Assembly: GCF_005938215.1 (NCBI RefSeq)
Contig: NZ_VCPD01000002.1
Span: 310,001-374,000, forward strand
DNA length: 64,000 nt
Reading direction: 5' to 3'
DNA from: Ruegeria sediminis
GTDB taxonomy: Bacteria > Pseudomonadota > Alphaproteobacteria > Rhodobacterales > Rhodobacteraceae
The position numbers were made by a program, and so were the translations under genes. Shown here one piece after another: positions 1 through 64,000 of the stretch; position 1 is the first letter of the stretch, and each line of letters starts with the position of its first letter. The notes beneath the pieces are model-generated. The model saw only the letters and a list, made by a program, of their open reading frames with translations, searched no databases and was not told the DNA's origin.

Positions 1-801
1 ACCTACCCCGGCACGATCCGGGGCGTTGGCGCGATTGCCAAGGCAGTCAGGACCCGCGCCGAAGATGCGTTCCAGCCGCGGGCCGCCGATATCGACGCCG
101 CCGCCCACGGCGCGGTGTCGCTGTTGATCAACACCCCCAACAATCCTACCGGCGTCATCTATTCCCGCGAAACACTCGAGAGCATCGCCGAGGTCTGCAA
201 GCGGCGCGACCTGTGGCTGATTTCGGACGAAGTCTACGATACTCAGGTCTGGGAAGGTGGGCATGTCTCTCCTCGCGCCCTGCCGGACATGGCCGAGCGC
301 ACGCTGGTCGTGGGTTCCATGTCCAAGTCCCACGCCATGACGGGATCGCGATGCGGCTGGATCGTGGCGCCGGCCGAGGTGATCGGGCACCTGATCAACC
401 TCGCGACCCATACGACCTATGGAGTGCCGGGCTTCATTCAGGACGCGGCAAGTTTCGCGCTGAGTTCCGGGCGTGAACTCGAAGACGAGATCTCCGAACC
501 CTTCCGACGCCGGCGCGCACTGGCGAGCGGCATACTTGGGCGTCAGAACGCGGTGACCATGATCCCCTCGCAGGGCGCGATGTACCTGATGCTCGACATT
601 CGCGCCACGGGTCTGACGGGCGAAGCCTTTGCCAACGCCCTGCTGGACAGCCATCACATCGCCGTCATGCCCGGAGAAAGCTTTGGCCGCGCAGCGGCAG
701 GGCATGTGCGTGTCGCGATGACGATCGAGGCTTTTGCCGCGGCATTGTCCACATTGTGCCAGTTCGCTTCGGTGCTTAGCGAACAGCGCGCGTTCGAATA
801 G
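1..801 (+). CDS. Class I/II aminotransferase, 5' end cut by window
   Basis: PLP-dependent fold-type I aminotransferase of unknown substrate. The frame is open from base 1, so the true start lies upstream; the first Met inside the window is not the start. Visible motifs are NTPNNPTG near visible residue 43 and SMSKSHAMTG with the Schiff-base lysine near residue 109, followed by an arginine-containing SRCGW segment. The last 266 residues are present and end in TAG. It lies 235 bases upstream of the MttB-family gene in the same direction, so the two may be functionally linked. Family is clear, substrate is not. Confidence 0.9.
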   Translation, partial: TYPGTIRGVGAIAKAVRTRAEDAFQPRAADIDAAAHGAVSLLINTPNNPTGVIYSRETLESIAEVCKRRDLWLISDEVYDTQVWEGGHVSPRALPDMAERTLVVGSMSKSHAMTGSRCGWIVAPAEVIGHLINLATHTTYGVPGFIQDAASFALSSGRELEDEISEPFRRRRALASGILGRQNAVTMIPSQGAMYLMLDIRATGLTGEAFANALLDSHHIAVMPGESFGRAAAGHVRVAMTIEAFAAALSTLCQFASVLSEQRAFE

Positions 802-904
802 CCCGGATCAAAGGAAACTCCCAAATCGACATGCCGTGAGGTCGCAAACAGGACAGATCGAGTGCGGCCCAGATGCAACATTCGGCTGAACAGGGAGGAG
901 CCGC

Positions 905-997
905 ATGCAGGGCGAGCAGTCGAAAATCTGCTTGGTCAGCCGCACGATCGGAGCGGATCGCGGGCGTGCGGCGCGTGGACGGCCAGGAAACGGTTGA
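905..997 (+). CDS. Possible 30-residue leader ORF upstream of mttB-like gene
   Basis: A short frame (starts MQGEQSKICL, ends RGRPGNG) preceded by an excellent Shine-Dalgarno, GGGAGGAG, a few bases before its ATG. It ends 39 bases before the MttB-family start, whose own ribosome site is weak. It could be a translated leader peptide that controls the downstream gene, or a chance ORF behind a purine-rich stretch. I recognise no family. Confidence 0.3.
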   Translation: MQGEQSKICLVSRTIGADRGRAARGRPGNG

Positions 998-1036
998 AGC
1001 CGCAACCCTTTCTTCAACTCCATACGGATACCCCAT

Positions 1037-2581
1037 ATGAACGATCAAACTCGGAGCATCTCCCGCACTGGAGGTCGCGCGGCCCGTCGTGCAGCCCGTG
1101 CCACGGCCCTTCCCGAACATCTGCGCCCGGTGCGCCCCGGACTTGAAGGCGGCTGGCTGAAACCGCTGACGCAAGAAGGGGTTGAACGGATTCACCATGC
1201 CGCGCTCGACGCTCTCGAACGGATCGGCCTTGCGGATGCGCCGCAAAGCGGCATCGACTACCTGACTGCCGCCGGCTGCATCTTAGGTGATGACGGTCGC
1301 ATCCGGTTTCCGCGGGCGCTGGTCGAGGACACGCTGGCCAAGGCGAACCGTTCCGTCACGTTATTCAGCCGCGACGGCAGGACCGACCTCGATCTCTCGG
1401 GCAAACGTGTGCACTACGGCACTGCCGGTGCGGCGGTTCACATGGTGGATGTCGATGGGCGGGAATACCGCGACTCGACGGTTCAGGACCTGCACGACGC
1501 CGCGCGCATCTGCGAAAACCTGGAAAATATCCATTTTGTACAACGTCCAATGGTCTGTCGTGACATTTTGGACAATCGGGAAATGGACCTGAACACGATC
1601 TATGCCTGCTGCTCGGGCACCTTCAAGCATGTCGGCACCTCGTTCACCGACCCCAGCTATGTCGCCCCCGCGATGGAACTGCTGCACATGATCGCCGGTG
1701 GCGAGGACAAGTGGCGCGAGCGGCCGTTCGTGTCGAACTCGAACTGCTTCGTGGTGCCGCCGATGAAGTTCGCCACCGAAAGCTGTCAGGTGATGGAGGA
1801 GTGCATCAAGGCCGGGATGCCGGTCCTGCTGCTGTCGGCGGGCATGGCGGGTGCGACGGCGCCTTCCACCGTGGCGGGCGCCATCGTGCAGGCGGTGGCC
1901 GAGTGCCTGGCGGGGCTGGTCTATGTCAATGCCGTGAAACCCGGCGCCCCGGCGGTCTTCGGCACCTGGCCCTTTGGCCTCGACCTGCGCACCGGCGCGA
2001 TGACCGTTGGGTCGGGCGAACAGGCGCTGCTGACGGCCGGCTGCGCCCAGATGCACCATTTCTACGACCTGCCCGGAGGCGCCGCCGCCGGGGCGTCGGA
2101 TTCGAAACTGCCCGACATGCAGGCCGGCTGGGAGCAGATGTGCTCGAACGTGATGGCGGGCCTCTCGGGCCTCAACATGGTGTACGAGGCGGCGGGGATG
2201 CACTCATCGCTGCTTGGCTTCTGCCACGAATCCCTGATCCTGGGCGACGATCTGATCGGTCAGGCGTTGCGTTGCGTACGCGGCATCGAAGTGACCGACG
2301 AAACCCTGGCGGTGGACCAGATCGCAGAGGTCTGCCTAGGCGGCAGCGGTCACTATCTGGGCACCGACCAGACCCTGGGTCGGATGCAGGCGGATTACGT
2401 CTATCCGACGCTTGGCGACCGAACCTCGCCCAAGGAATGGGTGGAACGGGGCAAGCCGGACCTGATCGAAAAGGCCGTGGCGCGGAAAAACCGGATACTG
2501 GCCGAGCGGTCGCCCGCGCGCTTCGATGCGGCGCTCGACGCCGAGATCCGCAAGCGGTTCAACATTCACTTGTCGTCGTAA
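1037..2581 (+). CDS. MttB-family corrinoid-dependent methyltransferase (non-pyrrolysine)
   Basis: 514 residues, the usual length for the trimethylamine methyltransferase (MttB) superfamily. Members transfer a methyl group from a quaternary or tertiary amine to a corrinoid protein. There is no in-frame TAG, so this is the non-pyrrolysine branch, which includes glycine betaine methyltransferases such as MtgB; the substrate here cannot be read from the sequence. The N-terminus (SGGRAARRAA-like, then LRPVRPGLEGG) is as I remember for marine alphaproteobacterial members. A matching corrinoid protein and a DUF1638 protein lie at about 29.2 and 31.2 kb. A hairpin follows the stop codon. Confidence 0.9.
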   Translation: MNDQTRSISRTGGRAARRAARATALPEHLRPVRPGLEGGWLKPLTQEGVERIHHAALDALERIGLADAPQSGIDYLTAAGCILGDDGRIRFPRALVEDTLAKANRSVTLFSRDGRTDLDLSGKRVHYGTAGAAVHMVDVDGREYRDSTVQDLHDAARICENLENIHFVQRPMVCRDILDNREMDLNTIYACCSGTFKHVGTSFTDPSYVAPAMELLHMIAGGEDKWRERPFVSNSNCFVVPPMKFATESCQVMEECIKAGMPVLLLSAGMAGATAPSTVAGAIVQAVAECLAGLVYVNAVKPGAPAVFGTWPFGLDLRTGAMTVGSGEQALLTAGCAQMHHFYDLPGGAAAGASDSKLPDMQAGWEQMCSNVMAGLSGLNMVYEAAGMHSSLLGFCHESLILGDDLIGQALRCVRGIEVTDETLAVDQIAEVCLGGSGHYLGTDQTLGRMQADYVYPTLGDRTSPKEWVERGKPDLIEKAVARKNRILAERSPARFDAALDAEIRKRFNIHLSS

Positions 2582-2590
2582 GTCATTGAA

Positions 2591-2625
2591 AACGGCGGCC
2601 CATCGTTCATGGGCCGCCGCAGTTT
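2591..2625. terminator. Hairpin between convergent genes
   Basis: Ten-base-pair stem GGCGGCCCAT/ATGGGCCGCC with a five-base loop. On the minus strand it is followed by GTTTTC, on the plus strand only by a short T run. It probably serves both converging transcripts. Confidence 0.7.
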
Positions 2626-2629
2626 CCGA

Positions 2630-2875
2630 TCAGCCGTCAGTGGCTGGCAGCAGCCCGGCTTCCTGCGCCGCGGCCACTTCATCCTGATCCAAAGAACCGT
2701 CGCCGTTCACATCCATACTGGCGAACTGCTCCGCTTCGAGATCAGGAATGACGGCCTGCAGTTCTTCGATTGTCAGCATTCCGTCGCCATTGGCATCGGC
2801 CGCCGACTGCGCAAGCGCCAAGGACGGAAGTCCCGCAGTGATTGCGGCGATCAGCGCCAGGTGTTGCGGTTTCAT
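2630..2875 (-). CDS. Small exported EF-hand protein
   Basis: 81 residues. A signal peptide covers about residues 1-22 (hydrophobic core, then ALA before QS). Two canonical EF-hand loops follow: DANGDGMLTIEE (27-38) and DVNGDGSLDQDE (55-66), each with Asp/Asn at positions 1, 3 and 5 and Glu at 12. It should therefore bind calcium in the periplasm or outside the cell. No partner is evident; it converges on the MttB-family gene across a shared hairpin. Confidence 0.85.
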   Translation of the reverse strand: MKPQHLALIAAITAGLPSLALAQSAADANGDGMLTIEELQAVIPDLEAEQFASMDVNGDGSLDQDEVAAAQEAGLLPATDG

Positions 2876-3111
2876 GTCAGTATCTCCTGGTTGAATTGCG
2901 TTTCTTTGTCCGGACTGGGACAGCTAAACCCGGTCAGACCACTTCGTCATCAGATTGAAGGATCGCGTCGGTGTCCGCGCCAAAGCCCGCCGGATCAGCC
3001 CCGTCGCCTGCGCGGCGTTCCGCGCGATGGACTGTCGGAATTGGCCATCAGCGGCTAACCCCCTACAACCATCGGGAGAAATGGCAGACCTTCGCTCAAA
3101 CAGGTCCGAGT

Positions 3112-3143
3112 CGGTGAAAAAGAAAGAGGGGGCCGAAGCCCCC
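3112..3143 (-). terminator. Rho-independent terminator on the minus strand
   Basis: Read on the minus strand: GGGGGC, TTCG loop, GCCCCC, then TCTTTCTTTTT. This is a textbook intrinsic terminator with a stable tetraloop. There is no coding gene directly upstream of it; the nearest minus-strand stop is 260 bases away at 3407, so it ends either a long 3' UTR or a separate RNA. Confidence 0.85.
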
Positions 3144-3398
3144 TGTCTAGTTTCGCCGTCCAAGCTCAATTCGTTGACCGCCCGGTGTTTTTTTGCCTGC
3201 GGCCTGGACGTCGTATGGGGCGAGCGCACCCGCCCCTGGTGCGAGTGGGAAGGACTGATATTCCGCCCCACCCTGTTCCCGGCAGAACACGGGCATGTTC
3301 CACCGAGTGGGATGGGGCGCCTTGGGTAAGTCTCAGGCACTGCCCCATCCCGGGTTTCGTCGGGGTCGGATCACCGAGGGAAATCCGGACCCCTACAC
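3114..3398 (-). ncRNA. Candidate structured RNA downstream of the nrdJ operon
   Basis: A gene-free stretch dense in inverted repeats, ending at the intrinsic terminator. On the minus strand: GGGGTC(C)GGAT/ATCCGACCCC (3362-3393); GGGATGGGGC/GCCCCATCCC enclosing GCCT/AGGC (about 3309-3351); GAACA/TGTTC near 3286-3300; and GGGGCG/CGCCCC near 3217-3237. An alternative long-range pairing of CGCCCCA-CCC with GGGTGGGGCG gives a rod with an internal bubble, a shape typical of 6S RNA. I cannot place it in a known family: tmRNA tag, SRP loop and RNase P core motifs are absent. The strand is chosen from the terminator; the 5' end is unknown. Confidence 0.4.
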
Positions 3399-3406
3399 GC
3401 CACTTG

Positions 3407-3676
3407 TTAATGGCGCGATCTCAATACAAAGCTGACCGGTATCGACCTTTCGCAAGACTGGCGATCTGTAGCAGTCACTGGTTTTAGGCACCGCATACGC
3501 ATTCCAACGTCTGCTTGAACTCCAGATTCCTCGAGAAATATTTCCAGTTTGTTAGCGTTGTTTCTGTTTTCACACAGAAAGCCATACGGTACGGGCAGAT
3601 CAGTCTCATCTCCTTCGCAATCTATCTGAAACTGCCGAGTTTCGCTTTCAATTCGATAGAAGCCGGTCACCTTCAT
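3407..3676 (-). CDS. Small protein of unknown function, co-transcribed with nrdJ
   Basis: 89 residues, begins MKVTGFYRIE; no family recognised. It starts 10 bases after the nrdJ stop, and its strong ribosome site (GAGGAG) overlaps that stop codon, so it is almost certainly the second gene of the nrdJ operon. The protein is soluble and acidic in its first half (QIDCEGDETDLPVPYGF), with a basic tail. A hairpin follows the stop codon at 3362-3393. A role linked to class II ribonucleotide reductase is suggested by position only. Confidence 0.7.
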   Translation of the reverse strand: MKVTGFYRIESETRQFQIDCEGDETDLPVPYGFLCENRNNANKLEIFLEESGVQADVGMRMRCLKPVTATDRQSCERSIPVSFVLRSRH

Positions 3677-3686
3677 CTTTTTCTCC

Positions 3687-6600
3687 TCAGCTACACCCGC
3701 TCGTCGCTCCGCAGGTGTTGCACTTCATGCAGGTGCCGTTGCGCACCAGCGTGTAGTTGCCGCATTCGCCGCAGGGGTCGCCCTCGTACCCCTGCATCTT
3801 GGCCTTGGTGCGGGCGTCCATGGCGCCCGTCGCCACGGTTTCCGTCGCGATGACGGTTTCAGAGGTGCTGGCCTGGAAGGCCGCCGCGGCGTCCGCCATG
3901 CCGCCGAAGCCGCTGTGCGAGGTATTGAACACCGCCAGTTCCTGCGGCAGGCGCTTGCGGAGATAACCGGTCGAACTGATTTGCTTCAGCACTTCCAACG
4001 ACCTGGAGGCCGCGGTTTCACTGATTTCGCTGACGTTCGACACGCCCTCTTCCTCGCCCCGGCCCAGGTCGTCAAAGGTGGCGCCTTCGGGTTTCACATG
4101 GGCCAGATCGGTGCGGTCAAGGTAGCTGACCGCCAGTTCGCGGAAGATGTAGTCGAGGATCGAAGTGGCGTTCTTGATCGAGTCGTTGCCCTGCACCATC
4201 CCCGCCGGTTCGAACTTGGTGAAGGTGAAGGCGTCGACGAATTCCTCGAGCGGCACGCCATATTGCAGGCCGACCGACACCGCGATGGCGAAGTTGTTCA
4301 TCATTGCCCGAAAGCCGGCGCCTTCCTTGTGCATGTCGATGAAGATCTCGCCCAGCGAACCGTCCGCGAATTCACCGGTCCGCAGATAGACCTTGTGCCC
4401 GCCGACGATGGCCTTTTGCGTATAGCCCTTGCGCCTGTGCGGCAGCTTTTCGCGGTGGCTGCGGATGATCTCCTTGACCACGACCTTTTCGATGACCTTC
4501 TCGGCCAGCGTGATCGCCTTTTCCTGCGGCGTGCCGCTTTCCAGCGTCTCGGCCGCGTCGTCGTCATCCTCGACCAGCGCCGCCGCCAGGGGTTGGCTCA
4601 GCTTGGAACCGTCGCGGTAAAGCGCGTTGGCCTTGATGCCAAGCGACCAGCTGAGTTCGTAGGCCTTTTGGCAATCCTCGATGGTCGCGTTGTTCGGCAT
4701 GTTGATCGTTTTGGAGATCGCGCCCGAGATGAAGCTTTGCGCCGCCGCCATCATGGTGATGTGGCTATCGACGCTGAGGAACCGCTTGCCTTTCTTGCCG
4801 CAGGCGTTGGCGCAGTCGAAGATTGCGTAATGCTCGGGTTTCAGGTGCGGCGCGCCCTCAAGGGTCATGGTGCCGCAGACATGATCGTTGGCCGCCTCGA
4901 TGTCCTTGCGGGTGAAACCCAGGTGGCGGAGCAGGTCGAAGGTCGGGTCGTTCAGCTTGGACGCCGGGATGCCCAGAACACCGGTGCAGAACTCTTCGCC
5001 CAGGGTCCACTGGTTGAAGACGAAGCGGATGTCGAAGGCCGATCCCAGCGCCTCGTCGATCTTGCGCAGCTCATTCGGGCCGAAGCCGTGGCCGGTCAGC
5101 GAGGTGTGGTTGATCCCCGGCGCGTTGCCGATGGTTCCGTGGCCGACGGCATAGGACACGATCTCTTCGATCTGAGAACTGGAATAGCCCAGCTTTTCCA
5201 GCGCCGAAGGAACCGAGCGGTTGATGATCTTGAAGTAGCCGCCGCCCGCCAGTTTCTTGAACTTGACCAGGGCGAAGTCGGGCTCGATCCCAGTGGTGTC
5301 GCAGTCCATCACCAGGCCGATGGTGCCGGTGGGCGCGATCACCGTGGCCTGCGCGTTGCGGTAGCCGTTCTTTTCACCGAGGCTCAGCGCGTCGTCCCAA
5401 GAGCTCATGGCCAGTTCGACGAGGCGCTTGTCGGGACAGTTTGCGTGATCCAGCGGGACCGGCTTGACGCTCAGCTTTTCATAGCCTTCTGCGACGCCTT
5501 GCGCGGCGCGGCGATGGTTGCGGATGACGCGCAGCATGTGGTCGGCGTTGCGTTCGTATCCGGCGAAGGGACCGAGTTCTCCGGCGATCTCGGCCGAGGT
5601 GGCGTAAGCCACGCCGGTCATTATCGCGGTCAGCGCGCCGCAGATCGCCCGGCCTTCGGGCGAGTCATAGCCGTAGCCCATGTTCATCAGCAGGCCGCCG
5701 ATATTGGCGTAGCCCAGACCCAGGGTGCGGAAATCGTAGGAAAGCTGCGCGATCTCCTTGGACGGGAACTGCGCCATCATCACCGAAATTTCCAGCGTCA
5801 GCGTCCAGAGCCGGGCGGCGTGCATGTAGTCCTCGGCCTGGAACTCGCCGTCCTTGAGGAAGGTCAGCAGGTTCATCGATGCCAGGTTGCAGGCGGTGTC
5901 GTCGAGGAACATGTACTCGGAGCACGGGTTCGAGCCGCGGATCGGACCGTCTTCGGGGCAGGTGTGCCACTCGTTCACGGTGTCATGGTACTGGATGCCG
6001 GGGTCTGCGCAGGCCCAGGCGGCATGGCCGACCTTTTCCCACAAGTCGCGCGCCTTGACCGTCTTGGCGACCTTGCCGTCGACACGGTTGATCAGTTCCC
6101 AGTCCGCGTCCTTTTCGACCGCCTTGAGGAAGGCGTTGGTCACGCGGATCGAGTTGTTGGAATTCTGCCCCGACACGGTGCTGTAGGCATCGCTGTCCCA
6201 GTCGGTGTCGTAGGTCGGGAATTCGATGCTGTCATGGCCCTGCCGGGCGTAATCCAGCACGCGCTTGATGTAGGTTTCAGGAATCGCGACCTTTTTCGCC
6301 TCGCGGATGGCGGACTTGAGGCCGTCATTGGTATTGGGGTCATAGGCGTCGTCTTGAACGCCGTCCCAGGAGCGGATGGCCTCGAAAATGCCGTTCAGCA
6401 TCTTTTCGTGCATTTTCGAACCGGCTACGATCGAGGCCACCTTCTGCTCTTCGATCACCTTCCATTCGATGAATTGCTCGATGTCAGGGTGATCTGCATC
6501 GACGATCACCATCTTCGCTGCTCGACGGGTTGTCCCGCCTGATTTGATCGCGCCTGCGGCGCGGTCGCCGATCTTGAGAAAGCCCATGAGACCCGAGGAC

Positions 6601-7325
6601 TTGCCGCCGCCGGACAGCGCCTCGCCTTCGGCGCGCAGGTGCGAGAAGTTCGTTCCGGTGCCAGAGCCATATTTGAACAGGCGCGCCTCGCGCACCCAGA
6701 GGTCCATGATGCCGCCGTCGTTCACCAGGTCGTCGTTGACCGACTGGATGAAGCAGGCATGCGGCTGCGGATGCTCGTAGGCCGACTTCGATTTGGTCAG
6801 CTTGCCGGTCTGGTGGTCGACATAGTGATGCCCCTGCGCCGGCCCGTCGATTCCATAGGCCCAGTGCAGGCCGGTGTTGAACCATTGCGGCGAGTTCGGC
6901 GCGGCGCGTTGGGTTGCCAGCATGTAGCGCATCTCGTCGAAATAGGCGCGCGCATCTTCCTCGGTCGAGAAATAGCCGCCTTTCCAACCCCAATAAGCCC
7001 ATGCACCGGCAAGGCGGTCGAATACCTGCTTGGACGAGGTTTCGCCCCCGAATTCGGCCCCGTCTTCGGGCACCGAGCGCCACAGAAATTCGGGCACACC
7101 CTTTTCTTTGACCTTCTTCAGGCGCGAAGGAACACCGGCCTTTCGGAAATATTTCTGAGCGATCACGTCGCTGGCAACCTGGCTCCAACGGGCTGGCACT
7201 TCGATCTCGTCCAGCCGGAATACGATGGTGCCATCCGGGTTGCGAATCTCGGAAGTCGCGGAGATGAACTCCAACTCCGCATATGCGTCCTGCCCTGCCT
7301 TCGTGAACTTTCTATCAATCTTCAT
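3687..7325 (-). CDS. nrdJ: Adenosylcobalamin-dependent (class II) ribonucleotide reductase
   Basis: 1212 residues; reduces ribonucleotides to deoxyribonucleotides using a cobalamin-derived radical, without oxygen or a second radical subunit. Visible: the first active-site cysteine in ACFIQSV (near residue 189), the N-x-C-x-E catalytic set in NPCSE (near residue 465) followed by DDTACNLAS, and a C-terminal cysteine-rich tail (CGECGNY...CMKCNTCG) resembling a zinc ribbon. The start is placed at MKIDRKF rather than the ATG 24 bases upstream, because known homologues start there; AGGGCGG lies before it. It is followed by a small gene 10 bases downstream. No B12 riboswitch was found upstream. Confidence 0.97.
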
Positions 7326-7878
7326 GTCCGCCGCCCTAGCTTCAACCAACTTCGCTTCCGGTCAATTCGACCGTGAAAAACCCGAATTACGTCTTCCGTA
7401 CCGGTCGCCGCATCACGCAGGACAAAGAAACCCCGACGCTGCGAACCGCAGCGCATGACCGACATGCGGTCAAACGAAACCTTGGTATTCTCTCCGTCCC
7501 TCGCCTGCTGCCTTTCTGGTCATTCCCTACCAGATTTAGTGGCAGCTGATCCGGCTCCCACAATCTGACGTATGTCCCCATATCAGGTCAACGGCATTTT
7601 TCCGCCTTGAGGGCAATCTTTTCTGTTGACCCGCAAGGCCGGGAATCGGCGCCGCAGGTTATTCCCGATTCCTCCACAGGGTTTTCCTCAGTGGCATTTC
7701 ACCGGCATCGGCAAAGCGCATTTCGATTTTCCCGTTTGCTGGGGGGTGCTTACGGCAAGGAATGAAAACCCTGCAAAAACCGCACACAATTTCAGCGCAA
7801 ACAGAATCACTGTCGCTCGCGGCCCGGCGATGTCCTAAAGTTCGGGATACGTGACATCATTATTTGGATTTTCCGGCC
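7326..7878. other. Long intergenic region between divergent nrdJ and a lipoprotein gene
   Basis: About 550 bases with no convincing gene. On the minus strand there is a possible nrdJ promoter (TTGACC, 17 bases, TCAGAT) near 7560-7590. A 7-bp hairpin CGCTGCG/CGCAGCG (7438-7454), followed by TCGGGGTTTCTTTG, lies about 110 bases before the nrdJ start. The 64-residue frame at 7387-7581 looks spurious. The plus-strand half holds no recognisable motif. Confidence 0.4.
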
Positions 7879-8313
7879 ATGCGCGCGCTCTGGAGTCTTC
7901 CCGTCATGGCCGCAATCGTGGCCTGCACACCACAACATGAGGGAATCTCGTCGCGCAGCGCGCAGTTCTCCGAGTTTCCCGCGGATCTCTTCACTGCCTT
8001 CGAGGCGGCCTGCAACGATCCCGGCGAGGAGTTCCGGCGCATCAGCCAGACCAGTACCGAATGCCGGCAGCTGCTGTCGCCGGAAACGACCGCCTATCTT
8101 ATCCTCAACTTCGACGGGTACCCGCAAAAATTGCCGAAAAGCGTCATGCAGCTGAGTTCGGTCAAGAACCAGGGAGGGTATCAGGTGGACGCGGACATGT
8201 TCCTGCTGATTCCGCAAAAGTCGGGCAGGACACTCAAGGTCGCCATCGAAAGCCCGACGCTGGACCGGAAACTCACGCGGCTTTACCAAGTGGCGGGAGG
8301 GACCCCGGTCTGA
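7879..8313 (+). CDS. Putative lipoprotein of unknown function
   Basis: 144 residues from the ATG; a TTG 15 bases upstream is the alternative start. The first 15 residues (MRALWSLPVMAAIVA) followed by Cys16 read as a short lipoprotein signal, so the mature protein is probably lipid-anchored. The rest is soluble with three further cysteines in the first half (ACNDPG, TECRQ). I recognise no domain. It stands alone, followed by an opposed tRNA gene. Confidence 0.65.
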   Translation: MRALWSLPVMAAIVACTPQHEGISSRSAQFSEFPADLFTAFEAACNDPGEEFRRISQTSTECRQLLSPETTAYLILNFDGYPQKLPKSVMQLSSVKNQGGYQVDADMFLLIPQKSGRTLKVAIESPTLDRKLTRLYQVAGGTPV

Positions 8314-8321
8314 TCGGAAAG

Positions 8322-8398
8322 TGGTCGGGGCGGCGAGATTCGAACTCACGACCCCCTGTACCCAAAACAGGTGCGCTACCAGACTGCGCCACGCCCCG
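8322..8398 (-). tRNA. tRNA-Pro (TGG)
   Basis: 77 bases including encoded CCA. Acceptor CGGGGCG pairs with CGCCCCG. The anticodon arm CCTGT-TTTGGGT-ACAGG gives anticodon TGG, and the T arm has GTTCGAATC. Confidence 0.95.
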
Positions 8399-8441
8399 GA
8401 CCGTGCGCCTTCCTAACGGCGCGATCCGGGTTTGAAAAGAC

Positions 8442-8909
8442 CTAACAGGGCCAGATCGCGGGACCTTGGGCAAAAATCTCGTGCCGAAGCACGGTGCCGG
8501 GGGCGATGGCGTAGCGGGCAGCCAGCCCGGCATTGACCTCGAGCACCGCAAAGACAGCTTCACCGCCATCGATCGGGGTCACGTCACCGGGAATCGCACC
8601 GTGATGCACGCGCGTCACGACGCCGGTGCGATCGACGAAAATCATGTCGAGCGGGATCAGCGTGTTCTTCATCCAGAAGGCAACCGGCTGCGGAGGGTCG
8701 AAAACGAACAGCATTCCCGACCGGTCGGGCATGGGTTCGCGGAACATCAGGCCCTTGGACCTCTCCTGCGGGGTAACCGCCAATTCGATGTTGAAGCGAA
8801 TCTGCGCCAGTTCGTTCTTCAGATCAACGACCTCGGGGGAACAGGCGGCGGCGGCCATCCCGGCCCAGACCTGCGTGATCAGGGCCAGAGTTGCGAACAG
8901 ACCTTTCAT
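8442..8909 (-). CDS. Exported DUF192 family protein
   Basis: 155 residues. An N-terminal signal peptide (about 1-22, ending AAA before CS) precedes a DUF192 domain, recognised from MFREPMPDRSGMLFVF, the FWMKNTLIPLDMIFVD block and the conserved C-terminal VLEVNAG. The family has no firmly assigned biochemical role. It starts 10 bases after the stop of the double cold-shock gene, so they are probably one operon reading toward tRNA-Pro. Confidence 0.9.
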   Translation of the reverse strand: MKGLFATLALITQVWAGMAAAACSPEVVDLKNELAQIRFNIELAVTPQERSKGLMFREPMPDRSGMLFVFDPPQPVAFWMKNTLIPLDMIFVDRTGVVTRVHHGAIPGDVTPIDGGEAVFAVLEVNAGLAARYAIAPGTVLRHEIFAQGPAIWPC

Positions 8910-8918
8910 GGCGGTGAC

Positions 8919-9449
8919 TCAGCGGTTGTTCAGCGCCGCTTCCCAGGCCAGGACCTGGGCGGCCATCCGTCCGCGCTTGCCGTCGATCACGCGCATGGCC
9001 AGAGCTTCACCGGGCTGCAGATCCGCAAGGCCCGACCGCCGCAGGACTTCGATGTGCAGAAAGACATCCTCGCTGCGGCCGAACACGTTGGCAAAGCCAA
9101 AGCCCTTGCCCTTGTCGAACCATTTGACCCGTGCCGCTTCCAGGGGCGCCTGCGCGATGACGTCGGGATCGAGATCGGCGAAATCCGCAAGCATCATCGT
9201 TTCGGTCCGCGCCGGCGGCTCGATGCTGAGAACCTCGACCGCCTGCACGCCCCGCTCGGTGCGATGGGTCATGATCTCGATGCCAGCACCATCGGCAACC
9301 GAACTCTGGCCGAAGTTCCGAAGCACGTTCACATGCAAGAGAATGTCCGGCCCGCCGGTTTCGGACACGACGAATCCGAACCCCTTGGCGGGGTCGAACC
9401 ATTTCACGTGTCCGCGGACGCGGTACATGTCGTTCAGATCTTCAGGCAC
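8919..9449 (-). CDS. Protein with two cold-shock domains
   Basis: 176 residues with two cold-shock (OB-fold, nucleic-acid binding) domains: about residues 8-75 (VKWFDPAKGFGFV, DILLHVNVL) and 107-172 (VKWFDKGKGFGFAN, DVFLHIEVL). Each holds the RNP1-like KGFGF and RNP2-like F/LLH segments. Ordinary CspA proteins have one domain of about 70 residues, so this is a duplicated form, as seen in several alphaproteobacteria. The start is GTG at 9449; ATG at 9428 is the alternative and would leave both domains intact. Confidence 0.9.
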   Translation of the reverse strand: MPEDLNDMYRVRGHVKWFDPAKGFGFVVSETGGPDILLHVNVLRNFGQSSVADGAGIEIMTHRTERGVQAVEVLSIEPPARTETMMLADFADLDPDVIAQAPLEAARVKWFDKGKGFGFANVFGRSEDVFLHIEVLRRSGLADLQPGEALAMRVIDGKRGRMAAQVLAWEAALNNR

Positions 9450-9570
9450 GTCTTTCCCATCGTGGATTTTGTTCGATCATTAAGGGAGTGATGTGTAGGC
9501 TTTTGCAGCGCAAATTCAAGCGTTAAAAACCCTTTGTTTTCCAGCGGTTGCATTTCAAGTTGCGCGAGTC

Positions 9571-10176
9571 TCATGGATTCAGCCTTTGCACTTGCCACTC
9601 CTTCTCGGGCTGCTCTCGCCGCCAGACGAACCTGTCGTGCAGACGGAACGCGCCATCCGCCCAGAATTCGATCTCGCTTGGCACCAGACGGTATCCTCCC
9701 CAGAATGGCGGGCGGGGCGGGTTTGTCCCCAGTTTCGCGGTCACCTTGGCCACTTCCGCCATTAGCGCCGCGCGGCTCGACAGAGGCCGCGACTGGCGTG
9801 ACGCCCACGCGCCCAGCCGGCTTTTCAGCGAGCGGGAGGCGAAATATTCGTCGGCATTCCCACCCTCTTCGCGCGCGATTGTACCACGAACGCGGATTTG
9901 ACGCCGCAACGATTTCCAATGCATCACGAAGGCCGCCTTGCCCGCGCCGTCGAGTTCCTGCGCCTTGGCGCTTTCATAGTTGGTATAGAAAACAAAGGCG
10001 TCCGCATCGATGTCCTTCAAAAGAACCATGCGGGCGTTGGGCAAACCTTGCGAATCCACGGTCGCCAAGGCGATCGCGTTGGGGTCGTTGGGTTCGGTTT
10101 TTTCAGCCTCCCTCAACCACCGACTCGCTATGACAAACGGGTCGGTCCCGGCAAAGATGCCGTCACGTTCGTTCAT
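9571..10176 (-). CDS. pdxH: Pyridoxamine 5'-phosphate oxidase
   Basis: 201 residues. FMN-dependent oxidation of pyridoxine/pyridoxamine phosphate to pyridoxal phosphate, the cofactor used by the aminotransferases in this window. Family signatures: [19 protein letters not shown] near the N-terminus, [12 protein letters not shown], and the C-terminal [17 protein letters not shown]. The start is MNERDGIF, chosen over in-frame upstream Met codons because AAGGGG lies six bases before it. Divergent from fabI. Confidence 0.96.
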
Positions 10177-10311
10177 TTCCATCCCCTTGAACGCTTCACA
10201 TTTGACCCTACGGCCAGAACTCGCCGCGGGCAAGAGCACGCGGCCTTGAAGCAATCAGACCAATGGCATAAACCACCTCAACACATCGCGACGACAGGCG
10301 GAGAACCGAAC

Positions 10312-11118
10312 ATGTCAAATCAGTTGATGGCCGGCAAGCGCGGCCTCATCATGGGACTGGCCAATGACAAGTCCATCGCGTGGGGCATCGCCCGCGCCTT
10401 GTCCGAGGCCGGGGCCGAGCTTGCTTTTTCCTATCAGGGCGATGCGCTGAAAAAGCGCGTCGATCCTCTGGCCGTTCAACTGGGCAGCGAGATCGTGCTT
10501 CCCTGCGACGTCAGCGACGAGGCGTCGATCGACGCCCTGTTCACAGAGCTTGAGAACAAGTGGGGTCGGCTGGATTTCGTGGTTCACGCCATCGGCTTTT
10601 CCGACAAGAACGAATTGCGCGGCCGCTACGTCGATACCAGCCGCGCCAATTTCAAGCTGACCATGGACGTGTCGGTCTATTCCTTCACCGCCGTCATGCA
10701 GCGCGCCGAAAAGCTGATGACCGAAGGCGGCAGCGCCGTGACCCTCACCTATTACGGCGCCGAGCAGGTTATGCCGCATTACAATGTCATGGGCGTCGCC
10801 AAGGCCGCGCTGGAGGCGTCGGTGAAATACCTGGCCGAGGACCTGGGCAAGGACGGCATCCGCGTCAACTCGATCTCCGCAGGGCCGATCAAGACCTTGG
10901 CCGCCAGCGGCATCGGCGACTTCCGCTACATCATGAAGTGGAACGAGTACAACTCGCCCCTGCGCCGCAACGTGACCATCGACGAAGTTGGAAAATCGGC
11001 GCTTTATCTGTTGTCCGATCTCAGCAGCGGCGTGACGGGCGAGAACCTGCACGTGGATTCGGGATACCACATCGTCGGCATGAAGGCCGTCGATGCGCCC
11101 GACGTGGAAAAGGGATAA
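10312..11118 (+). CDS. fabI: Enoyl-[acyl-carrier-protein] reductase (NADH)
   Basis: 268 residues; last reductive step of fatty-acid elongation in the cytoplasm. Shows the FabI nucleotide-binding variant GLANDKSIAWGIA and the catalytic Tyr-x6-Lys in YNVMGVAK. The start is the ATG at 10312 with GGCGGAG upstream; the much longer frame beginning at 9898 overlaps pdxH and is not used. Followed after 6 bases by gpt. Confidence 0.97.
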   Translation: MSNQLMAGKRGLIMGLANDKSIAWGIARALSEAGAELAFSYQGDALKKRVDPLAVQLGSEIVLPCDVSDEASIDALFTELENKWGRLDFVVHAIGFSDKNELRGRYVDTSRANFKLTMDVSVYSFTAVMQRAEKLMTEGGSAVTLTYYGAEQVMPHYNVMGVAKAALEASVKYLAEDLGKDGIRVNSISAGPIKTLAASGIGDFRYIMKWNEYNSPLRRNVTIDEVGKSALYLLSDLSSGVTGENLHVDSGYHIVGMKAVDAPDVEKG

Positions 11119-11124
11119 ACGACG

Positions 11125-11634
11125 ATGACCGGCAAGGACCGCCTGCCCCACGAAAAAGGCTTTCACATCAGCTGGGACCAGATCCATCGCGATGCTCGGG
11201 CGCTGGCGTGGCGGCTTGACGGGCAAGGCCCGGATGACGGGGCCTGGCGCGCAGTGGTGGCGATCACCCGCGGTGGCATGGCACCCGCGATGATCGTCAG
11301 CCGCGAATTGGACATACGCACGGTCGATACGATCAGCGTTCGGTCCTACCACCACCAGGCGCAGGGTCAGGCCGAAGTGCTGAAGTCGCCTGACGCAGAT
11401 CTGATGGGCGACGGCGAAGGCATCCTGATCATCGACGACCTGGTGGACAGCGGAAAGACGCTGGAACTGGTGCGAAACATGTACCCCAAGGCGCATTTCG
11501 CCACCGTCTACGCCAAGCCCAAGGGCCGCCCGATGGTGGACACGTTCATCACCGAGGTAAGCCAGGATACCTGGATCTTCTTTCCCTGGGACATGGCCCT
11601 GCAATACGTCGAACCCTATCGCGGCACCGACTGA
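11125..11634 (+). CDS. gpt: Xanthine phosphoribosyltransferase
   Basis: 169 residues. Salvages xanthine/guanine with PRPP to the nucleotide. The PRPP-binding loop [13 protein letters not shown] sits at about residues 100-112, and the N-terminal RGGMAPA and C-terminal WIFFPWD match Gpt-type enzymes. It lies 6 bases behind fabI, probably co-transcribed, and ends at an intrinsic terminator. Confidence 0.93.
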
Positions 11635-11638
11635 TCCA

Positions 11639-11669
11639 GAAGCGTCCCGGCCGGGGCGCTTTTTGTTTT
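11639..11669 (+). terminator. Intrinsic terminator after gpt
   Basis: AGCGTCCC/GGGGCGCT stem (one G-T pair) around GGCC, followed by TTTTTGTTTT. Confidence 0.85.
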
Positions 11670-11751
11670 CCGCCGCAGGTTCGCCGCCCGGCGTGCCTGT
11701 CAGGCCCGCATCCGCATTATACCGAAACCATCAGCCGATCCGGATCGACAC

Positions 11752-12927
11752 ATGAGTATCACCCGCACCGCCGCCACTTTCGCCCCGCCGGTCATGGAGG
11801 CGCGCCGCTGGCTGCAAGGCGTCAAGTTTCCCGAAAATCGGCCCCTGATCAACGTCAGCCAGGCCGCGCCTGTCGATCCGCCGCCAGCCGCCTTGCGCAA
11901 GGCCATGGCCGACTTCGCCATGACCGAGGACAGCGCGCATCTGTATGGGCCGGTGCTGGGCAATGACGAGTTGCGCGCAGAGCTTGCGCGGCAGATTTCG
12001 TCGCACTACCACGCCTCGGTCGAGGCGCGGCAGGTCGCCATCACTTCGGGCTGCAATCAGGCCTTCGCGGCGGCGATTTCTGCCATCACCGGCGAAGGCG
12101 ACGAGGTGATCCTGCCGACGCCCTGGTACTTCAACCACAAGATGTGGCTGGACATGGCCGGCGTGAGGGCCGTGGATCTGCGCACCGGCGACGACTTGTT
12201 GCCCGACCCGGAAAAGGCGCGCGGGCTCATCACCGAGCGGACCCGCGCGATCGCGCTGGTCACGCCGAACAACCCCGGAGGCGTCGAGTATCCGGCGGAA
12301 CTGGTCCGTGCGTTTTACGACCTAGCGAAAGAGACCGGCCTCAAACTGCTGGTCGATGAGACCTACCGCGACTTCGACAGCCGGGACGGCGCGCCGCACG
12401 ATCTGTTCCAGCAACCGGACTGGGACGAGACGCTGGTGCATCTCTATTCCTTCTCCAAGTCCTACCGTCTGACCGGGCACCGGGTCGGCGCTCTGGCCAC
12501 GAACCCGGCGCTGTTGGCCGAAATCGAGAAGTTCCTCGACACGGTCGCGATCTGTCCGGGCCAGATCGGCCAGCACGCGGCGCTTTGGGGAATGCGGAAC
12601 CTGAGCCAGTGGCTTGCCGGTGAGCGGGCCGAGATCCTGGACCGGCGCGCGGCGATTTCCGAAGGTGTGGGGGCGTTGGAGGACCGGGGGTGGAAACTGC
12701 TGGGGCTTGGCGCCTATTTCGCCTATCTCGAACACCCGTTCGACATGCCTTCGGACGAGTTGGCCCGTCGGCTGGTCGCCGATGCCGGGGTTCTGCTGCT
12801 GCCGGGAACGATGTTCATGCCGGAAAATGACCCGGAAGGACAGAGGCAGGTTCGCATCGCTTTCGCGAACCTCGACCGGGCCGGAATCGGGCAATTGTTC
12901 GAGCGGCTGGCTGCGCTGGCCTTCTGA
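11752..12927 (+). CDS. PLP-dependent class I/II aminotransferase
   Basis: 391 residues, full length for the family. TPNNPGG marks the cofactor site, DETYRDF carries the Asp that contacts the pyridine nitrogen, SFSKSYRLTGHR holds the Schiff-base lysine (near residue 236), and VRIAF carries the substrate-carboxylate arginine. The substrate is not clear. It stands behind the gpt terminator and is followed 80 bases later by the ppiD-like gene. Confidence 0.92.
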   Translation: MSITRTAATFAPPVMEARRWLQGVKFPENRPLINVSQAAPVDPPPAALRKAMADFAMTEDSAHLYGPVLGNDELRAELARQISSHYHASVEARQVAITSGCNQAFAAAISAITGEGDEVILPTPWYFNHKMWLDMAGVRAVDLRTGDDLLPDPEKARGLITERTRAIALVTPNNPGGVEYPAELVRAFYDLAKETGLKLLVDETYRDFDSRDGAPHDLFQQPDWDETLVHLYSFSKSYRLTGHRVGALATNPALLAEIEKFLDTVAICPGQIGQHAALWGMRNLSQWLAGERAEILDRRAAISEGVGALEDRGWKLLGLGAYFAYLEHPFDMPSDELARRLVADAGVLLLPGTMFMPENDPEGQRQVRIAFANLDRAGIGQLFERLAALAF

Positions 12928-13007
12928 GCTTGCCCCCCGTCACGGCGCGTCGTATTCAGGGCCGCAATCAAAGGGGCGGAACACCAGCCACAAACCAAGG
13001 GGGCACC

Positions 13008-14852
13008 ATGGCCGCGGGCGTCAAAAGCTTATCGAAAACCTTCGTCTGGATCCTCATGGGCCTGCTGATGCTTGGCCTTGCAGGGTTCGGCGCGGTGAAC
13101 CTGACCGGCACCGTGCGGACCGTGGCGCAGGTGGGCGACGAAACGGTGACCGTCGACGCCTATGCCCGCGAGTTGCAGCGCGAGATCCGCGCCATCGAAG
13201 CCCAGACCGGACAGCCGCTTCAGATGGCGCAGGCCCGCGAAATGGGGCTGGACCAGATGGCCCTGGCCCGGCTGATCGCCCTTGCCTCGCTCGACAACGA
13301 AGTCGCCCGGCTTGGCGTGTCGATCGGTGACGAGAACCTGCAGAAGGAAATCGTTTCGATTCCCGCATTTCAGGGCGTTGACGGAAAATTCGACCGCGAA
13401 TCCTACCGCTTTCAACTGGAACAGATCGGCGTGAGCGAAGCCGAATTCGAAGAGGAACTGCGCAACGAATCCGCCCGCACGCTGGTACAGGGCGCGATCA
13501 TGGCGGGCGTCACGATGCCCGACACCATGGCGGACACGCTGGCCGACTATGTCGGCGCGCGGCGCAGTTTCACCGTGGCGACGCTGTCGCGCGAAAACCT
13601 GGACACGCCGGTGGCCGCGCCGACCGATGCGCAGATCCAGGACTATTACGACGCGCACCAGGATCAATTCATGCTGCCGCGCACCAAACGGCTGACCTAT
13701 GCCCTGCTCTCGCCCGAGATGCTGCTGGATTCGGTCGACCTGGACGAGGACAGCGTCCGCCGCCTTTACGAGCAGCGCGAGGCCGAGTTCCAACAGCCGG
13801 AACGGCGGTTGGTCGAAAGGCTGGTCTTTGCGAACGAAGAAGCAGCCGAAAGCGCAAAGGCACAGCTTGAGGTCGCCGGAACCACCTTTGAGAAACTGGT
13901 GCAGGATCGCGGGCTGGAACTGCGCGACATCGACCTTGGCGATATGACGGCAGACGATCTGGGCGACGCGGCCGAGGCAATCTTTGCGGCCGAGATCGGC
14001 CAGGTGGTCGGCCCCCTGCCCTCGGATCTCGGGCCGGCATTGTTCCGCGTCAACGGAACGCTGGCCGAGCAGATCACCACATTCGAGGACGCAGAGGCCG
14101 AGTTGCGCGACGAACTGGCCGCCGAACGCGCCCGTCGCCTGATCGAGGCGCAGTCCGAGGACATCAACGACCTGCTTGCGGGCGGCGCGACGCTGGAAGA
14201 GTTGGCAAACGAAACCGAAATGGAATTGGGCCAGATCGACTGGACGACGGACAGTTCGGACGGCGTCGCGGCCTATGACGGATTCCGCTCGGTGGCCGAG
14301 GCGGTCAGCGCCGACGACTTCCCGGAGATCGCATTCCTGGAGGACGGCTCGATCTTTGCGCTGCGGCTCGACGAAGAACTGGAACCGCGGCCCGAACCGC
14401 TGGAAAGCGCCCGCAACCGGGTGATTGCCGCCTGGATGCAGGCGGAAACCGCGAAGGCGTTGCAGGAACAGGCCAACCGCCTGCTGCCGCAACTGGCGAC
14501 CGACGGCGATTTCACCGCGACCGGCCTGCCGTTCCGCGTCGAGAACGGGCTGACCCGCACCGCGTTCCTGGAAGACGTTCCCAACGACTTCATGGTCCAG
14601 GTCTTTGAAATGGAACCGGGCGACATGCGCGTGATCGCGGGCCCCGGCACCGCGTTGATCGTGCGGCTGGACGAAGTGCTGCCGCCCGCGGACACCGAAG
14701 ACCTGACCCAGATGCGCGCGGCCATGTCGGCGCAGCTCGATCAGGCGCTGGCGCAGAACATCTTTGACATCTATGTCCGGGACGCGCAGATCCGCGCGCA
14801 GCCGACACTGGACCAGCGTGCCCTGAACGCGGTTCAGGCCAGCTTCCAGTAA
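13008..14852 (+). CDS. PpiD/SurA-like membrane-anchored peptidyl-prolyl isomerase
   Basis: 614 residues. One N-terminal membrane span (about 10-32, WILMGLLMLGLAGFG) is followed by a long periplasmic part with SurA-N-like and parvulin-like regions, the arrangement of PpiD chaperones that help outer-membrane and secreted proteins fold. The start is the ATG at 13008, preceded by AAGGGGG; the earlier in-frame Met codons overlap the spacer. Only 10 bases separate it from trpE, so the two are probably co-transcribed. Confidence 0.9.
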   Translation: MAAGVKSLSKTFVWILMGLLMLGLAGFGAVNLTGTVRTVAQVGDETVTVDAYARELQREIRAIEAQTGQPLQMAQAREMGLDQMALARLIALASLDNEVARLGVSIGDENLQKEIVSIPAFQGVDGKFDRESYRFQLEQIGVSEAEFEEELRNESARTLVQGAIMAGVTMPDTMADTLADYVGARRSFTVATLSRENLDTPVAAPTDAQIQDYYDAHQDQFMLPRTKRLTYALLSPEMLLDSVDLDEDSVRRLYEQREAEFQQPERRLVERLVFANEEAAESAKAQLEVAGTTFEKLVQDRGLELRDIDLGDMTADDLGDAAEAIFAAEIGQVVGPLPSDLGPALFRVNGTLAEQITTFEDAEAELRDELAAERARRLIEAQSEDINDLLAGGATLEELANETEMELGQIDWTTDSSDGVAAYDGFRSVAEAVSADDFPEIAFLEDGSIFALRLDEELEPRPEPLESARNRVIAAWMQAETAKALQEQANRLLPQLATDGDFTATGLPFRVENGLTRTAFLEDVPNDFMVQVFEMEPGDMRVIAGPGTALIVRLDEVLPPADTEDLTQMRAAMSAQLDQALAQNIFDIYVRDAQIRAQPTLDQRALNAVQASFQ

Positions 14853-14862
14853 GGGATCGGAC

Positions 14863-16374
14863 ATGGCCCTGACCCCGGATTTCGACACCTTCGCCCGCGC
14901 TTATGAAGCGGGTGAAAACCAGGTCGTCTACACGCGGCTCGCCGCCGACCTGGACACGCCGGTATCGCTGATGCTCAAGCTGACGGGCGCGCAGAAGGAC
15001 GCCTTCATGCTGGAATCGGTGACGGGGGGCGAAGTGCGCGGGCGCTATTCGATCATCGGGATGAAGCCGGATCTGATCTGGCGCTGCGACGGCGAGCGTT
15101 CGTCGCTGAACCGCTCGGCCCGGTTCGACCCCGAGGCGTTCGAACCGCAGGACCGCAATCCGATGGACAACCTGCGCGCGCTGCTGGCGGAAAGCCGCAT
15201 CGCGCTGCCCGACGACCTTCCGCAGGCCGCCGCCGGGTTGTTCGGCTATCTGGGCTACGACATGGTGCGGCTGGTCGAGCACCTGCCGAACGTCAACCCA
15301 GATCCGCTGGGCCTGCCGGATGCGGTGATGATGCGCCCGTCGGTCGTCGCCGTCCTTGACGGCGTCAAGGGAGAGGTCACGGTGGTCTCGCCCGCCTGGG
15401 TCAACGACGGTCAAACGGCCAAGGCGGCCTATGCGCAGGCCGCCGAGCGCGTGATGGACGCGGTGCGCGACCTGGAGCGCGCCATGCCCGCCGAATCCCG
15501 GGATCTGGGCGAAGCGCATGAGATCGCGCCGCCGCAGTCGAACTATACCAAGGCTGCCTACATGGAGGCCGTCGAAAAGGCCAAGGATTACATTCGCGCG
15601 GGCGACATCTTTCAGGTCGTCCCGGCGCAACGCTGGACGCAGGACTTTCCACTGCCGCCCTTCGCGCTGTACCGGAGCTTGCGGCGGACCAACCCGTCGC
15701 CCTTCATGTTCTACTTCAACTTCGGCGGTTTCCAGGTGGTCGGCGCGAGCCCGGAAATCCTGGTGCGCGTTTTCGGAAAGGAAGTCACCATCCGCCCGAT
15801 CGCCGGCACACGCCCGCGCGGAGCCACGCCGGAAGAGGACCGCGCGCTCGAGGCAGATCTGTTGGCGGATCAGAAGGAACTGGCCGAACACCTCATGCTG
15901 CTTGACCTGGGCCGCAACGACACGGGCCGGGTGTCCAAGATCGGCACCGTGCGCCCGACCGAGAAATTCATCATCGAGCGGTACAGCCACGTGATGCACA
16001 TCGTGTCGAATGTCGTGGGCGAACTGGCCGAGGGCAAGGACGCGCTGGACGCCTTTTTCGCCGGTATGCCTGCGGGAACAGTGTCTGGTGCACCGAAAGT
16101 GCGGGCGATGGAGATCATCGACGAGCTCGAGCCCGAAAAACGCGGTATCTACGGCGGCGGCGTCGGTTATTTCAGCGCGGGCGGCGACATGGACATGTGC
16201 ATCGCGCTACGCACCGCCATCGTGAAGGACCGCAGGCTGTATATCCAGGCTGGAGGCGGCGTCGTCTATGACAGCGACCCCGAGGCGGAATACATGGAAA
16301 CGGTGCACAAATCGAACGCCATCCGCCGTGCGGCCGTGGACGCGGCGCGGTTTGCCGGGCCGGGCAACCGCTGA
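14863..16374 (+). CDS. trpE: Anthranilate synthase component I
   Basis: 503 residues. Makes anthranilate from chorismate with TrpG-supplied ammonia, the first step of tryptophan synthesis. Chorismate-binding domain motifs: GTRPRGAT, LLDLGRNDTGRVS, MPAGTVSGAPKVRAMEII and IQAGGGVVYDSDPE. Directly behind ppiD, with no leader peptide or attenuator visible between them. Its partner gene trpG lies 1.7 kb on, beyond an opposed gene. Confidence 0.97.
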   Translation: MALTPDFDTFARAYEAGENQVVYTRLAADLDTPVSLMLKLTGAQKDAFMLESVTGGEVRGRYSIIGMKPDLIWRCDGERSSLNRSARFDPEAFEPQDRNPMDNLRALLAESRIALPDDLPQAAAGLFGYLGYDMVRLVEHLPNVNPDPLGLPDAVMMRPSVVAVLDGVKGEVTVVSPAWVNDGQTAKAAYAQAAERVMDAVRDLERAMPAESRDLGEAHEIAPPQSNYTKAAYMEAVEKAKDYIRAGDIFQVVPAQRWTQDFPLPPFALYRSLRRTNPSPFMFYFNFGGFQVVGASPEILVRVFGKEVTIRPIAGTRPRGATPEEDRALEADLLADQKELAEHLMLLDLGRNDTGRVSKIGTVRPTEKFIIERYSHVMHIVSNVVGELAEGKDALDAFFAGMPAGTVSGAPKVRAMEIIDELEPEKRGIYGGGVGYFSAGGDMDMCIALRTAIVKDRRLYIQAGGGVVYDSDPEAEYMETVHKSNAIRRAAVDAARFAGPGNR

Positions 16375-16407
16375 TCGGTCGTTCCGGCGGGCTACGTCAG
16401 CGCCCGC

Positions 16408-17853
16408 CTATTCCTGGCTTTTCATCAGGACCGCCGAGATCGGCGCCAGAGCGACCCTGTCGGTCGCGTCCTCTAGCCCCCAGAGCAGCAAGGCGGAAAT
16501 CGTCTCGGGGCGCACCCGGCCCAGCATGACGACGGCCCCTTCCTGCCCGGCGCGGAACGCGGCCTGGTCGAGAAAGCGGCGCATGGTCTTGGTCTCTTGC
16601 CCGGCGCCGTCGAAGTCGCGGAACACGACGGCCGAAGGCACGCCATTTCGCGCGGCAAGTTTCTGCACGGTGTTCAGCCCGCTGTCCTGCGTGAGCAGAC
16701 CGCGGCCGGTGCCACCGGCGATGGCTGCGACCTGATCCGCAAGCTTGCGGTTGCCCTGAATCCCGGATGCGGTTCCTTCCAAGATTCCGACGGTTTCCGG
16801 CAGAGTATCCAGCCAGACGGACATCGAAACCTCGGCATCCTGCGCGCTGGCGGCCTCGTGCAGGTCCACCATCGCCAGAACCTCGAAGCCGGCCGCACGG
16901 TGCCGTGCCATCTTTTCGGCGGCCTGCGGGTCTGTCGGGCTGACTGCGAAACTCAGCGGGTACGGGAAGTCCTGCAGCGCCTCGACACCGAAAGAGCCTT
17001 CGTCGTCGATCAGAACGATCGACATGAGGGGCCTGCCCTCGGGGTTTGCAAACGCCGCGGCGTGCGCCTCGATCGGCTTTATCGCCGGCAGTTCCACGAC
17101 CTCCGGTTCCTTGTCGCGGTCGATCAGGGGTACGACACGTGTGCCGACCGTGACGCCGGGTTCGGCGTTTTCGGCGCCGCCGATCTGTGGAAGCGCCGCC
17201 ATTCGCGGACGCGACGGCGTCTCGTCGTCCTCTTTCTCGACCCCAGCCTCGCCCGAGGGCTCGGGTTTGAGAGCCGGCTCGGGTTTGGCGATCGGCGGCT
17301 CGGCGGGCTTGTCGTCAATTGCAGCGATCTGCGGCCCAGCCTGTTCCGCCGGTTCTTCCTTTCCGGGTTCCGATGCCGGAACCGGTTCGGCCTGTTTCGC
17401 CGTCGGCTGCGAAGGTGCGTTGTCGACCACGACTGGCTGGATGTCTTCCTGCGGAGAGTTGGGCAATGCCGAGGGCGCTGGCGGAGCGACGGGCGCAACG
17501 GTCGCGACATCCACGCCGGTCTCCGAAGCGGCTTCGGGCTTCTTCAACGCTCCCGTGGCGCCACCCACGGCGGGCCGGTCGGACGGTTTGGTCGCGCCTT
17601 CGTCCAGGGCGGCCAGGCAGTCGGCCTTAGCCTTGCCGTCTTTCGGCGCGTGCGGCGCAAGCTCTACCAGGTCGGCATCGGCGCCCGGTTCCTTGACCTC
17701 GCTGTCGGTCCCGTTCTGGCCCGGCGGTTCCGTCGCCGGCGCCTTGCTGGCGACGAGCGGACTGTGCGACATCGGCGTGTTCAGCGACAGGAATGCGCCC
17801 ATGGCGACCACCACGACCGCGCCCGCTGTCATTCCTCCGAGAAATCGGCTCAT
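16408..17853 (-). CDS. yibQ: YibQ-like divergent polysaccharide deacetylase family protein
   Basis: 481 residues. An N-terminal membrane anchor (about 7-26) is followed by a long low-complexity Pro/Ala/Glu linker (about 30-265) and a C-terminal divergent polysaccharide deacetylase domain (starts PLMSIVLIDDEGS). The family is periplasmic and probably acts on cell-wall or surface glycans; activity is unproven. It sits on the opposite strand between trpE and trpG, an arrangement known from Rhodobacter sphaeroides as trpE-yibQ-trpGDC. Confidence 0.85.
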   Translation of the reverse strand: MSRFLGGMTAGAVVVVAMGAFLSLNTPMSHSPLVASKAPATEPPGQNGTDSEVKEPGADADLVELAPHAPKDGKAKADCLAALDEGATKPSDRPAVGGATGALKKPEAASETGVDVATVAPVAPPAPSALPNSPQEDIQPVVVDNAPSQPTAKQAEPVPASEPGKEEPAEQAGPQIAAIDDKPAEPPIAKPEPALKPEPSGEAGVEKEDDETPSRPRMAALPQIGGAENAEPGVTVGTRVVPLIDRDKEPEVVELPAIKPIEAHAAAFANPEGRPLMSIVLIDDEGSFGVEALQDFPYPLSFAVSPTDPQAAEKMARHRAAGFEVLAMVDLHEAASAQDAEVSMSVWLDTLPETVGILEGTASGIQGNRKLADQVAAIAGGTGRGLLTQDSGLNTVQKLAARNGVPSAVVFRDFDGAGQETKTMRRFLDQAAFRAGQEGAVVMLGRVRPETISALLLWGLEDATDRVALAPISAVLMKSQE

Positions 17854-18052
17854 CTCTGCTTGCCCCTATGTCCTTCTCTTGCCTCGTTCATTGTCTCACC
17901 GTCTGTTGCGGCGTTGACGTCCCCCGGGCCACCGTCGCACGGATGCGCCCTTGACGCTGCCGCACAAGCCTGAGCATGTATGTCCCCGATACTATACCGT
18001 GGCCCGGGACCATACCGCCAGTCCCAAATGCCCAACCGAGATATGTGCCCGA

Positions 18053-18630
<578 letters not shown>

Positions 18631-18634
<4 letters not shown>

Positions 18635-19650
18635 GTGACGCGCTGAAACCGCTGATCGGAGCCGCCGCCGACCGGCCCCTGACCCGCGCCGAGGCCGAGA
18701 CCGCCTTCAAACTCCTGTTCGAGGGTGAAGCAACGCCCAGCCAGATCGGGGGGCTGCTGATGGCGATGCGGACGCGCGGTGAAACGGTGGATGAATATGC
18801 CGCCGCCGCCGCCGTGATGCGCGCCAAATGCAACGCGGTGAAAGCGCCCGAAGGCGCCATGGACATTGTCGGCACAGGCGGCGACGGCAAGGGAACGCTG
18901 AACATCTCGACGGCCACGGCATTTGTCGTCGCGGGCGCGGGCGTCGTCGTCGCCAAGCACGGCAACCGCAATCTCAGCTCGAAATCCGGCGCGGCGGACG
19001 CGCTGGGGCAGATGGGAATCAACGTGATGGTCGGCCCGAAGGTCGTTGAAAAGGCGCTGAAAGAGGCCGGGATCGGCTTCATGATGGCGCCGATGCACCA
19101 CCCGGCGATCGCCCACGTGATGCCGACCCGGCAGGAGTTGGGAACCCGCACCATCTTCAACATCCTTGGGCCTCTTACCAATCCGGCGGGGGTCAAGCGC
19201 CAGTTGACCGGCGCCTTCAGCCGCGACCTGATCCGCCCGATGGCCGAAACCCTGGGCGTGCTGGGATCGGACCACGCATGGCTGGTGCATGGATCCGACG
19301 GCACAGACGAGCTGACCATCACCGGAGTCAGCTGGATCGCCGCGCTGGAAGACGGCGTCGTCAAGGAGGTGGAATTGCATCCCGAAGATGCCGGTTTGCC
19401 GGTGCACCCATTCGAAGACATCCTTGGCGGCACGCCTGAGGACAACGCTGCCGCCTTCCGAGCCCTGCTGGACGGCGCACCGTCGGCCTATCGCGACGCG
19501 GTGCTGCTGAACTCGGCGGCCGCGCTGGTGGTTGCCGACGCCGCGAACGACCTGCGCGAAGGCGTCGCCATGGCCACTGAAAGCATCGACAGCGGCAAAG
19601 CCAAGGACAAGATCGCCGCACTGGCCCGAATTACACAGGACGCCGCATGA
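18631..19650 (+). CDS. trpD: Anthranilate phosphoribosyltransferase
   Basis: 339 residues. Joins anthranilate to PRPP. Family motifs [14 protein letters not shown] (pyrophosphate binding), [15 protein letters not shown] and GPLTNPA are present. Overlaps trpG and trpC by ATGA at both ends. Confidence 0.97.
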
Positions 19651-20459
19651 CTGGTACAATTCTCGACAAGATCAAAGCCTATAAACTTGAGGAAGTCGCG
19701 GCCGACAAGGAGCGGATACCCCAGGCGGATCTGGAGTTCCAAGCCCGCGAGGCGACACCCGTGCGCGGGTTTGCCAAGGCCCTGGAAAAGGCGAAAAGGA
19801 ACGGCTACGGCCTGATCGCGGAGATCAAGAAAGCCAGCCCGTCCAAAGGGTTGATCCGTCCGGATTTCGACCCGCCCGCCCTGGCCCAAGCCTACGAGGA
19901 AGGCGGGGCAACCTGCCTTTCGGTCCTGACCGACACGCCGAGCTTTCAGGGTGAAAAAGGCTATCTGACGGCAGCGCGCGAAGCCTGCGAACTGCCCGTG
20001 CTGCGCAAGGATTTCATGTACGACCCCTATCAGGTGGTCGAGGCGCGCGTTCTGGGCGCTGACTGCATCCTCATCATCATGGCCTCGGTGAGCGACGCGC
20101 AGGCCGCGGAACTGGAACAGACCGCCATCGACTGGGACATGGACGTTCTGATCGAGGTTCATGACGAGGCCGAGCTGGAACGCGCGTCGGACCTGCAAAG
20201 CCGCCTGATCGGGGTAAACAACCGCAATCTCAAGACCTTCGAGACCTCTCTTGACGTAACGCGGCGCCTGTCCAAGCTTGTTCCTGCCGATCGAATGATC
20301 GTCAGCGAAAGCGGTCTCAACACGCCCGCGGATCTGTCGGACATCGCCCGGTACGGCGCGCGCTGTTTCCTGATTGGCGAAAGCCTGATGCGTCAGGATG
20401 ATGTGGCTGCGGCGACCCGCGCCCTTCTGGCGAACCCGTTGGTGCCCGGAGCGATGTGA
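19647..20459 (+). CDS. trpC: Indole-3-glycerol phosphate synthase
   Basis: 270 residues, monofunctional (no fused TrpF). Shows the TIM-barrel signature [24 protein letters not shown] and [10 protein letters not shown]. Overlaps trpD (ATGA) and moaC (TGATG). Confidence 0.97.
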
Positions 20460-20932
20460 TGCCGCTGACCCATTTCGACAAGAAGGGCGACGCGCATATG
20501 GTCGATGTCTCGGACAAGGCCGTGACCCCCCGGGTGGCGGTTGCCGAGGGGCACATAAGGATGGCGCGGGAAACCTTTGACATCATTGCGGAAGGCAAGG
20601 CCAAGAAAGGTGACGTCTTAGGCGTCGCGCGGCTGGCGGGGATCATGGGCGCCAAGAAGACACCCGACCTGATCCCGCTGTGCCACCCGCTTCCGGTGAC
20701 CAAGGTAGCGGTCGAACTGACGCTGGACCCCGATCTGCCAGGAATCCGCGTCGAGGCGACGGTCAAGACCACGGGACAGACCGGCGTCGAGATGGAGGCG
20801 CTGACAGCCGTGTCCACCGCCGCGCTGACCGTCTATGACATGGCCAAGGCCGTCGACAAGGCGATGGAGATTGGCGGCATTCGCGTCCTGCTGAAAGATG
20901 GCGGAAAATCGGGGCGATACGAGGCGCAATGA
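20459..20932 (+). CDS. moaC: Cyclic pyranopterin monophosphate synthase
   Basis: 157 residues. Second enzyme of molybdenum-cofactor synthesis, forming cPMP. The MoaC core [13 protein letters not shown] and [12 protein letters not shown] are intact. The ATG at 20459 is used; it overlaps the trpC stop (TGATG). A GTG three bases earlier is the alternative. Continues straight into moeA by an ATGA overlap. Confidence 0.96.
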
Positions 20933-22101
20933 TCACGGTCGAGGAAGCCCGCGCCCTGCTGTTCGATCTTGTCCGGGTGTTGCCGTCCGAAGACGTACCC
21001 CTGACCGAAGCCGCTGGCCGTGTGCTTGCCCGTGACGTTGCCGCGACGCGCGACCAGCCTCCTTTTGCCGCATCGTCGATGGACGGTTACGCGGTCAAGG
21101 CGGCCGAGGTCGAGATGCACGCCATGTTCAAGGTCATCGGCGAAGCGGCCGCGGGTCACGGCTTTGACGGGAGCGTCGGCGCCGGCCAGGCCGTGCGGAT
21201 ATTCACCGGGGCTCCGGTGCCGGACGGTGCAGATTTCGTCGTCATTCAGGAAGATGTGGAGCGGCGCGGCAACCTGATAACCGTCAAAGACGATCCGGGG
21301 ACCAAGACCAACATCCGACCGGCTGGCGTCGATTTTACCAAAGGAACAACGATCGAAGCGCCGCGACTGCTGCGCGCCGAGGACGTCGCGCTGATGGCGG
21401 CAATGAACATCGCCTCGGTTCCCGTGACGCGAATACCCGACATCGCACTGATTTCCACCGGCGACGAACTGGTAATGCCCGGAGAGGATCCCGGACCGAA
21501 CCAGATCATCGCGTCAAACACCTTTGGCCTCAAGGCCCTGCTGGAAGGGTTCGGCGCGCATGTCCGCATTCTGCCGATCGCCCGGGACACGGTTTCGTCC
21601 CTCGAAACGGCGTTTTCGCTGGCCGAGGGCGCGGATATGGTGGTGACGATCGGCGGCGCGTCGGTCGGGGATCATGATCTTGTCGGTCAGGTGGCAGCCG
21701 GACTGGGTATGGAACGGTCCTTCTACAAGATCCGGATGCGGCCGGGGAAACCGCTGATGGCGGGGCGGATGGGAGACGCGGCCATGGTCGGGCTGCCGGG
21801 CAATCCAGTCTCGGCCATGGTGTGCGGATATCTATTTCTGGCGCCCATGGTCCGCCGGATGCTGGGGCTGGAAGAGACGCTGCCGCCCTTCCGCCGCGCA
21901 CGGTTGGCGGCGCCGATCGACAAGAACGGTCCGCGCGAACATTACATGCGCGCCGTGCTCGACGATAACGGACTCCGCGCCTGCGCCGATCAGGACAGTT
22001 CCCTGCTGAGCGTCCTGGCTCGGGCGAACGCCTTGCTTGTGCGCCCGCCGGAGGATCCGGCGCGCGATTCCGGGGATGAGGTACTCTACCTACCCTTGTA
22101 A
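20929..22101 (+). CDS. moeA: Molybdopterin molybdenumtransferase
   Basis: 390 residues. Inserts molybdate into adenylated molybdopterin. Visible: [11 protein letters not shown] near the N-terminus, GDELV, and GGASVGDHD in the MoCF-type domain, plus the [11 protein letters not shown] segment. Last gene of the trpG-moeA overlapping run; lexA follows with its own promoter. Confidence 0.96.
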
Positions 22102-22116
22102 CCCCACCCAAATCGG

Positions 22117-22145
22117 TTGACACAAAACGTGAACATGCGTAGAAC
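22117..22145 (+). promoter_or_regulatory. lexA promoter with SOS box
   Basis: -35 TTGACA (22117-22122), 17-base spacer, -10-like TAGAAC (22140-22145). The alphaproteobacterial LexA site GAAC-N7-GAAC lies at 22131-22145 and covers the -10, so LexA should repress its own gene. Confidence 0.88.
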
Positions 22146-22178
22146 AAAAGCAAACGCATGAGCGACGAGGTACGAGCA

Positions 22179-22877
22179 ATGTTGACCAAGAAACAACTGG
22201 ATCTGTTGGAGTTCATCCACAAACGGGTGCAGGCTGACGGTGTTCCGCCCAGTTTCGACGAGATGAAGGCGGCGCTGGACCTGCGGTCGAAGTCCGGCAT
22301 CCACCGGCTTATCACGGCGCTGGAGGAGCGCGGCTTCATCCGCCGGCTGGCTCACCGTGCGCGCGCCATCGAAATCGTGAAGCTGCCGGAAAGCCTGGGC
22401 GGCGAACCGACAGCGGGTTTCAAACCGCGCGTGATCGAAGGCGACAGGCCCTCTGGCCCGCGGCCCGCCAACGTGGAGCCGGTCGCGGTGCATGCGATCG
22501 AATTGCCGGTCATGGGCCGGATCGCCGCCGGTGTGCCTATCGAGGCGATCAGCCACGTCTCGCATCAGGTGGCCGTGCCAGGCTCCATGATCTCAGGCCG
22601 GGGCGAGCATTACGCGCTCGAGGTGCGGGGCGACTCGATGATCGACGCCGGCATCAACGATGGCGACGTGGTGGTGATCCGGGAAACATCTGTCGCGGAC
22701 AACGGCGACATCGTCGTGGCGTTGGTCGAGGATCAGGAGGCCACGCTCAAACGGTTCTTCCGGCGTGGCAATGCCATCGCTCTCGAGGCGGCGAACCCCG
22801 CCTATGAAACCCGCGTTCTGCCCGAGGACAAGGTAAAGGTGCAGGGCCGACTGGTCGGGCTGATCCGGACTTACTGA
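22179..22877 (+). CDS. lexA: SOS-response repressor LexA
   Basis: 232 residues. N-terminal winged helix-turn-helix (1-65) and a C-terminal self-cleavage domain. The Ala117-Gly118 cleavage site, Ser153 (GDSM) and Lys191 (ATLKRFF) are all present, so it should respond to RecA normally. The start is MLTKKQLD, with GAGG nine bases upstream; an ATG 21 bases earlier is in frame but less likely. Its end overlaps the opposed comEC by 7 bases. Confidence 0.96.
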
Positions 22878-24922
22878 GATTTCGCCAGACGCCGGTCCGG
22901 GTTTCGGGTCGGCGACCACAATCGATTTCCTGACATTTCTACGCTGGTCCGAACCGTGCCGCCATCAAGGGCGAGGCTGCCGGTCAGCCTGAGCCGCTCG
23001 GGATCGAAAACGTCGCATTCGCCGGTGAGGTCGAGCGAGACCGTGGACACGACAATCAGGTTTGCATGGCAGCCGTCCAGGCGCTGCGCCGCGCGTTTGC
23101 CCGTGACGTGGATCAGCTCCCTGTCGATCAGTCGGAAGCGTCGCAAATCTCCGTCCGGTTGCGGCCATCGCGCGGCGGCGGCCGCTTGATCGGCCCCGTC
23201 CCCGTCGTTTTCCAGCCAGACGGTCGCAATGAAGCTGCTGCCCCGGTCCCTGCTCAGCGCCCGGCCCTGTTCCGTCATCACGCCCACAAGTCCGCCGGTG
23301 TCGGCCACCAGAACTTCGGGGCGTTGCACCTGCCCCCAGAGCGAAAGAGCGATGATCATGGGTAAGATCCCGGCCCAACGCCCCCTGCCCCGCCACAGGA
23401 TGAGCCACAGTGCACCCAGTGCCAAGACTGGCAGAACATAATCCGGGGGGCTGGCGACGAACCCGCGTGCGCCGACCATGCCCGCGACCCATTCTCCTAC
23501 CCCGAGGATCCAGTTCAGACCACGGCCCATGATCCACAGCCCGACCCATTCTAGGCCCAACGGCGACAGCACCACGGCCAGTACCGCCGCCGGTATGACC
23601 ACAGCCCCCATTACCGGCACCGACAGCACATTGGCCAACAGCCCGTAATGCGCCAGCATGTTGAAATGCGCGGCCCCTATCGGCGCGGTCGCCAGACCGG
23701 CTACGGTGGAGGCAAGAAACAAGCTTGCCGTCGGCCTGAGCCAGGCCGGGCCAAGGCCGATCCCGACATCCCGCAGCCCGCCGAACACCGCCACCAGCGC
23801 GGTCGTCGCAGCGAAGGACATCTGGAAACCGGGGCTGAGCAGCGACTCGGGGCGCAGACACAAGACAACGATCGCCGCGACTGCCACTGCGCGCAGCGAG
23901 ATGGCGCGTCGATCCACGAGGACAGCGCCCATCATCACCGCCACCATGATGAACGCTCGCTCGGTCGCCACGCTATTGCCCGACAGCGCCAGATAACCTG
24001 ATGCCGCCACCAGGGCAAAGAGGGCAGAGATCTTGCGCACGGGAATTCGCAGCGCCAGCGGCGGCACAAGCGACAGCCCGATCCGCATGGCCGCGTAGAC
24101 GAAACCGGCCAGCAAGCCCATGTGCAGCCCCGAGATCGCCAGCAGATGCGCAAGGTTGGACACCCGCAGGACGTCCACCGCGTCCTGGCTGATGGCGCTG
24201 CGGTCGCCAGTGGTCACAGCCGCGCCAAAGCCGCCGACATCGCCGGGCAAAACCGCCAGGACCCGGCCCGAAATGGCGGTCCTCAGTGCCGCAACGCGCA
24301 ACCCCGCAGCGCCGTCCTGCGGCGGCGCTGCGGTCACGACCGGATTCCGGGTGTATCCGGTCGCCCCAAGACCCAGAAACCAGGCATGGCGGCGGAAGTC
24401 GTAGCCGCCCGGCTCCACCGGGCCCTGCGGGGGCGACAAGTGTCCGGTCGTCATGATCCGCTGGCCCGGCATCAACGCCACGCTGTCGCCATGCAGGGAC
24501 AGACGGATGCGCGCGGGCCTGCGCACGGCAAGAACGCCTTTGAGACGAACTTCGTCCAGTGTGACCCGCAGCGCATCCGAGGCGGACCGGTCCAGCCCCA
24601 CGACCCGCCCCTCGATCGGGCCGTGATAGCGCCATTCCAGAACCGGCGCCGCCATCCTGTGGGCCCGGGCGCCGGCTACCGCGAAACCCGCGGCCGCCAG
24701 CGCCAGCGCCCAAGTCAACGGAGCCCAGGCCGCCGGCATCTTGCGCCCGATCCAGATCAAGCCAAACGCCAACAGAACGACGCCCGTGTAGGCACGCCGC
24801 TCTGGCTCTTGCGGAAGGGCGAAATAGAGGCCGATCCCCAGCGCCAGACACACTGGCGACCAGAGAAGCAGATTCCCGCGCTGCGCCAGCAACGCGGCCT
24901 CGACCCTTGCCAGAACGCGCAT
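22871..24922 (-). CDS. comEC: ComEC/Rec2 family membrane protein
   Basis: 683 residues with about ten hydrophobic segments. It has the N-terminal DUF4131-like part and the ComEC competence core ([19 protein letters not shown], then [13 protein letters not shown] and WLRPTAS). The family forms the inner-membrane channel for single-stranded DNA uptake. The soluble C-terminal part contains no HxHxDH, so the metallo-beta-lactamase-like domain of Bacillus ComEC is degenerate or absent, as in other alphaproteobacteria I know. Divergent from gltX. Confidence 0.9.
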
Positions 24923-25000
24923 GGTTGCCCCCGTCCGCCCGGCTCGTTAGACAGGCGCCAACGCTATCCCGCCACGGTTACCAAAAGGTTAATTGCCTCC

Positions 25001-26401
25001 ATGTCCGAACAGGTCGTCACCCGATTCGCCCCCTCGCCCACCGGCTACCTGCACATCGGCGGGGCCCGCACGGCGCTGTTCAACTGGCTCTATGCGCGCG
25101 GGCGCGGCGGCAAATTCCTTTTGCGGATCGAGGACACTGACCGCGAACGCTCGACCCCTGAGGCGACGGCCGCGATTCTGCAGGGTCTGGAGTGGCTGGG
25201 TCTGGACCACGACGGGGACGTCATCAGCCAGTTCGAAGGTGCCGCACGCCACGCCGAAGTGGCGCACCAGCTTCTGGCCGAGGGGAAGGCCTACAAGTGC
25301 TTTTCCACACAGGACGAAATTGCCGATTTCCGCGAGAAGGCCCGCGCCGAGGGAAAATCCACCCTGTTCCGCAGCCCGTGGCGCGATGCGGATGCCGCAA
25401 ACCATCCCGACGCGCCCTATGCCATCCGCATCAAGGCGCCGCAGGACGGCGTGACCGTGATCCGCGACCAGGTGCAGGGCGACGTGACCATCCGCAACGA
25501 TCAGCTGGACGACATGATCCTGCTGCGGTCGGACGGAACGCCGGTCTACATGCTGGCCGTCGTGGTGGATGACCACGACATGGGCGTGACGCACGTGATC
25601 CGGGGCGACGACCACCTGAACAACGCCGCCCGTCAGATGATGATCTACGAGGCGATGGGATGGGAAGTGCCGGTCTGGGCGCATATCCCTCTGATCCACG
25701 GGCCGGACGGAAAGAAACTCAGCAAACGCCACGGGGCGTTGGGCGCGCAGGAATACCAGGCGATGGGATATCCGGCCGCCGGAATGCGGAATTACCTGGC
25801 GCGGCTCGGCTGGAGCCACGGCGACGACGAGTTCTTCACCGACGAACAGGCCAGGGAATGGTTCGATCTGGACGGGATCGGCAAGAGCCCTGCCCGGTTC
25901 GATCTGAAAAAACTGGAAAATCTCTGCGGACAACATATTGCGGTCTCGGATGATGCTGCGCTGCGGCAAGAAATCGAGGCTTACCTGGACGCCGCGAAAC
26001 TTCCAGCGCTTTCCCCGACACAAGCCGGTGATCTGGAGCGTGCGATGTATTGCCTCAAGGATCGGGCCCGCACATTCCCGGAACTTCTTGAAAAGGCGCG
26101 TTTTGTTCTGACATCGCGCCCGATTTCGCCCGATGAAAATGCCACGAAGGCGCTGCGGTCTGTATCCGACGGTATACTGAACGAATTGACGCCGCACGTG
26201 CAAAATGCTAGCTGGACCCGAGACGGACTGGAGGAGGCCCTGAACGCGTTCGCCGAAACGCAGGGGTTGAAGTTCGGCAAACTGGCGGGTCCGCTCAGGG
26301 CTGTGCTGGCGGGTCGTGCTGTCACACCTTCGGTTTTCGACATGATGCTTGTGCTGGGGCGAGAAGAGACCTTGGCGCGGCTTTCTGATGCAGTGAATTA
26401 A
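25001..26401 (+). CDS. gltX: Glutamyl-tRNA synthetase
   Basis: 466 residues, class I synthetase. The HIGH-type motif is HIGG (residues 18-21) and the KMSKS-type motif is KKLSKRHG near residue 238. The ATG at 25001 is the start; the in-frame region upstream is the comEC antisense. A second, shorter relative, gluQ, lies at 54.4 kb. Confidence 0.97.
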
Positions 26402-26520
26402 GCCTGGTTTCATGTTCAGGTAACGCTGCTCCGCTATATTACGGACTGCGCCGGCGCGCAGCCGTTGCCCGCACGGTCGGACAGCGAACCGGCCTGCGCA
26501 TGAACGAGGAAAGGACAACC

Positions 26521-27816
26521 ATGTCTGAGAGCAAAGAAACAGCCAAACTGACTGTGCATGGCAAGAGCTACGAGCTGCCGGTCTTTTCTCCGACTGTGGG
26601 GCCGGACGTGATCGACATCCGCAAGCTTTACGGTCAGGCGGGTGTGTTCACCTATGATCCGGGCTTCACGTCGACCGCAAGCTGCGACAGCACCATCACC
26701 TATATCGACGGTGAAAAGGGCGAATTGCTGCACCGCGGCTACCCGATCGACCAGCTTGCGGAAAAATCTCACTATCTGGAAGTGTGCTTCCTGCTGCTCT
26801 ACGGCCATCTGCCGTCGGCGGAGGAACTGGAGAAGTTCGAGACCACGATCACCCGGCACACGATGATCCACGAGCAGATGCACTATTTCTTCCGTGGATT
26901 CCGCCGGGATGCGCACCCGATGGCGACCATGGTGGGCGTGGTGGGCGCGATGTCGGCCTTCTATCACGATTCGACCGACGTGAGCGATCTGCGCCAGCGC
27001 GAGATTGCGGCGCACCGGCTGATCGCCAAGATGCCGACGATTGCGGCCATGGCGTACAAGTACTCGATCGGCCAACCGTTCGTGTATCCGCGTAACGATC
27101 TCGATTATGCGTCCAACTTCCTGTACATGTGCTTCGCCGTTCCGGCCGAGGATTACGAAGTAAACCCGGTTCTCAGCCGCGCCATGGACCGGATCCTGAC
27201 CCTGCACGCGGACCACGAGCAGAACGCATCGACCTCGACCGTGCGCCTGGCCTCGTCCTCGGGCGCCAACCCGTTCGCCTGCATCGCGGCCGGCATCGCC
27301 TGCCTCTGGGGGCCGGCGCATGGCGGCGCCAACCAGGCTTGCCTGGAGATGCTGGAAGAGATCGGCACCGTCGACCGCATTCCAGAATACATCGCCCGCG
27401 CCAAGGATCATGACGATCCGTTCCGGCTCATGGGTTTTGGCCACCGCGTCTACAAGAACTTCGATCCGCGCGCCAAGGTGATGAAGCAGTCCGCCGACGA
27501 GGTGCTGGACCTGCTTGGCGTCGACAACAACCCCAAGCTGCAGGTGGCCAAGGCGCTGGAGAGGCAGGCGCTGGAGGATCCCTATTTCATCGACAAGAAG
27601 CTGTTTCCGAACGTGGATTTCTACTCGGGCATCATCCTCGAGGCGATGGGCTTCCCGACCTCGATGTTCACGCCGATCTTCGCGCTGTCGCGCACTGTCG
27701 GCTGGGTCAGCCAGTGGAAGGAAATGATCGCCGACCCGCAGAACAAGATCGGCCGCCCGCGCCAGCTGTATCTGGGCGAGACGATGCGCGACTACGTGGA
27801 TATCGAAAAACGCTGA
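26521..27816 (+). CDS. gltA: Citrate synthase
   Basis: 431 residues, hexameric type II length. Condenses oxaloacetate and acetyl-CoA at the entry of the TCA cycle. Catalytic segments: [23 protein letters not shown] and DFYSGI. The start ATG has AGGAAAGG upstream. Ends at a strong terminator. Confidence 0.97.
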
Positions 27817-27835
27817 GATACACTGCAACGAAACG

Positions 27836-27866
27836 AAAACGCCCCGGCCTTGTCCGGGGCGTTTGC
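27836..27866. terminator. Strong bidirectional terminator after gltA
   Basis: Perfect 10-bp stem AACGCCCCGG/CCGGGGCGTT with a 6-base loop between the convergent gltA and radical SAM genes; A run on one side, TTT on the other. Confidence 0.88.
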
Positions 27867-27870
27867 CGTT

Positions 27871-28959
27871 TCAGAACAGGGACAGTTGCGCCCCTGCCCG
27901 CTCGGGCCGGACGAACAGGTCGCTGCGAAGCGGCGCCGTTTCGATTTCCAGGCCGATCCGCTTGACGGCTGCCCTGAACCGCTGGGCGATCATTTCTGCG
28001 TAGCGACCTTCGCCGAGCATCCGGTGCCCCCAGCGCGGGTCGTAGTCGCGACCGCCGTGCATCTCGCGCAGCCTGGTCATGACCTTGTCGGCGCGGCCTG
28101 GTTCGTGCGCGGCCAGCCACTCCTGCCAGAGTTGCGAAACCTCGCGGGGCAACCGCAACATGATCCAACTGGCTGCATCCGCGCCGGAGTCCCTGGCCGC
28201 TTGCAACAGCGCCTCAAGCTCGTGATCGGTCAAACCGGGGATCAGCGGCGATGTCATGACCCGCACAGGCACGCCCGCCCGCGCCAGGCGTTCGATCGTC
28301 CGCAGTCGGCGCAGCGGTGCAGGTGCGCGCGGCTCCATCCGACGTGACAGTCCGGCATCGAGAGTCGTCAGCGATATGCCGACTCTCACCAGCCCATCCC
28401 GCGCCATGTGGGCAAGGATATCCAGATCGCGTTCTATCAAGGCCCCCTTCGTGACGATGGCGACCGGGTGTCGGGTGTCCTTTAGCACCTCGAGACAAGC
28501 CCGTGTAATCTGCCTGTCCTTTTCGATCGGCTGATACGGGTCGGTGTTCGTGCCAATGGCGATCGGCGCAACCTTGTATGACCGCGCCGCCAATTCGCGA
28601 CGCAACACTTCGGCCGCGTTAGGTCGCGCAATCAGCCGGGTTTCAAAATCCAGACCGGGGGACAGGCCCAGATAGGCGTGGGTCGGACGGGCGAAGCAAT
28701 AGACGCAACCGTGTTCGCAACCGCGGTAGGGATTGATCGAGCGGTCGAAAGGAAGATCCGGAGAGCGGTTGTAGGTGATCAGGCTGCGTGCCACTTCGTC
28801 CCGCACAACCGTCTGAAGAACGGGAGTTTCTTCTTCGTTGTCCCATCCATCGTCGAAGGCTGCGGTTTCGTGGCGCTCGAACCGCCCGGCATGGTTCGAC
28901 ACCGCGCCGCGACCCGGTGCGTTGAATTGAGATTCCGCCGTGTTCTTCAATTGTTCCAT
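27871..28959 (-). CDS. PA0069-type radical SAM protein under apparent SOS control
   Basis: 362 residues. The radical SAM cluster motif CEHGCVYC is at residues 81-88, followed by FARPTHAYLGLSPGLDFET, which identifies the PA0069/spore-photoproduct-lyase-like group. Members are thought to act on nucleic acids but the reaction is unknown. The promoter carries a perfect LexA box in its spacer, and the ATG lies only six bases after the -10, so the transcript may be leaderless. This puts the gene among damage-inducible genes. Confidence 0.88.
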   Translation of the reverse strand: MEQLKNTAESQFNAPGRGAVSNHAGRFERHETAAFDDGWDNEEETPVLQTVVRDEVARSLITYNRSPDLPFDRSINPYRGCEHGCVYCFARPTHAYLGLSPGLDFETRLIARPNAAEVLRRELAARSYKVAPIAIGTNTDPYQPIEKDRQITRACLEVLKDTRHPVAIVTKGALIERDLDILAHMARDGLVRVGISLTTLDAGLSRRMEPRAPAPLRRLRTIERLARAGVPVRVMTSPLIPGLTDHELEALLQAARDSGADAASWIMLRLPREVSQLWQEWLAAHEPGRADKVMTRLREMHGGRDYDPRWGHRMLGEGRYAEMIAQRFRAAVKRIGLEIETAPLRSDLFVRPERAGAQLSLF

Positions 28960-28965
28960 TCCCCA

Positions 28966-28994
28966 AATCTAGAACAATAAGGGAACATCGGCAA
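28966..28994 (-). promoter_or_regulatory. Promoter with SOS box for the radical SAM gene
   Basis: Minus strand: -35 TTGCCG (28989-28994), 17-base spacer, -10 TAGATT (28966-28971). GTTC-N7-GTTC (plus strand GAAC-N7-GAAC, 28972-28986) lies inside the spacer, the same site type as at lexA. Confidence 0.78.
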
Positions 28995-29239
28995 CTGATT
29001 CACTGGCTCGCGTCACACCGGCACACGGATCGGGCGACCGGGCCTTTTCGGAGGCGACATGTGGTGCGTTCAGGAAGATCATGTGAATTATTCCTTCGTG
29101 ACGCGTCAAAATCTGATCTATAGGTCGGTTGCGGAACCGCCTATGTCGCAATCAACGCAGTCGAAATGCGGCGAAATGGCAAAAACGGACCAACTTGCCA
29201 CACTGGGGCGCGGCCCCAAACAGCTCAGGGAAACGGCTC

Positions 29240-29938
29240 ATGTCGGATGAAGAAGACATCGTCCTGTCGGAACTGAACGACGACGAACTCGTCGAGCAGA
29301 TGTTTGACGACCTTTACGACGGTCTCAAGGAAGAGATCGAAGAAGGCGTGAACATCCTTCTGGAGCGCGGTTGGGCGCCCTATGACATCCTCACCAAGGC
29401 CCTGGTGGGCGGCATGACCATCGTGGGCGCCGACTTCCGCGACGGGATCCTGTTCGTGCCCGAAGTTCTTCTGGCGGCCAACGCCATGAAGGGCGGCATG
29501 GCCATCCTCAAGCCGCTGCTGGCCGAAACCGGCGCACCGCGCGTCGGCAAGATGGTGATCGGCACCGTCAAGGGCGACATCCACGACATCGGCAAGAACC
29601 TCGTGTCGATGATGATGGAAGGCGCCGGCTTTGAAGTGGTCGATCTGGGCATCAACAACCCGGTTGAAAACTACCTGGAAGCGCTGGAAACCGAAAAGCC
29701 CGACATTCTGGGCATGTCAGCCCTGCTGACGACCACCATGCCTTACATGAAGGTCGTGATCGACACGTTGGTCGAACAAGGCGTCCGGGACGAGTACATC
29801 GTTCTGGTGGGCGGCGCGCCGCTGAACGAAGAATTCGGCAAGGCCATCGGCGCCGACGCCTATTGCCGTGACGCGGCAGTGGCCGTCGAAACCGCAAAGC
29901 ACTTCGTGTCGCGCAAGCACAACCAGCTGACCGCCTGA
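29240..29938 (+). CDS. Corrinoid protein of an MttB-type methyltransferase system
   Basis: 232 residues. An N-terminal helical cap (about 1-95) precedes a B12-binding domain with GDIHDIGKNL, in which His115 is the expected lower ligand to cobalt, then GMSALLTTTMPYM and VGGAPLNEEF. Such proteins carry the methyl group taken from methylamines or betaines by an MttB-family partner; the only partner here is at 1.0 kb. The start is MSDEEDIV (AGGGAA upstream); the longer frame from 29129 is not favoured. Ends at a strong terminator. Confidence 0.92.
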   Translation: MSDEEDIVLSELNDDELVEQMFDDLYDGLKEEIEEGVNILLERGWAPYDILTKALVGGMTIVGADFRDGILFVPEVLLAANAMKGGMAILKPLLAETGAPRVGKMVIGTVKGDIHDIGKNLVSMMMEGAGFEVVDLGINNPVENYLEALETEKPDILGMSALLTTTMPYMKVVIDTLVEQGVRDEYIVLVGGAPLNEEFGKAIGADAYCRDAAVAVETAKHFVSRKHNQLTA

Positions 29939-29961
29939 TCCGACGATCGCGATTGTTTCCA

Positions 29962-29997
29962 AGGGCCGCCCAATTTCGGGCGGCCTTTTCTTTTTTT
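29962..29997 (+). terminator. Intrinsic terminator after the corrinoid protein gene
   Basis: GGCCGCCC/GGGCGGCC stem, AATTTC loop, then TTTTCTTTTTTT. Confidence 0.92.
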
Positions 29998-30085
29998 ATC
30001 AGCTTGTTACGGCGGCATTCATCTTTTGTTTACAGTTTTCCGTGCTAGATCTGCCGCACGGAATTGATTGGTATTGAGGTTACCG

Positions 30086-31120
30086 ATGCCCAGAACTTTC
30101 AACGCGATTTTCCTGGGGAATCTCGCCGACATCGACACGGTGGAAGGCAACAACATCGCAGAAAATGCTGCGGCTCTGGTCGGAATGACTTTCGGCGGCC
30201 CCGGCGATGCGCTTTTGAACCGTGCGGTCGAGTGGAAAAACGTCGGCAATCCGGGCGACTACTACAATATGAACAACTCGCCGGCCGATCGGTTTTCGAT
30301 AGATGGCGGTCCGGCGCAGACCTACGACGCGTCCGTGACATATTATGCGACAATCACCTATATTGACGGCACTACCGCTTCGATAACCGCCGTTGTAGCT
30401 CAGGATGTGGCCGGCAACACATACCTCGTCCCGGAGTTCCAAAACAACGCCGATCAATCGGCATTGGAGGCCAAGGGTATCCGTTCGCTGAGATTGGATA
30501 ACCTCGAAAGCAACGTCGCCCAAGGTCTGACATCAAGCCGCCAAAGTTGGAACATCGTCACCTGTTTCTGCTCGGGCACGATGATCGAAACCGAACAGGG
30601 GGAACGCCCGATCGAATCGCTGAAACCCGGCGACCTGGTTTCCACGCTCGACAATGGCCTGCAACCGGTTCGATGGATCGGGCATCGGACCGTGTCTGCG
30701 ACCGGAAGTTTCGCACCGGTGCTGTTCCGCGCGGGCGCGTTGGAGAACTCCCGCGACCTGAAGGTGTCGCAGCAACACCGGATGCTGCTGCGCGGTTGGC
30801 GCCTCCAACTCTACACCGGCCATGACGAGGCTCTTGTGCCCGCGAAACACCTGGTGAATGGCCGCAACATTACCCTCGAACCCGGCGGCTTCGTCACTTA
30901 CTACCACCTTCTGTTCGACCGGCACGAGGTGATCATGGCCGAGGGTTGCCCGAGCGAAAGCTTCCATCCGGGGGATCTGTCCTGGGGCATTCTTGGCGAT
31001 GAGGCACACCGCGAGATCACGACGCTTTTCCCCGAACTCGCGGTCATGGGTCCGGTTGCATACGGCCCCAGCGCCCGCCCGTCCCTTCGCGCGCATGAGG
31101 CGCTTATGTCGGTGGCCTGA
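30086..31120 (+). CDS. Hint-domain protein
   Basis: 344 residues. The first 155 residues show no recognised domain. From about residue 158 (TCFCSGTMIETEQGERPIESLKPGDLV) there is a Hint (hedgehog/intein-type) domain, with QHRMLL and a HEVIMAEG segment further on. Hint domains can cleave the peptide bond before a cysteine. Here nothing lies after it but a tail, so it is a stand-alone form, common in Roseobacter genomes near secreted proteins. The start is MPRTFNAIF with GAGG upstream; no signal peptide is seen. Confidence 0.82.
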   Translation: MPRTFNAIFLGNLADIDTVEGNNIAENAAALVGMTFGGPGDALLNRAVEWKNVGNPGDYYNMNNSPADRFSIDGGPAQTYDASVTYYATITYIDGTTASITAVVAQDVAGNTYLVPEFQNNADQSALEAKGIRSLRLDNLESNVAQGLTSSRQSWNIVTCFCSGTMIETEQGERPIESLKPGDLVSTLDNGLQPVRWIGHRTVSATGSFAPVLFRAGALENSRDLKVSQQHRMLLRGWRLQLYTGHDEALVPAKHLVNGRNITLEPGGFVTYYHLLFDRHEVIMAEGCPSESFHPGDLSWGILGDEAHREITTLFPELAVMGPVAYGPSARPSLRAHEALMSVA

Positions 31121-31130
31121 CCTGCGATGT

Positions 31131-31155
31131 CGGATCGGGGCTTGCCCCCGATCCG
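31131..31155. terminator. Hairpin between the Hint gene and the DUF1638 gene
   Basis: Perfect 10-bp stem CGGATCGGGG/CCCCGATCCG with a 5-base loop, 10 bases after the Hint stop. No T run follows directly, so termination is uncertain. Confidence 0.45.
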
Positions 31156-31197
31156 GTGACGGGTTTTCCTTGGGCGGCGCAAAACCGGAGTCGCGAC

Positions 31198-31872
31198 ATG
31201 ACCAGGCAAGACCTGCCAGACGATGAACAACTGACAAAGGATGGCCTGGCCGTTTCCGAACCATCCGGACGCATCCTGCTGATCGCCTGTGGGGCGCTTG
31301 CGCGCGAAATCCTGGATGTGAAGGCCCGCAACGGCTGGAATCACATGGATTTGACATGCCTGCCCGCCATCCTGCACGTGCATCCGGAGAAGATCACCGA
31401 AGCCGTCGAAGAGGCCGTCAAGAAACACCGCAACGCCTATGACCGCATCTTCGTCGTCTATGCCGATTGCGGCACCGGTGGCCTGTTGCAAAAGGCGTGC
31501 GAGAGGCTTGGCGTCGAGATGGTCGAAGGCCCCCACTGCTACTCGTTTTTCGAAGGAAATCAAGCCTTTGAGGCGCGGGATGAAAGTGAGGCCACGGCAT
31601 TCTATCTGACCGATTTCCTGGCCCGGCAGTTCGACGCTTTCGTGTGGAAACCGCTGGGTCTGGACCGTCATCCGCAATTACGCGACATGTACTTCGGAAA
31701 CTACACAAAACTTGTCTATCAGGCCCAGACCGACGACCCGGCACTGACAAAAAAAGCGCGGGAATGCGCCGAGCGCATGGGTTTGGAATTCGAACGCCGT
31801 TTCACCGGGTATGGGGATCTTGAGACCACCTTGGCGGATTGGGCCCAGAGGTCCGCGTCTTCCGAACAGTAA
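31198..31872 (+). CDS. DUF1638 domain protein
   Basis: 224 residues. Carries the DUF1638 features CGALAREI, YADCGTGG and EGPHCYSFFEG, with several conserved Cys/His that could bind a metal. Known genome neighbourhoods place this family beside MttB-type methyltransferases and corrinoid proteins, and here it lies 1.3 kb from the corrinoid gene. Its function is unknown. The start at 31198 has GGAG upstream; the Met 42 bases earlier is not favoured. Confidence 0.85.
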   Translation: MTRQDLPDDEQLTKDGLAVSEPSGRILLIACGALAREILDVKARNGWNHMDLTCLPAILHVHPEKITEAVEEAVKKHRNAYDRIFVVYADCGTGGLLQKACERLGVEMVEGPHCYSFFEGNQAFEARDESEATAFYLTDFLARQFDAFVWKPLGLDRHPQLRDMYFGNYTKLVYQAQTDDPALTKKARECAERMGLEFERRFTGYGDLETTLADWAQRSASSEQ

Positions 31873-31904
31873 GAACCTGATATGGCAGATCAGCCTCGCG
31901 CCGT

Positions 31905-32315
31905 TCAGGCGTGTTCCGAGGCCACCTCGCGGATCCGCTCAATCATGGACCGCAACCCGTTGGACCGCTGCGCCGACAAATGGTCGTTGAGCCCCAGCCG
32001 GGCCATTTCCGCCCGGGCGTCAACCTTTGGAACCTCGGTCACTGGCAGCCCGTTATACAGCGAGCGCAGCAGCGCGATCAGGCCACGAACGATCAGCGCG
32101 TCGCTGTCGCCGTCGAACCGGAACACCCCGTTTTCGATCACCGGGTGCAGCCACACCTGACTGGCGCAGCCGTGAACCTTGGTCGCCGGGACCTTCAGCG
32201 CATCGTCCAGCGGCTCCATCGCCTTGCCCTGCTCGATCACGTGGCGGTAACGGTCTTCCCAATCCTCGAGGAATTCGAAATCTTCCACGATTTCTTCAAA
32301 GGCAGGGCTCGCCAT
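31905..32315 (-). CDS. sufE: SufE family sulfur acceptor
   Basis: 136 residues. SufE takes persulfide sulfur from the cysteine desulfurase SufS for Fe-S cluster assembly. The acceptor Cys50 is in the expected VHGCASQVW. The start is MASPAFEEIV, preceded by AGAGGA; the longer frame upstream is not conserved-looking. No suf operon is beside it. Confidence 0.94.
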   Translation of the reverse strand: MASPAFEEIVEDFEFLEDWEDRYRHVIEQGKAMEPLDDALKVPATKVHGCASQVWLHPVIENGVFRFDGDSDALIVRGLIALLRSLYNGLPVTEVPKVDARAEMARLGLNDHLSAQRSNGLRSMIERIREVASEHA

Positions 32316-32452
32316 TTGCAGGTCCTCTTTTTTCGGTTCTCGATTGTGACCTAAGTTGCCGACGCCGCCCTGTCCAGCCCTGCCATGGCTTTTCAAACGG
32401 TTAAAGATGGGCTAACCCGTTGCGACCAAATTCTGTCTGTGTGCCGAGTACC

Positions 32453-32980
32453 ATGAGAAAACCACTGATTGCCCTTCTGGTCGCCTCCGTGTCCCTGACT
32501 GCCTGCAGCAGTTGGCAGAATTCCCGGGCTAACCCGACGAACTGGTTCGGGGACAGCACGTCCACCACGGTCGAAGCTTCGGCGACCGCCCAGGAAACAA
32601 ACCCACTGGTTCCGCAAAGTTCGGGAAAAGGCCTGTTTGCGCGCCCGGATGAAGTGGACCGGAGCGTCCCGATCGCCGTGGTGTCGGAGTTGCGGATCGA
32701 CCCGACCAACACGGGCGCGATCATCTTTGCCAGCGGCGTCGCCGCACGGCAAGGAGCCTTTGGCGCCGAACTGCGTCCTGATCCGTCGGAAGAAAACGCA
32801 AAGAACGGCGTCCTGGCCTACACGTTCCGCGTGATCTACCCCGAAGAGCCGACGACGCAGGGCCCCGAACGCTCGCGCACAGTTTCCGATGCGGTCAATG
32901 TCACGACTCAGGAACTGGAAGGGATCCGCCTGATCCGCGTGTCGGGTCAACAGAACGCGCGCGAAGCCCGTCGGCGTTGA
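32453..32980 (+). CDS. Putative lipoprotein of unknown function
   Basis: 175 residues. A classic lipoprotein signal ends in LTAC (Cys18), followed by a Ser/Thr/Asn-rich linker and a soluble domain (about 55-165). Family not recognised. Serine after the lipid-bearing cysteine suggests outer-membrane rather than inner-membrane sorting. It stands alone, divergent from sufE and convergent with rnd. Confidence 0.8.
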   Translation: MRKPLIALLVASVSLTACSSWQNSRANPTNWFGDSTSTTVEASATAQETNPLVPQSSGKGLFARPDEVDRSVPIAVVSELRIDPTNTGAIIFASGVAARQGAFGAELRPDPSEENAKNGVLAYTFRVIYPEEPTTQGPERSRTVSDAVNVTTQELEGIRLIRVSGQQNAREARRR

Positions 32981-32990
32981 ACCGGGGACG

Positions 32991-34148
32991 TCAGAGCGAC
33001 ACCACCTTGACTTCCTGCCCCATGGCGGTCAGGGCGATCTTGCCGTCGCAAAGGCGCAGCGCGTCCTCTCCGAACACTTCGAAGCGCCAGCCCGACATCG
33101 CGGGAACCTCGCGCTCGCCTGCCGCTATCTGATCGAGCTCCGCGCTGGTGGCGATCAGCTTGGCGGCAACGCCCGAGCTTTCGGTCTTTGACTTCAGAAG
33201 CACACGCAGCAGATCGGCCAGGGCCGGATTGACCTTCAGCTTGTCGCGGCTTGTATCCGCGCGGGGCATCTTTTCGGGCGGGCAGTCGATGCCGCGCTTG
33301 ACTGCGGCCAGGATACCGTCCGCGATCGCCCCCTTTCGCGCATCGCGCAGCAGCAGCCGTGAACCACCCAGATCCGCAGGCGTGCGGGGTTTGGTCGAGG
33401 CCAGTTCGATCAGCGCGTCGTCCTTGAACACGCGGCTTCTGGGAACGTTGTTGTCTTGCGCATAGGTTTCGCGGAACTGGGCAAGTTCCTTTACCACGGC
33501 CAGAAACTTAGCCGAATTGGTGCGCGTCTTGACCCGTCGCCACGCTTCTTCGGGGCGGATGTCGTAGGTGGCGGGGTCGGTCAGCGTGCGTAGTTCCTCG
33601 GCCACCCAATGCGTCCGGTTGGTCTTTTTCAACTCGGCCGCAAGGTGTTCGTAGATCTTCCGCAGATGGGTCACATCCGCCAGCGCATAGGTCTTTTGCG
33701 CATCGGTCAGAGGGCGACGCGACCAGTCGGTAAAGCGCGAGGTCTTGTCGAGCCCTTGTTTGCAGATCTTGCGCACGAGAGTCTCGTAGCCCACCTGCTC
33801 ACCAAAGCCGCAGACCATCGCCGCGACCTGTGTGTCGAAAAGCGGCTTGGGGAAGACGCCGGCCTCGACCCAGAAAATTTCCAGATCCTGCCGTGCGGCG
33901 TGAAAGACCTTGACTACGTCTTCGTTGCGGAACAGATCCAGCAGCGGCTCCACCGAAATTCCGTCGGCCAGAGGATCCACCAGCACCGCGCTTGCGTCGT
34001 CGTCCGATGGATAGGCCAGCTGAACCAGACACAGCTTGGAGTAATACGTCCGCTCGCGCAGAAACTCGGTATCGACGGTGACATAGGGATGGGCGGCGGC
34101 GGCCTTGCAGAATTCGGCCAGTTCTTGCGTTGTGGTCAGTGTTCTCAT
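32991..34148 (-). CDS. rnd: Ribonuclease D
   Basis: 385 residues. 3'-5' exoribonuclease for tRNA and stable RNA trimming. DEDD-type motifs: VDTEF (Asp and Glu, near residue 26), HAARQDLEIF and YALADVTHL with the Tyr/Asp pair, followed by an HRDC region. Stands as a single gene upstream of a 118-base spacer to purN. Confidence 0.95.
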   Translation of the reverse strand: MRTLTTTQELAEFCKAAAAHPYVTVDTEFLRERTYYSKLCLVQLAYPSDDDASAVLVDPLADGISVEPLLDLFRNEDVVKVFHAARQDLEIFWVEAGVFPKPLFDTQVAAMVCGFGEQVGYETLVRKICKQGLDKTSRFTDWSRRPLTDAQKTYALADVTHLRKIYEHLAAELKKTNRTHWVAEELRTLTDPATYDIRPEEAWRRVKTRTNSAKFLAVVKELAQFRETYAQDNNVPRSRVFKDDALIELASTKPRTPADLGGSRLLLRDARKGAIADGILAAVKRGIDCPPEKMPRADTSRDKLKVNPALADLLRVLLKSKTESSGVAAKLIATSAELDQIAAGEREVPAMSGWRFEVFGEDALRLCDGKIALTAMGQEVKVVSL

Positions 34149-34266
34149 GCGCGGTATTAAGTCTTGCTCTTATGTTCTTTTACTGCCCGTAGAAACTTGT
34201 ATCGCTGCAGGCGCCACGCGCGAACATAGGCTGAACCGCGGGCGCGTGTAAATCTCCGTCAAGCTG

Positions 34267-34863
34267 TCAAGGCAAGAGAACCGGATCACTGTTGCCCGAA
34301 GCGAACCGGCGCAGAACGGCTGGGTACAGCTTGTGCTCCCACACCAGAACCCGCGCGGCCAGAATTTCGGGCGTATCACCGGGTTCGACGGGCACTCGCG
34401 CCTGACCAAGGATTGGGCCATCGTCCAGCGCCGCGGTCACCTGATGCACGGTGCAGCCATGTTCGGTATCGCCCGCTTCGAGCGCGCGGGCGTGAGTGTG
34501 CAGTCCCTTGTACTTGGGCAGCAGCGATGGGTGGATGTTCAGCATCCGCCCCTGAAACCGCGACACGAAACCGGCCGTCAGAACCCGCATGAAACCGGCA
34601 AGACAGACGATGTCCGGCTCGGCCGCCAGCAACGGTTTGAGCAATTCCGCCTCGAACGCAGCGCGATCGCCGGCAAATGGTCGATGATCGACCACCGCTG
34701 TCGGAATGCCCCGATCCGCCGCCTTCCTAAGCCCGCCTGCCTGCGCCTCGTTGGAGAGGACGAGGCAGGGCCGCGCCGGATGGTCGCCGGACATGCTGTC
34801 GACCAGCGACACCATGTTCGACCCTCCACCCGAGATCAGAATGGCGACGCGTTTGTGGCTCAC
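34267..34863 (-). CDS. purN: Phosphoribosylglycinamide formyltransferase
   Basis: 198 residues. Transfers formyl from formyl-THF to GAR in purine synthesis. Shows ISGGGSNM near the N-terminus and the catalytic [13 protein letters not shown]. The start is GTG at 34863, overlapping the purM stop as GTGA, which sets translation coupling and explains why a longer in-frame stretch upstream should be ignored. Confidence 0.95.
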
Positions 34864-35906
34864 AACAGCGTGCCCGTGTAGGCGACGCCGGGCGTGTCGG
34901 TGACGGTTCCGATACGGGCCACGGTTTCGCCTTCGGCCGCCAGCAGGTTTGCCAGATCGTCGGCGCGGTCCGCCGCGCAAACCACGATCATGCCGATGCC
35001 GCAGTTGAAGGTCTTGAGCATTTCTGCCTCGGCGATCCCGCCGGTATCGGCCATCCATCGGAACACCGGCGGAAGATCCCAGGCATCCAGATCGATCCTG
35101 GCCCCCGTGCCCTCGGGCAGAACGCGCGGAAGGTTCTCGGTCAGGCCGCCGCCGGTGATATGAGCGAGGGCGTTCACGCCGCCTGCACGGATCGCGCTGA
35201 GCGTAGATTTCACGTAAAGCCGGGTCGGGGTGAGAAGCACCTCGCCCAGCGAGCCGTTCGCGAACGGGCAGTCCGATTCCCAAGTGAGACCGGAATGTTC
35301 GACCAGACGCCGCACCAGCGAATAACCATTGGAATGCACGCCGTCCGAGGCCAGGCCAAGCAGGACGTCGCCTTCGCTCACGCCTGCAGGCAAGGCCGAG
35401 CCGCGTTCCATCGCGCCGACGGCAAAGCCTGCCAGGTCGAAATCACCGGCAGGATACATTCCCGGCATTTCCGCCGTCTCGCCACCGATCAACGCGCAGC
35501 CCGATCGGACGCAGCCTTCGGCAATGCCTTCGATGATCCGCGCGGCCTTGTCCGTCTCAAGCTTGCCGGTGGCGAAATAATCAAGGAAAAACAGCGGCTC
35601 GGCGCCCTGGCAAATCAGGTCGTTCACACACATGGCAACCAGGTCGATCCCCACCCCGTCCACGACGCCGGTATCGATCGCGATCCGCAGCTTGGTGCCG
35701 ACACCATCCGTCGCGCCCACCAGAATCGGGTCGCTGTATCCCGCCGCCTTGAGATCGAAGAGCGCGCCGAAACCTCCCAACCCGCTCATCACGCCCGAAC
35801 GGTCCGTTCGCTTGGCCGCAGGCTTGATCCGGTCGACCAGCGCGTTGCCCGCATCGATATCCACGCCCGCATCGGCATAGGTCATGCCGCTCTTGCCCGC
35901 TGTCAT
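34860..35906 (-). CDS. purM: Phosphoribosylformylglycinamidine cyclo-ligase
   Basis: 348 residues. Makes AIR, the step after purL. ATP-binding motifs GVGTKLRIA and the [11 protein letters not shown] segment are intact. The start is [14 protein letters not shown] with GAGGGA upstream. First gene of a purM-purN pair. Confidence 0.96.
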
Positions 35907-36012
35907 GGCAAATCCCTCATGAGTGCTTTGACGCGGGTTAGTCGATTGTGCCCGCGCATGCAACGGTCAGGCTTGACGCGGGCGATACGCGTGATACGCA
36001 AGGCGCTCAGGC

Positions 36013-36089
36013 GGGCCTGTAGCTCAATTGGTTAGAGCAGAGCGCTCATAACGCTTTGGTTGGGGGTTCGAGTCCCTCCGGGCCTACCA
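36013..36089 (+). tRNA. tRNA with CAT anticodon (Ile2 or elongator Met)
   Basis: 77 bases including CCA. Anticodon loop TCATAAC gives CAT. The body resembles tRNA-Ile2 (whose C34 becomes lysidine) at least as well as elongator Met: AGAGCAG before the anticodon arm and GCTTTGGTTGG after it. It is not the initiator, which would have a run of three G-C pairs beside the loop. Confidence 0.93.
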
Positions 36090-36154
36090 GTAACTTCGAG
36101 AAACGCTTCACTTTGGACGGTCTTCCCATGACCAGCCGGCCGCGCTGGCTGCCG

Positions 36155-36603
36155 TCAGTCGGCAAGCAGATGGCAGGCGAGATGGCAAAGCAGTTGGAAG
36201 CCGCCTTGAACCATGTGGTTTTCCTCGAGGTCGAATTTCATGACAACCTGATCGGCCAGGAAGAAGGCGAGCCACAGTCCCAAGGAAACGATGAAAGCGC
36301 GGTCCACGCGCCGCAACCACGACTACCGGTTCGCGGGTGAAGAGAAAAAAGTCAGGAAAAACAGAACCGAAGAGAGCAATGCCCAAGCGATGATTCCTAC
36401 AAAGAAAAAGACCTCAACGGCGCCGGGCACTCCGAACGGGGCCAGGGTATTGCTCAGGAAAGGATAGTTGGACCGGCAAACCAGGGCGTCGATGTAGCGC
36501 CCAGCAATTCCAGCCCGCCGATGAAGTCGGTCAGAATCGCAAACAGCCACCAGATGGCCCAGAACAGAAGCAACGTCTGTTTGAAATGGAGTCTGGTGCT
36601 CAC
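36155..36603 (-). pseudogene. Broken small membrane-protein gene (frameshift plus amber stop)
   Basis: Three pieces on the minus strand read as one protein. Piece 1 starts at GTG 36603 (STRLHFKQTLLLFWAIWW) and runs to TPWFAG. Near 36475 the sense continues only after a -1 type shift, as SNYPFLSNTLAPFGVP and a second membrane span, to SSPANR. There TAG (about 36328) interrupts the same frame, which then goes on RRVDRAFIVSLGLWLAFF to ...LLAD and TGA at 36155. Together it would be about 145 residues with three membrane spans. Conserved-looking sequence on both sides of each lesion argues for decay or sequencing error. Function unknown. Confidence 0.68.
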
Positions 36604-36709
36604 CTGACGCGCGCCTTTTCTTCTTCGAAACCGCCAGCGCAATGAACTTTAACCGGAATTCCGGGCCCCGCAAAACCGCCTTGCCCGGTGTGCCGGAATT
36701 GCCGACCAG

Positions 36710-38029
36710 CTATCGCGAAATCACGATGTCGGCGCACAATCCGCCCAACCGTTCGCTTTGGCCCAACCGGAGCACGCCGCCATGAGCGCGGGCGACGTCG
36801 GCGACGATGGCCAGGCCCAGCCCAACGCCGCTGCCCCGATTCTGGTTTCGCGCGGGGTCCAGACGGGCAAAGGGCTTCACCGCTTCAAGACGCTGTTCGG
36901 GTGGGATTCCGGGTCCGTCATCCTCGACCCGGATGCGCAGCGTTTTCGGCGTCAGCGACATGCTGACTTCGGCACAGGTTCCGTAGAGCACCGCGTTGCC
37001 GATCAGGTTCTCCACCGCGCGGCGAATCGCGACTGGCCGCAGCATCACTTTGCCGTTCGACTGGCATTCCGACAATTCGACCGACCGCCCTGCCCGCCTT
37101 GCATCCTCGACGATCTGGCGGAGCAGCGTGCCCGGGTCCACCGCCTCGGGCGTACCTTCGGAGGCGCCGCGCGAAAACTCCAGGAATGTGTCGAGCAGGC
37201 GCTGCATCTCATCCACATCCTTGAGCATCGGCGCGGCATCCTCGTCGGGCAGCATAGACAGACCCAGCTTGAGCCGGGTCAGCGGTGTGCGCAGATCGTG
37301 ACTGACACCGGACAGCATCATCGTGCGCTGTTCGATCTGCCGTTCGATCCGGGCGCGCATGTCCAGAAAAGCGTTGCCCGCCGCGCGCACCTCGATCGCG
37401 CCGCTTGGCGCATAAGGAACTGACCGGCCCCGGCCAAAGGCCTGCGCGGCGTCGGCCAGCCGCGTGATGGGGCGAAGCTGATTGCGCATGTACAGGAAGG
37501 AAATCGAAGTCATGAGAACAGCAAAGAACACCATTGTCACGATCAATTGGTGAGGCGCCGCGGGCGACAGGCGGCGCGGATCGAAGGCCAGTTCCAGCGG
37601 GCCAAGCTCGGTCTCGAGAAAAACCAGGGTCCGCCGGCTGTTCGGAATCGATACGGCGGTGACCGCGGGCAAAAGCTGGTGCAGCTTGTCGACGACGATT
37701 GGCGCAGTGAAATCGTACCACCGGCGGGACCCGACCGACGGCACCTCGCCCGGATTGAGAAACCGCGCCTGCATCTGCAGGGCCGAAAGCGCGGGTTCGG
37801 CCCGGGCCAAGGCCTCTTGCCGGCTGTCCGCACCCTTCATCTGGTCGCTGATCAGGCTGATTTCTCGTGAAACCGTCCGGGTCATCTGCGAAGTTACGTC
37901 CTCCAAATGGCGCTGCATGAAGGCCACGGCGACGACCAGCAGGACCACCACCATCGGCAGGATCAGGATGATGGCCGCACGGGCATAGAGGCTTCGCGGC
38001 GCATAGGGTTTGAACCAGTGGAAGGACAT
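36710..38029 (-). CDS. EnvZ-like sensor histidine kinase without adjacent regulator
   Basis: 439 residues. Membrane spans at about 16-38 and 163-183 enclose a periplasmic domain, followed by HAMP, an H-box with the phospho-accepting His in SGVSHDLRTPLTR (near residue 245), an N-box (ENLIGNAV) and G-boxes (DDGPGIP, GSGVGLGLAI). The architecture matches EnvZ-type osmosensors, which normally sit in an operon with an OmpR-type regulator; none is next to it. It is divergent from the hydrolase gene at 38.1 kb. Confidence 0.92.
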   Translation of the reverse strand: MSFHWFKPYAPRSLYARAAIILILPMVVVLLVVAVAFMQRHLEDVTSQMTRTVSREISLISDQMKGADSRQEALARAEPALSALQMQARFLNPGEVPSVGSRRWYDFTAPIVVDKLHQLLPAVTAVSIPNSRRTLVFLETELGPLELAFDPRRLSPAAPHQLIVTMVFFAVLMTSISFLYMRNQLRPITRLADAAQAFGRGRSVPYAPSGAIEVRAAGNAFLDMRARIERQIEQRTMMLSGVSHDLRTPLTRLKLGLSMLPDEDAAPMLKDVDEMQRLLDTFLEFSRGASEGTPEAVDPGTLLRQIVEDARRAGRSVELSECQSNGKVMLRPVAIRRAVENLIGNAVLYGTCAEVSMSLTPKTLRIRVEDDGPGIPPEQRLEAVKPFARLDPARNQNRGSGVGLGLAIVADVARAHGGVLRLGQSERLGGLCADIVISR

Positions 38030-38073
38030 GGGGTAAGCCTAGCGAGCCGTTGAAAAAAGAGGAAGAGGCCGCG

Positions 38074-38988
38074 ATGCAACCACCCGACGAATTCGATCCT
38101 CCGGCCGGGGTGCCTGTCGAACTGGCGCCCGGCTTGCTGCGTGTGCTGGCGCCAAATCCCTCTCCCATGACTTATCGCGGCACCAACACCTATCTCCTTG
38201 GAGAACGGGATGTCGCGGTGATCGATCCGGGGCCGTTGGATATGGCCCACATGGACGCGATCCTGAATGCGCTGAAACCCGGGCAGAGGATAAGCCACAT
38301 CTTCGTGACGCACACGCATCTGGACCATTCTCCGCTGGCGGCGCCGCTGGCGCAAAGGACCGGAGCGCCCGTCCATGCGTTCGGCGGCCCCGAGGCCGGT
38401 CGCAGCACAGTGATGAAGCGGCTGGCGGCAGGTGGGCTTGCCGGTGGCGGCGAGGGTATCGATCACGCATTCCGCCCGGATGTCGAGGTGGCCGATGGCG
38501 AGTTGATACGCGGCGATGGCTGGTCGCTTGAAGTGCTCCATACGCCGGGCCACTTGGGCAACCACATCGCGCTGGCCTGGGAAGACGCCTGCTTTACCGC
38601 CGATCACGTCATGGGCTGGGCCAGTTCGCTGGTTTCGCCGCCGGATGGCGATCTGACCGACTTCATGGCTGCGTGTCACCGGCTGCGGGCCCGGAACTGG
38701 AACGTCCTTCACCCGGGCCACGGCGCGCCGGTGACGGACCCGGCCGGGCGTCTGGACTGGCTGATCGCGCATCGTATGGGCAGGGAGGCGGCGATCCTGG
38801 CGGCGCTCACCGAGGCTCCTGCCACGGCACGGGAACTGGCCCAGCGGATCTACACGGATACGCCTGCCAGCCTTCTTCCCGCGGCCGAGCGGAATGTGTT
38901 TGCCCATCTGGTGGACCTGACGGGAAAATCACGCGTCGAGCCGCAGGGCGAGTTGTCCGCGGCGGCTCGGTTTTCGAGACTGACATGA
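38074..38988 (+). CDS. Metallo-beta-lactamase-fold hydrolase
   Basis: 304 residues. The zinc-binding HxHxDH is at residues 80-85 (HTHLDH), with later ligands in HTPGHLGNH, TADHVMGW and LHPGHG. A C-terminal helical region (about 230-300) is like LACTB2-type hydrolases and nucleases. Substrate unknown. The start is MQPPDEF with GAGG before it; an upstream TTG is in frame but poorer. Confidence 0.88.
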   Translation: MQPPDEFDPPAGVPVELAPGLLRVLAPNPSPMTYRGTNTYLLGERDVAVIDPGPLDMAHMDAILNALKPGQRISHIFVTHTHLDHSPLAAPLAQRTGAPVHAFGGPEAGRSTVMKRLAAGGLAGGGEGIDHAFRPDVEVADGELIRGDGWSLEVLHTPGHLGNHIALAWEDACFTADHVMGWASSLVSPPDGDLTDFMAACHRLRARNWNVLHPGHGAPVTDPAGRLDWLIAHRMGREAAILAALTEAPATARELAQRIYTDTPASLLPAAERNVFAHLVDLTGKSRVEPQGELSAAARFSRLT

Positions 38989-39062
38989 CGACTAAAAAAA
39001 TCCCGATTTTGCCTAGTTCCCCTCTGGACGGACAAAATCCGGGTTGCTATATCGCCCGAAGT

Positions 39063-39137
39063 TCCGGCGTAGCTCAGCGGTAGAGCAGTTGACTGTTAAT
39101 CAATTGGTCGTAGGTTCGATCCCTACCGCCGGAGCCA
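39063..39137 (+). tRNA. tRNA-Asn (GTT)
   Basis: 75 bases including CCA. Acceptor TCCGGCG pairs with CGCCGGA; anticodon loop CTGTTAA gives GTT; T arm GTTCGATCC. Confidence 0.96.
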
Positions 39138-39148
39138 ACAGATTCAGC

Positions 39149-39188
39149 GAAGGGGTTCGACAGGGTTTGTCGGACCCCTTTTTGTTTT
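39149..39188 (+). terminator. Terminator after tRNA-Asn
   Basis: AAGGGGT/ACCCCTT with an inner GACA/TGTC pairing, then TTTTTGTTTTT. Confidence 0.85.
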
Positions 39189-39345
39189 TCACAAACCAAA
39201 CCGGCACTATCCTGCCGCCGAAACCATGATCATTCAGCAATTCCCAGCTCAAGCCACGGGAATAAAAAGATTTTCTACAACGTCACCCTTTTTGAACACA
39301 AAGTAGCACCCATCTTGAGGGACACATGAACAAAAGGAGGTCAAC

Positions 39346-39867
39346 ATGTCCCGATTAATCATAACAGCGGTCGTTGTCGCCGCCTTGGGCGCGGGCGCTT
39401 ATTACTATCTGTCCCAACCCGAGCCGACCCCCGCCGAAAAGCTGGAAGCGGCGGCTGACGACGCAGGCCAGGCGTTGAACGATGCCGCCAAAGCCGTCTC
39501 GGAGGCGGCCGGATCGGTGGTTGAGTCTTCGACCGAAAAGGCGTCGGAATTGGCCGATCAAGCCGGAGACGCCGTCGACAGCGCCACTCAGCAGGCCGGA
39601 GAGGCGGCTCAGTCCCTGTCGCAACAGGCGCAGGATCAGGTCGCGGCCTTGGGAGACCAAGGTGACGCCCTGCTGAAAAGCTTCGAAGAACAAGGCTATC
39701 TGACGGAAGAAGGCTTCGACTATGACAAGGTTGTCGCCGACATTCAGAAAAGCCCCTTGGCCGAAGACGTGAAGACCGAGGCGATCAAGATTCTGGATGA
39801 AATCAAGGCCGCGCCGGAAACCTTGTCCGACAAAATCGCCGAACTGCGCAAATTGCTCACGCAATGA
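39346..39867 (+). CDS. Membrane-anchored Ala-rich coiled-coil protein
   Basis: 173 residues. An N-terminal span (about 4-22, LIITAVVVAALGAGAYYYL) is followed by an Ala/Asp/Ser/Gln-rich helical stretch of apolipoprotein-like repeats (25-110) and a compact C-terminal part (110-173). A perfect ribosome site (AGGAGGT) suggests high expression. No family name recognised. Periplasmic helices with this composition occur in stress or envelope-structural proteins, but no function is claimed. Confidence 0.82.
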   Translation: MSRLIITAVVVAALGAGAYYYLSQPEPTPAEKLEAAADDAGQALNDAAKAVSEAAGSVVESSTEKASELADQAGDAVDSATQQAGEAAQSLSQQAQDQVAALGDQGDALLKSFEEQGYLTEEGFDYDKVVADIQKSPLAEDVKTEAIKILDEIKAAPETLSDKIAELRKLLTQ

Positions 39868-40185
39868 TCTGCCGAGGCCGGCGGTCCTGCCGCGCCGGCC
39901 TCGTTGCCCAACCTGTTTCCGCCACGTCACAGGGAAGGCGAATTGACGGGAACCAAGCGGGCATGATTGCCTTGTACCAGTACTGCTGCAATCGGACCCG
40001 CCCGTGATCCAGACCAACGCGCTGACCCGCACATCGGAGCCGCTTATCAAACCTGCAATGAGTCTTGTTGTTCGGACAATGATCCGAAACGGTCCCAAGG
40101 TTTGGTACGGACGCTCGGCCGACAGGCTGCCTCGGGCCAAAATTGACGGTTTTCGCCCGCGCTGCTTTTTCAGAAGGATATCAGA
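39868..40185. other. Intergenic region with two inverted repeats
   Basis: No convincing gene in 318 bases; the 61-residue frame at 40004 has no good start signal. A hairpin GAGGCCGGCG/CGCCGGCCTC (39874-39902) just after the coiled-coil gene may end its transcript. A second inverted repeat TTCGGA-N6-TCCGAA (40071-40088), about 100 bases before the oxidoreductase start, looks like an operator. Confidence 0.45.
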
Positions 40186-41214
40186 ATGACAGATTTGCCC
40201 GGAACGATGTTCGCGGTCGTCCAGACCCATGACGGATTCTCCGGTACGGCGACCGGACCCGGCATAGACAATGCCTCGGAATGGCTGGCCCCTGCCGAAC
40301 TGCCCTTACCCGAACCGGGGCCGGGTCAGGTGCTGATCCGTCTTCGCATGGCCTCAGTCAACCCTTCGGACCTGCATTTCATCAAGGGTGAATATGGTCA
40401 GCCACGCGTCAAGGGCGCGCCCGCCGGTTTCGAAGGTTGCGGCGACGTGGTTGCCATAGGTTCGGGGGCCGAGGCGCTGAAAGGGCAACGTGTCGCCTTT
40501 GTCGCGTCGGGGTCCGGCGCTTGGGCCGAGTACGTCGTGACGCAGGCCCAGATGTGCATTCCGCTGCGCCCCGACATCTCGGACGAGAATGGCGCCGCGC
40601 AGATCGTCAACCCGATGACGGCCATGGCGATGGTCGACATTGCCCGATCCGAGGGCGACGCGTTTGTCGTCTCGGCCGCGACCAGCCAATTGGGCAAGCT
40701 GATGTGCAGCCTTGGCCGTGATCTGGGACTGAAGCCCATCGCCCTTGTCCGGCGTGCCGAAACGGTGGACGCGCTCAGGGAACTTGGTGCGGATGAGGTT
40801 CTCGTCACAAACGATCCGGATCTGCCCGAAAAATTCGCTGCCATCAGCAAGACGCTGAAACCGCGCGTCTTTCTCGACGCGGTATCCGACCAGTTGTCTG
40901 AACAGATCTTCGCGGCGATGCCGAACAAGGCCCGCTGGGTAAGCTATGGCAAGCTCAGCGCCGAACAGCCCAGGCTGACGCAGATGGGACAATTGATTTT
41001 CATGGGCAAACGGATCGAGGGATTCTGGCTGACCCAATGGATGATGAGCACGCCGCCCGCCGATCAGATCCGCGTCGTGGCCGAAGTGCAGGCGCGGTTC
41101 GCGGACGGACGGTGGAAAACCGATGTATCGACGCATCTCCCGCTGCGTGACGTTGTGTCAGGTTTGGCCGAGGCCCTAAAAAAGACTGACGGAAAGGTGA
41201 TGATCACGCCATAG
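40186..41214 (+). CDS. MDR-family (quinone oxidoreductase-like) alcohol dehydrogenase
   Basis: 342 residues of the medium-chain dehydrogenase/reductase superfamily. N-terminal catalytic part (VNPSDLHFIKGEYG, GFEGCGDVVAIG) and a Rossmann domain (about 150-290). The zinc-binding cysteine cluster of true alcohol dehydrogenases is absent, so it is probably a zinc-free NADPH quinone/enoyl reductase-like member. Substrate unknown. Confidence 0.88.
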   Translation: MTDLPGTMFAVVQTHDGFSGTATGPGIDNASEWLAPAELPLPEPGPGQVLIRLRMASVNPSDLHFIKGEYGQPRVKGAPAGFEGCGDVVAIGSGAEALKGQRVAFVASGSGAWAEYVVTQAQMCIPLRPDISDENGAAQIVNPMTAMAMVDIARSEGDAFVVSAATSQLGKLMCSLGRDLGLKPIALVRRAETVDALRELGADEVLVTNDPDLPEKFAAISKTLKPRVFLDAVSDQLSEQIFAAMPNKARWVSYGKLSAEQPRLTQMGQLIFMGKRIEGFWLTQWMMSTPPADQIRVVAEVQARFADGRWKTDVSTHLPLRDVVSGLAEALKKTDGKVMITP

Positions 41215-41292
41215 TGGGCGCATGCCCCGGCGAAGTGAGGAGCGGCGGGGCATGAAAAAGGACGTCGGGCTTACCGGCGCAGGGAGGAAAAT

Positions 41293-42168
41293 TTGGACAA
41301 CATACAGCTGCTGATCAGCGGGCTGGCGAATGGCTGCGTTTACGGCCTGATCGCGCTTGGCTTCGTGCTGATCTACAAGGCGACCGAGGCAGTGAACTTC
41401 GCGCAGGGCGATTTCATGATGCTGGGCGCCTTCGTGACCATCGGATTGACGAACACGGAATATATGGGGCTGCCCTTCTGGATGGCGCTGCCCATCTCGC
41501 TGGGCGTGATGGCCGCGTTGGGCTACCTGCTCGACCGGTTGGTGATCCGAAGGATGTTCGGAGAAAGCCAGACCGCGGTCGTGATCCTGACGATCGCGCT
41601 GGGATTCGTGATCCGCTTCGTCGCCGGGCTGATCTGGGGGCACGAGCCGCAGACCCTGCAGAACCCGCTGGCGGGCAAGGAAGTCCGGTTCGGCGGTCTG
41701 GTGCTGGGCATGGAGGATGTGGCGGTGATCATCGTGACCATCCTGCTTACCTGGTCGCTGTATGTGTTCTTCAGCAAGACCAAGCTCGGGCTGGCAATGC
41801 AGGGCGCCTCGCAGAACCAACTGGCGGCTTATTACATGGGCATTCCTGTCAAACGGGTGCAGGGCCTGATCTGGGCCCTCGCCGGGGCGGTCGCGGGCGT
41901 CGCCGGCATCCTCTTCGCCGCCAAGGGTTCGGTCGATCCCAACACGGGACTTTTGGGGATCAAGGCCTTCGCCGCCGCCGTCATCGGTGGATTTGGCAGC
42001 CTGCCCGGCGCGCTGGCCGGTGGGCTGATCGTCGGCGTGATCGAACCCTTCGCCAGCCGCTACATCGCCGCCGGCTACAGCCAGATCGCGCCCTACGCGC
42101 TGCTGCTGGCCGTGCTGATCTTCCGCCCGCACGGGTTGTTCTCTCAAGTGCGCGTCAAAAAGGTCTAG
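41293..42168 (+). CDS. livH: LivH-type ABC permease
   Basis: 291 residues, about eight membrane spans. First of two inner-membrane permeases of a branched-chain amino acid (HAAT-type) importer. Starts at TTG (DNIQLLISGLANG), supported by GGAGG six bases before. Contains the family signature FAQGDFMMLGAF. Begins an operon livH-livM-livG-livF-acyl-CoA ligase-substrate-binding protein. Confidence 0.94.
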   Translation: MDNIQLLISGLANGCVYGLIALGFVLIYKATEAVNFAQGDFMMLGAFVTIGLTNTEYMGLPFWMALPISLGVMAALGYLLDRLVIRRMFGESQTAVVILTIALGFVIRFVAGLIWGHEPQTLQNPLAGKEVRFGGLVLGMEDVAVIIVTILLTWSLYVFFSKTKLGLAMQGASQNQLAAYYMGIPVKRVQGLIWALAGAVAGVAGILFAAKGSVDPNTGLLGIKAFAAAVIGGFGSLPGALAGGLIVGVIEPFASRYIAAGYSQIAPYALLLAVLIFRPHGLFSQVRVKKV

Positions 42169-42172
42169 ACCC

Positions 42173-43270
42173 ATGCGGATCGTATTCAAAACCGACTACA
42201 TGCAGGATATCCGCCCCTGGAAAGACGGATATCAGCTGAGCCTGTACCTGATCCTGTTGGCGGTGGTCATTGCCGCCCCCTGGTGGCTCAACGACTTTTA
42301 CCTGGGTGAGTTGACCAACGTCCTGATCTGGGCAATCGCGGGGCTGGGCCTGATGGTCCTGACCGGCCACACCGGTCAAGCGAGCCTTGGTCACGCGGCC
42401 TTCCTGGCCATAGGCTGTTACGCCAACGTAATCCTGATCGAAGCGGGCATTCCATTTCTGATCGCCTTTCCCCTTGCGGGAATCCTGACCGGCGTGATCG
42501 GAGCTACCATCGCCGTCCCTGCCCTGCGCCTTCACGGCATCTACCTTGCTATCTTCACCCTCGCCCTGTCGATCCTGATGGACGATATCATCGTCCTGGC
42601 CGATCCCATTACCGGCGGTGTCGGCGGCAAGTATATCGGCGGCGTCGAGATCTTCGGCCACATGATCGAACGCTGGGGAACGCCAGGTCAGTTCTTTTGG
42701 CTGGTGCTGACGGTTACGGTGATCGTGACGCTGGGATACATCAATCTGTTGCGCGCACCCTTGGGCCGCAGCTTCATCGCGGTCCGCGACAGCGAGGTAT
42801 CCGCACAGGCCATGGGCGTCGACATCGCCCGGACCAAGACCATCTCTTTCGGTCTGTCCTGCACCGTCACCGGCTGGGCCGGCGCGTTGATGGGGCTTTA
42901 TGCCGGCGCCTTCAACAACGAGACCTTCAGCGTCGTGATCTCGATCCAGTTGTTGATGATGATCGTGATCGGCGGCCTGGGGTCGATCCACGGCGCATTC
43001 TTCGGCGCCATCGTGATCGGGTTTCTGCCGCAGTTCCTGTCCATCGCCAAGGAGTATGTCGGCGCCCTGTTCGGCGGCGACACCGTCGCCATTCCCGGCC
43101 TCGAATTCGGCGTCTTCGGCATGATCCTGATCGCCTTCATCCTGTTCGAACCGATGGGCATTTACGGCCGATGGCTCAAGATACGCACCTGGATCGAACT
43201 GTTCCCCTTCTACCGCAAGGACATGTTCAAACGACAGAAATCCTATCTGAAAACGGAGCGTCTGAGATGA
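42173..43270 (+). CDS. livM: LivM-type ABC permease
   Basis: 365 residues, second permease of the importer. Family motifs are LTGHTGQASLGHAAFLAIG near residue 60, RDSEVSAQAMGVD and the GGLGSIHGAFFGA region. Begins 4 bases after livH and overlaps livG by ATGA. Confidence 0.94.
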   Translation: MRIVFKTDYMQDIRPWKDGYQLSLYLILLAVVIAAPWWLNDFYLGELTNVLIWAIAGLGLMVLTGHTGQASLGHAAFLAIGCYANVILIEAGIPFLIAFPLAGILTGVIGATIAVPALRLHGIYLAIFTLALSILMDDIIVLADPITGGVGGKYIGGVEIFGHMIERWGTPGQFFWLVLTVTVIVTLGYINLLRAPLGRSFIAVRDSEVSAQAMGVDIARTKTISFGLSCTVTGWAGALMGLYAGAFNNETFSVVISIQLLMMIVIGGLGSIHGAFFGAIVIGFLPQFLSIAKEYVGALFGGDTVAIPGLEFGVFGMILIAFILFEPMGIYGRWLKIRTWIELFPFYRKDMFKRQKSYLKTERLR

Positions 43271-44031
43271 GCCTGCTTGAGCTTGAAAACGTGACGCTGA
43301 AATTCGGTGGGCTGACGGCGGTGGACCGCCTGTCCTTTTCGGTCGAGGAAGGCGAGGTTTTTGCCATCGTCGGCCCGAACGGCGCGGGAAAGTCCACCGT
43401 CTTCAACCTGATATCGCGATTTTATGATCCTTTCGAGGGTACGATCCGGTTCGACGGACAAGACCTGCTGGCGGTAAAACCCTCGGGCGTAGCGGCCTAT
43501 GGCGTGGCGCGGACGTTCCAGAACATCGAACTTTTCGAACATGCCACGGTGTTGCAAAACCTTCTGGTCGGACGGCACCGGCATCACAAAAGCAACGTGA
43601 TTTCGGAACTTTTCTTTACGCCGTCCGTGAAACGGCAGGAACTGGAGAACCGGGAAAAGGTCGAGGAAGTCATAGATTTTCTCGATCTGCAGGCATATCG
43701 CGACAAGATGATCGCGGGGCTTCCTTACGGGGTCCGCAAGGTCGTCGAAGTGGCGCGCGCACTGGCCACCGATCCCAAGCTTCTGCTGCTGGATGAGCCG
43801 GCATCGGGTCTGTCGGTGGAAGAGACCACGGACATGCGCTGGTGGATCGACGACATTCGCCGCCAGATGGGGATCACCGTGCTGATGGTCGAACATGACA
43901 TGGGGCTGGTCTCGGGCGTTTCGGACCGGGTTCTGGCAATGGCTGACGGTGCCAAGCTGGCACTAGGCACCCCTGCCGAGGTACAGTCGCATCCCGCCGT
44001 GATCGAAGCCTATCTGGGGAAAGCGTCATGA
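43267..44031 (+). CDS. livG: LivG-type ABC ATPase
   Basis: 254 residues. Walker A GPNGAGKST, LivG-type signature LPYGVRKVVEVARAL (replacing LSGGQ) and Walker B LLLLDEPASGLS are intact. The start ATG overlaps the livM stop; the open frame that runs back into livM is not translated. Overlaps livF by ATGA. Confidence 0.94.
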   Translation: MSLLELENVTLKFGGLTAVDRLSFSVEEGEVFAIVGPNGAGKSTVFNLISRFYDPFEGTIRFDGQDLLAVKPSGVAAYGVARTFQNIELFEHATVLQNLLVGRHRHHKSNVISELFFTPSVKRQELENREKVEEVIDFLDLQAYRDKMIAGLPYGVRKVVEVARALATDPKLLLLDEPASGLSVEETTDMRWWIDDIRRQMGITVLMVEHDMGLVSGVSDRVLAMADGAKLALGTPAEVQSHPAVIEAYLGKAS

Positions 44032-44801
44032 GCGAACCGGTACTCAAGATTCGCAACATCGAAAGCTTCTATGGCCCCATCATGGCAATCCGTGGCGTGT
44101 CTCTGGACGTACGGCCGGGACGGATCGTTTCGATCCTCGGCGCGAACGGCGCAGGCAAGACGACTCTGCTGAAGACCGTATCCGGCGTGATGGACCCCGA
44201 AAAGGGCACGATCACATTCGAGGGCGAAGACATCCAGGGCTGGGAACCGCACAAGGTCGTGCAGAAAGGCATCGTGCACGTCCCCGAAGGGCGCGAGGTC
44301 TTTCCCCTGTTGACCGTGGATGAGAACCTTAGCCTCGGGGCATATACCCTTGCGGACAAGGCGCAAATCGAACGCGACCGGGATCTGGTGTTCAGCTATT
44401 TTCCGATACTAGCCGAACGCCGCAATCAGGAGGCCGGCACACTTTCGGGCGGACAACAGCAGATGCTGGCAATCGGTCGCGGGCTGATGGCAAATCCGCG
44501 GATCATGCTGCTGGACGAGCCGTCCCTGGGGCTGTCCCCCATTCTCGTGCAAGAGATTTTTGCAATCCTCAAGCGGCTCAATGAAGAGCAGAACATGACA
44601 ATGATGCTGGTCGAACAGAACGCTTCGGCGGCACTGGAACTGGCCCATGACGGCTATGTCATGGAAGTCGGACGGATCGTCATGGACGGCACGGCAGAAG
44701 ACCTGATGAAATCCGAGGACATCCAGAATTTCTACCTGGGCGTTCAGGAAGAAGGCGCGCGCGAGAACCGCCGCTGGAAACGCAGGAAGACATGGAGGTG
44801 A
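44028..44801 (+). CDS. livF: LivF-type ABC ATPase
   Basis: 257 residues. Walker A GANGAGKTT, LSGGQQQMLAIGRGL signature and MLLDEPSLGLSP. Second ATPase of the importer. The stop lies inside the ribosome site of the following acyl-CoA ligase gene. Confidence 0.94.
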   Translation: MSEPVLKIRNIESFYGPIMAIRGVSLDVRPGRIVSILGANGAGKTTLLKTVSGVMDPEKGTITFEGEDIQGWEPHKVVQKGIVHVPEGREVFPLLTVDENLSLGAYTLADKAQIERDRDLVFSYFPILAERRNQEAGTLSGGQQQMLAIGRGLMANPRIMLLDEPSLGLSPILVQEIFAILKRLNEEQNMTMMLVEQNASAALELAHDGYVMEVGRIVMDGTAEDLMKSEDIQNFYLGVQEEGARENRRWKRRKTWR

Positions 44802-44806
44802 GCAAG

Positions 44807-46693
44807 ATGGATGCAAACACCCTGCCCGCCCAGACCGTGATCAACGGTGTCACGTTCAACGCAACCCCGGGGCAGCGTCCGGTTCTGGTCGATGGCACAG
44901 ACACCATCGTCGGGCTGTTCGAAAAACGCTGCAAAGATCTGGGAAGCCAAACCGCGCACCGGGAAAAGGACTTCGGCATCTGGAAGTCCTATTCCTGGTC
45001 GGACTATTGGAACCACGCCAAATGGATCGGCCTCGCCCTGCGCAAACTTGGGCTCCAGCGCGGAGAGGTCGTTTCGATCCTCAGCGAAGACCGCAAGGAA
45101 TGGGCCTATTTCGACATGGGAATTCAATGTGTTGGCGGCATTGCTGCAGGTGTCTACACCACCGACTCGGCCAACCAGCTTGCCTATCTCGTCAACGACA
45201 GCGACAGCCGGTTCCTGATCGTCGAGGACGAGGAGCAACTGGACAAGTACCTTCAGATCGAAGGCGAGGTGCCGGGGCTGCTGAACGTCATCATCCTCGA
45301 GGATGAAGGGCTGCACGATCTGGAGCATCACCGCTGCCTGATGATCGACGAGCTATACGAGATCGGGCGGCAGGCGGAACGGGACGAACCTGGCGCCTTC
45401 GAAGCGGAAATCGCCAAGGCAAAGCCGCAGGACACCGTCTTGCTCATCTACACCTCGGGCACGACCGGAATGCCGAAGGGGGCGATGCTGAGCCACGAGA
45501 ACGTCATGGCCGCGATCGAAGCCGGCGCGCATCGCCTGCCCACGCAACCGACGGACGAACAGCTTTGTTTCCTGCCGCTTTGCCACATACTCGAACGGGA
45601 TGTTTCGATCTACTTCCCGCTGGCGTCGAAAAGCACTGTCAATTTCGCCGAAAGCCCGGAAACGGTGTTCGCCAACCTGCAGGAGGTCTCACCCGACACC
45701 TTCACGGCCGTACCGCGGGTCTGGGAAAAAATCTATTCCCAGGTCCTGATCATGGCGCAGGAGGCCACGCCAGCCGGGCGCGCGGCGTTCGGCATGGCGC
45801 TCAAAGCGGGGATGAAGCGCGCCGAGTATCTTGTTGAAAACAAATCGGTTCCCGCAGGGGTCGCCGCCAATTTCTGGCTTTGGGACAGGCTTGTCCTGCG
45901 CAACCTGCGTCGGATGCTGGGCATGGACAAGCTGCGTCGCGGCGGCACCGGTGCCGCGCCAATCTCACCGGCCTTGCTGAAATGGTATTGGGCGATCGGC
46001 GTGCCGCTGGTCGAGGGCTACGGCATGACCGAAACATCCGGCATCGCCACGATCAATACACCAGAGGAAAACAAACTGGGCACGATCGGCAAGGCGGTTC
46101 CGGGCATCGACGTCCGCATCGCCGATGATGGCGAAATCCAGGTCCACGGCCTGAACAATTTCCAGGGCTACTGGCGCAACAACGAAAAGACCGCCGAGGC
46201 GTTCACCGCCGACGGCTGGCTACGGACCGGCGACATCGGACGAATGGACCAAGACGGTTACGTAACGATCACCGGCCGCTTGAAGGACATCATCATCACC
46301 GCGGGCGGCAAGAACATCACCCCCGCCGAGATCGAGAGCCGCCTGAAGTTCAGCCACTACATTTCGGACGCGGTGATCATCGGTGACCGGCGCAAGTTCC
46401 TGACGGCGCTGATCATGATTGATCAGGAGAACGTCGAGAAATACGCTCAGGACCGCAAGGTGCCGTTCTCGAATTTCGCGTCGCTTTGCGCCGCGAAAGA
46501 CGTAAAGGACCTGATCGCCGCCGAGGTCGACGCCGTCAACAAAGAGTTCGCCCGCGTCGAGCAGATCAAGGATTTCCGCCTGATCGACGTGCTGCTGACC
46601 GCTGAGGACGACGAACTGACCGCGACGATGAAGCTGAAACGGAGTTTTGTTGAAAAGAAGCACTCACATCTGATCGAAGATATGTACAAATAA
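44807..46693 (+). CDS. Long-chain acyl-CoA synthetase (AMP-binding), inside the ABC operon
   Basis: 628 residues, ANL-superfamily adenylating enzyme of the FadD15-like class. The phosphate-binding YTSGTTGMPKG is near residue 215; EGYGMTETSG and the hinge-region TGDIG-GRLKDIIITAGGKNI follow. It activates a carboxylic acid with ATP and CoA. The start at 44807 is fixed by GGAGGTGA five bases upstream, which overlaps the livF stop. Its place between the transporter ATPase and the binding protein suggests it acts on the imported compound. Confidence 0.93.
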   Translation: MDANTLPAQTVINGVTFNATPGQRPVLVDGTDTIVGLFEKRCKDLGSQTAHREKDFGIWKSYSWSDYWNHAKWIGLALRKLGLQRGEVVSILSEDRKEWAYFDMGIQCVGGIAAGVYTTDSANQLAYLVNDSDSRFLIVEDEEQLDKYLQIEGEVPGLLNVIILEDEGLHDLEHHRCLMIDELYEIGRQAERDEPGAFEAEIAKAKPQDTVLLIYTSGTTGMPKGAMLSHENVMAAIEAGAHRLPTQPTDEQLCFLPLCHILERDVSIYFPLASKSTVNFAESPETVFANLQEVSPDTFTAVPRVWEKIYSQVLIMAQEATPAGRAAFGMALKAGMKRAEYLVENKSVPAGVAANFWLWDRLVLRNLRRMLGMDKLRRGGTGAAPISPALLKWYWAIGVPLVEGYGMTETSGIATINTPEENKLGTIGKAVPGIDVRIADDGEIQVHGLNNFQGYWRNNEKTAEAFTADGWLRTGDIGRMDQDGYVTITGRLKDIIITAGGKNITPAEIESRLKFSHYISDAVIIGDRRKFLTALIMIDQENVEKYAQDRKVPFSNFASLCAAKDVKDLIAAEVDAVNKEFARVEQIKDFRLIDVLLTAEDDELTATMKLKRSFVEKKHSHLIEDMYK

Positions 46694-46722
46694 ACACGGG
46701 ATTACCCAAAGGGAGGAGAAAC

Positions 46723-47883
46723 ATGAAGAAAATGATCAAACGGCTTGCGGCCGCAACCGCCCTGACGGCGGCGGCGACTTTGGCCAGCGCCGAAACACAG
46801 GGCGTCACTGACGACGAAATCGTGATCGGTTCGGTAAACGACCTGTCAGGTATCTTCGCCGCGGTGGGCGTGCCAGCGGTCAAGGGCGCGAACGTGGTCT
46901 TCGACCGCGTGAACGCGGAAGGCGGCGTGCACGGCCGCAAGATCCGCTATGTGGTCGAGGACAACGGCTATCAGATGCCGCGCGCGATGCAGGGCTACAA
47001 CAAGCTGCTGAACCGCGACAAGGTCTTTGCGATGCTGCAATCGCTTGGCACCCCCATGAACCTGGCCGGCTTCAAGCTGCTTGATCCCATGGGAATCCCG
47101 AACGTCGCCCCGCTTTCGGCGGCAAGGCAGATGCTGCAGGAGCCGATGAAGAACAAGTTCACCTCGTTCTCCAGCTACTATGACCAAAGCCGCGTCGGCG
47201 TGAAATACCTGGCCGAACAATTCGGCGCAGACAAGGTCTGCACGATGTATCTGCCGACCGATTTCGGCGAGGAAATCCTCGAAGGATCCAAGGCGGGCGC
47301 CGAAGAGGCAGGCATCGAATTTGCCGCGGAAACGACGCACAAGCCGGACGAAACCGATTTTGTCGGCTCGCTCAGCAAGCTGAAGGACGAAGGGTGCGAC
47401 ATCGTCACCATGGCCTTGGGCGTGCGTCAGGCCATCACCGTGGTGGGCACCGCCAAGAAGATGGGGCTTGAGGACATGAAGTTCATGGGCACCTCGGCCA
47501 GCTTCCTGACCGTGGTGGCGCAGGTGCCGGGCGGCGTGACCGACGGTTTCTATGCGGCGGCCTCGTGGCAGGATCTGTGGGCGCGCGCGGACGAACCCGC
47601 ACCCAAGGCGTTCATCGAAGAGTACAAGGCCGCCACGGGCGAGGATCCGGTGGGCTTTGCCATGCTAGGCTACGCCGCGGCCGAGATGATGGTAAAGGCA
47701 CTGGAGGCCGCCGGCCCCGATCTGACCCACGAAAGCTTCATCGCCGCCATGGAATCGCTGGACTATCAGGACGATCTGGTGGGCAACCACATGACCTATG
47801 GACCCGACGACCACCAAGGCGCCGACTCGGTCTATGTGAACGTGGTCGAGAACGGCGCGTGGAAAAAGATCTACGAAGAATAA
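46723..47883 (+). CDS. LivK-type periplasmic substrate-binding protein
   Basis: 386 residues. A signal peptide (about 1-23, LASA before ETQG) and a type I periplasmic-binding fold (IVIGSVNDLSGIFA, VVEDNGYQMPRAMQGYNKLL). Strong ribosome site GGGAGGAG. Last gene of the livHMGF-ligase operon, ending at a shared terminator. Ligand not assignable; the ligase in the operon suggests an organic acid rather than an amino acid. Confidence 0.92.
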   Translation: MKKMIKRLAAATALTAAATLASAETQGVTDDEIVIGSVNDLSGIFAAVGVPAVKGANVVFDRVNAEGGVHGRKIRYVVEDNGYQMPRAMQGYNKLLNRDKVFAMLQSLGTPMNLAGFKLLDPMGIPNVAPLSAARQMLQEPMKNKFTSFSSYYDQSRVGVKYLAEQFGADKVCTMYLPTDFGEEILEGSKAGAEEAGIEFAAETTHKPDETDFVGSLSKLKDEGCDIVTMALGVRQAITVVGTAKKMGLEDMKFMGTSASFLTVVAQVPGGVTDGFYAAASWQDLWARADEPAPKAFIEEYKAATGEDPVGFAMLGYAAAEMMVKALEAAGPDLTHESFIAAMESLDYQDDLVGNHMTYGPDDHQGADSVYVNVVENGAWKKIYEE

Positions 47884-47916
47884 CGCCTGAGCTTTTGGCC
47901 TCAAGTCACTGAAAAT

Positions 47917-47949
47917 AAAAAAGGGCTTGCAATCGCGAGCCCTTTTCTT
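47917..47949. terminator. Bidirectional terminator between the ABC operon and rpsI
   Basis: AAGGGCTTGC/GCGAGCCCTT stem (one G-T pair), AATC loop, A run before and TTCTTTT after. Confidence 0.9.
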
Positions 47950-47968
47950 TTCGTATCTCCCGGTGCGG

Positions 47969-48451
47969 TTAACGCTTCGAGAACTGGAACGAACGGCGGG
48001 CCTTGCGGCGACCGAATTTCTTGCGTTCCACGACACGGCTGTCGCGGGTCAGGAAGCCCGCAGCCTTCAAAGCGCCACGCAGCGACGGATCGTAAAGCTG
48101 CAGGGCTTTCGAGATGCCGTGCTTGACCGCGCCGGCCTGACCGGTCAGGCCACCGCCCTTGACGGTTGCGACAACGTCGAACTCGCCTTCGACACCGGCA
48201 ACCTGGAAAGGCTGGCGCAGGATCAGCTGCAGCACCGGACGGGCGAAATACACGTCCTGGTCCTTGCCGTTCACGGTGACCTTGCCGGACCCCGGCTTGA
48301 TCCAGACGCGGGCAACGGCGTCCTTGCGCTTGCCGGTGGCGTAGGAGCGGCCCAGCTCGTCGCGCACGGGTTCCCGCGGCTCGTCTGCGGTCAGGGTTTC
48401 AACGCCTGCGACGGCGCCCAGCTCTTCGAGAGTGTTGATCTGATCAGCCAT
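47969..48451 (-). CDS. rpsI: 30S ribosomal protein S9
   Basis: 160 residues. C-terminal SxxKR end (FQFSKR) and GRRKARRS are typical of S9. An extra N-terminal segment of about 35 residues precedes the conserved core ([14 protein letters not shown]), as in other alphaproteobacteria. It follows rplM by 6 bases; the pair is one operon. Confidence 0.97.
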
Positions 48452-48457
48452 CGGTCA

Positions 48458-48916
48458 TTAGCTCCGGGTGTTTTTCTTGTTCATGGATTTGACATCCAGA
48501 ACTTCGGGGGCCTGGGCTTCGTGCGGGTGCGCGGCACCGGCGTAGATGCGCAGGTTGGTCATCTGCTGACGCGACAGGCGGTTGCCCGGCAGCATGCGCT
48601 TGACGGCCTGGTAGACCACGCGCTCGGGGTGTGCGCCCTCGAGGATCTGCTGCTTGGTGCGCGACTTGATGCCGCCCGGATGGCCGGTGTGCCAGTAGAA
48701 GTTTTCTTCGCGCTTCTTGCCGGTCATCTGAACCTTGTCGGCGTTGATGATGATGACGTTGTCGCCCATGTCCATGTTCGGGGTGAACGACGGCTTGTGC
48801 TTGCCACGCAGACGCATGGCGACAATCGAGGCGAGACGGCCCAGAACAACGCCTTCGGCGTCGATCAGGATCCACTTCTTGTCGATGTCTGCAGGTGTTG
48901 CAGAGAAGGTTTTCAT
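48458..48916 (-). CDS. rplM: 50S ribosomal protein L13
   Basis: 152 residues; the start is [15 protein letters not shown], as usual for alphaproteobacterial L13, not the Met 39 bases upstream. Core motifs [19 protein letters not shown] and KMLPGN-like [13 protein letters not shown] are present. Confidence 0.97.
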
Positions 48917-49080
48917 GTCAGGACAATCCTGTTTGATGTGAAAGACCGGTCTCAACCAAGACCGGTCCGAATTCGATGGACGGGTTTTATGTGCGGCGTG
49001 CGATCAGGTCAAGCACATCTGTGCCGTTTTATCATCATGTTTTCAATGGATTACAAAATAGGTATATTATTACCCCAGAT

Positions 49081-50484
49081 TTACACACTGATTTGCTCCG
49101 GCGGATTATCCAGAAGCGCGCGCAGGCGCAGCATCGCCTCCTCAAACCGCTCCAGCGATACGTGCCCGTTCATCGCGATGCGCACCGCATTCGGGGCGCG
49201 ACCGTCGCGCAAGGCGAATTCATCCGCCGAGCGGACCTGTATGCCTTCTCGCTCTGCCGCCCTGCTGAAGGCCGCCGACCGCCAGCCCGAGGGGAGTTTG
49301 AGCCAGACGAAGGGAACCTCGGCATCCCAGACCAGATCGAAGCCGCCAAGCGCATTGACCGTCACACGCACATATTCCCCCATGCGCGCACGGGCATCCT
49401 GGGCGATCTTCCGGGCGCGGGGATCACTGAGAAGCAGCCGAGTCAGTTCCACGATCGGTTGCGCCAACCCGAAATACCCATACTCGGCGGATCGTCTCAG
49501 ATCCGCGCTGCGCTCCAGTGGCGCGATGGCAAAGCCGACGCGCAAGGCCGGAGTCAGCGTCTTGGAGATCGACGAGACATGCCATCCCCGCTCGGGCGCC
49601 AAGGCCCTATAGCTGGAGGCGCGGGCTTCGCCCATCCGATAGCAATCATCTTCGACGATCTGAAGATCGTGGCGGCGCGCGACTTCGACAACTTCCTTCC
49701 GGCGCTCCAGCGGCGAATGGCTTCCGGTTGGGTTCTGCACCTCCGGCGAAACGCAGACTGCCTGCGCCTGGGTTTGACGCAGCGTATCGTCCAATGCCTC
49801 GGGGCATATTCCCCACTTGTCCATACGGATGCCCACCACCTCGGCCCGCATGAGTTCGCCAGCCCGACGAAATCCCGCATAGGACAGATCTTCGACCAGA
49901 ACGATCGGTTTGGGCCCACGAAGAATGGTCTGGAACACCACGCAAAGCCCGTTCTGCCCGCCATGTGTCAGCACGATATCGTCGGCGGTCAGCGGTCCCA
50001 GCGGCAAGTCCGATAGCCAATCGACCACCGCTTGCCGGGCCGGTTGATAGGCGTCCCGGGTCGGGTAGTTCAGGAACATTTCTGGATCGGACTGCGCCAC
50101 CTTCATCAGACATTCCCGTATCAACGCCACCTGCCCCACATCCGCCAGCCGTGGGCTGAACAGGCTGACATGCGCGTTGTACTTGTCCTCTCTAAGGTGC
50201 AGCTGCCGTGACCAGACATCATCGAGGATCGGCGACTTAGGCGCCGCCACGAATGTACCGCGTCCAACTTCGGCCTGAAGCAGCCCTTCATCCGTCAAAA
50301 GCGAATAGGCCCGTGCCACGGTGCCGGGCGTGATCCGCAGTCTGTAGGCCAACTCCCGCACGGGCGGCAGCCTGGCACCGGTCTCCAGTGTCTTGTTTTC
50401 GATCGCTTTCCTGATTGTATCCGCAACAAGCGTGTATTTCGGCCCCTTGGATTGCGGCAACCGTTCTGGCCAAATTGTACTCAC
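49081..50484 (-). CDS. MocR-type GntR regulator with aminotransferase domain
   Basis: 467 residues. An N-terminal GntR winged helix (about 15-80: PPVRELAYRLRITPGTVARAY) is fused to a class I aminotransferase-like domain (about 105-460) with the PLP lysine in SSISKTLTPALRVG. MocR regulators sense PLP or amine compounds. The start is GTG at 50484 with AAGGAAAG upstream. An inverted repeat covers this start, and the divergent DUF1127 gene is the likely target. Confidence 0.9.
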   Translation of the reverse strand: MSTIWPERLPQSKGPKYTLVADTIRKAIENKTLETGARLPPVRELAYRLRITPGTVARAYSLLTDEGLLQAEVGRGTFVAAPKSPILDDVWSRQLHLREDKYNAHVSLFSPRLADVGQVALIRECLMKVAQSDPEMFLNYPTRDAYQPARQAVVDWLSDLPLGPLTADDIVLTHGGQNGLCVVFQTILRGPKPIVLVEDLSYAGFRRAGELMRAEVVGIRMDKWGICPEALDDTLRQTQAQAVCVSPEVQNPTGSHSPLERRKEVVEVARRHDLQIVEDDCYRMGEARASSYRALAPERGWHVSSISKTLTPALRVGFAIAPLERSADLRRSAEYGYFGLAQPIVELTRLLLSDPRARKIAQDARARMGEYVRVTVNALGGFDLVWDAEVPFVWLKLPSGWRSAAFSRAAEREGIQVRSADEFALRDGRAPNAVRIAMNGHVSLERFEEAMLRLRALLDNPPEQISV

Positions 50485-50572
50485 TACAATCTTTCCTTTG
50501 ATTTCGACACAATTCGGAATGTACCACTACTGAGTATCAAGTTGATTACATTTGTGTCAATACAATTCGGAA
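50474..50572. promoter_or_regulatory. mocR/DUF1127 divergent control region with repeats
   Basis: Perfect inverted repeat ATTGTA-N5-TACAAT (50474-50490), overlapping the GTG start of the MocR gene, and two copies of ACAATTCGGAA (50509-50519 and 50562-50572), 53 bases apart. These are candidate sites for the MocR regulator. Confidence 0.5.
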
Positions 50573-50584
50573 AGGAAACCGCCC

Positions 50585-50812
50585 ATGACACGCGCAACGC
50601 AAAGCCCCGCCCTGACGCTGCTGACCGCCAGCCCCCGGCTGCCGCTGATCGCATCACTGGCCGTACGCTTTGCCGCGGTCGTGACCAAGTGGGAACAACG
50701 CCGCCGAACCCGCGTCAATCTCGGCCGCCTGGACGACAGGCTGCTCAAGGACGTGGGCCTGACCCGAATGGCAGCGCACCAGGAAATGAACCGCCGGTTC
50801 TGGCAGTTCTGA
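50585..50812 (+). CDS. DUF1127 family small protein
   Basis: 75 residues. The C-terminal DUF1127 motif is LGRLDDRLLKDVGLT, arginine-rich on the N-terminal side (WEQRRRTR). Related small proteins in Agrobacterium and Rhodobacter bind RNA or affect RNA turnover. The start MTRATQS is preceded by GGAAAGG. Divergent from the MocR gene and closed by a strong terminator. Confidence 0.85.
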   Translation: MTRATQSPALTLLTASPRLPLIASLAVRFAAVVTKWEQRRRTRVNLGRLDDRLLKDVGLTRMAAHQEMNRRFWQF

Positions 50813-50846
50813 TGCATCCCCAGTCCCGTCCGCGGGACCTCATCCT

Positions 50847-50873
50847 GGCCGGGGCCCGTCCCCGGCCTTTTTT
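50847..50873 (+). terminator. Terminator after the DUF1127 gene
   Basis: GGCCGGGG/CCCCGGCC stem, five-base loop, then TTTTTT. Confidence 0.92.
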
Positions 50874-51315
50874 ACCCCGCCACCGACGCAGCCGACCCGG
50901 CGGGCGGTACGGAATAGGTCATGGTGGCGCGCGCGACCGGCTTGTCCGAACCTTCCGAGTACATCAGGATGTCCCCCACCGCGAGCGTCCGGCCCAGCTT
51001 GAGCAACCGGCACTTGGCGATCATCTGCGCCTGCCCTTCGGGTTTCCGCATGAAATCCATGGAACAGCTTGTGGTCACGGCCAGCGCCATGCGCCCCAGC
51101 CGCGCAAGCACCATTGCGTAGACACAGACATCCGCCAGAGCGAACATGGACGGGCCCGAAACGGTGCCGCCCGGCCGCAGGTGCCGATCCGCAGTCAGCA
51201 GGCGCATGGTCACGGAGTCCTCGGTCAGATCGTCGATGGCAAAGTCCTCTTTGACCTGCGGAAAAACGACCGCAAGATATTCCGCCAATTCTTCCTTGCA
51301 CATTGCCAACGACAT
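50872..51315 (-). CDS. PaaI-like hotdog-fold thioesterase
   Basis: 147 residues, the usual length of a hotdog thioesterase. GGTVSGPSMFALADVCVYA matches the PaaI-family active-site helix with an Asp. The substrate is an acyl-CoA, identity unknown. Divergent from the enoyl-CoA hydratase gene, a logical metabolic neighbour. Confidence 0.85.
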   Translation of the reverse strand: MSLAMCKEELAEYLAVVFPQVKEDFAIDDLTEDSVTMRLLTADRHLRPGGTVSGPSMFALADVCVYAMVLARLGRMALAVTTSCSMDFMRKPEGQAQMIAKCRLLKLGRTLAVGDILMYSEGSDKPVARATMTYSVPPAGSAASVAG

Positions 51316-51373
51316 TCTTCCACTCCCCGGCTGTCGGCCTTAGAGTTGCCCTGACTCATGCAGAGAGGGCAAG

Positions 51374-52159
51374 ATGGCAATTCTGGAACGTAGCGACACT
51401 GGTGCGGTGACGCATTTGCGAATGAACGCGCCCGACAGGCTGAACGCGCTCAGCGACGAGATGCTGGCGGCGCTGCAGGCCGAACTGGATGCGCTGCGCG
51501 AGGACCGGTCCATCCGCGCGGTGATCCTGTCTGGCGCCGGCAAGGCGTTCTGCGCCGGGCATGACCTAAAACAGATGACGGCGGGCCGGCAGGCCGAAGA
51601 TGGAGGCCGCGCCTATTTCAAGAACCTGTTCGACCGCTGCGCCCGAATGATGATGTCTGTCCAGTCGCTGCCGCAACCCGTCATCGCGCAGGTTCATGGC
51701 ATCGCCACAGCCGCAGGATGCCAGTTGGTGGCCACCTGTGACCTGGCTGTGGCCGCCGAAGGCACGCGGTTCGGCGTCAATGGCGTCAACATCGGCCTTT
51801 TCTGCTCGACGCCCATGGTCGCGCTCAGCCGCAACATTCCCCGCAAGCAAGCCTTCGAGATGCTCACCACAGGCCAGTTCATCGAAGCCAACCGTGCGGT
51901 GGAACTGGGTCTGGTGAATCGCGCCGTGCCGCCCGAGGCGCTGGAACAGGAAACCCGATCCCTGGCCGAGACCTTGGCCGCAAAACTAGGGTCGGTGGTG
52001 AAGATCGGGAAGCAAGCATTCTACCAGCAACTCCAGATGCCGCTCGAGCAGGCTTATGCCTATACCGGAGACGTAATGGTCGAGAATATGCTCTACCGCG
52101 AGACCGAAGAAGGTATCTCGGCATTTATCGAAAAAAGAGACCCGAATTGGAGCCAATAG
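51374..52159 (+). CDS. Enoyl-CoA hydratase/isomerase family protein
   Basis: 261 residues, crotonase superfamily. Oxyanion-hole segments are AFCAGHDLKQM and TAAGCQLVATCDLAVA. The second half has CSTPMVALSRNIPRK, typical of the ECHDC3-like subgroup, where the usual catalytic Glu pair is not obvious; the exact reaction is uncertain. 58 bases from the divergent thioesterase start. Confidence 0.9.
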   Translation: MAILERSDTGAVTHLRMNAPDRLNALSDEMLAALQAELDALREDRSIRAVILSGAGKAFCAGHDLKQMTAGRQAEDGGRAYFKNLFDRCARMMMSVQSLPQPVIAQVHGIATAAGCQLVATCDLAVAAEGTRFGVNGVNIGLFCSTPMVALSRNIPRKQAFEMLTTGQFIEANRAVELGLVNRAVPPEALEQETRSLAETLAAKLGSVVKIGKQAFYQQLQMPLEQAYAYTGDVMVENMLYRETEEGISAFIEKRDPNWSQ

Positions 52160-52224
52160 GTTAATTGTTTCAACAACAGGTCGTGATTGTTCTCGATTTG
52201 GGGCTTTTCAAAACGGCAATACTG

Positions 52225-52240
52225 TGACAAAGGTTTGTCA
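52225..52240. promoter_or_regulatory. Perfect 16-bp palindrome
   Basis: TGACAAA-GG-TTTGTCA, a perfect inverted repeat in the 286-base gap between the hydratase and trmFO. No T run follows, so it looks like an operator rather than a terminator. Regulator unknown. Confidence 0.4.
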
Positions 52241-52445
52241 AGGCATAGCCTTATCCACACTTTTGGGTCGCCGTGGGCGGAAGGTCCCTCCTGCTGGTTT
52301 CTCTCACCGGCACTGACATTCCCGCAGCGGCGACCCCAAGTTCCCAGAAAGCAACGATGCCGTCTGTCTGCCCGCCTTTTGGCGTATGCTCCGCATTGGC
52401 CGCAGGGCGTTGCACAGCACCGCTCCCTGCCCTATGTGGCTGCCC

Positions 52446-53786
52446 ATGACCGAAAGATTGCATATCGTGGGCGGCGGCATGGCCGGGTCCGAAGCCGCAT
52501 GGCAGGCCGCCGAGGCAGGTATCGACGTGGTGATTCACGAGATGCGGCCCAAAGTCGGCACCTTCGCGCACCAGACCGGAAACCTGGCCGAGATGGTGTG
52601 TTCCAACTCCTTCCGCTCGGATGACGACGAGCAGAATGCGGTCGGCCTCCTGCATTGGGAGATGCGCGCGGCGAACGGGCTGATCATGACGACCGCGGAC
52701 GCCCATCGCCTACCCGCGGGTGGCGCGCTGGCCGTTGACCGCGACCCATTCGCCGAAACCGTCACCGCCAAGCTCCGCGCGCATCCGCGGGTCTCCGTCA
52801 CCGGCGAGGAAGTCACGGACCTGCCTGCCGACGGCCAATGGATCTTTGCAACCGGGCCGCTGACCTCGCCTGCCTTGGGCGAAGCGATCCGGAAAGAGAC
52901 CGGGGCCGACGCACTGGCCTTTTTCGATGCCATAGCGCCGATCGTCTATGCCGAAAGCATCGACATGTCGCGGGCCTGGATGCAGTCGCGTTACGACAAG
53001 GGCGAGACCGAGGAAGAGCGCACCGCCTACCTCAACTGCCCGATGGACCGCGATCAGTACGAAGCCTTCATCGACGCGCTTCTGGCCGCCGACAAGACCG
53101 AGTTCCACGAAGGCGAAACGGCCGGCTATTTCGACGGCTGCCTGCCGATCGAGGTGATGGCCGAACGCGGGCGCGAAACCCTGCGACACGGGCCGATGAA
53201 ACCGGTCGGCCTGACCAACCCGCATCAACCGGCGGTCAAGCCGTTCGCAGTGGTGCAGTTGCGCCGTGACAATGCGCTGGGCACCCTGTTCAACATCGTG
53301 GGCTTCCAGACCAAGATGAAATATGGGGCGCAGACCGAGGTGTTCCGCATGATCCCCGGCCTGGAAAACGCCAGTTTTGCGCGCCTGGGCGGCATCCACC
53401 GCAACACCTTCATCAACTCGCCTACGCTGCTCGACAGCCGGATGCGGCTGAAATCGCGTCCGAATATCCGCTTTGCCGGGCAGATCACCGGCGTCGAAGG
53501 CTATGTCGAAAGCGCCGCGATGGGTTTGCTGGCCGGCCGCATGGCCGCCGCCGAGATGCAGGGCAGATCGCTGCCCGAGGTTCCGCAGGACAGCGCCATG
53601 GGCGCGCTGATCCACCACATCACGGGCGGGGCCGAGGCCAAGACCTTTCAGCCGATGAACGTCAATTTCGGCCTGTTCCGCCCCGTCGATGGACTGAAGG
53701 GGGGGCGCCGCGGCCGGAAGGACCGATACAAGGCCTACACCGATCGGGCAAAGGCGGCCTGGACCGAGTGGCTCTCGCATTCCTGA
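52446..53786 (+). CDS. trmFO: Methylenetetrahydrofolate-tRNA (uracil-54) methyltransferase
   Basis: 446 residues. Uses FAD and methylene-THF to make m5U54 in the tRNA T loop. Nucleotide-binding [13 protein letters not shown] at the N-terminus and the catalytic cysteine region [11 protein letters not shown] near residue 52. The start is MTERLHIV; the open frame 60 bases upstream is not conserved. First of a probable run trmFO, methyltransferase, gluQ. Confidence 0.95.
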
Positions 53787-53823
53787 CTGGACGGAAATCG
53801 CGTGCTGCGCCTAACATACGGGC

Positions 53824-54438
53824 ATGAGCGACAAGTTCCTGAAAGACACCTACAATCTTGACTCGCCGCAGGCGACCCGCACCCACTATGAGAAATGGGC
53901 CGCCTCTTATGACGAAGAGGTCACTGAACACGGTTATGCCACCCCCGGCCGCGTGGCAGATGCGCTTTGGTCCCAACTGCCCGAGCCGCAGACCCCGGTC
54001 CTGGATTTCGGTTGCGGCACGGGACTTTCCGGCGTGGCGCTGTCCCGGGTGGGCTACAAGGTCATCGACGGCATCGATCCCACGCCCAAGATGCTTGAGG
54101 GGGCTCGTGCCAAAGGGGTGTACCGCAACCTCTCCACCTTCGAAATCACCGATCCCGCCCCCCTGTCGCAGGGCGCCTACAAGGCCATAACAGCCATCGG
54201 CGTCATCGGCGTCGGAGCAGCGCCGCCGTCGACCTTCGATCTGTTGATGAAGGCCCTGCCCAAAGGCGGTTTGCTGGCCTTCTCCTTCAACGACCATGCC
54301 CTGGCGGATCCCGCCTACACCGTGCGCCTCAGCGATTGGCTGGACATAGGTGCCGCGCGCCTGCTATTCCGCGAACACGGTCCGCACCTGCCGGGAATGG
54401 ACCTGAAGTCTGACGTATATGTTGTTGAAAAAGCGTGA
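53824..54438 (+). CDS. Class I SAM-dependent methyltransferase
   Basis: 204 residues. Motif I VLDFGCGTGLSG (59-70) with the acidic IDPTPKML segment after it; substrate unknown. It lies 37 bases behind trmFO and overlaps the gluQ start by GTGA, so it is translationally coupled to a tRNA-modifying enzyme. By sequence it resembles small-molecule methyltransferases (KWAASYDEE), so a role on tRNA is only a hint from position. Confidence 0.88.
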   Translation: MSDKFLKDTYNLDSPQATRTHYEKWAASYDEEVTEHGYATPGRVADALWSQLPEPQTPVLDFGCGTGLSGVALSRVGYKVIDGIDPTPKMLEGARAKGVYRNLSTFEITDPAPLSQGAYKAITAIGVIGVGAAPPSTFDLLMKALPKGGLLAFSFNDHALADPAYTVRLSDWLDIGAARLLFREHGPHLPGMDLKSDVYVVEKA

Positions 54439-55280
54439 CCTTCATCACGAGATTCGCTCCTTCCCCAACCGGTCCTCTGCACCTTGGCCACGCTTATTCC
54501 GCGATGCTGGCCCATGACATGGCGCGGACGGCAGGCGGGACATTCCTGCTCCGCATCGAGGATATCGACCAGAGCCGCGCCCGCCCGCACTGGGAGGCCC
54601 AGATTCATGACGATCTGCATTGGCTGGGCCTCGAATGGCCCACGCCCGTCATGCGGCAATCGGACCGTCTGCCCCGGTACCGGCAGGCTTTGGAACTGCT
54701 CATCCGCCTGAACCTGGTCTACCCGTGCAAGTGCAACCGCGCCGACATCGAAGCCGCGGCCGGTGCCCCGCAGGAGGGTGTGCCGCAATTCGGCCCTGAT
54801 GGTCGCATCTACCCGGGTACGTGTCTTGAACGGCCGTTATCCGATGCTGGCCCTGACGACGTGCTCCGGCTCGACATCCGCAAGGCGCTTGCTGCGGCCC
54901 CGTCCCTGCGCTTTGTCGAAACCGGTCCAACCCATACGGGTACGCATGTCCCGGCCCCCGAGGCACTGATCGAATCCGTTGGGGACTTCGTTCTCGTGCG
55001 CCGGCACATGCACAGCTCCTACCACCTTTCCGTCGTGGTGGACGACGCCGACCAAGGCATCACTCATGTCATCCGTGGCGAAGACCTGTTCGACGCCACC
55101 GCGATCCACGTGCTGCTGCAGGCATTGCTGAACCTGCACACGCCGATCTACCATCACCACCGCCTGATCCGCGACGAGCGCGGCAAGCGCCTCGCCAAGC
55201 GCGACGATGCCCGCGCCATCGCGAAGTACCGGGAAGAAGGCGCAAGTCCGCAAGACGTCCGAGCCTTGGTCGCTCTCTGA
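54435..55280 (+). CDS. gluQ: Glutamyl-Q tRNA(Asp) synthetase
   Basis: 281 residues: a truncated glutamyl-tRNA synthetase lacking the anticodon-binding domain. It attaches glutamate to queuosine 34 of tRNA-Asp. HLGH (16-19) and GKRLAKRD replace HIGH and KMSKS; the zinc site is in YPCKC and YPGTC. Starts at GTG overlapping the stop of the methyltransferase gene. The full-length gltX is at 25 kb. Confidence 0.95.
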   Translation: MTFITRFAPSPTGPLHLGHAYSAMLAHDMARTAGGTFLLRIEDIDQSRARPHWEAQIHDDLHWLGLEWPTPVMRQSDRLPRYRQALELLIRLNLVYPCKCNRADIEAAAGAPQEGVPQFGPDGRIYPGTCLERPLSDAGPDDVLRLDIRKALAAAPSLRFVETGPTHTGTHVPAPEALIESVGDFVLVRRHMHSSYHLSVVVDDADQGITHVIRGEDLFDATAIHVLLQALLNLHTPIYHHHRLIRDERGKRLAKRDDARAIAKYREEGASPQDVRALVAL

Positions 55281-55341
55281 CGCCCTTTCCTTCATCTTTT
55301 CAAAAATACTCTCGCCGAAGGCATGGCCCGGCACGGGCCAT

Positions 55342-55701
55342 TCATGGCAACGGCGCCATCAATTCAACTTCCTCACCTTCGCGAACTCCGGTGTAAAAGC
55401 AACTCCGTCGGTTCGTATGACAGGCAGGCCCCGTCTGCCGCACCACCAACAGCAGGCAGTCGCGGTCGCAATCGACGCGGAAATCCACCAGTTCCTGAAC
55501 ATGCCCCGAGCTTTCGCCCTTGACCCAGAAGGATTGGCGCGAACGGGACCAATACGTGACCCTGCGCGTCCGAAGTGTTTGCTCCACCGCATCGGCGTTC
55601 ATCCAGGCCATCATCAGAACCTCGCCCGAGTTCTCGTCCTGAGCGATGGCCGGGATCAACCCGGCCTCGTTGAATTTCAATGAAGAAGGGTCGAATGACA
55701 T
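55342..55701 (-). CDS. hisI: Phosphoribosyl-AMP cyclohydrolase
   Basis: 119 residues, third step of histidine synthesis. Zinc and active-site residues are visible in VDCDRDCLLLVV and CHTNRRSCFY; WSRSRQSFWVKG is typical. Monofunctional (no HisE part). The start at 55701 gives MSFDPSSLKF; the longer frame upstream is not used. Divergent from the Fe-S scaffold gene. Confidence 0.95.
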   Translation of the reverse strand: MSFDPSSLKFNEAGLIPAIAQDENSGEVLMMAWMNADAVEQTLRTRRVTYWSRSRQSFWVKGESSGHVQELVDFRVDCDRDCLLLVVRQTGPACHTNRRSCFYTGVREGEEVELMAPLP

Positions 55702-55768
55702 GGGCAAAAACCTTTTGCATCCCGAAACACGGCCATTATGTATGGGGAACAGCCAACGAGGGAAACCC

Positions 55769-56221
55769 ATGTCCGGCGAGACCGATCTGATCAAGCTATA
55801 TTCCAGCCGTATCCTCGCACTTGCGGCTGATATCCCGCATCTCGACCGGCTGGAAAACCCGGACGCCACGGTCAAGAAACGCTCGCCTCTCTGCGGTTCG
55901 ACAGTGACCGTCGATGTCAAAATTCAGGACGGCCGGATTTCCGAGTTCGGGCAGGACGTCAAGGCCTGTGCGCTCGGCCAGGCCTCGGCTTCGGTGGTGG
56001 GCAGCGCGGTCGTCGGCGCCACCCTGCAACAGGTGGAAACCGCCCGCGACCAACTCAAGTCGATGCTGAAACAGGGCGGACCCGCCCCGGATGCGCCTTT
56101 CGACGGGCTCGAAGTGCTGATGCCGGCCCGTGACTACAAGAATCGCCATGCCTCGATCCTGCTGTCGCTCGAAGCGACCGCCGAAGCCATGGAACAGGCG
56201 GAACAGGCCAACTGCGCCTGA
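55769..56221 (+). CDS. IscU/NifU-like iron-sulfur cluster scaffold protein
   Basis: 150 residues. Two conserved cysteines (RSPLCGS and VKACALGQASAS) match the SufU/IscU-type scaffold; the third ligand is not at its usual place. The start is MSGETDLIK with GAGGGA upstream. It stands alone, away from sufE, so its pathway role is inferred. Confidence 0.85.
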   Translation: MSGETDLIKLYSSRILALAADIPHLDRLENPDATVKKRSPLCGSTVTVDVKIQDGRISEFGQDVKACALGQASASVVGSAVVGATLQQVETARDQLKSMLKQGGPAPDAPFDGLEVLMPARDYKNRHASILLSLEATAEAMEQAEQANCA

Positions 56222-56277
56222 ACATGGCTTTTTTCGGTCATTCAGCTTAGGCTCGCAACAAAGTCTGGGAGCCCGAT

Positions 56278-56916
56278 TTGGCCGATCTGTTGGAAGCCTT
56301 TGTCACCCTGTGGGTCGTGATTGATCCGATCGGAACCGTTCCGGTTTTCATTGCCGTAACTGCGACAATGGATGCCTCGGCACGTCGCCGCACCGCTTTT
56401 CAGGCCGCGCTGGTAAGTGCCGGTGTACTGATGTTCTTTCTGGTCCTGGGCCAGTTGCTCATCGACGCGCTGGATATCGGCCTTAATTCCTTCCAGGTAG
56501 CAGGCGGAATCATCCTTTTCCTGTTCGCGCTCACCATGATCTTTGGCGAGAGCAAACCGGAATCGGACCGGCGCCAGACTGAGGAGGAAACGGCCCAGGA
56601 CGCGGACAAGCCAAATCCGGCGATCTTTCCGCTGGCCGTGCCGTCCCTCGCGTCGCCCGGAGCGATGCTCGCGGTCGTCCTGCTGACCGACAACGACCAT
56701 TTCAGTATTGCGCACCAAAGCATCACCGCAATCGTCATGCTGGCCGTCATCGCCACCGCTTTCGTCATGATGTTGCTCGCCGATCCGATCATACGTCTCA
56801 TTGGCCATGCCGGCTCGGCCATCATCAGCCGGGTCATGGGTATGATCCTGGCGTCGGTCGCGGCGAATTCGGTCCTGTCGGCATTGCTCGACATTTTCAA
56901 GACCGGTCAGTTGTGA
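56278..56916 (+). CDS. MarC family membrane protein
   Basis: 212 residues, six predicted spans in the MarC/NAAT fold (FVTLWVVIDPIGTVPVF, FPLAVPSLASPGAML). Substrate not known for most of the family. Starts at TTG with GGGAG upstream. Its 3' end abuts the terminator of the opposed small gene. Confidence 0.87.
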   Translation: MADLLEAFVTLWVVIDPIGTVPVFIAVTATMDASARRRTAFQAALVSAGVLMFFLVLGQLLIDALDIGLNSFQVAGGIILFLFALTMIFGESKPESDRRQTEEETAQDADKPNPAIFPLAVPSLASPGAMLAVVLLTDNDHFSIAHQSITAIVMLAVIATAFVMMLLADPIIRLIGHAGSAIISRVMGMILASVAANSVLSALLDIFKTGQL

Positions 56917-56955
56917 AAAAACCGCCGCTCCTCCCGGGCGGAGAGAGCGGCGGCA
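56915..56955 (-). terminator. Terminator of the minus-strand small gene
   Basis: Minus strand: CCGCCGCTC/GAGCGGCGG stem (14-base loop), then TTTTTT. It borders the marC stop on the other strand. Confidence 0.82.
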
Positions 56956-57100
56956 GTTTGCGCGGGTCTCGCGAGGGATCCGGTTGGCCAGGCGGGGCCG
57001 AGGCAGGGCCCCTCAAGGGTCTTGGGAAAGGCAGGTCACCCTTGCATCAGATGGGACAGGCGATGCTGGCAGGCCGGCGCGAGACCGCAGGCAGAATGGC

Positions 57101-57223
57101 TCAGAACACTGTGGGCAGATGGAGAGCGACCATCAGCATGACCACCAGCGATGCGGCGCCCACCGTATCCTGCAGCAACGTCTTCTGCGAACGAACAAGC
57201 GCGGTCTTGATCTGGGTCAGCAT
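57101..57223 (-). CDS. 40-residue membrane-associated small protein
   Basis: A short gene below usual length cut-offs. Its ribosome site (GGAGGTGA) is near perfect, three to four bases before ATG. The product begins MLTQIKTALVRSQK and ends in a hydrophobic helix of about 18 residues (ASLVVMLMVALHLPTVF). The form (amphipathic N-terminus, one span) fits a small inner-membrane protein. A strong terminator lies 150 bases downstream. I recall similar short proteins in Rhodobacteraceae; no function is known to me. Confidence 0.78.
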   Translation of the reverse strand: MLTQIKTALVRSQKTLLQDTVGAASLVVMLMVALHLPTVF

Positions 57224-57335
57224 GGTCTCACCTCCGGTCAGGAATTAAGCCTTTGTTGACCTTTTGTTCTCATTTCTCGCCGCATCTGTAAAGAACTTTT
57301 TAAGAACATTTGTGAACTTTTTGCGTTCCGACACC

Positions 57336-61672
<4,337 letters not shown>

Positions 61673-62389
61673 TCAGGCTCCGATGGCCATTCGGGGTTCA
61701 TTCGCCGTGGTTGGCTGCGGCTCGCGAAGAACATAGCCGCGGCCCCAGACCGTCTCGACATAGTTCTCGCCGCCCGTCGCGTTGCTCAGCTTTTTGCGCA
61801 GCTTGCAGATGAATACGTCGATGATCTTGAGTTCCGGTTCATCCATGCCGCCATAGAGATGATTCAGAAACATTTCCTTGGTCAGCGTGGTTCCCTTGCG
61901 CAGGCTCAGCAGCTCCAGCATCTGGTATTCCTTGCCGGTCAGATGCACCGGCTGACCGTCGGCCTCGACCGTTTTTGCATCCAGGTTGACCGCGATGCGC
62001 CCGGTCCGGATGATCGACTGGGAATGCCCCTTTGAACGGCGCACGATGGCGTGAATGCGCGCAACCAGTTCCTCGCGGTGGAATGGCTTGGTCAGATAGT
62101 CGTCCGCGCCGTATCCGAACCCCTTGATCTTGCTTTCGGTGTCATCCGCTCCGGAAAGGATCAGAATCGGCGTTTCGATCTTCGCGATCCGCAATTGCCG
62201 CAGCACCTCATGCCCGGTCATGTCCGGCAAGTTCAAATCCAGCAGGATCAGGTCATAGTCGTACAGCTTGGCCAGGTCGATCCCCTCTTCGCCCAGATCG
62301 GTCGCATAGACGTTCAGGTTGGCATGGGTCAGCATCAACTCGATGCTTTTTGACGTGGTCGGATCATCCTCGACAAGAAGTATGCGCAT
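61673..62389 (-). CDS. ctrA: Cell-cycle response regulator CtrA
   Basis: 238 residues, OmpR family. Phospho-acceptor Asp51 (LLDLNLP) and Lys101 (LTKPF); C-terminal winged helix ([21 protein letters not shown]). Master regulator in alphaproteobacteria; in Rhodobacteraceae it controls motility and gene-transfer-agent genes more than division. The upstream 96 bases hold a near-consensus CtrA site. sciP lies directly upstream. Confidence 0.97.
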
Positions 62390-62444
62390 CTCAAGTCTCC
62401 ACTTTGCAATGTTCCGGTTTCGTATCGAGCCTGACCAAGAATGG

Positions 62445-62459
62445 TTAACCTGACGTTAC
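62445..62459. promoter_or_regulatory. Candidate CtrA binding site upstream of ctrA
   Basis: TTAA-N7-TTAC, one base from the consensus TTAA-N7-TTAA, 56 bases upstream of the ctrA start and just after the sciP stop. It suggests autoregulation. Confidence 0.5.
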
Positions 62460-62485
62460 CGATAATTGAGTTATTTCCCATCAAC

Positions 62486-62764
62486 TTAAGGTTGTCGATA
62501 TTTTTTCAACCACGTCACCTTCAGCGCGTTTTCTCCGTGATCGACAACGGCCGATGCCCAGGCGTTGAACTCTTCATCGCTGAGGCCATACCTTTGCTTG
62601 GCTTCGGACAACGTCAGCAATCCGTAAAGCACTCCCTTGACCACAGCCGCCTTTCTGGACGCAACCCACCGTTGTGTACCTTCAGGGGGCAGATCTGCGC
62701 GCGACAGGATGGAACCGTCCGGAAGTGTGACCGACCGCGGGCCATCAACCTTGTGCAAATACAT
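62486..62764 (-). CDS. sciP: DUF1153 protein, SciP-type CtrA inhibitor
   Basis: 92 residues. DUF1153 helix-turn-helix: TQRWVASRKAAVVKGV, LTLSEAKQRYGLSDEEFNAW. The Caulobacter member SciP binds CtrA/DNA and blocks CtrA-activated transcription in G1 cells. Here it lies 96 bases upstream of ctrA, same strand. Divergent from mnmA. Identification by domain and position. Confidence 0.88.
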   Translation of the reverse strand: MYLHKVDGPRSVTLPDGSILSRADLPPEGTQRWVASRKAAVVKGVLYGLLTLSEAKQRYGLSDEEFNAWASAVVDHGENALKVTWLKKYRQP

Positions 62765-62897
62765 CTCCCGCTCCTCATTTTACGCTTCTGCACGCTGGTC
62801 GCCCGCATCTTAAGGCGGGGTGAAACCGCCCCTTGAGAGTGTCTAGGATTTTCCTATATTCTGCCGGTCTTCGTTAACCCGGACAGGATCCGCACAA

Positions 62898-64000
62898 ATG
62901 GCCCTCGATACCGAGACACCGCTGAACTCGCTCGGCTTCGCCAAACCGCCCTCGGAAACGCGGGTGGTCGTCGCCATGTCCGGCGGCGTGGACAGTTCCG
63001 TCGTCGCCGCCTACCTGGCCGATCAGGGTTACGACGTGGTGGGCGTCACCCTGCAGCTTTACGACCACGGCGCGGCATTGGCCAAGAAGGGCGCCTGCTG
63101 CGCCGGGATCGATATCCATGACGCGCGTCGCGTGGCCGAAGAGCGGGGCTTTCCCCACTATGTCCTGGACTACGAGAACATCTTCAAGGACGCGGTGATC
63201 GACGAGTTCGCCGACAGCTATCTGGCCGGCGCCACACCGGTTCCCTGCATCCGCTGCAACGAGCGGGTCAAGTTCAAGGACCTGCTGGGGACCGCCAAGG
63301 ATCTCGAGGCGGACTGCATGGCGACCGGACATTACATCCAGCGCAAGCTGGGGCCGAACGGGCCAGAGTTGCACTGCGCCGAAGACGCCAACCGCGACCA
63401 GTCCTATTTCCTGTTTTCGACCACGCCAGAGCAACTGGACTACCTGCGTTTTCCGCTGGGCCACCTGCCTTCGAAGGGCGCGACCCGCGTGTTGGCGGCG
63501 CAATACGGGCTTGCCGTGGCGGACAAGCCGGACAGTCAGGACATCTGCTTTGTACCAAATGGCAATTATGCCAGCGTGATCGAGAAACTGCGCCCCGGCG
63601 CTGCGGAGCCGGGCGAGATCGTTCATGCGGATGGCCGTGTTCTGGGCGCGCATGACGGCGTGATCCACTACACGATCGGCCAGCGCCGGGGCCTGGGCAT
63701 AGGCGGTCTCAGCGAACCGCTCTACGTGGTCAAGCTGGACGTTGACCGCCAGCAGGTCGTGGTCGGCCCCAAGGAGATGCTGGCCACCCGCACCGTGCCC
63801 GTGCGCGAGATCAACTGGCTTGGTGACGAACCGTTCACAAGCCGGCCGGAATGGCACCTTTCTGTCAAGGTCCGTTCGACCCGCCCGCCGCGCGAAGCAG
63901 TTGTCCGCCCCCTGTCGGACACCACGGCCGAAGTCGAGTTGCTGACACCGGAAGAAGGGGTTTCGCCGGGACAGGCTTGCGTATTCTACGAAACCGGCGG
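62898..64000 (+). CDS. mnmA: tRNA 2-thiouridylase MnmA, 3' end cut by window
   Basis: 367 residues visible; forms s2U34 in tRNA-Glu, -Lys and -Gln. PP-loop [11 protein letters not shown] (near 28-38), CIRCN with an active-site cysteine, [20 protein letters not shown], and a C-terminal barrel that runs off the window. The start is [10 protein letters not shown]. Stop codon not seen. Confidence 0.96.

Follow-up and report, generated by a model that had tools for sequence, protein, structure and literature searches.

SOS control of splB-like genes had been proposed before. Such control was predicted in 2012 for splB (COG1533) in alpha- and beta-proteobacteria, the trait not being observed in the gammaproteobacterial set of that study, according to the accessible part of the paper (PMC3323433). 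The corresponding parts of later reports name splB as SOS-regulated in Bacteroidetes (PMC8565304) and place a radical SAM gene under SOS control in Gram-positive bacteria, as part of the SOS core, and in Balneolaeota (PMC7739468), as well as in Streptomyces (PMC9380542). In the same parts, the published splB genes are called photolyase or SplB and may or may not be members of the PA0069 family; the Gram-positive SOS-core gene (PMC7739468) may or may not be Rv2578c. GTTCN7GTTC is quoted as the alphaproteobacterial LexA operator motif in the portion available of PMC3091678, and the main text of a paper on LexA sites in Dinoroseobacter shibae, as far as accessible, contains no match for radical SAM or photolyase (PMC6473078). 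At the level of the enzyme, the spore photoproduct lyase (SPL) of B. subtilis is described, in the section available, as using C141 as the likely hydrogen donor and Y99 as a radical relay, and its C141A and Y99F variants as slower and still active in vitro (PMC3742179). At the level of the transcript, 171 leaderless transcription starts, all with AUG, were mapped in Sinorhizobium meliloti, according to the part of the report at hand (PMC3616915). Among the matches listed in our own searches, no title naming PA0069 concerned an SOS or repair function, and none combined PA0069 with "radical SAM"; nor did any title among the matches listed for leaderless SOS genes describe such a layout, which is no proof of absence. 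PA0069 of Pseudomonas aeruginosa itself reportedly lies within the LexA regulon, as Cirz et al. are said to have found in 2006.

We compared these systems with a locus in a 64,000-nucleotide stretch of Ruegeria sediminis DNA, hereafter the window (Table 1). Like the published SOS-regulated splB genes, those of alphaproteobacteria included, it encodes an SplB-like radical SAM protein and has LexA-type sites in its upstream region; it differs from them, as far as the accessible descriptions go, in its placement in the PA0069 family, in lacking the SPL catalytic residues, and in a conserved, probably leaderless layout. A first-pass annotation had described a perfect GAAC-N7-GAAC box inside a 17-base promoter spacer, followed by a -10 element, six bases and ATG. 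Both the box and this layout were confirmed on re-reading, and the layout is supported by the comparisons below: the coding (-) strand reads TTGCCG, AT, GTTCCCTTATTGTTC, TAGATT, six bases, ATG, so that the box takes up 15 of the 17 spacer bases. That annotation made no mention of a second, inverted box, GAACAATTGAAGAAC, or of a lexA gene with its own box about 5 kb from the PA0069-family gene. The locus thus combines GTTCN7GTTC at a promoter with a LexA encoded in the same genome behind a box of its own, as in an alphaproteobacterial LexA regulon. The best named relative among the matches listed is Ruegeria marisrubri, at 82% identity. As far as searched, and among the matches listed, the conserved, probably leaderless layout, the inverted second operator, the relocation of the operator within Ruegeria, and the repeat found in two further families (f67 and f46) are new, and a predicted SOS gene becomes testable.

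Table 1. Features of the radical SAM locus and of lexA in the window (positions within the window)
Feature	Position	Strand	Basis or remark
LexA-type box upstream of lexA	22131..22145	+	ends 33 bases ahead of lexA
lexA, presumed regulator	22179..22871	+	TIGR00498 183.1 bits vs cut-off 110.95; LexA_DNA_bind, Peptidase_S24
PA0069-family radical SAM gene	27871..28959	-	362 aa ORF, ATG start, stop included
Second box GAACAATTGAAGAAC, opposite orientation	28942..28956	-	overlaps codons 2-6
Start codon ATG = predicted transcription start (28959, leaderless)	28957..28959	-	spacing conserved across loci
-10 element TAGATT	28966..28971	-	sequence pattern
LexA-type SOS box GTTCCCTTATTGTTC, within promoter spacer	28972..28986	-	perfect match and orthologue conservation
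-35 element TTGCCG	28989..28994	-	sequence pattern
B12-binding corrinoid gene, divergent	29240-29938	+	
DUF1638 gene	31156-31872	+	

Conservation of the box upstream of orthologues, which the first-pass annotation had put forward as a check, was assessed in two locus collections. The first comprised 110 orthologue loci, one source of which was the best 80 of 589 loci; going by their titles, nearly all are alphaproteobacterial, the exceptions being L060 (Enemella), L098 (Lysobacteraceae) and two given simply as Proteobacteria (L066 and L095). The N7 box lies within -300 to +60 of residue 16 in 95 of the 110, at a density of 2.49 per kb against 0.031 per kb outside this stretch. Each of the other direct-repeat spacings between N2 and N13 is found in 1-4 loci, save N11 with 13, and inverted repeats at N11 are present in 8. 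Fifteen loci have no exact box, one of which (L025) has just 69 bases of upstream sequence. Within a sample of 120 Rhodobacteraceae genomes, 84 carry the gene and 83 were examined (G108, with the gene in pieces, was left out); 77 of the 83 upstreams, two of them short (L025 and L294), contain the exact box, that is, 27/30 in a first set and 50/53 in a second, and two of the three boxless loci of the second set have it with one mismatch. Named and unnamed loci share organisms, which makes the spacing counts given below for the 59 Rhodobacterales-like loci and for the second set partly dependent. Since the box is conserved across orthologue loci, with N7 far above the other spacings, we take it to be real, and the comparison of sequences confirms GAACN7GAAC upstream of the PA0069 gene as a genuine LexA-type site.

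The inverted box recurs at nearly the same place as GAACAATTGAAGAAC in L031-L035 and in L282, the sole other member of the window's genus within the 120-genome sample. The window and L031 carry both the spacer box and the inverted box. In L282 and in four Ruegeria loci, L032-L035, the inverted downstream box stands by itself, in the latter four 2-4 bases ahead of the likely start codon; the spacer layout is therefore not universal, even in close relatives. It looks as though the operator has been moving within one genus.

Across the Pseudomonadota, 171 of 398 genomes have a PA0069-family protein above the NF033668 cut-off, and the operator form upstream of the gene differs among clades. GTTCN7GTTC was present in 11 of 14 distant alphaproteobacteria, one picked per family, versus none of the upstreams from 46 other Pseudomonadota (46 of the 65 non-alpha genomes with a match were used, 18 others falling outside the matches listed and G507 having too little upstream). 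Exact CTGTN8ACAG was found in 30 of these 46 loci, with 0-2 for the other spacings from 2 to 15; allowing one mismatch gave 32/46, versus 2-12 at other spacings. Two of the 46 upstreams contain TTAGN6TACTA, which we take to be the Xanthomonas LexA motif. Six of the 14 loci with neither motif fall in families f46 and f67, which appear to be Lysobacterales-like gammaproteobacteria and one of which L098 (Lysobacteraceae) resembles. CTGTN8ACAG is absent from the PA0069 upstreams of both families. They share instead an inverted repeat, TC[GT]C-N7-G[AC]GA, in 26/29 (f67) and 24/27 (f46) loci, with other spacings giving 0-4; the stricter GTC[GT]C-N7-G[AC]GAC is present in 14/29 and 19/27, respectively. 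L346, L365, L385 and L388, with the anchor missing or cut, were left out of these repeat and spacing counts. The same repeat precedes recA in f46 (27/30; other spacings 0-1; strict form 11/30) and is found upstream of just 6/30 lexA-model matches in f67, where 9 of 41 genomes have no lexA-model match. We scanned 12 genomes, hand-picked among the PA0069 carriers, for the repeat plus a -10 pattern drawn from their own PA0069 upstreams, and obtained 27 places, the pattern read backwards giving 2. PA0069 itself accounts for eight of the 27; the other 19 include, as judged by eye, recA (2) and lexA-, uvrA-, DinB-, radA- and dprA-like genes, and several precede genes lacking an SOS link. The repeat is a candidate clade-specific SOS operator. 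The loci of the two families concerned are L335-L394 and L422-L451.

The first-pass annotation had also assigned the protein to the PA0069 group and called it a relative of SPL, and both statements hold, the second in the form of a common fold in a predicted model. The protein scores 511.7 bits against NF033668 (PA0069-family radical SAM; cut-off 360) and matches Radical_SAM PF04055; NF033668 is of the kind hypoth_equivalog, with no known reaction. Its sequence relative, the Rv2578c-family radical SAM model NF038135, gives 241.1 bits, far under that family's cut-off of 430. The CX3CX2C motif of the radical SAM superfamily is present, with C81, C85 and C88 invariant in 31/31 sequences. An AlphaFold2 model built from these 31 sequences (pLDDT 78, pTM 0.80) placed five SPL entries first in Foldseek, and VIA-align gave six SPL entries Z scores of 16.6-16.9, with lipoyl synthase as the next family (13.8) and viperin at 11.2. 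The best PDB match is SPL, with Z 16.9 and an rmsd of 3.3 over 256 aligned residues. When PDB sequences were searched with phmmer and with profiles, SPL was not among the matches up to E = 1, so that it is the fold comparison by itself that carries the kinship. Judged on this model, the PA0069-family protein is likely to operate as radical enzymes of the SPL fold do.

In the reading that we consider well supported as a whole, the PA0069-family gene would be LexA-repressed and leaderless and would encode an SPL-fold DNA-lesion enzyme. LexA, expressed from the gene 5 kb away, would bind one or two GAACN7GAAC operators lying across the spacer and the beginning of the coding sequence, and thereby shut the promoter. 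RecA-triggered cleavage of LexA would then allow RNA polymerase to start at or beside the A of the ATG, giving a leaderless mRNA. The enzyme would most likely reverse or process a DNA lesion by 5'-deoxyadenosyl-radical chemistry, with a hydrogen donor different from that of SPL. The family is widespread, no reaction has been assigned to it, it goes with SOS-type operators across clades, and it combines the fold of a repair enzyme with the lack of that enzyme's catalytic residues, which makes the reversal of an as yet undescribed DNA lesion plausible. A broader reading is offered tentatively, as something that could well turn out otherwise: PA0069 might be a core SOS gene of the Pseudomonadota with at least four operator forms, leaderless in Rhodobacterales, in many other alphaproteobacteria and in two further families, its translation starting independently of a Shine-Dalgarno (SD) sequence during damage, and its product an SPL-fold enzyme of lesion reversal with a non-cysteine hydrogen donor.

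The alternative that survives best is that the enzyme is SOS-controlled yet acts on nucleotides, RNA, protein or in anti-phage defence rather than on DNA lesions. We consider this unlikely, albeit less so than the other alternatives. It fits a family with no known reaction, and radical SAM families with such substrates, lipoyl synthase and viperin among them, also match the model. However, the nearest fold is that of a DNA-repair enzyme, 3 Z units ahead over the 256 residues, and SOS-type operators track the gene across clades. In 33 of 42 loci outside Rhodobacterales (among L066-L110), the 2 kb downstream of PA0069 contain an RNase HII gene, in 32 of them on the same strand, which is a possible repair link and speaks against a non-lesion substrate. 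In 38 Rhodobacterales-like named loci, the corrinoid gene and the DUF1638 gene were each found upstream of PA0069 in 36, and a convergent homocysteine S-methyltransferase gene downstream in 28; the window has citrate synthase in place of the latter. A general operon partner was considered and rejected, the neighbours differing between Rhodobacterales-like and other loci.

To return to the LexA-repressed, leaderless gene, the proposal of a leaderless transcript, made in the first-pass annotation, gained support from the spacing between promoter and start codon. Transcription begins as a rule seven bases after the -10 hexamer, which for the window gene puts the predicted +1 on the A of the ATG. 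We defined 68 loci as Rhodobacterales-like by identity and title (L001-L065, L067, L075 and L077), 59 of which have the forward box. Among these 59, the ATG lies exactly 12 bases past the box in 35, in frame in all 35 and as the first in-frame ATG in 33; TTG starts 8 bases ahead of the box in 37; and an in-frame ATG follows TANNNT at six bases in 21 and at seven in 5, with other distances in 0-2. The 50 boxed loci of the second set agree: 32 have their first in-frame ATG at 12, and 42 have it at 11-13. An SD-like 4-mer stands ahead of the ATG in just 1 of 50 Rhodobacterales-like loci versus 42 of 173 long control ORFs, a control that takes the first ATG of each long ORF and whose 24% is therefore rough. 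Similarly, mmcB has an exact box in 24/30 loci, with the first in-frame ATG 11-12 bases past it in 20 of the 24. We conclude from these spacings that the PA0069 mRNA of the window is probably leaderless, with its start at or beside the A of the ATG. The S. meliloti leaderless mRNAs have AUG at +1 and no SD sequence, the arrangement predicted here; there the starts were mapped, as the accessible part of that report states (PMC3616915), and here they are read from promoter geometry. The conserved start, which mmcB has in almost identical form, prompts one to ask whether certain SOS proteins gain a translational advantage under damage.

An ordinary mRNA leader, with transcription starting farther upstream or translation starting downstream of 28959, is improbable. 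The -10 hexamer is short of full consensus, and the promoters were called by pattern alone, of a kind that arises by chance, all of which would suit such a leader. Against it stand the fixed distance of 12 in both sets, the near absence of SD-like sequences, and the recurrence of the spacing where the operator is placed differently. Outside Rhodobacterales, the 32 boxed loci have a longer distance between box and ATG than the Rhodobacterales-like loci, and TANNNT is nevertheless six bases from an in-frame ATG in 12 and seven in 5. In f67 and f46, with another operator, the first in-frame ATG of PA0069 is 22 bases past the repeat in 31 of 50 loci, which by eye corresponds to six bases after the -10, as it also does in 6 of the 8 PA0069 places of the genome-wide pattern; recA with the same repeat has its first in-frame ATG at 52-54 in 10 of 27. 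The first in-frame ATG lies 47-70 bases past the box in 10 of the 32 boxed loci outside Rhodobacterales and at 41 in 2, and these 12 are, from their spacing, probably not leaderless. In the CTGTN8ACAG loci, the ATG is mostly 14-22 bases past the box, often with a stretch between that by eye is purine-rich, so that the leaderless trait is not universal. At lexA in the window, an in-frame ATG at 22158 lies 12 bases past the box and 21 bases ahead of the likely start at 22179, resembling the leaderless spacing.

That the protein is a true SPL repairing 5-thyminyl-5,6-dihydrothymine is very doubtful. It shares with SPL (PDB 4FHC, 4FHF and 4K9R) the fold over model residues 22-341, the CX3CX2C motif, and the tyrosine ahead of the third cluster cysteine (Tyr87, corresponding to SPL Y97), which is invariant in 31/31 sequences. 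Its identity to SPL is 12-13%. In contrast to SPL, conservation of cysteines across the 31 sequences is confined to the three of the cluster: no fourth conserved cysteine column matches C141, and the sole other cysteine of the window protein, C155, is Cys in 7/31. Residue 89, in the place of SPL Y99 by its position beside the third cluster cysteine, is Phe in 30/31 and Tyr in one. The PDB sequence searches, with no SPL up to E = 1, point the same way. We therefore do not class the PA0069-family protein as an SPL, given the lack of a conserved fourth cysteine and the Phe in the Y99 place. The place that C141 takes in SPL may be lined here by the invariant residues T139, D140 and Q143.

The reading of the box as a chance match can be dismissed, for although the window holds 6 GAACN7GAAC boxes versus 2.35 expected, the N7 spacing control and the conservation in further locus sets speak decisively for a LexA-type site. 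Significance from the window alone was dropped as evidence, box count and promoter-plus-ATG string both being near chance: 4 of 100 shuffles reach 6 boxes, and the string TTGNNN-N16..18-TANNNT-N5..7-ATG occurs once, shuffled sequences averaging 0.75. Genome-wide, GTTCN7GTTC is found at 183 places versus 94 for the pattern read backwards, and GTTCN6TGTTC 50 times versus 17 for its backwards control. From the latter sites we looked at 20 of the 50, chosen mostly for AT-rich middles. Some of these 20 precede uvrA-, imuA-, imuB-, uvrD- and mmcB-like genes (named by eye; mmcB confirmed by PF06319), and others lie within ORFs or ahead of genes lacking an obvious SOS link. Elsewhere in the window, GAACN7GAAC matches are present at 34222-34236 and 34303-34317, upstream of an RNase D-like gene starting at 34148 (-) with the domains DNA_pol_A_exo1 and HRDC, and an AT-rich half-site cluster, GAACTTTTTAAGAAC then GAACTTTTTGCGTTC, occupies 57293-57328. 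In the same genome, a further box, GTTCTCCTTTTGTTC (L155), is situated 52 bases ahead of an ORF that by eye resembles a macro-domain protein.
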